Origin: Bacteroidota bacterium
GTDB taxonomy: Bacteria > Bacteroidota > Bacteroidia > 2-12-FULL-35-15
DNA: 37,313 nucleotides
Reading direction: 5' to 3'
Assembly (NCBI GenBank): GCA_947466965.1
Contig: CANIFU010000026.1
Span: 1-37,313, forward strand
Shown in pieces: positions 1-37,313 of the stretch; the first letter of the stretch is position 1, and every line of letters starts with the position of its first letter. The notes under the pieces are model-generated. The model was given only the letters and a program-made list of their open reading frames with translations. It made no database searches and had not been told where the DNA came from. The position numbers and the translations under genes were made by a program.

Positions 1-251
1 AAATCTCCAAGGGAGAATTGTTCCAACTCACGATTAAGATTGTCTTTCTCTACATTCAAATCTCCAAGGGGGAATTGTTCCGACTCACGATTAAGATTGT
101 CTTTCTCTACATTCAAATCTCCAAGGGAGAATTGTTCCGACTCACGATTAAGATTGTCTTTCTCTACATTCAAATCTCCAAGGGGGAATTGTTCCAACTC
201 ACGATTAAGATTGTCTTTCTCTACATTCAAATCTCCAAGGGGGAATTGTTC
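1..251 (-). repeat. 57-bp in-frame tandem repeat inside murF (4.4 or more copies)
   Basis: The same 57-base unit follows itself without spacers from 251 down to the window edge. 57 is 19 codons, so the frame stays open: each unit encodes EQF(P/S)LGDLNVEKDNLNRE(L/S). Copies differ only at C/T positions that change Pro/Ser and Leu/Ser. The near-identity points to recent expansion by slippage or recombination. The array is open at the window edge, so the copy number is a minimum. Confidence 0.95.
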
Positions 252-419
252 GTCAATTACAGCATAGGCGCAACCCATTTCAATTGCTTTTTCAGCAAAC
301 AGATTTCCGTTAAAATTTCCGCCTTTGAGAGCAAAGAAGATCGATCCGGGTTTGATGTCCCGTGTATCCGTGCAAACGGAAGGGTGTTTTAAAAAAACAG
401 AATAAAGTTTGTCTATCAT
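1..419 (-). CDS. murF: MurF, UDP-N-acetylmuramoyl-tripeptide--D-alanyl-D-alanine ligase (N-terminal part, runs off the window)
   Basis: MurF adds D-Ala-D-Ala to UDP-MurNAc-tripeptide, the last cytoplasmic step of peptidoglycan precursor synthesis. Only the first ~139 codons are present. The ATG is at 419-417. The start reads MIDKLYSVFLKHPSVCTDTR, then GSIFFALKGGNFNGNLFA and a stretch ending GCAYAVIDE, which is the typical domain-1 pattern of Bacteroidota MurF (TDSR..., IFFALKG..FNGN.FA, YA.IDE). Directly after AVIDE the reading frame enters at least 4.4 copies of a 19-residue repeat (see the repeat entry). The family normally continues there with a short loop leading to the nucleotide-binding domain, which lies outside the window. 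The gene lies 54 bases downstream of nadE on the same strand, so the two may be cotranscribed. Identity is well supported by the N-terminus; whether the protein is functional cannot be judged here. Confidence 0.85.
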   Translation of the reverse strand, partial: MIDKLYSVFLKHPSVCTDTRDIKPGSIFFALKGGNFNGNLFAEKAIEMGCAYAVIDEQFPLGDLNVEKDNLNRELEQFPLGDLNVEKDNLNRESEQFSLGDLNVEKDNLNRESEQFPLGDLNVEKDNLNRELEQFSLGD

Positions 420-440
420 AATGTTGTCGACCTCAGTTCT

Positions 441-465
441 TCACTTCTCTGCATAGAAGAAGTGA
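441..465. other. Short inverted repeat between nadE and murF
   Basis: Perfect 8-bp arms (TCACTTCT / AGAAGTGA) enclose a 9-base loop in the 54-base gap. No T-run follows on the minus strand, so it is not a convincing terminator. It could be an mRNA stem-loop between the two genes or chance. Confidence 0.3.
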
Positions 466-473
466 GTTAATTG

Positions 474-1253
474 TTATTTTAGTTTTTCCGGAATAATACA
501 AACCGGAATCGGATTCATTTTGTGCTGATTTGCCTTATTCATTTTGGTAAAAATATCCAACACTATTTTTTGTCTTTCGCTCAATGTTAACCGTTCGCCA
601 TTAAGTTCAATAAATTTCATAGCCCATTCCAATTCATCGTATGTTGCGCCAATCTGATCTTCATCACTTCTACTATCAGCAAAAAGGCCATCGGTTGGAG
701 CCGCGTTTAAAATAGAACTGACGACACCAATTTCTTTGGCAAGCGCATACACATCAGATTTCATTAAATCAGCTATTGGGCTAAGATCAACACCCCCATC
801 ACCATATTTTGTAAAAAAGCCAATTCCAAAATCTTCCACTTTATTTCCAGTACCTGCAACCAACATTTTATGGTGACAAGCAAAAGCATATAAGGTGGTC
901 ATACGTAATCGCGCGCGCGTATTTGCCATTGTGAGCCAGTCATTAATATCAGAAGGGAATGCAGCGCTAATTGATTTAAACGTTTCTGTAAGTTCCACTT
1001 CATGTGAGGAAACATTTTTGAAATTAGACTTTAGCCAGAGAATATGTTCCTGTCCACGATCGTATTCGGCTTTGTGCTGATGGATAGGCATGTTCAAACA
1101 AATAACAGACTTACCTGTTTTTGCACATAGCGTAGAAGTGAGAGCAGAATCTATTCCACCAGAAATGCCAATTACGAAGCCAGTGGTATTACTTTGTTCG
1201 GAATAATTGGACAACCAATTAACAATGTGCTGAATAACGTCTTGTTTTTTCAT
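474..1253 (-). CDS. nadE: NH3-dependent NAD+ synthetase
   Basis: NadE amidates deamido-NAD+ to NAD+ using ATP and ammonia, the final step of NAD biosynthesis in the cytoplasm. The 259-residue protein has the ATP-pyrophosphatase loop SGGIDSAL at residues 31-38, the MANTRARLRM segment near 108-117, and the GTGNKVEDFGIGFFTKYGDG stretch followed by DLSPIADLMKS, all typical of NadE. There is no N-terminal nitrilase (glutaminase) domain, so this is the short ammonia-dependent form. The ATG at 1253 is the only sensible start. A rho-independent terminator (1261-1298) separates it from the outer-membrane gene upstream, so it probably has its own promoter in or near that short gap, and it may be cotranscribed with murF. 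Confidence 0.95.
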   Translation of the reverse strand: MKKQDVIQHIVNWLSNYSEQSNTTGFVIGISGGIDSALTSTLCAKTGKSVICLNMPIHQHKAEYDRGQEHILWLKSNFKNVSSHEVELTETFKSISAAFPSDINDWLTMANTRARLRMTTLYAFACHHKMLVAGTGNKVEDFGIGFFTKYGDGGVDLSPIADLMKSDVYALAKEIGVVSSILNAAPTDGLFADSRSDEDQIGATYDELEWAMKFIELNGERLTLSERQKIVLDIFTKMNKANQHKMNPIPVCIIPEKLK

Positions 1254-1260
1254 TACCCAA

Positions 1261-1298
1261 AAATAAAAATCCCGACCTCATAAAAACGAGATCGGGAT
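1261..1298 (-). terminator. Rho-independent terminator after the beta-barrel gene
   Basis: ATCCCGACCTC (1269-1279) pairs with GAGATCGGGAT (1288-1298) around an 8-base loop. In the minus-strand RNA the single mismatch becomes a U-G wobble, and the stem is followed by a T-rich tract (revcomp of 1261-1268). It terminates the gene ending at 1321. Confidence 0.85.
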
Positions 1299-1320
1299 GA
1301 ATGTTACTAACTATTGTTTG

Positions 1321-2159
1321 TTAGAATAAAACACCAATTGTTAAAATTACGGCATTTGATTTTAACCTTTGAGGCATTTTTTCAGGGTTAGATCCATATG
1401 TATATGTTTGTTTCTCGATATAGCCCGATTCCTTTTTTGCTGCATATGTAAATCCTAAATCATAGTTTAAGCCGAACAATAAAGAAGTTGTTCCTGAAAG
1501 ATTCATTTCAGCACCAAAACCAAATGCCAAGGACGCTTTTAAAAAATTCATATCATCAGTGATATCCACTTTTTTCAATGTTTCTGTTTCTCCGATTCTT
1601 AATGGGGATAAAACGGTTACATTATCAGTTGCATAGGCTTTCCATCGAAAAGAAGTATTAAATCCAAATTGACCGAAATAAGTAAATGAACCAATTTCTT
1701 TGGTTTTCAATTTAACATCAGAGGAATTGTAATATATGTTGCTTTGAACTGACGTTCATTTAATTGATAATGTGTAATTTCTGTTGAATAACTATTGGAA
1801 GGATTATATGAAATAATTTTATCATTAGCGATGTTGTAATAATAACTCATGGTACTTGTGTTAGCCGTAGCTCCACCATTTTTATATTTTATTTTACCAC
1901 CTTCCGAATCGATCTGGAAACCTGTTTGTAGGGATGCAACTTTAGCAAGTCGAAATTCAAGAATTAAACCACCACCAAATTTTACTGTAGGTCCATTGCT
2001 ATCCATGAGTTTGTCTTCAGGAGTATACCAATTCACAGAGGGTGTAACTTTTAGTCCAAATCGGAAATTTTTCAATTCGTTTGCGCCATCTTGTGCCCAA
2101 GTAAATTGCCCTGCAAAAGCAAGTGCAGTTATTGTAAGGATTTTCTTCATATTTTTCAT
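1321..2159 (-). pseudogene. Outer-membrane beta-barrel (porin/PorT-like) protein interrupted by a -1 frameshift
   Basis: Two minus-strand frames together give one ~279-residue protein. The first (2159-1707) has a signal peptide MKKILTITALAFAGQFTWAQ and beta-strand-like repeats (RFGLKVTPSVNWYTP, VKFGGGLILEFRLA, SLQTGFQIDSEGG) and stops right after YITIPLML. The second (1710-1321) continues with KTKEIGSFTYFGQFGFNTSF and ends in VILTIGVLF, a typical barrel C-terminus with terminal Phe. The family motif YI.IPL.LK.KT.EIG..TYFGQ.G spans the junction exactly. One missing A in the A-run at 1711-1714 (TTAAATTG where TTAAAATTG is expected) would explain the shift. It may be a true pseudogene, a phase-variable or sequencing-error site, or less likely programmed -1 frameshifting. 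The function is unknown beyond an outer-membrane barrel. The gene diverges from gldB. Confidence 0.75.
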
Positions 2160-2220
2160 ATTTTTGAGGTTATAAATCTACGGGACTTTAATCTCAGACA
2201 ATATTAAGTATATTTTTTAT

Positions 2221-3237
2221 ATGAAACATTTAAGTGTCTATTTATCTGTTATTTTGTTTTTAACACTTGCAAGTTGTGGAAGCGACCGTTTAGATGTGAA
2301 CACATCAAACAGCACGATTCAGGACATCACAGTCCTAAGGCTGGAGCAAGACATCTTTAAGATGGACACAAACAAGATTGAATCGGCTAGCAATCAACTA
2401 AGGGCGAAATATGGGAATTTCTATATTACCTTTATCTCAATGATATTGAACAATGGCGGATTGAGAGATTCCTCTTATTCCTTTCGAATGAAGAGTTTTA
2501 TCCGGGATTATTATATGCACAAGGCCTATGAAGAATCTCAAAAAAAATACCCAAACACCGATGCGATCAAAGAGAAATTATTGAAAGGCTATCAACGTTT
2601 TAATTATCATTTTCCAAACAGAGCGATTCCTCAGGCAATTACAATGATTTCCGGATTCAATTATTCGGTAGTAATGGCAGACAGTACACTAGCAATCGGC
2701 ATAGAAACATATTTGGGAAGCAACAGTGAATTTTATTCCGGATTGGGTATACCCAAATACAAATCGATGTTTATGAATGAAGAGAATATGGTACCGGATG
2801 CTATTCGCCAGTGGATGTTAACAGAATTTCCCAACACCATGAACAAGCAGGATTTTTTAAGTGAAATCGTATATATGGGGAAAATCATGTATTTAACAGA
2901 TGCACTTTTACCAGAAACAACTGATTCTTTAAAAATTCAATATTCAACAGCTCAGTTAGACTATTGCCATCAGAATGAATTTAACGTTTGGAGTTATTTC
3001 GCTGCTCAGAAAATACTTTATACAACAGATCAGGCGGAGATCATAAAATTTACTGCTGATGGACCTTTTACAAGTGCGCTAAGCAAAGAGGCGCCAGCAA
3101 GAATTGGACATTGGATAGGATGGCAATTGGTGAGGCAATTTATGAAGAACAACCCTGAGGTATCCTTACAAGACCTAATGAAAGAGGAAGATGCTCAGTT
3201 ATTACTGGCAAAATCAAAGTATAAACCAGGAAAATAA
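2221..3237 (+). CDS. gldB: Gliding motility lipoprotein GldB
   Basis: GldB is a lipoprotein needed for gliding and linked to the T9SS in Flavobacterium; its biochemical role is unknown. This 338-residue protein has a lipoprotein signal with lipobox LASC (Cys19), so it should be membrane-anchored in the periplasm. Family-typical stretches include AITMISGFNYSVVMAD, IGIETYLGSNSEFY, GIPKY, VPDAIRQWMLTEFP, GKIMYLTDALLPETTDSLKI, and the C-terminal KFTADGPFTSALSKEAPARIG followed by IGWQLVRQFMKNNPEVSL. Length and order match the family. It is followed 73 bases later by gldC, the usual partner. Start ATG at 2221; an AT-rich TATATTTT lies just upstream, close to but not matching the -7 consensus. Confidence 0.95.
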   Translation: MKHLSVYLSVILFLTLASCGSDRLDVNTSNSTIQDITVLRLEQDIFKMDTNKIESASNQLRAKYGNFYITFISMILNNGGLRDSSYSFRMKSFIRDYYMHKAYEESQKKYPNTDAIKEKLLKGYQRFNYHFPNRAIPQAITMISGFNYSVVMADSTLAIGIETYLGSNSEFYSGLGIPKYKSMFMNEENMVPDAIRQWMLTEFPNTMNKQDFLSEIVYMGKIMYLTDALLPETTDSLKIQYSTAQLDYCHQNEFNVWSYFAAQKILYTTDQAEIIKFTADGPFTSALSKEAPARIGHWIGWQLVRQFMKNNPEVSLQDLMKEEDAQLLLAKSKYKPGK

Positions 3238-3310
3238 AATAGCTAATCAATAAGAAAAGAATAACCAAATTAGAACGAACAGCATTCCAATTAAACAATT
3301 AACTACTAAT

Positions 3311-3646
3311 ATGAGAGAAACAGAAATCAACTTTAAAATTACCCTTGACGAGAACAATTTACCGGAGAAAATCGACTGGAGTGCTTCAGAAGGAGCAGAA
3401 AAGAGCAGCAGTAAAGCTGTAATGATTGCGCTTTGGGATGCAAAAGAAAACAACACATTGCGTATCGATTTATGGACGAAAGATATGATGGTTGACGAAA
3501 TGAAACAATTTTACCATCAATGTTTGTTATCAATGGCCGACACGTTCGACAGAGCAACAGGAGAAACAGAAACAGCCAAAGAGTTGAGGGGATTTGCACA
3601 GCATTTTGCTGAAAAATTGGAATTAATAGCAAGGAAGCAACCTTAA
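3311..3646 (+). CDS. gldC: Gliding motility protein GldC
   Basis: A 111-residue soluble protein with no signal peptide or membrane segment, matching GldC: it starts RETEINFKITLDENNLPEKI and contains DWSASEG, KAVMIALWDAKENNTLRIDL, WTKDMMVDEMKQFYHQ and ADTFDRATG. GldC is conserved beside gldB in gliding and many non-gliding Bacteroidota. In Flavobacterium its loss only weakly affects movement and its molecular function is unknown. The 73-base spacing after gldB suggests one transcript. The ATG at 3311 fits the family N-terminus. Confidence 0.93.
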   Translation: MRETEINFKITLDENNLPEKIDWSASEGAEKSSSKAVMIALWDAKENNTLRIDLWTKDMMVDEMKQFYHQCLLSMADTFDRATGETETAKELRGFAQHFAEKLELIARKQP

Positions 3647-3682
3647 GAGATGAAACATCAACTAGATTAAATGCACAAAAAT

Positions 3683-3714
3683 TTGGTTTTTTATGTTAAA
3701 ATCACTTATTTTTG
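3683..3714 (+). promoter_or_regulatory. Bacteroidota-type promoter upstream of the T9SS cargo gene
   Basis: TTG at 3683-3685 and TATTTTTG at 3707-3714 match the TTG / TAnnTTTG consensus with a 21-base spacer. Transcription would start near 3721, which excludes the upstream ATG at 3693 and supports translation from 3741. Inferred from consensus only. Confidence 0.6.
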
Positions 3715-3740
3715 TTTTGCGAGTACTTATACCTGTAACT

Positions 3741-5573
3741 ATGAAAAAAACTAATACACATATTTTCCGTCAATCATTTGCCATATTAGCATTGACAGGC
3801 GGAATAAGTTCTTTGGCTTCTGCCCAAACTATTTTCTTTAATAATGGGGCTCAGATCTTCACGGCCTCAGCGGCAGTTGTTCAAGTAAATGGTGGATTTC
3901 AAAATGATGGCGCATTCGGTACAAGCCCTGTTTTTGAAAATAACGGAACGATGACGATTGCTAACAGTGGCACACCAGGAAGTGTTTTTCTTACAAATGG
4001 TTCAACGTTACAAGGTGACGGTACTATTTTAGTAGAACAAGACTGGACGAACGATGCTACTTTTACAGCGAATAACAGCACTGTAAATTTCAATGGCGAT
4101 TTACAACAATTTATAACAAGTACGATTTCAACGGTTACAACATTCAACAATTTAACATTGAGTGGAGCGGGTGTTGGAACAGGCAACCGTAAAAAAACCT
4201 TGCAATTAGTAAATGCGAGAGTTGGCACAACTGGAATTTTAACCATCAACGATCGAGAATTAGAAACACAAACAAATACCATGTTTGTTGACAACCCTGC
4301 AGTTACAGCGGTAACCAACTCAACAACATTCGGAGCAGAAGGATTTGTGAGCAGCGTTTTCGGAGGAACTTTTTCTAGAGCAACGAACGCGGCAACAGCT
4401 TATTCATTCCCAACAGGATCCAGCAACGGGACCTTACGTTTCCGTGAAGTGAAACTAACACCTGCATCAGCCGCTTCAAACATATTTACAGCAAGATTAG
4501 GAAACAACACAGCAACAATAGATGGTTTTAACGTTTCACAATTAGACACATCAATGTGTAAAGTCACCAACAAGTTTTATCACCAGATCACAAGAAGTGC
4601 AGGAACTGATGCAGCCGACATCGATGTATTTTATGATCAAGCAACGGATGGACCTTGGGACGGCTTAGCTCAGTGGAACACACCAACTGCAGCCTTGTGG
4701 AACAATATGGGAACAATCACTGCAGCAACAGCAGCAACATATAACGACAATAAAAAATTAGGATGGACAGGATTTACAGAATCCCCTTATATCTTATCAC
4801 GTGCTAAATTGGCTGATCCTGTTTTTGCTTGTGCAGATGTATGTGTGAATTCGACAGGAAATATTTTTACAGCTTCAGGAGCACCGGCAGGAGCAAATTA
4901 CGTATGGTCAAGTCCGGCAGGAACTTCAATCACCTCAGGCAATGGGACTAACACCATCACAGTTGATTGGGGAGTAAGCAGCGGACCAATTATCGTTATT
5001 GACACTAATTCAGTTGGTTGTTTTTCAGATCCAGTTTCCTGTTTTGTAAATGCATCACCAGTTCCAGTAGCTGCATTCGATACAACGTCAGCAGGATTTA
5101 CATATAACTTTACGGATTTGAGTTCAGGAGGAGCTACAACATGGCTATGGGATTTTGGTGACGGAAGTTCTTCTGCATCACAAAATCCATCACATATTTT
5201 CACATCAAACGGAATTCAAACAGTTTGTTTGACAGCAGGAAACGCTGCAGGATGTGTTGATTCTGTATGTTACACAATAGAAGTGGATGTTTTTGAATTC
5301 ATTAACATACCAAACGTATTTACACCAGATGGTGATGGAATAAATGACCAATTTTACATAGACAATTCTGGATTGAAAGAATTTAAGATTGAAATTTTTA
5401 CGCGCTGGGGCATCAAAGTATTTGAGTCAGAGTCTGGAAGCATCAAATGGGATGGTCGTTCAACTGCAGGTGTTGAGTTGAGTGATGGAACTTATTTTTA
5501 TATCCTGAAAGCGGTATCTGTTACTAACAAAGATTACAGCACGAAAGGATTTATTAATCTACTTCGCAACTAA
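3741..5573 (+). CDS. T9SS cargo protein with PKD domain and type B C-terminal sorting domain
   Basis: A 610-residue secreted protein. The chosen ATG at 3741 gives a clean signal peptide (MKKTNTHIF... ending ASAQ); an in-frame ATG at 3693 adds 16 residues but lies upstream of the predicted transcription start. Residues ~25-400 are rich in Asn, Thr, Gly and Ala with beta-strand character (NNGTMTIANSGTPGSVFLTNG). A PKD fold follows at ~440-520 with WLWDFGDGSS from residue 468. The last ~90 residues (NIPNVFTPDGDGINDQFYI, FTRWGIKVFES, WDGRSTAGVELSDGTYFYIL) are the gliding-motility/CHU_C type B sorting domain that routes proteins through the T9SS to the cell surface. The role is probably adhesion or surface-associated; the exact function is unknown. 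Own promoter and terminator, so monocistronic. Confidence 0.88.
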   Translation: MKKTNTHIFRQSFAILALTGGISSLASAQTIFFNNGAQIFTASAAVVQVNGGFQNDGAFGTSPVFENNGTMTIANSGTPGSVFLTNGSTLQGDGTILVEQDWTNDATFTANNSTVNFNGDLQQFITSTISTVTTFNNLTLSGAGVGTGNRKKTLQLVNARVGTTGILTINDRELETQTNTMFVDNPAVTAVTNSTTFGAEGFVSSVFGGTFSRATNAATAYSFPTGSSNGTLRFREVKLTPASAASNIFTARLGNNTATIDGFNVSQLDTSMCKVTNKFYHQITRSAGTDAADIDVFYDQATDGPWDGLAQWNTPTAALWNNMGTITAATAATYNDNKKLGWTGFTESPYILSRAKLADPVFACADVCVNSTGNIFTASGAPAGANYVWSSPAGTSITSGNGTNTITVDWGVSSGPIIVIDTNSVGCFSDPVSCFVNASPVPVAAFDTTSAGFTYNFTDLSSGGATTWLWDFGDGSSSASQNPSHIFTSNGIQTVCLTAGNAAGCVDSVCYTIEVDVFEFINIPNVFTPDGDGINDQFYIDNSGLKEFKIEIFTRWGIKVFESESGSIKWDGRSTAGVELSDGTYFYILKAVSVTNKDYSTKGFINLLRN

Positions 5574-5591
5574 AAGAAGAAGCGATAACAT

Positions 5592-5627
5592 AAAAAAAAT
5601 CCCCTGATGATTATCAGGGGATTTTTT
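5592..5627. terminator. Bidirectional rho-independent terminator
   Basis: A perfect stem (AATCCCCTGAT / ATCAGGGGATT, loop 5609-5612) is flanked by an A-run on the left and a T-run on the right, so it works for both the plus-strand cargo gene and minus-strand engB. The engB stop codon (5626-5628) overlaps its edge. Confidence 0.92.
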
Positions 5628-6225
5628 ATTTAAATAGTTTGTTTGTCTTTTCAATAAAATCGAGCAACTCTTTTCTGCCTTCTTTTTTTTCTGCAGAGGT
5701 ATAAAAACATTCAGGTAAAGCATCCCAATGTTTTCCCATTTCATCTTTATAGTGTTGCATATTATCTGAAAATTGTTTTTTAGAAAGCTTATCTATTTTT
5801 GTGAACACCATAATAAAAGGGACCCCATTTTCACCGCACCAATCCATAAATTCAAGATCAATTTTTTGAGGCTCTAAACGAGAATCAAGTAAAACCATGA
5901 GGCATAATAAATTTTTTCTTTCCAGAATATATTCAGAGATATAGGCTTGAAAAATATCACGTCTATCTTTTGAAACTTTTGCGTAACCATAGCCGGGTAA
6001 ATCTACAAGATACCAGGTGTCGTTAATTCCAAAGTGATTAATGAGCTGTGTTTTCCCGGGTTTTCCGGAAGTTTTAGCCATATCTTTTCTTTCCACCAAC
6101 ATATTAATCAAGGAGGACTTCCCAACATTGGACCTACCGATAAAAGCATATTCTGGTTTAACAGGCAGAGGGCATTTAGAAACATCGGTATTACTTATAA
6201 CAAACTTCGCAGATTTTATTTCCAT
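5626..6225 (-). CDS. engB: Ribosome biogenesis GTP-binding protein EngB (YihA/YsxC)
   Basis: EngB is an essential GTPase that helps assemble the large ribosomal subunit. The 199-residue protein has G1 GRSNVGKS at residues 30-37, G3 DLPGYGYAK near 75-83 and G4 TKID at 142-145, in the TrmE-Era-EngA-EngB arrangement and at the family's usual length. The ATG at 6225 (MEIKSAKFV) is preferred over the in-frame TTG one codon upstream. It lies 50 bases downstream of the N-acyltransferase gene on the same strand and may be the last gene of that lipid operon; the bidirectional terminator follows immediately. Confidence 0.95.
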
Positions 6226-6275
6226 CAATGATTTAAAATTTTTTACTTATTAAGAATGTTTAAAAACACGATTTA

Positions 6276-7199
6276 TTATTTTTTATAGGTGTTTATATGA
6301 CGTTCCTTTTTTGTTTCATATATATCTGCTATTGTAACGAGGATGCCTGTTTCTTCAACTTCACCAAAATGAGAATTTAGTGCTGTTCCGAACATTTTCA
6401 TGGTTGCAGAAAGATTCATATATGCATTTACAAGCGGAGGAATATGTTCTCCTTTATCGCGAACATGTTGACCTAGCATCCTGTGCGCTTCCTTGTATGA
6501 TAATCCATCAATAGACTTACAAAATTCTGTTGTATCCGTTTTTAATTTCAAGGGTTCAATCGGGTATACTAATTTTTCATTATCAGGAAAAAAATAATTC
6601 ATAAATGAAAGAATACAATCACGTGCATGAATATTAAAATCGGTATACATGGTTACTTTCCCATAAAAGTGCTTGACATCCGGATTATCAACAACAATAG
6701 CACCAAGACCATCCCAAAGATTATCAAGGGAGAATAAGCCTTTGCGGTTATCAAAGGAAGGTTGATATTTGGGTTGAACAAATGACCTTCCCAATTCGAT
6801 GGTTTCAGGAACATATTTTTCAACAAAGGCATCCGAAAAATTAAAAAGTTCTGTCGTAGCAACATGAACAACACCGTTAATAACAGGAGCATCTTTCAAC
6901 TTTATATAACGATATCCACCAACAATTTCTTGATCTTCGGGATTCCATACAATCAATTGCTTGTAAGGAGCATCAGCAGTATCAAACTCGTCCATATCAA
7001 TTTCGTGACCTGTACCACCACCAGCAACGCGGAACGTATGCTCACGCAAGCGCGCAATTTCCTTCATTACATTAGGGGAATCGTGATGCGTAATAATATA
7101 TATATGATTATCACCATTATTGGTTTCGCGAACAAATTTATTAGCAGATAGTTCGGCTACAAGAATACTTTTTGCAATCGGTTCTATAATTGGATTCAT
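6276..7199 (-). CDS. glsB: GNAT-family N-acyltransferase, GlsB/OlsB-like (glycine or ornithine lipid synthesis)
   Basis: Predicted to N-acylate an amino acid (glycine in characterised Bacteroides) with a 3-hydroxy fatty acid, giving a lyso-aminolipid for O-acylation by the adjacent gene product. The 307-residue protein shows the hemolysin/OlsB-like acetyltransferase pattern: IARLREHTFRVAGGGTGHEI near residues 48-67, EIVGGYRYIKL, ELGRSFVQPKYQ and WDGLGAIV. The start is the ATG at 7199; a GTG 57 bases upstream would overlap the previous gene extensively. It begins right after the stop of the PlsC-like gene, as in the glsB-glsA pairs of Bacteroidota. Substrate (glycine, ornithine or another amine) is inferred from the pairing, not visible in the sequence. 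Confidence 0.78.
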   Translation of the reverse strand: MNPIIEPIAKSILVAELSANKFVRETNNGDNHIYIITHHDSPNVMKEIARLREHTFRVAGGGTGHEIDMDEFDTADAPYKQLIVWNPEDQEIVGGYRYIKLKDAPVINGVVHVATTELFNFSDAFVEKYVPETIELGRSFVQPKYQPSFDNRKGLFSLDNLWDGLGAIVVDNPDVKHFYGKVTMYTDFNIHARDCILSFMNYFFPDNEKLVYPIEPLKLKTDTTEFCKSIDGLSYKEAHRMLGQHVRDKGEHIPPLVNAYMNLSATMKMFGTALNSHFGEVEETGILVTIADIYETKKERHINTYKK

Positions 7200-7200
7200 A

Positions 7201-8094
7201 TTATTTATTTGAAGCGAGATCGTTTTTAACTGTGGGTAGCATTTTTGAAGTGTCACCCGTTTTTAAAGCATACACATGTTGTTTAACTCTTTCCGACCAA
7301 TATTCAACCGGTTTATCTTTGGTAAATATTTCCCACGAAATAGCTTCACCGAAAGTAAAGGTAAGCGTTTTACCCCTTTGTTTATACATTTCATCCACCA
7401 AATAAAACATTTCGATATTTGCTTTAATACCAATCCTTTTTCTCCAATAGGCTAAATTGTAAAAAAAAGCAGAGTTGGTTCCATCAATATGAACAGGAAC
7501 AACATTTTTTTTATACTGAATAGCCTTAGAAATAAAACTTTTTTTCCAAATCAAGTCTTCAATTTTCCCTCCCTTTTGTTTTCGGGAAACAAGTCCGGCA
7601 GGGAATAATAATAAACAATTATCGGAAGCATAGATCTCTTCAAATTTTTTGGAATATTCTGTTGAATTTCTTCCATGTTTATTTACAGGAATTAAAATAG
7701 GTGATAAATTTTTGAATGCCATTAACAGGTCATTCACAAAAAACTTTATGTCTTTGCGATATTCACCAACAACATCCATAAAAGCGATTCCATCTAATCC
7801 ACCTAATGGATGGTTGGCAGTCATGATAACCCCACCACTCTTGGGGATATTTTCATCCCCTTTAATTACAATAGTAACTTTAAACTCCTCCATTGCAGCA
7901 TCCACAAAATCGTGTCCGAATCGATTTTTGTTACGTTCAACAGCTTCATTTAACTCCTCTTGATGAACAGTACGGATGATATATTTCAATAAAAAGGCTG
8001 GTAGAAATTTTAAAAGCTTTGGGTTTTTACCAGCAATCGCTTTTTCTACATCAATCAATTTTTCTGATTTAATATTTGCTGGGTGCTCGGTCAT
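7201..8094 (-). CDS. glsA: PlsC-like 1-acyl-sn-glycerol-3-phosphate acyltransferase family protein, GlsA-like
   Basis: Predicted O-acyltransferase that adds the second fatty acid to the lyso-aminolipid made by the neighbouring GNAT protein. The 297-residue protein has the acyltransferase block I NHPLGGLDG at residues 94-102 and block III FPAGLVSRKQ around 163-172, followed by PVHIDGTNS. The N-terminal ~70 residues form a helical segment (KLLKFLPAFLLKYIIRTV) likely to contact the inner membrane. Its stop is one base from the start of the GNAT gene, implying one mRNA and coupled translation. A classical phospholipid PlsC role is the alternative, but the HPLGGLDG pattern and the GNAT partner fit the aminolipid class better. 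Confidence 0.78.
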   Translation of the reverse strand: MTEHPANIKSEKLIDVEKAIAGKNPKLLKFLPAFLLKYIIRTVHQEELNEAVERNKNRFGHDFVDAAMEEFKVTIVIKGDENIPKSGGVIMTANHPLGGLDGIAFMDVVGEYRKDIKFFVNDLLMAFKNLSPILIPVNKHGRNSTEYSKKFEEIYASDNCLLLFPAGLVSRKQKGGKIEDLIWKKSFISKAIQYKKNVVPVHIDGTNSAFFYNLAYWRKRIGIKANIEMFYLVDEMYKQRGKTLTFTFGEAISWEIFTKDKPVEYWSERVKQHVYALKTGDTSKMLPTVKNDLASNK

Positions 8095-8157
8095 AAATTA
8101 TATTTGACTATACTATTTCTTAGGTAAAAATAATGAATATTAACAAAAATGGAAATA

Positions 8158-8838
8158 CTATTCAGGATTGATAAATGAATAGGTTGTTTTTTGATATTTC
8201 TCTTTCAGAATCAATTCTCTCATATTTACAGAAGTATCAAAAGGGCCATCAATAACAGCAAGATTTACAAGCCAGGCAGGTATATTTCCACCAGGATTTA
8301 CCAACAATTCATAATTCACTTCCACAACACCATTTTTCATTGGAATAAGCGTCCATAAAGCTCTAAATTCACGAACCCGCACATGTCCTTTTACCAAAGG
8401 AGCATAATCAGGTAATGAATTAACTTTTTGATATACGATTTTTGTTTTTTTGTCTTGAAAGGAATTTACTTCAAGAATCATATCGCGATTATCAACGGGC
8501 CAAGGAGCAGCAACCGTTTGGTAACGAATCATGTGGTTGTCGGAATCTTTTTTCAGAGCGACAGATTTTTCACAACGGTAAACCCATTTTGGAAAAGATT
8601 CAAAATCATTTAAAACAGCGATAATACTTGATAAAGATGTTTTGATTTGATAGACCGCTTTTAATTCTTTGTATTTTGAATTTTCAGGAGTGCGTGTATA
8701 AATAGAAATCCCGTTTTCGAATTTCTTTAATTGCCAAGATTCTGTTTTTTCTGTTGGGATAAATCCATAAAAAAAGAGAGCAATTAGAAACATTGAAAGT
8801 CCTTTAAACTTTGGCAAAATAGAGCTTTTTGTTTTCAA
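8158..8838 (-). CDS. START-domain (lipid-binding) protein with N-terminal signal or anchor
   Basis: A 226-residue protein with a START/SRPBCC fold: the core from ~34 to 215 includes WQLKKFENGISIYTRTPENS, LNDFESFPKWVYRCEKS, PWPVDNRDMILEV, RVREFRALWTLIP and INPGGN-like VNPGGNIPAWLVN. START domains bind a lipid or sterol in a deep pocket. Residues 16-30 (MFLIALFFYGFIP) are hydrophobic, so it is likely periplasmic. The start is taken as TTG at 8838, because it adds a basic n-region (MKTKSSILPKFKG) before the hydrophobic core; the ATG at 8793 is the alternative. It appears to head a transcript with the two acyltransferase genes 63 bases downstream, hinting at a role in moving or sensing the lipids they make. 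That link is inference. Confidence 0.75.
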   Translation of the reverse strand: MKTKSSILPKFKGLSMFLIALFFYGFIPTEKTESWQLKKFENGISIYTRTPENSKYKELKAVYQIKTSLSSIIAVLNDFESFPKWVYRCEKSVALKKDSDNHMIRYQTVAAPWPVDNRDMILEVNSFQDKKTKIVYQKVNSLPDYAPLVKGHVRVREFRALWTLIPMKNGVVEVNYELLVNPGGNIPAWLVNLAVIDGPFDTSVNMRELILKEKYQKTTYSFINPE

Positions 8839-8926
8839 TTTTAGGTGTATTTTAAAAGGATTGTTTAAATGTACATTTTAAAAAATAATAAAAAAGTATT
8901 TCAATTCAATGGTTCGTATTTTCATA

Positions 8927-8958
8927 CAAATTTACAATACGTCTGAGATGAAGTACAA
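8927..8958 (-). promoter_or_regulatory. Bacteroidota-type promoter for the START/aminolipid operon
   Basis: On the minus strand TTG (8958-8956) and TAAATTTG (8934-8927) match the consensus with a 21-base spacer. Transcription would start near 8920, about 80 bases before the START gene. The rest of 8839-9081 is AT-rich and shows no gene. Confidence 0.6.
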
Positions 8959-9081
8959 TTTTTTGATCCATTCTAGTATTTATTTTATTTAAATCATTAA
9001 TAAAAAAGCAAATTATAAAAAATAATTTTCAGGCGAAATGAATTGAATCATTAAAAAATATAAAATAAAAATTAGATTTTG

Positions 9082-9119
9082 TTTTATAAAAAATGCCTCA
9101 CAAAATTGTGAGGCATTTT
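9082..9119 (-). terminator. Rho-independent terminator after hemH
   Basis: A perfect inverted repeat, AAAATGCCTCACAA (9090-9103) and TTGTGAGGCATTTT (9106-9119), lies six bases past the hemH stop and continues into a T-rich tract on the minus strand. Confidence 0.88.
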
Positions 9120-9124
9120 ATAAT

Positions 9125-10144
9125 CTAATGGTTAGCTTTTAAAACCATATTCTTAAGTGTTTTTATCCATAAGGGAGAGTCATTTAAACTTTCAACCAAG
9201 GTTACTTTTTCGCCACCATGGTGTTTAAAAATCTCATCGTATTCGGCACCAATTTCATAGATGGTTTCCAAACAATCTGCAACAAATGCAGGAGAAAAAA
9301 CCAAAATATTTTTCATCCCTTCTTTTGCTTTTGCTTCAACTACTTTATCGCTATATGGTTTTATCCATTTATTATCTAAACGAGATTGAAAAGTGGTTTC
9401 GAATTTACCCTCAGGAATATTCAATCGTTTTACTAATTGACGCGTAGTTTCAAAACAATTTGCTCGATAACAATATTGATTTTTTTCAGTTATGGTATCG
9501 CAGCAAGCCCCCAACTTACATGAATTGGCGCCATAATGAGCGGATCCTTTCATGATATGCCGTTCGGGTAATCCGTGGTAACTGAAAACAAAATAATCAT
9601 AGGTACTTAAATCATATTTTTGGGCACGGTCTACGCAGGCATCGATAAAATCGGGGTTATCGTAAAACTTAGAGATTACTTCAACAGAAGGAGTTACTTC
9701 CCACTTTTGCATCAATCGATTGGCTTCTGCGACAGAAGATCCGGTGCTGGATGAAGCATATTGGGGATAAAGAGGAATCATAATAATTTTTTCCACTTGT
9801 GCTGCTTTCAGCGCATTCAAAGCCAGTTCCAAACTTGGATTTTGGTAGCGCATGCCTAATTCAACCACAAAATTTTCACCCAATTCTTTTTGCAAAAGGT
9901 CTTTCATCTTTAAGCTGTTTATCAAAAGAGGGGAACCTTCTTTTGTCCAGATATGCTTATATAATTTGGCAGATTTAGAAGCGCGAAAGGGAACAATGAT
10001 TCCATTCACCAAAATAAAGCGCCCAATAGGATTGATATCAATCACACGTGGGTCGTTGAGAAATTGTGTTAAATACGTTCTGACATCAGATGTCTTTGGA
10101 CTATTGGGTGTGCCTAAATTTATTAAGAGTATTCCTGTTTTCAT
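9125..10144 (-). CDS. hemH: Ferrochelatase with internal cysteine-rich segment
   Basis: HemH inserts Fe2+ into protoporphyrin IX to make protoheme at the membrane surface. The 339-residue protein has the N-terminal GILLINLGTPNSP, the STGSS...E region near 131-140, and the catalytic SYHGLPERH at 188-196 with His190, plus FSPAFVADCLETIYEI near the C-terminus. Between the catalytic His and the C-terminal domain there are five cysteines in 22 residues (Cys209, 214, 215, 225, 230; the pattern is CKLGACCDT...YCYRANC). Such internal segments ligate a [2Fe-2S] cluster in Bdellovibrio-type ferrochelatases; cluster binding here is inferred. It lies 11 bases after lpdA on the same strand, so the two are probably cotranscribed and end at the hemH terminator. 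Confidence 0.95.
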   Translation of the reverse strand: MKTGILLINLGTPNSPKTSDVRTYLTQFLNDPRVIDINPIGRFILVNGIIVPFRASKSAKLYKHIWTKEGSPLLINSLKMKDLLQKELGENFVVELGMRYQNPSLELALNALKAAQVEKIIMIPLYPQYASSSTGSSVAEANRLMQKWEVTPSVEVISKFYDNPDFIDACVDRAQKYDLSTYDYFVFSYHGLPERHIMKGSAHYGANSCKLGACCDTITEKNQYCYRANCFETTRQLVKRLNIPEGKFETTFQSRLDNKWIKPYSDKVVEAKAKEGMKNILVFSPAFVADCLETIYEIGAEYDEIFKHHGGEKVTLVESLNDSPLWIKTLKNMVLKANH

Positions 10145-10155
10145 TATTAAAAAAA

Positions 10156-11565
10156 TTAAATATGCAAAGCACGTTTAGCAGTGGCATCCAAACACGCTTC
10201 TTTCATAGATTCGGTGTAAGTAGGATGCGCGTGACTCATACGAGAAATATCTTCTGCACTGGCACGAAATTCCATAGCAACAACAGCTTCAGCGATCATA
10301 TCAGCAACGCGTGGACCGATCATGTGCACGCCTAAAATTTCATCTGTTGCTTCATCCGCCAATACTTTTACAAAACCATCGGTATCCATAGAAGCGCGAG
10401 CGCGACCACTTGCTTTAAAAGGAAAACTACCTACTTTGTATTTTTTTCCTTGTTCCTTCAATTGCTCTTCTGTGAAACCAACAGCAGCAACTTCGGGCCA
10501 AGTATAAACAACACCTGGAATTAAATTATAATTGATATGCGGTTTTTGTCCTGCGATAATTTCAGCAACAAAGGTTCCTTCTTCTTCCGCTTTATGTGCT
10601 AACATAGCACCTTTCACTACATCACCGATTGCATAAATTCCAGCTACATTTGTTTGCAGCTGTGCATCCGTTTCTATTCTTCCTCTTTCATCCATTTTAA
10701 CGCCCGCTTTATCTAAACCAAGATTATCGGTATATGGTTTTCGGCCAACAGAAAGAAGGCAATAGTCGCCAATTAATTCTACTTTTTCACCATTGGCATT
10801 ATCCGCTGCAACGATCACTTCATTTCCTTTCGCAACAACACCGGTAACCTTGTGATTAAAATAAAATTCGAATCCAATTTTTTTCAAACTCTTTTGAAGT
10901 TCTTTTCCTAATGCGCTATCCATTGAACTGATGATACCACCGGTAAATTCAACAACAGAAATTTTAGCACCTAAACGGGCATAAACAGAACCTAATTCTA
11001 AGCCAATGACACCACCTCCGATGATTACCATGTGCTTGGGCACTTCTGTCATTTCCAACGCTTCGGTTGAAGTGATAATACGTTTTTTATCAATCTCAAT
11101 TCCCTTTAAAGAAGAAGGTTTTGAACCGGTAGCAATAATTGTTTTGGCTGCTTCAATTTGTATTTTTTGACCATCAGCGGAAGCGATTTCAATTGTATTT
11201 TTATTAATAAAAGACCCGTGACCTGTAAAAACAGTAATCTTATTCTTCTTCATTAAAAAATTAATGCCATCGCATGTTTGTTTAACAACCTCACCTTTGC
11301 GTTTGATCATTTGAGCGAGATTCACTTTCAGATCTTTCACATCAATACCATGCTCAGCAAATGTATGTGTAGCATTATGAAAATGTTCAGAAGAATCCAA
11401 CAATGCTTTCGAAGGAATACATCCAACATTCAAGCATGTACCTCCAAGGGTTTTATATCGTTCAATAATTGCGGTTTTCATCCCTAACTGAGCACAACGA
11501 ATTGCGGCAACATATCCACCGGGTCCTGAGCCAATTATAACAACATCAAATTTTTCCATAATCAT
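10156..11565 (-). CDS. lpdA: Dihydrolipoyl dehydrogenase (E3)
   Basis: The flavoprotein E3 reoxidises dihydrolipoamide in pyruvate and 2-oxoglutarate dehydrogenase complexes and the glycine cleavage system, passing electrons to NAD+. The 469-residue sequence is complete: FAD-binding GSGPGGYVAAI at 12-22, the redox-active disulfide GGTCLNVGCIPSK at ~41-53, the NAD-binding VIIGGGVIGLELGSVYAR, the second FAD motif IYAIGDV, and the C-terminal base SHAHPTYTES. The start is the ATG at 11565 or the one two codons later (11559). A TAATTTCG sequence on the minus strand at 11612-11605 resembles a -7 box and overlaps the end of lnt, so lpdA-hemH may have its own promoter. Confidence 0.96.
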   Translation of the reverse strand: MIMEKFDVVIIGSGPGGYVAAIRCAQLGMKTAIIERYKTLGGTCLNVGCIPSKALLDSSEHFHNATHTFAEHGIDVKDLKVNLAQMIKRKGEVVKQTCDGINFLMKKNKITVFTGHGSFINKNTIEIASADGQKIQIEAAKTIIATGSKPSSLKGIEIDKKRIITSTEALEMTEVPKHMVIIGGGVIGLELGSVYARLGAKISVVEFTGGIISSMDSALGKELQKSLKKIGFEFYFNHKVTGVVAKGNEVIVAADNANGEKVELIGDYCLLSVGRKPYTDNLGLDKAGVKMDERGRIETDAQLQTNVAGIYAIGDVVKGAMLAHKAEEEGTFVAEIIAGQKPHINYNLIPGVVYTWPEVAAVGFTEEQLKEQGKKYKVGSFPFKASGRARASMDTDGFVKVLADEATDEILGVHMIGPRVADMIAEAVVAMEFRASAEDISRMSHAHPTYTESMKEACLDATAKRALHI

Positions 11566-11609
11566 ACAATTTAAATAAAAATTAATTCCAGTAAAGAGGA
11601 AGCACGAAA

Positions 11610-13205
11610 TTACGATTTTTTAATAATTCGAAAGCGAATTAACCAAGAATAAATAATCAGCAGAACTGCTATATACATTGCAATACGACCAATATAATCT
11701 CCAAATCGGGTGTAAAAAGTAAGTTCATTTTTTAAGGTGATGCTACCAGAAATGGCAGCAGGTATCCAATAATCTGTTGCTTGCAATAGTTCACCGGCAG
11801 GATCAATAAAACAAGAGATGCCTGTATTCGCAGAGCGGGCGATCCACCTGCGGTTTTCGATAGCTCGAAGTCGACCCAATTTTAAATGTTGAATATGACC
11901 TGGAGTATTTCCCCACCAGCCGTCATTTGTGATGATAGCGATAAAGGTTGCTCCTTTTTTTATAAAGTCCGTAACAAATTCTCCATACACACTTTCGTAA
12001 CAAATAACAGGAGCAACGATTGTTGCATTATCATTCGATTTAAAAACGGTTCTAAAGGTTTGAGAGCCAAGACTGCCGGTTGTTCCGCCCATTTCTAAAG
12101 CAAACGCTTCAAAATATTTGAAAATAAACTGCAGCGGCATTTGTTCTACTCCAGGAACTAATTTTGACTTGTGATACTTTTGAATTTGTTGTCGATTATC
12201 CAATTGAAAAGCGGTATTGAAAACATCATAATAACCCTCTCCCTGAGAAAATTTTCGTGCAGTTGAGGATATCTCTTCGCTTTGAGTGTATGCTTTAGCA
12301 GTTGCCGCACCAATAATTACTTTCAATTTAGGATACTTTGAAATAAATTTTTTGATGGTGTTTAAGGAATTTGATTTTTCCAATTCATGCTCCCAAATAT
12401 CTTCAATCAAAGCGGTTTCGGGCAAGATAACGTAGTCGGTAGTGGAATCCACTTTTTGTGAAGCAAGGTCCAGCATTTTTTGCAATTGCTGTTCATAGGA
12501 GCCGGTAAATTTCTCGTTATAGGGATCGATGTTGGGCTGAACGATCACAACATTTTGCTGACCAATACCTACTTTATATTGATCTTTCGGATATAACAGG
12601 GAATAGGAAAATAGAATCGGTAAAACAATTAGGGCAGCGAGGCCAATTACTTTATTTTTATTTTTATCCGCAAATAAAAGAGAAAAAAACAAACAATTTA
12701 CGCTAAGCACCCACAAGCTGCCACCGAATATTCCTGTGTATTCATACCATTGTATAAGATTAGTACTATCAGCAAAAGTATTACCAATTGAAAGCCAGGT
12801 CCAGGTAATTTGATCACCATGATATAGAAATTCAAATGCAATCCATAAAGAAATAAAAATAAGATGGCCCCATTTTTCACCGATTCGTTTTTTTACTTTA
12901 TGAAAAAATAAAAAAACAAGAGCCATAAACAATGTATTTAAAACGATGGCCATTAAAGCGCCTCCCCATGAAGCATTTTTCAACCACCAAGTAGTTAAAA
13001 TATTCCAGGTAAAAAAAGAAATGAATGCAGCGGAGAAAACAAAACGAGATTTAAATTTTTCAGGATTCCTAAAAACGGTTTGTTCAACAAACAACAAAGG
13101 AAGAAAAGCTATAAATAACAATCCGATCCAGCCATTCGGAAACCAAGAGAACGCCAACAGTAAACCTGTTAGAATTGATAAAAGATATAGTTGGTATTTT
13201 TTCAA
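11610..13205 (-). CDS. lnt: Apolipoprotein N-acyltransferase
   Basis: Lnt transfers an acyl chain from a phospholipid to the N-terminal cysteine of lipoproteins at the inner membrane, completing lipoprotein maturation. The 531-residue protein has about six N-terminal membrane segments (residues ~5-200), a carbon-nitrogen hydrolase domain (~215-490) and a last C-terminal helix. The catalytic triad is visible: Glu263 in LPETALIED, Lys346 in KYHKSKLVPGVE and Cys402 in VICYESVYG. The start must be TTG at 13205, because an in-frame stop lies directly upstream and no ATG precedes the first membrane helix. Its TATCTTTG box (13228-13221) sits 16 bases upstream. GldB in this window is a likely client lipoprotein. 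Confidence 0.95.
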   Translation of the reverse strand: MKKYQLYLLSILTGLLLAFSWFPNGWIGLLFIAFLPLLFVEQTVFRNPEKFKSRFVFSAAFISFFTWNILTTWWLKNASWGGALMAIVLNTLFMALVFLFFHKVKKRIGEKWGHLIFISLWIAFEFLYHGDQITWTWLSIGNTFADSTNLIQWYEYTGIFGGSLWVLSVNCLFFSLLFADKNKNKVIGLAALIVLPILFSYSLLYPKDQYKVGIGQQNVVIVQPNIDPYNEKFTGSYEQQLQKMLDLASQKVDSTTDYVILPETALIEDIWEHELEKSNSLNTIKKFISKYPKLKVIIGAATAKAYTQSEEISSTARKFSQGEGYYDVFNTAFQLDNRQQIQKYHKSKLVPGVEQMPLQFIFKYFEAFALEMGGTTGSLGSQTFRTVFKSNDNATIVAPVICYESVYGEFVTDFIKKGATFIAIITNDGWWGNTPGHIQHLKLGRLRAIENRRWIARSANTGISCFIDPAGELLQATDYWIPAAISGSITLKNELTFYTRFGDYIGRIAMYIAVLLIIYSWLIRFRIIKKS

Positions 13206-13220
13206 TTAAAATTTTATTGA

Positions 13221-13228
13221 CAAAGATA
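13221..13228 (-). promoter_or_regulatory. Putative -7 box of lnt
   Basis: TATCTTTG on the minus strand matches TAnnTTTG and would start transcription near 13214, leaving a leader of about nine bases before the TTG codon. No TTG is present at the -33 distance, so this is a partial match. Confidence 0.4.
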
Positions 13229-13234
13229 ATAAAA

Positions 13235-13885
13235 TCAATGGTAGAAAGATGGAGCTAAACATTTAGGTATATTCCATTTACCCATCCATTCTTGCATTAA
13301 AATAAGTGAACCATTACAATCGATAAAATTACCTTTTTGATCTTTTTTAATAATGGTCAATCTCCCATGTGCGAGCGCCGCCAAAATTTTATTGACAAGT
13401 TGATCCTTAGAAATGGGTTCGTTTTTATTTACTAAGGAAACGCCTGTTTCATTGTTTTTCAAATCCATTATTGAGCTGAGCGAATCGGGCAATACAGCAT
13501 CTTCCATCTGCTTTTTTTTAAACTCCAAATAATTTGCTTTTTCATGGGCAATTCCAAGTTTCAAGGCCTGCTTTTTACCAATTTTTATTGCGAGAGAAGC
13601 CATCCAAAAACTATGCTTAAAGGCATCCAATGCTCCACCATTATTATCTTTTCCGATAATTTCGGAGCGTCTAATTGAATCAACAATTAGTTGAACATCA
13701 AAGGTAATTTTTTGTGCTTTCTTCGCTTTAAAAGGATGAAGCAATACCCATTTTTTTTCGGGAGAAGAAAGTGTTTTAAAAGAGGACTGCCCAAAGGAGA
13801 TGTTAGAAAGAATAACGATGAAAAGCATGACAATAATAATATGTATTTTTTTTTTATTCAAAACAAAAACAGCAACTACTTGCAT
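13235..13885 (-). CDS. Secreted or anchored DUF6973-like protein of unknown function
   Basis: A 216-residue protein starting at the ATG at 13885; the frame extends to a TTG at 13930, but that start would abut the divergent gene and has no clear role. The N-terminus (NKKKIHIIIVMLFIVILSNISFGQ) is a signal peptide ending in the common Bacteroidota FGQ site. The conserved segment GGALDAFKHSFWMASLAIKIG, then LKLGIAHE, is the hallmark I associate with the DUF6973 family (DAF.H.FW....G...A...HE). The His and Glu residues could bind metal or be catalytic, but no activity is established. It is transcribed in the direction of lnt, whose -7 box lies just inside its stop region. Family assignment is from memory of the motif. 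Confidence 0.65.
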   Translation of the reverse strand: MQVVAVFVLNKKKIHIIIVMLFIVILSNISFGQSSFKTLSSPEKKWVLLHPFKAKKAQKITFDVQLIVDSIRRSEIIGKDNNGGALDAFKHSFWMASLAIKIGKKQALKLGIAHEKANYLEFKKKQMEDAVLPDSLSSIMDLKNNETGVSLVNKNEPISKDQLVNKILAALAHGRLTIIKKDQKGNFIDCNGSLILMQEWMGKWNIPKCLAPSFYH

Positions 13886-13931
13886 ATATTTTTTTACATT
13901 TAATAAATTTAACAATACACGTTCACACAAT

Positions 13932-15455
13932 TTGGCAAAGCAAGGTAAAGAATTACGAACAAAAGAAAATACTTTCTATTTATTCAGCTGGCTAATATAC
14001 GCAGTAATTACATTTTTTGCCCTATTGAATCACGAACCCAATCGTGATGAAGCACAAGTTTGGCTCATTGTAAGAGACCTGGATATTTGTTCTATCTATT
14101 ACGAATTGAGTGCAATGGGGCATCCTGGATTATGGTATTTCATTTTATTGCCGTTTGCCAAAGCTGGATTTCCATATATAACAATGTTGATTCTTCACTG
14201 GATAATTGGCATTGCTGCTGCTGCAATTTTATTATCAAGAGGAAATATCACTCCTAGTTTAAAAATTATATTTTTATTCTCCTATTACATGCTTTTCGAA
14301 TACATGGTACCTGCACGTAATTATAGCCTAACGATCTTACTTCTTTTTATTATCGGGGCAACATACGAAAGCAGGTTTAGCAATCCTGTGAGATATGCTT
14401 TACTAATAGTTGCACTTTATAATACCAATACACATAGTTTTGGTGCAGCAAGTGGCTTGTTACTTATTTATATTATAGAAGCTTATAAGGAAAAGAAATT
14501 GCTGCTAGTTAAAAATGCTATTTTTATTATGATTGCAGGAATGTGTTCTTTTATTTTTCAGTTATGGCCTTCATTATTTGAGGTTTCAAGAAATGTAACT
14601 ATAAAGTCTACATTGATTCCCGCGTTTAATTTCAATGATTTTTGGGTAATCGTCACGGGCATACAGAATGCATTTCTTCCCGTTTCTTCGCAATACGAAG
14701 AAATAAAAGTGGCATTATTTTTTACTTTATTTTTTATTGTTTTCTTAATAACATTGACACAGAAAAAATCTATTTTTCTGTTTATGATCATTTCAAGTGG
14801 CTGGTTATTTTATTTGTTTACAACAAAATTATCAGGATCATGGCGTCACGAGGGACTTTTATTAATTTTTATACTCTTTTCAATATGGATTTCTACCTAT
14901 TATAAGAAAAGTGAAGTTTATTTATTTTCAAACTATTTTCCTAGAATAAAGCTAACTAATTTAGAACTTTCATTTAATTTTTTTCTCACCGTCTGCCTTG
15001 CCGTAAATATTATTTTCGGCTTCAAAAGCATCCTTAAAGAATACCGATTTAGTTATTCGGGAGCAGAAGAGGCGGCACGTTTTATTCAAGACAATCATTT
15101 TGACAATGCCGAAATTGCCTGCTACCGATCTTGGCGGGCGACAGCACTTGCACCTTATTTGCCAAAAAACAAATTTTGGCTAATCGATAGAAACGAATTC
15201 GGTACGTATTATAAACTAGACTCCACCTATTACAAATATGGAGACGCATTGACGGAGGAAGAAGTAATTACTAAAATAAAAAATAAGTATCCGCAGAAAA
15301 GTATTTTAATATTCAATGAAAAATTACTAAGAGCAACCAATCAGGCATTTCATTCTAAATTATTATTTGAAAACAAAAGAGTTATCTGGGGAAGTGATGA
15401 TGAGCGCTATTATATATATTCAATCGAATTCAACACGGATTCATTAACGCATTAA
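13932..15455 (+). CDS. Polytopic membrane glycosyltransferase, GT-C fold (PMT_2/GT39-like)
   Basis: A 507-residue integral membrane protein with roughly ten or more helices. The first loop after helix 1 carries NHEPNRDEAQVWLIVRD with Asp39-Glu40, the acidic pair typical of the first periplasmic loop of GT-C enzymes, followed by GHPGLWYFILLPFAKAGFPY. The last ~90 residues form a soluble domain (FIQDNHFDNAEIACYRSW). GT-C enzymes transfer a sugar from a polyprenyl-phosphate donor to a lipid or protein on the outer face of the inner membrane. The start is the TTG at 13932; the frame is open upstream to 13800 but that part overlaps the divergent gene and reads as non-membrane low-quality sequence. 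Its 3' end overlaps porU by 12 bases, convergently. Substrate unknown. Confidence 0.7.
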   Translation: MAKQGKELRTKENTFYLFSWLIYAVITFFALLNHEPNRDEAQVWLIVRDLDICSIYYELSAMGHPGLWYFILLPFAKAGFPYITMLILHWIIGIAAAAILLSRGNITPSLKIIFLFSYYMLFEYMVPARNYSLTILLLFIIGATYESRFSNPVRYALLIVALYNTNTHSFGAASGLLLIYIIEAYKEKKLLLVKNAIFIMIAGMCSFIFQLWPSLFEVSRNVTIKSTLIPAFNFNDFWVIVTGIQNAFLPVSSQYEEIKVALFFTLFFIVFLITLTQKKSIFLFMIISSGWLFYLFTTKLSGSWRHEGLLLIFILFSIWISTYYKKSEVYLFSNYFPRIKLTNLELSFNFFLTVCLAVNIIFGFKSILKEYRFSYSGAEEAARFIQDNHFDNAEIACYRSWRATALAPYLPKNKFWLIDRNEFGTYYKLDSTYYKYGDALTEEEVITKIKNKYPQKSILIFNEKLLRATNQAFHSKLLFENKRVIWGSDDERYYIYSIEFNTDSLTH

Positions 15456-18400
15456 GAACATTTTACCAAATCCTTTTTTGAAAAACTGATCAGCCCCACT
15501 TTCACGTTTTTCGATATCCTCACCGCGTAATGAAGAAACAACACGATACAGATAAACTCCATTTGCGAGCTGATCTCCAAATTCATCTTTACCATCCCAA
15601 GCATATTCAGTAATATTTCTTCCAATATGAAGTGCACCTAATTCATCGTTTGTTATTTCCCTGATCACCTTACCTGTAATTGTTAAAATCTGAATTTTAA
15701 AATAGGTAGGCACTTCTGAACCCGTAAGCGTAAAAACAAAATGAGTTGCAGTAGAAAATGGATTTGGATAATTCATTACTTCCGTAATCGTAGATTTGTT
15801 AATTACTTCGAAATTAATTTTATAATCAATGGATCCCGATTGATTGTCAGATTTATCTTTGGCCTGAACAATCAATTGGTATTTACCATCTTCGAATAGG
15901 ACGGGAGTAAGATTTATTTTACAACTATTATTGGGCAAAACAGCAGGAACAAAAGACATCAATGGGCCGAAATAAATTCGTTGTGGATTCGATAAATTAG
16001 GAGACTTAATAAACACTTTAAAATCTGCGGTATCATTCAGGGCTAAAAATTGATTTTCATCTTTTAGTTGAATTAAAATAGTGGGTTTAGAAGAAATGAT
16101 ATCACTATTTAAAATATGAACCCCATCAAATGTAACATCCAAAAGCGGATTGATCTTATCAACAGAAACATGAAAAGGGATACGCACAATGTTATTGAAG
16201 TGATATTGTTCCAGTTGTGTTTTTGGAAGATCTAATGTATCAATAGGGTGAATTGGATTTACTTCCACCCATAAAGTATTGGATCCGGGAAATGCATTTG
16301 TATTTAAATTTATAGTATCAACAATTATTTCTTCTGGTGAAAATAAATTCTTCTTTAATTTAGAAGGCAATGGATGATTGATTCGATTGGCATCTTCAAT
16401 CCAATAGGTAAGCAAAAGACTATCATTGAAGGTATATTCACTGATATTTTGAATTGGCAGGTGAACAATAATATTATCGCCTTCCGCAACAGAATCTTTT
16501 GCATAATAACCAAGGATAGGATTAATGGCTGCTTCAGGAACAGGCGTATAAATAACTTGCCAACGCTCCAATTGTGGTGGAGAATTTAACGTGTCATCTT
16601 TCATATAGGCAACCAAACGGATATTCGGATAAGTGGAAGCAGAAACGTAGCTAGCTAAATTTCCAATATCCAATTGCGCAGATGAAAAATTTGCAAGCGT
16701 ATCTTCAGAACCATCCGGCATGATTCCGATCAACTGAACAAAAACGCTGTCGTAAGAAGATAAGCCATCCATGTGGTGTTGTTTCCATGATAAGGAATCC
16801 CAGCTTAATGCCGGACCGATAATAGGAGAAGAAATCGATCCTTTGTTCCAATTACTCACCAAAGCAGTATCGAGCTGAATAAACGAGTCTATAGAGTCGG
16901 CAATTACTTCGGCAGCCGAGCCGATAGGATCGCCTTTTGTACCAAACAAAATATAGGATCGTTGTGATGGCACAGATCTAATCTGGGAGCTTCCTAATGT
17001 TTCAAAAGCGAGAAATAAACTTTCTTCATAGGATGGAATAGAATGGAAATCTTGGGAATATGCTAACACAGGATATCCGTTAGGAATTTCATTCATAATA
17101 AAATTTGTAATTTTTGCTCTATTCATGGAGTCCGTATCAGAAAAATCGCAAGCATTTTCGGGAGTACCAATTGGCGCGTAGGTAGAGCTTCCAAATTGAG
17201 ACAATCCTCCACCAATTGAAATTGATTTAACACTAATATTGCTTATAGGATCAAAAACGGCAATTGTAAATCCGGGAATTGCCCAACTAGAAACATATTG
17301 CAAGCTCCCATTTAGTTTATAATTAACATTCATCCAATTGATGTAAGAAGATATTCCATTATTACATTGCAAACTTTTTATGTCGTTTACAAAATCAAAT
17401 TTTCTGAGGGGGCGATTGAAATTAACATATTGATATCCATTATTTTTAAACTGAAAAAAATGCGCTTGTTCCCATCCTCTTTTATTTGGTATAAATTGAA
17501 AAGAACTTTCTCTCCAATTATAACCACTGAATACACTTGTTGAATCGGGGCTAACACGCCAATAGTAAACAATAGTTGGATCAAAATTTAAGGATGGTTT
17601 CCAAGTAATCACGCCACCAATTGAGCTTATCAAAGGGGAGCTTTGCAGGAATGGACTATTAAAAGTATCGGCCGTATCAATTTGAAAAATATAATTGCGA
17701 AGGGGTGCAAAAAGATCGGCTGTGGATGCTTTAAGTGTAATTGTATCTTTCGGAATTATTGCAAACTCATAGGGATAAACAGGAACTATATCTCCACCAC
17801 TGATCATAAAAGTAATATCGCTTGTTGCGTTATTCGTTTCACTTAATTCATCAACACGATTAAAATAATCCAAGGTAATTCGTACTTTATTTAAACCAAT
17901 ATCTTTTGAATAATCCCATGGAATTTTTATGGCAACAGTATCTTTAAATTTAGGAGCAAGTGAAAATGATAAGTATGTTTGATTGCTGCCATCCGGAAAT
18001 GTACGGTAAGCCTGCGTAAAAATACTATCATTACTAGTCCTTCCTAAATTTGTTCTCACTACATAAATAACAATTGAATCGGGAGAAGGGTTTGATAAAT
18101 CAAAAAATACATCACTGTTTGTGATTTTGTAATCCGACTTTTTCTGGGCATTTAGAACAATTGCTGGATCCGCATGCAAGGTCATTTCGTTACAAGTTGC
18201 CATCAAAATTGGATCAGAGAGAGCTGCTGCTTCATTATAAGCAATTACATTCCTAATACTGCTACCAACCGAATTCCCATAATTTGTTAAAGCAATTTGT
18301 TTATAAAAAACAGAGGAAAACATATTTAAAGTATAGGGCACTCCAAGTCCTACTGAAGCCAGGTAGCCAATCATTCCTTTATTCGGATTAATCACATAAT

Positions 18401-20450
18401 TTTCAGATGTTGTTAATTCAGTAGAGTGAATGTCACCGGAATAACAACCATTGGCAAGCATAAAAGGATAATGACCTGGCAAGGGATTGTAAGAAGTAAT
18501 ATCGTCAATACTTAAATCGAAACCACTTCCGGAAGCATGACCAAAAAACGTCATTAACGAAACGCCGTTATCCATAAAATCTTGCAAGGTATCGGATGTA
18601 TTAATACTAATAGGTGACGAACTTGTTTTTAAAAAGGTGCTCACATCGCCACCGTATAAAGTATCTTCAATGGAAGTTTTGAATCCGTTTAAAAACGATT
18701 CAAAAGCAACTTGTTCATAGGCAGAAGTACCACCACCAAAATGCAGCACATTCTTCTTCCATTCTGCGGGAGGATTAGTGATACTGTTTTCGTATTGCTG
18801 CACTTTATTTAAATATGCATCAACATCGGTTGGTGTTTTTGCAGCCAGGCGGCCGGTTGGTATTGCGGGAACAACAACTCCTCCAGACAAACCGGCCGTG
18901 AACAAATTATCACTCGATGGATTGCCGAAAGAAGGAACCAGATCTGTGGCGTAATAGGTTGGATCTGTCCTCAAAAGCACCATGTGGTATGACTTTCCGA
19001 TAAGGAATAAATTTTGGGGAGGAGAAGGATAACTATTCAACAGAAACTTACTGAATCCTTTAATTGAAAGTGGACTCTTGACAATACCATATGCAAACTG
19101 ATCATACAATTGATCAATATCTGCGATAACAACATTATGAAAACCACCAAACATATTTGTACTCCGATAATTTTTATAATCCTGTGCTGCAGTCATTAAT
19201 GATTTATGTGTAACAATAACATACGCTGAATCTACAGCCAATAAAGAATAGTCGACAAATTGAGCAGCTGCACCAACAGGTTCAAGAACTGTTATTGCTT
19301 GGATATATCCATCGGAAGTTATAAAACATTTTTTTTCAGTTCCATTATTTGGAATCAGAACACTGTCGGAAGTTCCATTGGTGAGAACAGCAATCCGTTT
19401 TGCATTTGTAAGATCATATACATGAACAATACCTGATGCATTGAAATTAGTAAATGAAAAAAAAGATTTTGACTGACTTACATTTTCGGGAACATAAAAC
19501 AAATAATTATTTTTATTCTCCAAATTCATTGTATGCGGGTATTTTACACGTATAAAAGATACGGCAGTTCGGTTGGATGTAAAGCCTGCATTTATACTGG
19601 AAAATTGAAAAGTAGTAAAAGGGGCACCTAATGCTACTGATGAAACGGCCTTCATAAAGCGGTTAGCAGCATACCCTTTAAATAATGTATCAACAAATAA
19701 ATTCCCGTTGTATTCTACTTTTAATTGGTGATCATTTAAAGCGATAGACGCATCGTTCGAAGCACCAAGGGCAACAGTTTCAATAATAGAGTTCGGTCCA
19801 GCACTATAAACATTGGGAGTTGCTACATTATAGGCAATAGATGCACCAAGATAAATCACATTGGCATCAAACCATCCTTCTGCTTTTGTATAGCGGGCAT
19901 CGGTTCCACCAACATTGTCTGTTTCACCTTCATAATAAAGATTGTGATATTCGAGCACTTCGTCTCTAAAAAAGTAATCATCCGGAATATATGAACTGAA
20001 GGCTGTATCTGTTTCCACCTGCATTCGATTATTTGCAAGAGCAGCATTCCATGTTAAAAAATAAACGGCCGTATCATTTATTAAACTATAATATGGATTT
20101 GGAACAAAGGCTGTATTCACGTATAAAGAAGAATCAAGTACGCCATCATTTTTCTGGGCATAAAATTCAATAAAATCGGAACTATTAAAAACGTTATCAC
20201 TTTCTCCTTCTATGTAAATGTATTGCTGAATACCGTTATGAAAGAGTTGGAAATTTTTAGGATTAATGGAGGAAAGTGGAATTCCTGCATTTACAAGGGT
20301 GGCAGAATCGATACGAAAGATACCGTTTTGAGCTATTTTTATTTTATAATAATTCTGAGAGTAATTAATCCATTCGTTACCATATGTTTGTGATCTCAGT
20401 TGTAAAGAGAGAAGCAACATCACACATATTACAAGTAAACGTTTGATCAT
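15444..20450 (-). CDS. porU: Type IX secretion system sortase PorU, long form (PorU2-like)
   Basis: PorU is the cell-surface sortase that removes the C-terminal signal of T9SS cargo and attaches the protein to surface lipopolysaccharide. This 1668-residue protein has a signal peptide (MIKRLLVICVMLLLSLQLRS), a long beta-rich N-terminal region, and a gingipain-like C25 peptidase domain with catalytic His638 in FFGHASGSG and Cys669 in ANGCYSGD, 31 residues apart. A very long beta-domain region follows, and the C-terminus from ~1561 (MNYPNPFS, then EYAWDGKDEFGDQLANGVYLYRV) is a type A T9SS sorting-type domain. It is ~500 residues longer than P. gingivalis PorU, so it resembles the long form annotated as PorU2 in some genomes. 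It overlaps porV by four bases (ATGA), giving a translationally coupled operon. Confidence 0.88.
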   Translation of the reverse strand: MIKRLLVICVMLLLSLQLRSQTYGNEWINYSQNYYKIKIAQNGIFRIDSATLVNAGIPLSSINPKNFQLFHNGIQQYIYIEGESDNVFNSSDFIEFYAQKNDGVLDSSLYVNTAFVPNPYYSLINDTAVYFLTWNAALANNRMQVETDTAFSSYIPDDYFFRDEVLEYHNLYYEGETDNVGGTDARYTKAEGWFDANVIYLGASIAYNVATPNVYSAGPNSIIETVALGASNDASIALNDHQLKVEYNGNLFVDTLFKGYAANRFMKAVSSVALGAPFTTFQFSSINAGFTSNRTAVSFIRVKYPHTMNLENKNNYLFYVPENVSQSKSFFSFTNFNASGIVHVYDLTNAKRIAVLTNGTSDSVLIPNNGTEKKCFITSDGYIQAITVLEPVGAAAQFVDYSLLAVDSAYVIVTHKSLMTAAQDYKNYRSTNMFGGFHNVVIADIDQLYDQFAYGIVKSPLSIKGFSKFLLNSYPSPPQNLFLIGKSYHMVLLRTDPTYYATDLVPSFGNPSSDNLFTAGLSGGVVVPAIPTGRLAAKTPTDVDAYLNKVQQYENSITNPPAEWKKNVLHFGGGTSAYEQVAFESFLNGFKTSIEDTLYGGDVSTFLKTSSSPISINTSDTLQDFMDNGVSLMTFFGHASGSGFDLSIDDITSYNPLPGHYPFMLANGCYSGDIHSTELTTSENYVINPNKGMIGYLASVGLGVPYTLNMFSSVFYKQIALTNYGNSVGSSIRNVIAYNEAAALSDPILMATCNEMTLHADPAIVLNAQKKSDYKITNSDVFFDLSNPSPDSIVIYVVRTNLGRTSNDSIFTQAYRTFPDGSNQTYLSFSLAPKFKDTVAIKIPWDYSKDIGLNKVRITLDYFNRVDELSETNNATSDITFMISGGDIVPVYPYEFAIIPKDTITLKASTADLFAPLRNYIFQIDTADTFNSPFLQSSPLISSIGGVITWKPSLNFDPTIVYYWRVSPDSTSVFSGYNWRESSFQFIPNKRGWEQAHFFQFKNNGYQYVNFNRPLRKFDFVNDIKSLQCNNGISSYINWMNVNYKLNGSLQYVSSWAIPGFTIAVFDPISNISVKSISIGGGLSQFGSSTYAPIGTPENACDFSDTDSMNRAKITNFIMNEIPNGYPVLAYSQDFHSIPSYEESLFLAFETLGSSQIRSVPSQRSYILFGTKGDPIGSAAEVIADSIDSFIQLDTALVSNWNKGSISSPIIGPALSWDSLSWKQHHMDGLSSYDSVFVQLIGIMPDGSEDTLANFSSAQLDIGNLASYVSASTYPNIRLVAYMKDDTLNSPPQLERWQVIYTPVPEAAINPILGYYAKDSVAEGDNIIVHLPIQNISEYTFNDSLLLTYWIEDANRINHPLPSKLKKNLFSPEEIIVDTINLNTNAFPGSNTLWVEVNPIHPIDTLDLPKTQLEQYHFNNIVRIPFHVSVDKINPLLDVTFDGVHILNSDIISSKPTILIQLKDENQFLALNDTADFKVFIKSPNLSNPQRIYFGPLMSFVPAVLPNNSCKINLTPVLFEDGKYQLIVQAKDKSDNQSGSIDYKINFEVINKSTITEVMNYPNPFSTATHFVFTLTGSEVPTYFKIQILTITGKVIREITNDELGALHIGRNITEYAWDGKDEFGDQLANGVYLYRVVSSLRGEDIEKRESGADQFFKKGFGKMFLMR

Positions 20451-21526
20451 TTGATTTTTTTATTGATATCCACTTTGATAGAAAAAACATTGGAATAAAG
20501 CGCAACCGATTGATCACCAATATCCGTTAAAGCGTAATCAACATAAACGGATTTAATCTTAACCCCTACTCCAATATTCGGTTGAAACGTATTTATTTTT
20601 TTTCCAAGATTATCGGTATATGTTTGGTAGTTACCAATACCTGCGCGCAGGAAAATAATATTCATGTAAGATGCTTCTAGTCCAATGTGAGGATCCAAAT
20701 TAACGGACTTACTATTTATCAGCACATTTCTTTTGCCATCAAAAGTTGCATCCATATCCAATTCGGCCAACAAAGAAACCTTATCATTAAAATCAAATTT
20801 GCGCGCTGCGCCTAACAATAATTTTGGCAAGGTAATCTCTACAGAATTTTCAGGAATTTCATTTCCGGTAGCCAAAAACACTTGTTTGGTTTCCTCCGAC
20901 AAATTAAAGCTCCATGCATTAAAAGTAGATGTTACATCACGCGCCATTGCGGCAAATTTCCATTTTTTATAATCGTATTGTGCGCCAGCATCTAAACCAA
21001 AACCCCAAGCACCGGCAAAGTCACCCACTTTTCTACGAATGATTTTAACATTTGCTCCCAAACGCAATCCAGGAATTTTCAGCTGCTTCGCATAGGAAAC
21101 CAAAAAGGCATAATCAACAGCAGAAAAGGTTGTGATTCTGTTATAATCAACATTACCATTTGCATCGATCAATTCCGTTGTATTTGGAATATCATCCACA
21201 CCAAAGCGAACAAGACTTAAACCTAAAACACTTGATGAATCGAGGCGAGTAGCAAAAGCACCATAATCATATTTGGCGATTCCGGCAAAATATTCGCTAT
21301 GCATTAACGCCACCTGATGTTGCTTTTTTATACCCAACAAACCGGCAGGATTCCAATAGCCCGCAGTAACATCGTTTACAGAAGTTACGTAGGAATTTGA
21401 CATGCCCAGTGCTCGTGCCCCAACACCAATGTTTAGGAACTCGTTACTGTATTTCGGTGCCTGTGCTACTAGTGTTGATATACTTCCTAAAAAAGCGACG
21501 AAAGCTGTAAAATATTTCTTATTCAT
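20447..21526 (-). CDS. porV: T9SS outer-membrane protein PorV (PorV2-like, FadL-type barrel)
   Basis: PorV is an outer-membrane barrel that takes cargo from the SprA translocon and delivers it to PorU. The 359-residue protein has a signal peptide (ending STLVAQ) and the family N-terminus NEFLNIGVGARALGMSNSYV, followed by VTAGYWNPAGL, a strong PorV/PorQ signature. Alternating hydrophobic strands continue to the C-terminus (GVGVKIKSVYVDYALTDIG, ALYSNVFSIKVDI). It precedes porU with an ATGA overlap, the expected pairing. Some genomes carry several PorV paralogues, so this could be the PorV2 version rather than the canonical one. A TATCTTTG box lies 27 bases upstream of the ATG. Confidence 0.88.
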   Translation of the reverse strand: MNKKYFTAFVAFLGSISTLVAQAPKYSNEFLNIGVGARALGMSNSYVTSVNDVTAGYWNPAGLLGIKKQHQVALMHSEYFAGIAKYDYGAFATRLDSSSVLGLSLVRFGVDDIPNTTELIDANGNVDYNRITTFSAVDYAFLVSYAKQLKIPGLRLGANVKIIRRKVGDFAGAWGFGLDAGAQYDYKKWKFAAMARDVTSTFNAWSFNLSEETKQVFLATGNEIPENSVEITLPKLLLGAARKFDFNDKVSLLAELDMDATFDGKRNVLINSKSVNLDPHIGLEASYMNIIFLRAGIGNYQTYTDNLGKKINTFQPNIGVGVKIKSVYVDYALTDIGDQSVALYSNVFSIKVDINKKIK

Positions 21527-21552
21527 ATAGACTTTAAAATTAAACTAATTTG

Positions 21553-21560
21553 CAAAGATA
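21553..21560 (-). promoter_or_regulatory. Putative -7 box of the porV-porU operon
   Basis: TATCTTTG on the minus strand, identical to the lnt box, would start transcription near 21546 and give a 20-base leader for porV. No TTG at the standard -33 distance. Confidence 0.4.
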
Positions 21561-21623
21561 TCCAAACCTTTTTCAAACGAATTTATTGCCCGAATATTGC
21601 GTAAGTAAAACACATTAGTTCAG

Positions 21624-21631
21624 TATATTTG
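21624..21631 (+). promoter_or_regulatory. Putative -7 box of the methyltransferase-glycosyltransferase operon
   Basis: TATATTTG fits TAnnTTTG exactly; a TTG at 21597-21599 lies 24 bases upstream, slightly longer than usual. It overlaps the most upstream possible TTG start (21629), so translation must begin later, at 21647 or beyond. Confidence 0.45.
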
Positions 21632-21646
21632 CATAAAGTATTCCAT

Positions 21647-22243
21647 TTGAACAAAACAGCTTTCATATATAGAAGCATCTATTATTACCGCTTTGCGATG
21701 TTTTTGCTTTACAAGGGCAATTACTACAAACGGTTTAAGCCGGTATTAAAAAATATTTCAGGCAATAAGGTAATGGAAGTGTGCTTTGGAGATACAATCA
21801 TTGCGGAACATTGCAAAAAGAACGGGATCCTTTGGACAGGTATCGATATTAACGAGATATTTGTAAAATATGCCGTAAAAAAAGGGTTTAATGCAGAGCT
21901 GCTGGACCTTGAGCAGATCAACGACTTGCCCAAAGCCGATACCTTCATAATCAGTGGCTCCTTGTATCATTTCCAAAACGATCAGGAAAGTCTGTTCAAA
22001 AAAATGCTGGATTGCGCACCACAAATGATTATTTCGGAGCCTGTAATAAATCTCTCGAATAATAAAGGAATAATTGGTAAATTGGCAAAAGCTTCAGCTA
22101 GCGTAAATGGTAAAACGCAAGCATTCCGCTATACTGAAAAAACACTTTTGGAAACGATAGAACAACTTAGTAAAAAGCTAAAATTTAAATATCGTGTCGA
22201 GTCCCTATTCGACAAAGACCTGATAATTGTAATTACAAAATGA
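21647..22243 (+). CDS. SAM-dependent class I methyltransferase
   Basis: A 198-residue Rossmann-fold methyltransferase: motif I is NKVMEVCFGDTIIAEHCKKN, then the acidic strand WTGIDINEIFV, DLEQINDLPKADTFIISGSL and a YHF segment at motif IV position. The N-terminal helix NKTAFIYRSIYYYRFAMFLLYKG is amphipathic and may associate with the membrane. The start is set at the TTG at 21647 because the predicted -7 box overlaps the earlier TTG (21629); the ATG at 21698 is possible but would cut the helix. The stop overlaps the ATG of the GT2 gene by four bases (ATGA), so they are coupled. Likely substrates are a lipid-linked sugar or a small lipid; this is inference from context. Confidence 0.7.
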   Translation: MNKTAFIYRSIYYYRFAMFLLYKGNYYKRFKPVLKNISGNKVMEVCFGDTIIAEHCKKNGILWTGIDINEIFVKYAVKKGFNAELLDLEQINDLPKADTFIISGSLYHFQNDQESLFKKMLDCAPQMIISEPVINLSNNKGIIGKLAKASASVNGKTQAFRYTEKTLLETIEQLSKKLKFKYRVESLFDKDLIIVITK

Positions 22244-23172
22244 ACGACATAGAAATAAGCATTGTTATTCCTGTTTATAATAGTTCTTCCATCATTGATG
22301 AACTTTACAAACGTATTTTTCAGGCAATACAACTTCCCTATGAAATAATTTTTGTTAATGATTGTAGCAAGGACGACAGTTGGAAAAAAATTGTTTCACT
22401 TAGTAAACAGCATCCTTCCATAACAGGTATAAACCTTCGAAAAAATAGTGGTCAAGACAATGCCATACTTGCTGGATTGCGAATTTCTAAAGGAAACTAT
22501 TGTGTGATGATGGATGATGACTTACAACACAATCCGGCTGACATCCTTCAACTTTACAATGAATGTATAAAAGGATTTGATGTTTGTTATGCCAATTTCA
22601 ATTCACGCAAACAAAACATTGTTAAAAATTTAGGAAGCAACGTGAATGGAAAAATGGCAGAGCTATTGGTTTCAAAACCAAAAGGAATTTATCTTTCTCC
22701 TTTTAAAATAATTAATAAATCGACAGCAACGGAGATTGCACAATTTGCTGGACCCTATCCTTATATTGATGGAATAATTTTAACCATTACACAAAACCTT
22801 TGTCAGATTGATGTTGAGCACCTTAAACGCTTCAACGGAAAAAGTAATTATACGCTATCTAAATCGATATCTGTTTTCATCAAACTGTTTACCGGATTTT
22901 CTGTTCTACCCTTGCGCATTGCCACCTTCATTGGCTGCATTGCTACTTTCGTTGGATTTATTCTTTCATTAAAATACCTCTACGATTATTTTATTTCTAA
23001 AAATTATATTGAAGGCTGGACAACTGTTGTTGTACTGATTATATTTTTCGGCGGTCTGATTTTAATTACCTTAGGAATAATGGGAGAATATATTGGGCGA
23101 ATGTATCTGACATTGAACAATAAACCACAATACAGCATTTCCGAAATTGTAAGAAGCAATGACAAAAAGTAA
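22240..23172 (+). CDS. GT2-family polyprenyl-phosphate glycosyltransferase (GtrB/DPM1/ArnC type)
   Basis: Predicted to transfer a sugar from a nucleotide donor to undecaprenyl phosphate on the cytoplasmic face. The 310-residue protein has the GT-A start ISIVIPVYNSSSIIDELYKR, then FVNDCSKDDSW, the donor-site MMDDDLQHNPADI (DXD region near residue 90) and KRFNGKSNYTLSKSISVFIKL, which is typical of GtrB/DPM. Two C-terminal membrane helices follow (~225-250 and ~265-290) with the family's GIMGEYIGRMY. It is coupled to the methyltransferase by an ATGA overlap and overlaps the next gene by 14 bases. The pairing with a GT-C enzyme fits the usual two-step scheme: GtrB makes Und-P-sugar, the GT-C protein uses it outside. 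Confidence 0.88.
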   Translation: MNDIEISIVIPVYNSSSIIDELYKRIFQAIQLPYEIIFVNDCSKDDSWKKIVSLSKQHPSITGINLRKNSGQDNAILAGLRISKGNYCVMMDDDLQHNPADILQLYNECIKGFDVCYANFNSRKQNIVKNLGSNVNGKMAELLVSKPKGIYLSPFKIINKSTATEIAQFAGPYPYIDGIILTITQNLCQIDVEHLKRFNGKSNYTLSKSISVFIKLFTGFSVLPLRIATFIGCIATFVGFILSLKYLYDYFISKNYIEGWTTVVVLIIFFGGLILITLGIMGEYIGRMYLTLNNKPQYSISEIVRSNDKK

Positions 23173-24544
23173 GATCTTGCTTCCAGCATACCTCCTGCTC
23201 CTTCTTTTAACCCTTTGTAGTATTCAAATTCCATTTTTCTGGGATAGTGCCTTTTTTTCAGCTGTATCCGTTTACTTTTATGATCATGGAATGAATGGAT
23301 TTATTGCTCCTTTACAAAACGACACAGGCGGGTTCCCTCTATTTTCAAGTTATTTAACACTGGTATGGAAATTTTTCGGGAAAACACTTGCGGTTTCCCA
23401 CCTTGCTATACTTCCCTTTTTAATTGGCGTTGTAAATCAATTTTATTTACTAGCCAAACGTTTTTTAAATGATAAAACAATTGTTTTTGCAATGATTTTA
23501 CTGTTCATCGAACCCGTATTTATTACGCAATCGATATTAATGGGTTATGACATTCTGATTGTCTATTTCTTTTTGCTTTCACTCAATGCACTTTACGACA
23601 AAAAACAAATACTTTTTTCTATTGCACTTTTGTTCCTTAGTTTAATAAGTATAAGAGGTATAATGCTTGCTTCCGCTCTGTTAATAATAGATTTGTTCTT
23701 ATTTAAAAAAATTGATCGTCTGTTTATCCGAAAATATCTTCCTGCTGTTTTCATATGCGTGATCTGGTTTATCTATCATAAAAATCAAACAGGATGGTTT
23801 CTGTTTTCACCAACAAGAGAAAACAATGCAGAACAATTTTCCGGAGCAGTAATGATGCTTCGACAATTCGTTTACATACTATGGAAAACAATAGATCTGG
23901 GAAGAATTACCTTATGGATTCTATTCATCACTTCCGCAGTGTATTTTTTAAAACATAACAAGGCATCAAAAACAAAAGAGCTGATAGCTATTGTTTTTAT
24001 TCCGCTTATTGCACTCGCTTTTTTAATGCTTTTGATTAAAAATCCAATCGGACATAAATATTTTCTGATTGTTTTTGTTTTATTAAATATCGGAGTATGT
24101 TATTTTCTGGAACAACTCGAAAGTAGAAAAAAGAGCGTGCTTTTATTTTGTTTAATTTCCATAAGTTTGATAGGAGGGAATTTCATTTCCTATCCTCAAC
24201 GCTATGGGAACGCTTGGGATGCATCACTTAAAATTCTTCCATACTTCAAAATAGAAACTGAGATGAAAGTCTATCTTTTGAAAAATAAGATTACTGACAA
24301 TCAAATAGGAACGCAGTTTCCTTTAACAACCAAGTATCCCTTTTCACATCTCTCAGATGCGCACGATCAGTATATCGATATAGAAGACAAACCTATAAAT
24401 ACATTTCACTATTTTTTATATAGCAATATAATAAACACGAATAGGATGAGTGACCTTGAAAAAATAACTAAAAAATGGGTAGCGGTCAAGAAAATGAAAT
24501 ATGGCACAATTGAACTTACGCTTTATCAGAATCCTGATTTTTAG
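23159..24544 (+). CDS. Polytopic GT-C glycosyltransferase (PMT_2/ArnT-like)
   Basis: A 461-residue integral membrane protein with about ten helices, translated from an ATG 14 bases inside the GT2 gene. The first loop has IPFFWDSAFFSAVSVYFYDHG, with the single acidic residue in the position where PMT_2 proteins carry Asp or Asp-Glu, and then FPLFSSYLTLVWKFFGKTLAVSHL, a pattern seen in ArnT/PMT_2 family members. The C-terminal ~110 residues form a periplasmic domain (TDNQIGTQFPLTTKYPFSHLSD). It is predicted to transfer the sugar from the Und-P donor made by the upstream GT2 enzyme to an unknown acceptor. Its 3' end overlaps the convergent gene at 24516 by 29 bases. Specificity is unknown. Confidence 0.72.
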   Translation: MTKSKILLPAYLLLLLLTLCSIQIPFFWDSAFFSAVSVYFYDHGMNGFIAPLQNDTGGFPLFSSYLTLVWKFFGKTLAVSHLAILPFLIGVVNQFYLLAKRFLNDKTIVFAMILLFIEPVFITQSILMGYDILIVYFFLLSLNALYDKKQILFSIALLFLSLISIRGIMLASALLIIDLFLFKKIDRLFIRKYLPAVFICVIWFIYHKNQTGWFLFSPTRENNAEQFSGAVMMLRQFVYILWKTIDLGRITLWILFITSAVYFLKHNKASKTKELIAIVFIPLIALAFLMLLIKNPIGHKYFLIVFVLLNIGVCYFLEQLESRKKSVLLFCLISISLIGGNFISYPQRYGNAWDASLKILPYFKIETEMKVYLLKNKITDNQIGTQFPLTTKYPFSHLSDAHDQYIDIEDKPINTFHYFLYSNIINTNRMSDLEKITKKWVAVKKMKYGTIELTLYQNPDF

Positions 24545-25961
24545 TCCGTATTATTTTTTTTACCAATGCATCACCATCGATGCAAATCAAAAAAGAGGTC
24601 ACGAGAAATGGCAAAGCTGTTACTTTATAACGAACCATTGCACCTATAGCAGGAGTTGTTAGTCCGATTATAGCAAACTGGATAAGAGCAAACAACAAGG
24701 CAAACATTAAAACGTGCTTCTTATTTAGGATATTTTTGTCGAAGAACAAAATCGCCAGCACCAATAATAGAAAAAGCCAGCTGTTTTCTATCCAAGCAAT
24801 CAACTGAAAAATATTTTTAATGTTAAACAATATTGGTTGTGTAAAAACAGCGTATATGGATTGGGGTACTTTTTTTAAAATCCCGAAAAAAGTTGGATCA
24901 ACCCTATCTATATCAATTACCGATTTGGTGGGAGAAATGATATAAAGTAATGTATAAAAAGCACTGTCGCTTGAAGCTGAAACAAAAGTAGTATCCTGCA
25001 TGTTATTTAATTTCCAGGATAAAAAACGACTGCCCTTCTTGATTGTATAAGAAGAATCAGGATGATGGATGAGCACATCAACATCTGAATAATCAATACG
25101 AACAAAATTTTTATCGTTCATCAAAAATATTCCTCCCTTTGCTTCACTGATTGCTTTTGATTGTTTATCGGCAATTAACTGATAAACATCAAAGCGATCA
25201 CTTGTTTTTGAGAGCAGGTGAAACAGTCCAGAAAATAAAAGAAAAAGCAGGAAATATTTCAAAAAACAATAGGAAGCAGAAGAATTAGAAATCAACCAAT
25301 TAATGATCAACATTGGAAGAAGCGCAGCAAGAATATATATTTTAAGAAAAAACAACAGTAAGCAAAGTAACGCAATAAGAAGGAAGTTCTTAAGAGTAAT
25401 TTTTTTCATCAAGCCGAAATCAGTTAGATAAACAATAAATCCGATACAACACAAAGCAATTGTTTCTTTATAGATACCAGCGGTCCAGAATAACACAGAA
25501 GGAACAAGAAACAAACCAACAATTAAGCTATTTTTTTTGGAAGGAACATGTTTATAAAATGCTTTAAAAAGAGCAACAAGACCAGCAAAAGCAAAAAAGC
25601 AAAAGAAGACAATGTGAACGAAAATAGTATTAAAAGAAAAAAAGTGGATAAGAAAATTCAAAAAAATAATTATTCTAGAATTATTGTAAACAGCATCATC
25701 AAAACTAGCGTCCCAAGCGGGCAAAACAGGTAGCGCTGCATTTCCAAAAAAACGATCGAACACTATTTTGCCGCTACTGAAATAGGTATTAAAATCGGAG
25801 TTGGTATAATAATAAGTATAAACTCCATACACCGCGAGTCCTGCACTAATTTTCAAAATAAAGAGTGCGATTAACTGCCCTCTTGAAATAGCGGGAACAT
25901 CAAAAAATTTCATTTTAAGAATTAAAAAAATGAAGAGAAAGGAATAAAGAAGAGGCAACAT
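24516..25961 (-). CDS. Polytopic membrane protein of unknown function (possible GT-C or polysaccharide polymerase)
   Basis: A 481-residue protein (484 if the ATG at 25970 is used) with about ten or more hydrophobic helices and one ~100-residue soluble loop (near 255-360; KSKAISEAKGGIFLMNDKN, then IHHPDSSYTIKKGSRFL). Features such as FWTAGIYKETIALCCIGFIV and GAMVRYKVTALPFLVTSFL resemble the KE and R/P.L patterns of EpsG/Wzy-type polymerases and related membrane enzymes, but the match is too weak for a name. The minisatellite begins only ~20 bases upstream of the ATG at 25970, so its promoter must lie in a very short gap or within the repeat. The stop lies inside the end of the convergent GT-C gene. 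Confidence 0.6.
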   Translation of the reverse strand: MLPLLYSFLFIFLILKMKFFDVPAISRGQLIALFILKISAGLAVYGVYTYYYTNSDFNTYFSSGKIVFDRFFGNAALPVLPAWDASFDDAVYNNSRIIIFLNFLIHFFSFNTIFVHIVFFCFFAFAGLVALFKAFYKHVPSKKNSLIVGLFLVPSVLFWTAGIYKETIALCCIGFIVYLTDFGLMKKITLKNFLLIALLCLLLFFLKIYILAALLPMLIINWLISNSSASYCFLKYFLLFLLFSGLFHLLSKTSDRFDVYQLIADKQSKAISEAKGGIFLMNDKNFVRIDYSDVDVLIHHPDSSYTIKKGSRFLSWKLNNMQDTTFVSASSDSAFYTLLYIISPTKSVIDIDRVDPTFFGILKKVPQSIYAVFTQPILFNIKNIFQLIAWIENSWLFLLLVLAILFFDKNILNKKHVLMFALLFALIQFAIIGLTTPAIGAMVRYKVTALPFLVTSFLICIDGDALVKKIIRTKNQDSDKA

Positions 25962-25991
25962 AATTTGCATATTATAAAGGTATTAAAAAAA

Positions 25992-26449
25992 GGTGATTGG
26001 GTGATGGGATGATTGGGTGATGGGGTGATGGGGTGATGGGTGATGGGTGATGGAGTAATTGGGTGATGGGTTGATTGGTGATGAAGTAATTGGGTGATTG
26101 GGTGATGGGGTGATGGAGTGATGGAGTGATGGAGTGATTGGGTGATTGGTGATGGAGTAATTGGGTGATGGGTTGATGGGTTGATGGGTGATGGGTGATG
26201 GGTGATGGGGTGATGGGTGATTGGGTGATGGGGTGATGAAGTAATTGGGTGATTGGGTGATGGGGTGATGAAGTAATTGGGTGATGGGTGATTGGTGATG
26301 GGGTGATGGGTGATGGGTGATTGTTGATGGGGTGATGGGGTGATGAAGTAATTGGGTGATGGGGTCATGGGGTGATAGGTGATGGGTGATTGGTGATTGT
26401 TGATTGGTGATTGGTGATTGGTGATTGGTGATTGAGTGATTGAGTGATG
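25992..26449. repeat. G-rich minisatellite of 7-8 bp units, potential G-quadruplex array
   Basis: This fills nearly the whole 524-base gap between the unknown membrane gene and pssA. The plus strand is made of TGATGGG/TGATTGG units (7 or 8 bases), with a larger phrase GATG(G/A)AGTAATTGGGTGAT recurring at 26049, 26080, 26151, 26235, 26267 and 26342. At 26163-26217 eight GGG runs are separated by loops of 4-5 bases (TGAT or TTGAT), which fits a G-quadruplex rule several times over. The long open frame on the minus strand (Pro/His/Ser/Ile-rich) is an artefact of the repeat. Confidence 0.95.
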
Positions 26450-26481
26450 TATTAATAAAGAAACAAATGAGTAATTTTTAG

Positions 26482-26489
26482 TAATTTCG
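26482..26489 (+). promoter_or_regulatory. Putative -7 box of pssA-purS
   Basis: TAATTTCG lies five bases before the pssA ATG and differs from TAnnTTTG at one position. The same octamer appears before lpdA. No TTG sits at the -33 distance, and such a close box would give an almost leaderless mRNA. Weak evidence. Confidence 0.3.
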
Positions 26490-26494
26490 CATAA

Positions 26495-27256
26495 ATGAAT
26501 ATTAAAAAACACATCCCGAATGCAATTACTTGCGGCAACTTATTATGTGGCTGTATAGCAATTGTTGCAGCCTTCAAAGGCAACTTGGTTACGACCGCTT
26601 ATTTAGTTGGAATAGCAGCATTTTTGGACTTTTTTGATGGCTTTGCAGCCAGGTTATTAAAAGTTGGAGGGGAGATGGGAAAACAGCTAGACTCTTTAGC
26701 TGACATGGTGACGTTTGGAGTTGTGCCGGGCATTGTATTGTTCCAATTAATGTCTGCTTCACCTGTATTGAATGGAAAACCTAGGGTTTTATTGGCAAAT
26801 GACATTGATTCTTACTGGTTGCTGCTGAGTTTCTTAATTACTATTTTTTCTGCGATACGACTTGCAAAATTTAATATTGATACCCGGCAAACCAATTCAT
26901 TTATTGGAGTTCCAACACCTGCAAATAGTATATTAATTTGTTCTATCCCTTTAATCAATAGGTTTCAATCCGAAATTTCAGGATTTCAAATTTATTCAAT
27001 AACAGGGAATATCTATTTTTTAGTTGGACTAACCCTGTTGATGTCCTATCTGCTCATAGCCGAACTGCCATTGTTTGCATTAAAATTTAAAAATTTCGGT
27101 TGGAAAGACAATAAGATTCGGTTTTCATTTTTGATAATTTCAATACTTTTGTTAATAGTATTTCAGTTCATCGCAATCCCTTTTATTATATTTTTGTACA
27201 TCGTTTTATCTATCGTTCATAATCTGATGAATAAAACCAAAAAAACAGAACACTAA
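26495..27256 (+). CDS. pssA: CDP-diacylglycerol--serine O-phosphatidyltransferase
   Basis: PssA joins CDP-diacylglycerol and L-serine to make phosphatidylserine, the precursor of phosphatidylethanolamine, at the inner membrane. The 253-residue protein has the full CDP-alcohol phosphatidyltransferase motif DG-x2-AR-x8-G-x3-D-x3-D, starting at Asp48-Gly49, with Arg53, Gly62, Asp66 and Asp70. The N-terminus (KKHIPNAITCGNLLCGC) is typical of the PssA subclass, and seven or so hydrophobic helices follow. The ATG at 26495 sits just beyond the minisatellite. purS follows after 13 bases and ends in a terminator, so the two appear to form a short operon. Confidence 0.92.
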   Translation: MNIKKHIPNAITCGNLLCGCIAIVAAFKGNLVTTAYLVGIAAFLDFFDGFAARLLKVGGEMGKQLDSLADMVTFGVVPGIVLFQLMSASPVLNGKPRVLLANDIDSYWLLLSFLITIFSAIRLAKFNIDTRQTNSFIGVPTPANSILICSIPLINRFQSEISGFQIYSITGNIYFLVGLTLLMSYLLIAELPLFALKFKNFGWKDNKIRFSFLIISILLLIVFQFIAIPFIIFLYIVLSIVHNLMNKTKKTEH

Positions 27257-27269
27257 AAAACATTATAAA

Positions 27270-27521
27270 ATGAAATTCAGAGCAGAAATTGACGTAATGC
27301 CATTGAAAGCATTATTAGATCCACAAGGGAAAGCGGTAACAGGCAGTATGAAAAACCTGGGTTTACCTGAAATTGAGAATGTAAGAATTGGCAAACACAT
27401 AACCTTAGAAGTTGAAGCCGATTCGAAAGATGCAGCAACAACAAAAGTAGATGCTGCTTGTAAAAAACTATTAGCAAATCAGATCATGGAGTTCTATGAA
27501 TTTGAGATTTTTGAAAATTAA
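27270..27521 (+). CDS. purS: Phosphoribosylformylglycinamidine synthase subunit PurS
   Basis: PurS is the small subunit that bridges PurL and PurQ in the FGAM synthase complex, step four of purine synthesis. The 83-residue protein matches the family in length and pattern: KFRAEIDVMPLKALLDPQGKA, then GLPEIENVRIGKHITLEVEA and CKKLLANQIMEFYEFE. No purL or purQ occurs in this window, and purS is instead linked to pssA (13 bases apart). A stand-alone purS is expected to work with a short PurL and PurQ encoded elsewhere. It is followed by a bidirectional terminator. Confidence 0.88.
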   Translation: MKFRAEIDVMPLKALLDPQGKAVTGSMKNLGLPEIENVRIGKHITLEVEADSKDAATTKVDAACKKLLANQIMEFYEFEIFEN

Positions 27522-27533
27522 TCGTTTCGATAT

Positions 27534-27579
27534 AAAACTAAAAAACCCAGAGCCAAGTGTTCTGGGTTTTTTTAGTTTT
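27534..27579. terminator. Bidirectional terminator between purS and lptB
   Basis: ACTAAAAAACCCAGA and TCTGGGTTTTTTTAGT form a stem of about 15 pairs flanked by A-runs and T-runs on both sides, so it can end purS (plus) and lptB (minus). Confidence 0.9.
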
Positions 27580-27593
27580 AAACAATCATTCAT

Positions 27594-28340
27594 CTATTCC
27601 ACTTCCTTTTTTTTGTTCGCTCTCAATTCAAAATTCTTGCCCAAATAAACTCTTCTAACCTGTTCGTCACTGGCAAGCTCTTCTGCTGTTCCGGCTTTTA
27701 ATATACTACCTTCAAAAAGTAAATACGCACGATCAGTAATTTGCAACGTTTCCTGCACATTGTGATCGGTAATCAAAATACCAATATTTTTTTTTTTTAA
27801 TTTTGCAACAATGCTTTGAATGTCTTCCACAGCAATTGGATCAACACCTGCAAAAGGTTCGTCTAACAATATAAATTTAGGATCTGCGGCTAAGCATCGA
27901 GCAATTTCGGTTCTCCGTCTTTCTCCTCCAGATAAACGATCTCCTAAATTTTTACGAATATGTTGCAAATGAAATTCATCCAACAACTCTTCCAATTTAT
28001 CGCACTGTTCCTGTTTGTTGAGTTGTGTCATTTCCAAAATCGCTCTGATATTGTCTTCCACGCTCAACTTTCTAAAAACGGAAGCCTCTTGAGCTAAATA
28101 TCCAATACCTAGTTGAGCACGTTTATACATCGGCTGATCTGTAATATCTTTATCATCCAAATAAATCTTCCCGCTGTTCGGTTTAATCATCCCAACGATC
28201 ATATAAAATGAAGTCGTTTTCCCTGCACCATTCGGACCTAAAAGTCCAACAATTTCTCCTTGGTTCACATTGACTGTTACATTTTTGGCAACAATTCTGC
28301 TTTTGTATTTTTTAATTAAATTGTCTGTACGTAAAATCAT
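27594..28340 (-). CDS. lptB: LPS export ABC transporter ATP-binding protein LptB
   Basis: LptB is the cytoplasmic ATPase of the LptB2FGC complex that extracts lipopolysaccharide from the inner membrane. The 248-residue protein has Walker A GPNGAGKT at 35-42, the Q-loop region [19 protein letters not shown] typical of LptB, the signature [16 protein letters not shown], Walker [14 protein letters not shown] and the switch His in [10 protein letters not shown]. It is the last gene of the minus-strand run and starts 11 bases after the DUF5686 gene. A run of twelve T (A on the coding strand) at 27787-27798 encodes Lys-Lys-Lys within the domain and is a potential slippage point. The C-terminus is slightly extended and basic. 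Confidence 0.95.
27787..27798 (-). repeat. A12 homopolymer inside lptB
   Basis: Twelve consecutive T on the plus strand (A12 in the lptB coding strand) lie in the segment encoding KLKKKNIGI between Walker B and the switch His. Runs of this length can cause polymerase slippage or sequencing error. Confidence 0.9.
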
Positions 28341-28351
28341 CTTTAAATGAA

Positions 28352-30844
28352 TTAAAATGCAAATTGCAAAGAAGCTTTTATAATAAATGGACTCGATTTG
28401 GGATTATCTAGGTATGATAATCGCCAAACAGCATCCACTCTAAATAGTTTAAATATATTTTCAATGCCTGTAGACGCTTCAAAATATGGACCACGATCCA
28501 AGGCATTTAGATTTTCGGGGAAAATCAGCATACTTTTATTTTTATCATTAATCCTTCCGATAAGGGCTTTCGCTCCTACAACTTCGCGCCACTTCAATTT
28601 ACGCATCAATGGAATGCGGTTCAGAAAAAAACCATCGAAATGATGTGATATTGTAGCTGAAGCATATTCATCACTCACAAATTCATAATAATTCATTGCA
28701 TTATATGCATACATATCAAAAATATAGGTTTCGTTCCCACCATGCATTTCAAGCAAAGGATAGGGCAAAGGGCTCCATACTTTTCCATATTCCAACACGT
28801 AATCAAAATAACCAATCGGATTAATGCGGATACGGTCATTCACATTTAAAGTAAGTTTCTGATAATTATAATCACTGTAAAATAAATTTTTTATACCAAG
28901 TGTAAATTGCGCTTGCACTATCGGATAACGCGTACCTAAACTAACCCGGTTAAATTGACCTTCAATAAACTTTTCATTGAATGCTAAGCGGGCAAAGAAA
29001 CGAATTTCAGATATCGTGATATTATCTTTGAAGGCAATAGTAGTCGGCGTTTTCTGATAATCGTAATGAAAATTAGACAAGGGCATCATAATCCGATTAT
29101 AAAAGCTCACCTTGGTATTAAATCCGTTGAACCATTGGCGCTCAATATAGGCATGTACCTGTTTCACATTTGTTAAGTTATCAAAAGGAGTGATCGAGAA
29201 GAGCGATGCAAGAATATTATCCATTGTAAATCCATTTTGATTTTGCCCTAAGATTTCGTTATCATTTTTATAATTAATTCCTACCAACATCCGTGGTTTT
29301 TTGTTAACGAACGCGCGCACGCCAAGGCTATATTTAAATTTCTGGTCGCGTGTTCCATAAGCAATATAAGCACTCAATTTGTACCACTTACTGAACTTAT
29401 TACTTGTTCTTCCACCAAATAAGAAACGGTGTCCTTCTATTGAATTTATACTGTATAAATTATAATAAGGACCGTATTCAAAATTCCCTTTTATTTTATA
29501 TCCAGTAAAAAACAAAGTAATAACATCAATCCAGCTTCTATAAACGGGTAATGATTGCAAGGTATCAACCATTTTATAGATTTGCTTTTCGTTTTTCGAT
29601 AAGGAATCGTGTCGGTTTGCCTCCCAGTATTCTTCTGTCTTTTTAAAAGAATCATCATTGACCTTTAAATTTTCGGTCATTGAATAAAACGCATCTTCTC
29701 GCTGTTTATTGATTTTAAAATGAGTATAATCAGCAGTTTTGCGACCATAAATACCCATAACGGATTTCTTTTTCTGATCGACGGGGAATGGATTAAAATC
29801 TATGACCAATCTTTCTTTCTGAAGCATCCATGCGCTATCAACATTTGTATACATTTGAACAACAGCTGTAGAATTAATGAAATTTATATTTGCATCGTCG
29901 ACAATACTCATTTCAATTTGCTTGATCGCAAATGAGGTATCAGCAGCCCAAAGATTTCCAACAAAAGCCAATTCCTGTTTTCGTCGGGGCTTAAATTGTA
30001 ACTGATAACATTTATGGCCCTCAATGACCATACTATCAATCAGATAAAATTTGTAAAAAAGTAGTGCATTATCTGAAATCGGACTATTAAAATTTTTCCC
30101 AAAAACTAAAATCGTATTATCATAAATATTTACATTCTGATACATGTCGCCCATAAACTGCGACACACTGGAGTTCTCAATCCCTGCAACCTTACTGGCT
30201 TTAATAACTTCATTGCGAACTTTGGGACTTTTTCGAAAATAAAAATCGGATAAGGATTCGGTCATAAATACCGGCAGATAGGGTTTTTCTTTCGCATTTG
30301 TACTATCAATATTTTCGAAAATAAATGCAAATGGCTTAAACAATTTTTTATTTTTTACATCATCACTCAGGTTGTTTAGGTCAAACTCCACTTTGTTATA
30401 TACTTCGTATTCATAGGCATCCAATTTTTCGCGGTTATTTAAATCTTTGTTCGCGATAATTTTTCTGAGAATGCGGTGAGCAGGATTTTCACCAGGACGC
30501 ACTTCAACAGTGATCAGATCGACACCTTGGGTTAATCCGATAATCAAGTTCTGTTCCACCCCTTTTTTTATGGAACGATTCAATTTATTATAACCAACAT
30601 AAGAAATAGAAATGGAATCAACGCGAAGGGTTGTTGCAATTGAAAATTTTCCTTCAAAATCGGTCGTTCCTCCTACAGTAGTTCCTTTAAAAACAATGTT
30701 TACAAATGGTAAGGGTTCAAGGGTTATCGCATCAATAATTTTACCATTCACTTTCGTTGTTTGAGAAACAACAGAAAGGGATAACAAAAGCATTATAGAA
30801 AATAATGCAGGAACTATAAAGCGATATTTAAAGTTGTCTTTCAA
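28352..30844 (-). CDS. DUF5686 and carboxypeptidase-regulatory-like domain outer-membrane protein
   Basis: An 830-residue outer-membrane protein. After the signal peptide ([16 protein letters not shown]... ending VVSQ) an N-terminal CarboxypepD_reg-like beta-sandwich spans ~28-110 ([20 protein letters not shown] and [10 protein letters not shown]). The DUF5686 region follows ([49 protein letters not shown]), and the C-terminal half has barrel-like strands ending KASLQFAF with terminal Phe. The function is unknown; the architecture recalls TonB-dependent receptors without a plug. The start is the TTG at 30844: it gives a proper signal peptide and the only later Met is within the hydrophobic core. 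It lies three bases after the upstream AhpD-like gene and 11 bases before lptB. Confidence 0.85.
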
Positions 30845-30847
30845 AAA

Positions 30848-31189
30848 TTATTGTTTATTTAGTTCTTCCCAAAACTCAACTGCTCTGCGCGTATGAGGAA
30901 TAACGATCGTACCACCAACAATGTTTGCTATCGCAAAAACTTCAAACACTTCTTCGCTAGATAGATTGTTTTCTTTACATTTTTCCAGGTGGTATTTTAT
31001 ACAATCATCGCAACGCAACACCATGGAAGCAACCAAACCGAGCATTTCCTTTGTTTTAACTGGCAACGCTCCTGCTGCATACGTGTTGGTATCCAAATTG
31101 AAAAGGCGTTTTAAAACGATATTATCTGCAGCCATAATTTTATCATTCATTTTTGTGCGATAATCATTAAATTCTTTAACTGCAGCCAT
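30848..31189 (-). CDS. Carboxymuconolactone decarboxylase / AhpD-like protein
   Basis: A 113-residue single-domain protein of the AhpD-like fold. The CXXC motif RCDDCIKYHLEKC (Cys60 and Cys63) with the following His gives the redox-active pattern of alkylhydroperoxidase-type members, so a peroxidase or disulfide reductase role is more likely than true carboxymuconolactone decarboxylation. The flanking KTKEMLGLVASMVL and FEVFAIANIVGGTIVIPH helices fit the family. It sits between tatC (79 bases upstream) and the DUF5686 gene (three bases downstream); a comparable tatC/AhpD/lptB neighbourhood is familiar in Bacteroidota, but the functional link is unclear. Confidence 0.85.
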   Translation of the reverse strand: MAAVKEFNDYRTKMNDKIMAADNIVLKRLFNLDTNTYAAGALPVKTKEMLGLVASMVLRCDDCIKYHLEKCKENNLSSEEVFEVFAIANIVGGTIVIPHTRRAVEFWEELNKQ

Positions 31190-31267
31190 TGATAATTTTT
31201 TTAACGTTAATAGGATGAATTAGGATGAAATTAAAAAGGAAAGCCGAATAGACTAAAATGATTCAAC

Positions 31268-32110
31268 TTATTCATCCATTCTCTCTTTTTTCTTCATCAC
31301 AAAGTAAGAAACAAATATACTCGCTTCGTACAAGAAATACAAGGGAAATGCAACCAGCAATTGAGAGGTCACATCAGGAGAAGGAGTAATCACTCCAGCA
31401 ACGATTAGGATCACAACAACAGCATGTTTTCGATATTTACGCATGAATTGCGGAGTAAGCAGTCCGAATTTTGTAAGAAAATAAACTAAAATAGGCAACT
31501 CAAAAATTAGTCCGGCAGACAAGGTGAGAGTTGTTACTGTTGAGATGTAAGAATCCATCGTAAAATTATTCTCAACCATATTGCTTACCTTATAATTTCC
31601 AAGAAAATTGATCATCAAGGGAGCAATAACATAATAGCTAAAGCAAACACCTATAACAAATAGCAAGGTTGCTGAAATAATAAAAAAGGAAGATGCTTTT
31701 TTTTCTTTTTCTTTGAGAGCAGGTTTAATAAATTTCCATACTTCCCATAAAACATAAGGTGAACCAATAATCAAACCGCCAATAAAGGCAATCCACATTT
31801 GAGAAGTAAATTGATCGGATAAGCCAAGACTCTGAAGTTTAAATGTATAATGTCCAAAGCATAAGTCATCACCCAGATGAAGCATGTGACTTAGGCTACA
31901 AAAAGCTTTATATGTTGCAAAATCTTCTTTTAAAGGACCAAAAATAATTGTATCAAAAAGGAATTCGGGAAAACAGAAAAGCACAACCGAAAGCGTTACT
32001 ACAACAATTGCGGATCGGAACAGATGCCCTCGCAATGCATCAATATGGGCCCAAAAGGACATTTCGCCTGTGCTTGTTTCCGATTTGTTAAAAAGTCCGA
32101 ATAGTGCCAT
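31268..32110 (-). CDS. tatC: Sec-independent protein translocase TatC
   Basis: TatC is the receptor for twin-arginine signal peptides and the core of the Tat translocon. The 280-residue protein has the conserved cytoplasmic N-terminus (MSFWAHIDALRGHLFRS), the LPI-type FELPILVYFLTKFGLLTP motif, the RKYRKHAVVVILIVAGVITPSPDV segment and six membrane helices. A longer than usual first periplasmic loop (~65-110) is present, as in other Bacteroidota. No tatA is seen in the window, so it must be elsewhere. A TAACTTTG box (minus, 32128-32121) lies just upstream of the ATG. Confidence 0.95.
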   Translation of the reverse strand: MALFGLFNKSETSTGEMSFWAHIDALRGHLFRSAIVVVTLSVVLFCFPEFLFDTIIFGPLKEDFATYKAFCSLSHMLHLGDDLCFGHYTFKLQSLGLSDQFTSQMWIAFIGGLIIGSPYVLWEVWKFIKPALKEKEKKASSFFIISATLLFVIGVCFSYYVIAPLMINFLGNYKVSNMVENNFTMDSYISTVTTLTLSAGLIFELPILVYFLTKFGLLTPQFMRKYRKHAVVVILIVAGVITPSPDVTSQLLVAFPLYFLYEASIFVSYFVMKKKERMDE

Positions 32111-32120
32111 TTTTCAGCAT

Positions 32121-32128
32121 CAAAGTTA
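32121..32128 (-). promoter_or_regulatory. Putative -7 box of the tatC operon
   Basis: TAACTTTG on the minus strand fits TAnnTTTG and would start transcription about four bases before the tatC ATG. No TTG at the -33 distance. Confidence 0.4.
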
Positions 32129-32166
32129 ATATTATTATAGTATAAAATAAAGAAAGAAATAGTTGT

Positions 32167-32174
32167 ATTTTTGA
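32167..32174 (+). promoter_or_regulatory. Putative -7 box of the GT87-like gene
   Basis: TATTTTTG fits the consensus and is identical to the box of the T9SS cargo gene; it would give a leader of about 65 bases. No TTG is placed at -33. Confidence 0.35.
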
Positions 32175-32246
32175 GAAGTTCAAATTCATGCTCGTTGGCT
32201 GATAAAACGTTTTTTTTAACGTAAATTAATTTAAGAAAGCATTAAA

Positions 32247-33602
32247 ATGAAAAAATATCGTTTGTATCTGTTACCAGCTTTTATTGGTTGCTTTGTCCTG
32301 ATAATGCTGCTTTCCCTGCACTATGGCATACTCAATATGTTTTTCTTTGGCGCAGAGCATGCAAACGTTCAGGGCATTGATTACTTTGCTGTTCCAAAAT
32401 CATTTCTGAACCTTGTTGAACAACGAAGCATCTATGATACCTGGGGGGGGTCGGCTTATGGACCTTATGCCACCTGGTATCTTGCACATCCGGCATTTAG
32501 TATTTTTGTTGCTTCCTGGTTCTCCTTTTTTTCTCCATGGACAAGCTATTGGTTATTTAGCATTTTTTCTTTAGGAATAATGGGCGTTTGCGGATATTTG
32601 ATTTCAAAAAGAACACCCGATCTATTGAATAAACAGTTCAGTTATTTTTTATTATTATGTGCTTTCCCAACTTATTGGATGCTGTATGTCGGCAACATGC
32701 ATGCACCATTGGTTTTATCCATTACGCTTATTCTCACTGGAATATTCGAGCTTACATATGGAACAAGCACAAAAAAAGCAAATTCAATCCTTTTTGCAGG
32801 CTTGCTTATTTCATTTTTCACAAAACCAATTGTTTTATTGATGCTTCCTTTGCTTTTGATAATCAAAGAAACAAGGGCAACCACACTAAAATCGATATTT
32901 ATTTACGGGTTTATTTCTCTTGCTTTTATTTTCGTGCCCCTGCTCAACCCTGATGCTGTGGGTTGGGAAAAACTTACAAGTATTGATTTTCGTTATATAC
33001 AAGAGCACATGAATATTTACAAAAACAATTTTGTATTAAATGCGTTCATGAAAGACAATAGCATTCATTGGACCAATCTGATTGCTCAATCTGATTATAA
33101 ATTAATACACATTGATGTATTTTCATTACCTGTTTTTGTTGATGTGCTTTTAGGAAAAGAAACAGAGGCATGGATATTCAAACTCCCCATATATATCTGC
33201 TTAGCATTGTCTATTGCAATAGCGTTTATTGCTGATAAAAAAATACGCTTAGAATGTACTTTATTATTAATTATGGCAATCTCGTTAACTTTTTTCTTAA
33301 GCTACAACACCGTTTGGGAGTACCAATTCACATCTACCTTGCCATTAATTGCTTTTTTACCGATCTTAAAAAAGAAGCAGGTGTTTTATGAAAAACATAT
33401 TCGGACAATGACCATTACTGGACTCTTTTTTTGTTTGCCCAGCCTTTATTTTCTTTTTCGAAATTCTGATTTATCAAACAGCACATCATTCACATGGATA
33501 CACGCAGACAAGATCATTCCTTCGTTTATTTTATTTGCAATAATGATTTGGCAATTGCTTGTTGTTGTAAAAAAATATGCTGTTTTTAAACCAAAATCAT
33601 AA
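32247..33602 (+). CDS. GT87-like (DUF2029) polytopic membrane glycosyltransferase
   Basis: A 451-residue integral membrane protein with about ten helices. The first periplasmic loop contains GIDYFAVPKSFLNLVEQRSIYDTWGGSAYGPYATWYLAHPAFSI when read in segments, which matches the D...F...G...IYD......YGP....HP.. layout of GT87 (mannosyltransferase) proteins. Such enzymes use polyprenyl-phosphate mannose in Actinobacteria, but the donor here is unknown. The helix-rich remainder (LLISFFTKPIVLLMLPLLL) has the TKP motif frequent in GT-C enzymes. A G8 homopolymer at 32443-32450 encodes Gly-Gly in this loop and could turn expression on and off. The gene is divergent from tatC and not obviously in an operon. 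Confidence 0.68.
   Translation: MKKYRLYLLPAFIGCFVLIMLLSLHYGILNMFFFGAEHANVQGIDYFAVPKSFLNLVEQRSIYDTWGGSAYGPYATWYLAHPAFSIFVASWFSFFSPWTSYWLFSIFSLGIMGVCGYLISKRTPDLLNKQFSYFLLLCAFPTYWMLYVGNMHAPLVLSITLILTGIFELTYGTSTKKANSILFAGLLISFFTKPIVLLMLPLLLIIKETRATTLKSIFIYGFISLAFIFVPLLNPDAVGWEKLTSIDFRYIQEHMNIYKNNFVLNAFMKDNSIHWTNLIAQSDYKLIHIDVFSLPVFVDVLLGKETEAWIFKLPIYICLALSIAIAFIADKKIRLECTLLLIMAISLTFFLSYNTVWEYQFTSTLPLIAFLPILKKKQVFYEKHIRTMTITGLFFCLPSLYFLFRNSDLSNSTSFTWIHADKIIPSFILFAIMIWQLLVVVKKYAVFKPKS
32443..32450 (+). repeat. G8 homopolymer in the GT87-like gene
   Basis: Eight G in a row (TGG GGG GGG TCG) in an AT-rich gene that otherwise uses GGA and GGT. Gaining one G would create a TAG stop after 16 altered codons; losing one also leads to truncation further on. 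Homopolymeric G tracts in glycosyltransferase genes are classic phase-variation sites. Confidence 0.9.
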
Positions 33603-33764
33603 AAGGTTGTCATCTTCACATAGCGCTAAAGCAAGCTTCACTATCTAGCGAATGCTTAGCACAAAAGTTCAATTGAATTTCTGTCGATGGAATGGCTTAC
33701 TTTTCGATTCCACCTTGGATAAGCGCACTAGGAGCTTTGACTCCCTTGCTGTTCGAATGGATTT
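33603..33764. other. Non-coding gap between convergent genes
   Basis: 162 bases between the GT87-like and TPR genes. The sequence looks richer in G+C than its surroundings, with short inverted repeats (for example TGGAAT / ATTCCA around 33690-33713), but no stem with a T-run, so no clear terminator. It could be a degenerate dispersed element; I see no gene. Confidence 0.4.
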
Positions 33765-34523
33765 TTAATGTGAAGTGGAACCTTGTTTATTCTTTTCATC
33801 CAGGCCCCAGGCCAAATTAACCTTGGCAAGTTCATTTGTAGGATCCAAGGCGATTACTTTATTAAAAAGTAATATTGCTTCGTCATACTGCCCTTTCATC
33901 ATCAACGCAGTACCAATATTATTCAATGCCATGGTGCTTTGGGGCTCCATCTTCAAAACAGTTTTCCAGATCGTAATACTTTTATCATACTCACCAATCT
34001 TAAAATAGTTCAATCCGTAATTGATATAAAACGCCACTGTTAATTTATCTTGTGGTGTGTTTTCTTGTTTTTTAATTTCGTCCAATACTTTATTTTTTTC
34101 ATCCGTTGCCCATGCAAGATTATTTTTTGCTAACTGAAATCCAGGATCCAATTGAAGTGCCTTTTTGCATGCCTCGATTCCATCCTGATATTGCTGCAAC
34201 AGGGTGAATGCAACACCCAAATTATTAAATGCAACTACATTTGTTGAATCAAGCAGAATGGCTTTTTTTAAATAGTCAATGCTTTTACCGGGCATGTTAT
34301 TATTGATATAGGCCATTGAAAGATTGATCAAGTTTTCAGCTGTTGGTTTCTCTTTTGCTAAGTTTTCCAATGCTGTAATAGCAGTATTGGCAGGTACATC
34401 CTTTTCCTGATGATGTTCTACTTTTTTCAGGTGACGTGTTTTAATGTACAAGTATCCTAAGGGAAAAATAAAGAGAAACGCTATGAATAAGACAAGGGCG
34501 GTTTTTTTTTGTTTGGAATACAT
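33765..34523 (-). CDS. TPR-repeat protein with one N-terminal membrane anchor
   Basis: A 252-residue protein from the ATG at 34523 (an ATG at 34565 would add 14 residues). One membrane helix (ALVLFIAFLFIFPLGYLYI, ~8-26) is followed by a basic stretch, so the rest is likely periplasmic. Two long TPR modules follow, each with a helix pair ending in an NN(I/L) segment: SIDYLKKAILLDSTNVVAFN, IEACKKALQLDPGFQLAKNN, and later FNKVIALDPTNELAKVNL with the recurring W-G/A-x-DEKNK. The modules are strongly similar to the C-terminus of the divergent TMTC-like protein at 34695, including the EKP-x3-N-x-INLS lead-in. Likely a scaffold or partner of that enzyme; no activity is visible. Confidence 0.75.
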   Translation of the reverse strand: MYSKQKKTALVLFIAFLFIFPLGYLYIKTRHLKKVEHHQEKDVPANTAITALENLAKEKPTAENLINLSMAYINNNMPGKSIDYLKKAILLDSTNVVAFNNLGVAFTLLQQYQDGIEACKKALQLDPGFQLAKNNLAWATDEKNKVLDEIKKQENTPQDKLTVAFYINYGLNYFKIGEYDKSITIWKTVLKMEPQSTMALNNIGTALMMKGQYDEAILLFNKVIALDPTNELAKVNLAWGLDEKNKQGSTSH

Positions 34524-34623
34524 TTTTATTTTTCGTAATCCTTTTCCATTGCTGGCTTTAAGCATTCAAACCAAGCAAGTATTTATTACGGCTAATGTGT
34601 TAAAATTTCAAACTCTTATTATT

Positions 34624-34631
34624 CAAATATA
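34624..34631 (-). promoter_or_regulatory. Putative -7 box of the TPR gene
   Basis: TATATTTG on the minus strand fits TAnnTTTG. It lies in the short gap shared with the divergent TMTC-like gene, 93 bases from the ATG at 34523. Confidence 0.35.
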
Positions 34632-34640
34632 GAAAGAAAT

Positions 34641-34673
34641 TTGGACGAATACGGCATTATTTTTTTAATTTTA
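34641..34673 (+). promoter_or_regulatory. Putative promoter of the TMTC-like gene
   Basis: TTG (34641-34643) and TAATTTTA (34666-34673; one mismatch to TAnnTTTG) are separated by 22 bases and would start transcription near 34680. This rules out the frame's upstream TTG at 34641 as start and supports ATG 34695. Confidence 0.45.
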
Positions 34674-34694
34674 CACATACAACAAATCCAATAT

Positions 34695-37052
34695 ATGTCA
34701 AAGAAAGCTGAACTTTTTTCTATAAAAAAAACACTCATTTATTTTTTATTGTTGGCTGTTATTGTAACCATTACATACGCCAACCATTTCAGCAATTCAT
34801 TTCATTTTGATGACTCTCATACGATTCAGAATAATTTATTTATTCAAGATATCAGCAATATTCCTTTATTTTTTAAGGACGGAACAACGTTCAGTTCCTT
34901 GCCAACCAATCAATCCTACAGACCAATTGTAAGTGCATCCTTGGCAATTGATTACTGGTTAGGAAGTGGCTACAACCTCTTTTACTTTCACTTGTCCACG
35001 TTCATTCTTTTTTTATTGCAGGGAGCTTGTATGTTCTTACTCTTTTTTAAACTTTTAAACAGCGCCTATACACATCGCTGGAATTTTTTCATTGCACTAA
35101 TTGCTGTTGCCTTGTATCTACTGCATCCTGCAAATGCAGAAACCGTAAATTATATTATTGCACGATCCGACATACAATCTTCATTCTTTGTTATTCTTGG
35201 TTTCTGCTTGTACATGTATTCACCCTTTTTCAAAAAAACATTTTTATATTTATTACCAGTAGCAATAGGCATTTTGGCAAAGCCACCCGCTGCAATGTTT
35301 GCGCCTTTATTTTTCCTATACGTCCTATTGTTTGAACAAAAAATGAGTGTAATGGCTGTATTCAACAAGCAGCACCTCAAGCAATTTATTTCAGTCGTTA
35401 AAACAGCATTGCCTGCTTTCATCGTATGTGGATTGATGTATTTGCTTGTTGACAGGATGACACCTAAAACATGGATTCCCGGTGGTTCATCCACATTTAA
35501 TTATTTGATTACGCAACCTTCTGTAATCGTTCATTATTTTACTACCTTTTTCCTTCCCATTGGCTTAAGTGCAGATACCGATTGGGTTCCTCTAGAAACA
35601 ATTTGGAATGCTTCTTTTTTTATTGGTTGTGCATTTATTTTCACATTACTTTATATCGCATTTAAATTTTCTAACGATGAAAAGTTACGGCCAATTAGCT
35701 TTGGTATACTTTGGTTCTTTTTAGCATTACTTCCTACTAGCGTCATCCCTTTGTCGGAAGTACTCAATGACCACCGCATATTTTTCCCGTATGTAGGTCT
35801 TACCATTGCTGTTTGTCATACCATTGCACTGCTGCTGCTTTCGTATAAAAAACAACTTGATGCATTATTCATCAATAAAACCATTCTTATTTCATGCTTA
35901 CTGATTGTTTTGGGAGGATATGCTTATGGCACACATCAACGAAATAGTGTTTGGCATACCGAAGAAAGTTTGTGGAAAGATGTTACAATAAAAAGTCCAA
36001 AGAACGGAAGAGGTTTAATGAACTATGGTTTAGCCAAAATGGAACAAGGAGATTATGCTGAAGCGGATAACTATTTTAATAAAGCATTGGCCGTTTGGCC
36101 TTATTATACCTTCTTACACGTTAATATTGGTGTTTTAAAATCAGCTCAAGGCGATAATGCCACAGCAGAAATCTTTTTTAAAAATGCAATCGCATATGGC
36201 ACTAACTATCCAGACTCCTATTATTTTTATGGGAAATTTTTATCTTCCCAATTACGACACAAAGAGGCCATTGATCTATTAACGAAGGCAATCGAATTAT
36301 CCCCGGCTCATATCGGTGCACGGTCATTATTGATGCACGAATATATAGAAACTGAGGAGTGGGATAAATTAACCCCATTGGCAAATACTACATTAGAAAT
36401 AAATCCGGGTAACCTTCAAGCATTAATTGCGCTAGATGCGGCAACCAATAAAAAAGGAAAGATTGAAATTGCTTTGGATGAATTAAAAAAAGCACCATCG
36501 GCCGACAACTATTTAAACTTGAGCCTACTGTATTATCAAGCTGAAAAATATCAGGAATGTATTGATGCAGCAACCGAAGCAATCACAATAAAACCTGAAT
36601 TTGCCGAAGCTTACAACAATATTGGTTCGGCTTATAACATATTAAAAAAATGGGATGATGCCATCAAAGCGTTTGAAAAAGCGCTTCAGATAAATCCCAA
36701 CTTTGAATTAGCAAAAAACAATTTGTTTGTTGCACAAAAAGGAAAAAATGATTTCAACACCATCCAAAAACTTGTTATTGAAAAACCATCATCTGATAAT
36801 TACATAAATTTAAGTCTGCTCTATTACAATCAAGGCTTATATGAAAAATCAATTGAGGTATGCAAAAAAGCCATTCAATTAAAACCTGATAATGCAAACG
36901 CATATAACAATATCGCTGCTGCCTATTGTGAACTGAAGCAGTGGGACAAAGCAATTGATGCCTGCACCAAAGCGTTGCAGATTGATCCAACGCATCCACT
37001 CGCAACAGGTAATTTAAATTGGGCGAAACAAGAAAAAGCAAAAATTAAATAG
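34695..37052 (+). CDS. TMTC-like membrane protein: GT-C glycosyltransferase fused to TPR repeats
   Basis: A 785-residue protein resembling the eukaryotic TMTC O-mannosyltransferases. The N-terminal ~400 residues have about ten helices and the TMTC hallmarks: FHFDDSHTIQNN (Asp39-Asp40 in the first loop), SYRPIVSASLAIDYWL near 74, LHPANAETVNYIIARSDIQ near 143 and PIGLSADTDWVPLE. The C-terminal ~370 residues are TPR repeats (for example YAEADNYFNKALAVWP, WDDAIKAFEKALQINPNF, WDKAIDACTKALQIDPTH), expected in the periplasm. TMTC proteins O-mannosylate cadherins; the donor and target of a bacterial version are unknown. The start ATG at 34695 (MSKKAELF) is chosen over TTG 34641, which lies in the promoter. 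The SDR gene follows after six bases, so they are likely cotranscribed. Confidence 0.75.
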   Translation: MSKKAELFSIKKTLIYFLLLAVIVTITYANHFSNSFHFDDSHTIQNNLFIQDISNIPLFFKDGTTFSSLPTNQSYRPIVSASLAIDYWLGSGYNLFYFHLSTFILFLLQGACMFLLFFKLLNSAYTHRWNFFIALIAVALYLLHPANAETVNYIIARSDIQSSFFVILGFCLYMYSPFFKKTFLYLLPVAIGILAKPPAAMFAPLFFLYVLLFEQKMSVMAVFNKQHLKQFISVVKTALPAFIVCGLMYLLVDRMTPKTWIPGGSSTFNYLITQPSVIVHYFTTFFLPIGLSADTDWVPLETIWNASFFIGCAFIFTLLYIAFKFSNDEKLRPISFGILWFFLALLPTSVIPLSEVLNDHRIFFPYVGLTIAVCHTIALLLLSYKKQLDALFINKTILISCLLIVLGGYAYGTHQRNSVWHTEESLWKDVTIKSPKNGRGLMNYGLAKMEQGDYAEADNYFNKALAVWPYYTFLHVNIGVLKSAQGDNATAEIFFKNAIAYGTNYPDSYYFYGKFLSSQLRHKEAIDLLTKAIELSPAHIGARSLLMHEYIETEEWDKLTPLANTTLEINPGNLQALIALDAATNKKGKIEIALDELKKAPSADNYLNLSLLYYQAEKYQECIDAATEAITIKPEFAEAYNNIGSAYNILKKWDDAIKAFEKALQINPNFELAKNNLFVAQKGKNDFNTIQKLVIEKPSSDNYINLSLLYYNQGLYEKSIEVCKKAIQLKPDNANAYNNIAAAYCELKQWDKAIDACTKALQIDPTHPLATGNLNWAKQEKAKIK

Positions 37053-37058
37053 ACAGAA

Positions 37059-37313
37059 ATGATAATTATTACAGGCATTACAGGTGGCATTGGTGACGTT
37101 CTATTCAAGGAATTTATTCAAGCTCAAGAACCAATTATTGGAACGTATCATTTAAATAAACCGCAAGGTGCTATTTATAAAGATACCATTCAACTGGATA
37201 TTACGAATTATTCTGAAGTAGAAAAACGGATCGCTTCCTTGCACCCTCAATTAAAAGAGATAACGCTTATCAATTGTGCGGGAGTTAGCGCAAATGCCTT
37301 CGCGCACAAAGCT
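37059..37313 (+). CDS. Short-chain dehydrogenase/reductase (N-terminal part, runs off the window)
   Basis: Only the first 85 codons are present. They begin MIIITGITGGIGDVLFKEF with the cofactor motif TGxxxGIG, and contain LDITNYSEVEKRI and the INCAGVSANA segment (NAG motif as NCAG), so this is a classical SDR with an NAD(P)-binding Rossmann fold. The ATG at 37059 lies six bases after the TMTC-like stop, giving a probable operon. The substrate, the catalytic Tyr-Lys region and the length are outside the window. A sugar-lipid or acyl-carrier keto-reductase role is possible but not visible. Confidence 0.85.
   Translation, partial: MIIITGITGGIGDVLFKEFIQAQEPIIGTYHLNKPQGAIYKDTIQLDITNYSEVEKRIASLHPQLKEITLINCAGVSANAFAHKA

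Follow-up and report, generated by a model that had tools for sequence, protein, structure and literature searches.

A dispersed hairpin element as the probable seed of an in-frame tandem repeat in murF of a Bacteroidota bacterium

How does a conserved gene such as murF come to carry a long tandem repeat that leaves its reading frame open? The question is raised by the first 251 nucleotides of a 37,313-nucleotide stretch of DNA (the window) from a Bacteroidota genome (G000; 3.1 Mb, 128 contigs, 95.6% completeness), whose nearest named relatives are Bacteroidota MAGs. The window is the entire contig C26, and the repeat array is therefore truncated at the contig end. The initial annotation had described a 57-bp, 4.4-unit in-frame array in the N-terminal domain of MurF, and this description was confirmed. 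TRF detected a period of 57 at positions 1–251 (4.4 copies, 97% matches, zero indels, score 474), the minus-strand reading frame is open from 419 to 3 through the array without a stop or frameshift, and the encoded N-terminus matches TIGR01143, the model of MurF, a UDP-MurNAc-tripeptide--D-Ala-D-Ala ligase (E 4.3e-10, residues 17–63, 39 bits). The units translate as EQFPLGDLNVEKDNLNREL/S, with 19 residues per 57 bp, from which tryptic peptides such as ESEQFPLGDLNVEK are predicted. The copies differ at two sites only, CCC/TCC and TTG/TCG, which are the Pro/Ser and Leu/Ser differences noted initially. The repeat, in the loop after the VIDE motif, is recently expanded, as initially proposed. The neighbors of murF are nadE, gldB, and gldC, and the nadE–murF order is conserved in relatives. 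The features of the locus are as follows.

3–419, minus strand: murF, N-terminal 139 residues, truncated by the contig end (open frame; TIGR01143, E 4.3e-10; orthologous to the complete MurF of relatives)
1–251, minus strand: 57-bp in-frame array of 4.4 units, at 251–195, 194–138, 137–81, 80–24, and 23–1 (partial) (TRF and unit comparison)
232–247, minus strand: element-derived first 16 bases of unit 1, AATTCCCCCTTGGAGA (sequence also heads dispersed elements and the terminal element of G025)
175–190, 118–133, 61–76, and 4–19, minus strand: element-derived 16 bases of units 2–5 (one base changed, CCC>TCC, in units 3 and 5)
474–1253, minus strand: nadE, upstream neighbor of murF and synteny anchor (PF02540; gene order in relatives)

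Another tandem array lies in the window at 25992–26449. It is intergenic, consists of 8/16-bp units (GGTGATTGGGTGATGG, ~60 x 8 bp), and is open as a 196-amino acid frame of ITNHQSP-type repeats that is probably no gene.

The complete array has no second occurrence in G000; the head of its unit does recur. Alignment of the dispersed copies yielded a sharply bounded 34-bp consensus, ATTCCCCCTTGGAGAAGGGGGCTAGGGGGATTGA, with little conservation in the flanking bases, and a second version of the element is centered on CTTTGAAAAG. The element has a hairpin (CCCCCTT-AAGGGGG) and a G-rich tail (AGGGGGATTGA). Hairpin pairing is kept in 98.3% of alignment cells, with double changes in 11 sequences at one pair only; the DNA fold of a single element lies 1.1–1.6 sd below shuffles, and its energetics alone are unremarkable. 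No Rfam RNA family was found over the element at the gathering score in the four sources scanned. A literature search found no paper printing the core sequence or its peptides, which is no proof that none exists.

The element is concentrated in the nearest relatives of G000. With up to three mismatches, the core pattern occurs at 18 places in G000, 21 in G025, 15 in G016, 10 in G035, 3 in G010, and 2 in G003; of the 59 genomes searched, 50 lack it. The reversed pattern, used as a control, gave 0 matches in all 59. Copy counts come from searches and retrieved stretches, and those of the covariance model, which scored 112 candidates in each of the 59 genomes, are lower bounds: at least 48 in G000, 54 in G025, 68 in G016, and 65 in G035. 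By this model the nearest relatives have from at least 18 to at least 68 copies, and most other genomes few or none. A stricter pattern was found in two of 394 other Bacteroidota genomes sampled across the phylum. By a relaxed pattern, 98 of 123 copies lie outside long frames, and those within genes are probably the ones that selection has spared. Elements also occur directly upstream of start codons at four loci (L109, L093, L103, and L123), where they may affect translation initiation; at L109, GGGGGATTGACATGAG precedes a homoserine acetyltransferase-like gene.

The murF loop exists in several states among these species, as revealed by the comparison of copy number that the initial annotation had called for. 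Complete MurF was read in relatives, none from G000 itself. In G025, a sister species of the same genus, the orthologous array is composed of two units and a terminal piece and is located within a 94-kb contig. The frame is unbroken past the array through GITGSNGKTT, giving a complete 479-amino acid MurF with a full-length match to TIGR01143 (372.4 bits, curated cut-off 288.6). The expected continuation into the nucleotide-binding domain is thus seen where the gene is complete. The array has at least 4.4 units in G000 and, in G025, two plus the terminal piece; murF of G035 and of G003 has a single element, and that of G010 and the outgroups has none. G010, G006, G031, and the remaining relatives examined have a short MurF loop with no insert.

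One explanation for these observations is plain slippage of native loop sequence, the likeness to other repeats being due to chance. Short G- or C-rich repeats arise easily, and the modest fold of a single element speaks for such an origin. However, the whole 40-position covariance model is matched at E of about 1e-15 by the copy that ends the G025 array (1.4e-15) and by the lone copies of G003 (2.3e-15) and G035 (5.1e-15), the reversed pattern is absent from all 59 genomes, and a loop of this kind is missing from species in which elements are few or absent. Plain slippage is refuted for the G025 terminal copy, and as an account of the locus we regard it as very unlikely.

A second explanation is that assembly falsely extended a contig end with the array and that murF is normal. 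The array is located exactly at the contig end, the remainder of murF is absent from the G000 assembly, and in G000 the element lies within roughly 300 bases of ~10 contig ends. With the array as query, short matches were found in G000 at the ends of other contigs; these matches are themselves arrays (units of 48, 80, and 81 bp) and have a CCAAGGGG-type motif in common with the head of the murF unit. Against an artefact, G025 is a different species and has the same unit inside its 94-kb contig, which contains the gene from end to end. Furthermore, querying G000 with the sequence that follows murF in G025 identified C32 as the next contig beyond the gene, and C32 ends in its own 139-bp tandem array, which also carries the element. 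The ~1.1 kb of murF missing from G000 is therefore flanked by an array on either side, and real arrays would cause just such a contig break. An assembly artefact is accordingly a very remote prospect.

The account we favor, and consider very probable, is that a dispersed hairpin element inserted into a MurF loop with the frame kept, was then duplicated in tandem, and is most likely selfish in the manner of the Rickettsia palindromic elements (RPE). The insert is located after VIDE, in a loop that connects two strands of MurF domain 1, and the single-element peptides there are FPLGEGGRGID in G035 and FPLEKGARGID in G003. In the frame of murF, the 34-bp element would meet a stop (TAG in CTAG); the murF copies are 33 bp. 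In G025 and G035 the sequence is GGGGGC-AGGGGG (33 bp), which removes the in-frame TAG, while in G003 a different base has been lost, in the hairpin loop, changing the frame ahead of the TAG. That two different one-base losses have each preserved the frame suggests that an intact protein was selected for. The unit in G000 and G025 joins the opening 16 bases of the element to 41 bases of other sequence, and in G025 the array ends with a complete element. The 41-bp spacer may itself have been born by slippage.

From these sequences, the 34-bp element would have inserted, presumably by transposition, into the surface loop in the lineage of G000, G025, G035, and G003, with a net gain of ~six residues (about eleven added and about five of the old loop lost), and loss of one base would have kept the murF frame open. 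In the G000/G025 lineage, the first 16 element bases and the 41 others would then have undergone tandem duplication, yielding the 19-residue repeat, whose copy number probably changes through replication slippage or unequal recombination. The number of insertions can be read in more than one way. In a MurF tree with the loop left out, G035 and G003 group with the insert-less G010; the placement of G025 next to these three is less well supported (83/68). Because G010 lacks the insert despite this grouping, a single insertion needs later loss or recombinational replacement; otherwise more than one insertion took place. One gain and one loss, recombinational replacement, and repeated insertion at murF are all possible.

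The initial annotation had called murF essential, which is unproven here. G000 contains a second MurF-type domain, in a MurF–alanine racemase fusion on contig C4 (L057, 291–2930), and its presence in the same genome weakens the case for essentiality. The fusion scores 292.8 bits to the murF model, above the cut-off, and its P-loop motif GSNGKT is intact. The standalone G000 murF could then be decaying, with the fusion taking its place. However, the gene is open in the relatives examined, the part present in G000 has no stop or frameshift, and dN/dS of murF is 0.06–0.08 among the carriers G025, G035, and G003. These substitution rates show strong purifying selection on the standalone gene in the carriers, and we consider decay highly improbable.

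The element also occurs in frame in other genes. In pyrF it is present in tandem copies, some partial (two in G000, three in G025, and two in G035), and in G003, G006, G010, G016, and G031 the same PyrF loop is occupied by a related version that resembles TTGTCCCCCTCTGGAGGGGGTAGGGGGAGGA. Further in-frame copies are found in a flavin amine oxidase of G035, in an allantoicase of G002, and, in G042, in the primase gene dnaG, where the copy lies past the catalytic core. DUF559 proteins of G000, G025, and G016 have C-terminal element arrays that read SIPLAPFSKGE, the DUF559 assignment having been tested on the G025 protein. In these endonuclease-like genes (L106, L090, and L110), the arrays occupy an orthologous place and differ in copy number across the three species; the spacer differs in G016. 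The initial interpretation was thus supported in part, having missed the dispersed palindromic seed and its presence in pyrF, dnaG, and other genes.

The structural context of the insert was evaluated with an AlphaFold model of a one-element MurF (L142, identical to the G035 protein at the site), which had a mean pLDDT of 79.8. Its best match is 3zl8 (Z 33.0, rmsd 3.1, 412 residues aligned), and the MurF fold is thus kept in the model with one element. The element residues form the longest low-confidence stretch, with residues 61–67 at pLDDT <50, between strands 52–55 and 72–74. The gap between the VIDE and FLV strands, ~8 residues in Acinetobacter baumannii MurF, is 53 in G025. The window fragment, which has the array version, gave no usable model when folded alone (pLDDT 40.5). 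Of the two possibilities raised initially, the model supports a tolerated loop, while a new structural element appears unlikely given that the element residues are the least confident of the model.

The insert might instead be functional, with copy number tuning the loop length of MurF (and PyrF) as an adaptive contingency locus. Copy number does vary between species in murF, pyrF, and the DUF559 genes, and the frames are conserved. Set against this are the unrelated nature of the host proteins, the low confidence of residues 61–67, and the location of most copies outside long frames; the comparison, moreover, is at the level of species. We find a functional insert improbable, and the MurF insert is most likely tolerated, in a loop that may be neutral.

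How the element is mobilized was approached through transposases. No transposase tied to the element was found: the sole PF01797 (Y1) gene detected in G000 and in G025 has no flanking core copy. This gene (L222 on C8 of G000; L223 on C6 of G025) is single-copy, of the RAYT type, and has its own flanking palindrome, CGCAGGTTGAAAACCTGCG. RAYT was rejected as the mobilizer, as Y1 genes and the element are distributed differently (no Y1 match was obtained in G010, which carries the element, and Y1 is present in many genomes with few or no elements) and the Y1 gene of G000 and G025 is flanked by CGCAGGTTGAAAACCTGCG. The element has a hairpin, and among the sites compared there was no clean empty-site pair displaying a target-site duplication. 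No match to the element was found in phages. A 29-base, 93% match occurs upstream of mobC in plasmid pBM200 (L328, 1639–1667); matches of this type on mobilizable Priestia megaterium plasmids possibly correspond to an oriT hairpin and may be due to chance. These weak 29-base matches were taken as resemblance only, and not as the element on plasmids.

The best analogues of the element are RPE and intragenic REPs. RPE are dispersed and occur in frame in many unrelated conserved genes, and an RPE-bearing enzyme, gmk, was shown to stay active (PMC2229807, PMC10969869). They are ~105–150 bp and specific to Rickettsia (PMC2229807). The element is similar in being in frame in several unrelated genes (murF, pyrF, dnaG, allantoicase, amine oxidase, and DUF559), but differs in its length of 34 bp, its sequence, its occurrence in Bacteroidota, and its tandem amplification within genes. 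Intragenic GTAG/CGTC REPs are stem-loops of 20–40 bp, mostly intergenic, with some in frame in replication, repair, and other genes, and some occurring as dimers or groups (PMC3733652). The element is likewise a small stem-loop repeat, mostly outside long frames and with some copies in frame within genes. Unlike these REPs, its aligned copies have neither GTAG nor CGTC at either end, it has the G-rich tail, and no RAYT association was found. The BrickBuilt MITE of Porphyromonas gingivalis is also a dispersed Bacteroidota element with a minisatellite, but its unit is 23 nt, its ends are inverted repeats, and all its copies are intergenic (PMC4596501). By analogy with RPE, the element is most likely selfish and non-autonomous, its intragenic copies surviving only in frame and in a tolerant loop or tail.

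We give roughly even weight to the broader reading, that this is a previously undescribed Bacteroidota palindromic element that invades housekeeping genes in frame and seeds tandem amplification, such that MurF and PyrF loop lengths vary between close relatives and possibly between strains. Rickettsia provides the best-known examples of palindromic repeats invading conserved genes in frame, REPs provide others, and the present locus is a clear case in Bacteroidota. It also makes plain why assemblies of short reads stop at genes of this kind and why pieces of conserved genes go missing from bins. As the empty, single-copy, and amplified states are preserved in sister species, the progression from insertion to frame rescue to tandem expansion can be followed step by step, offering a testable system for the tolerance of core enzymes to insertion.
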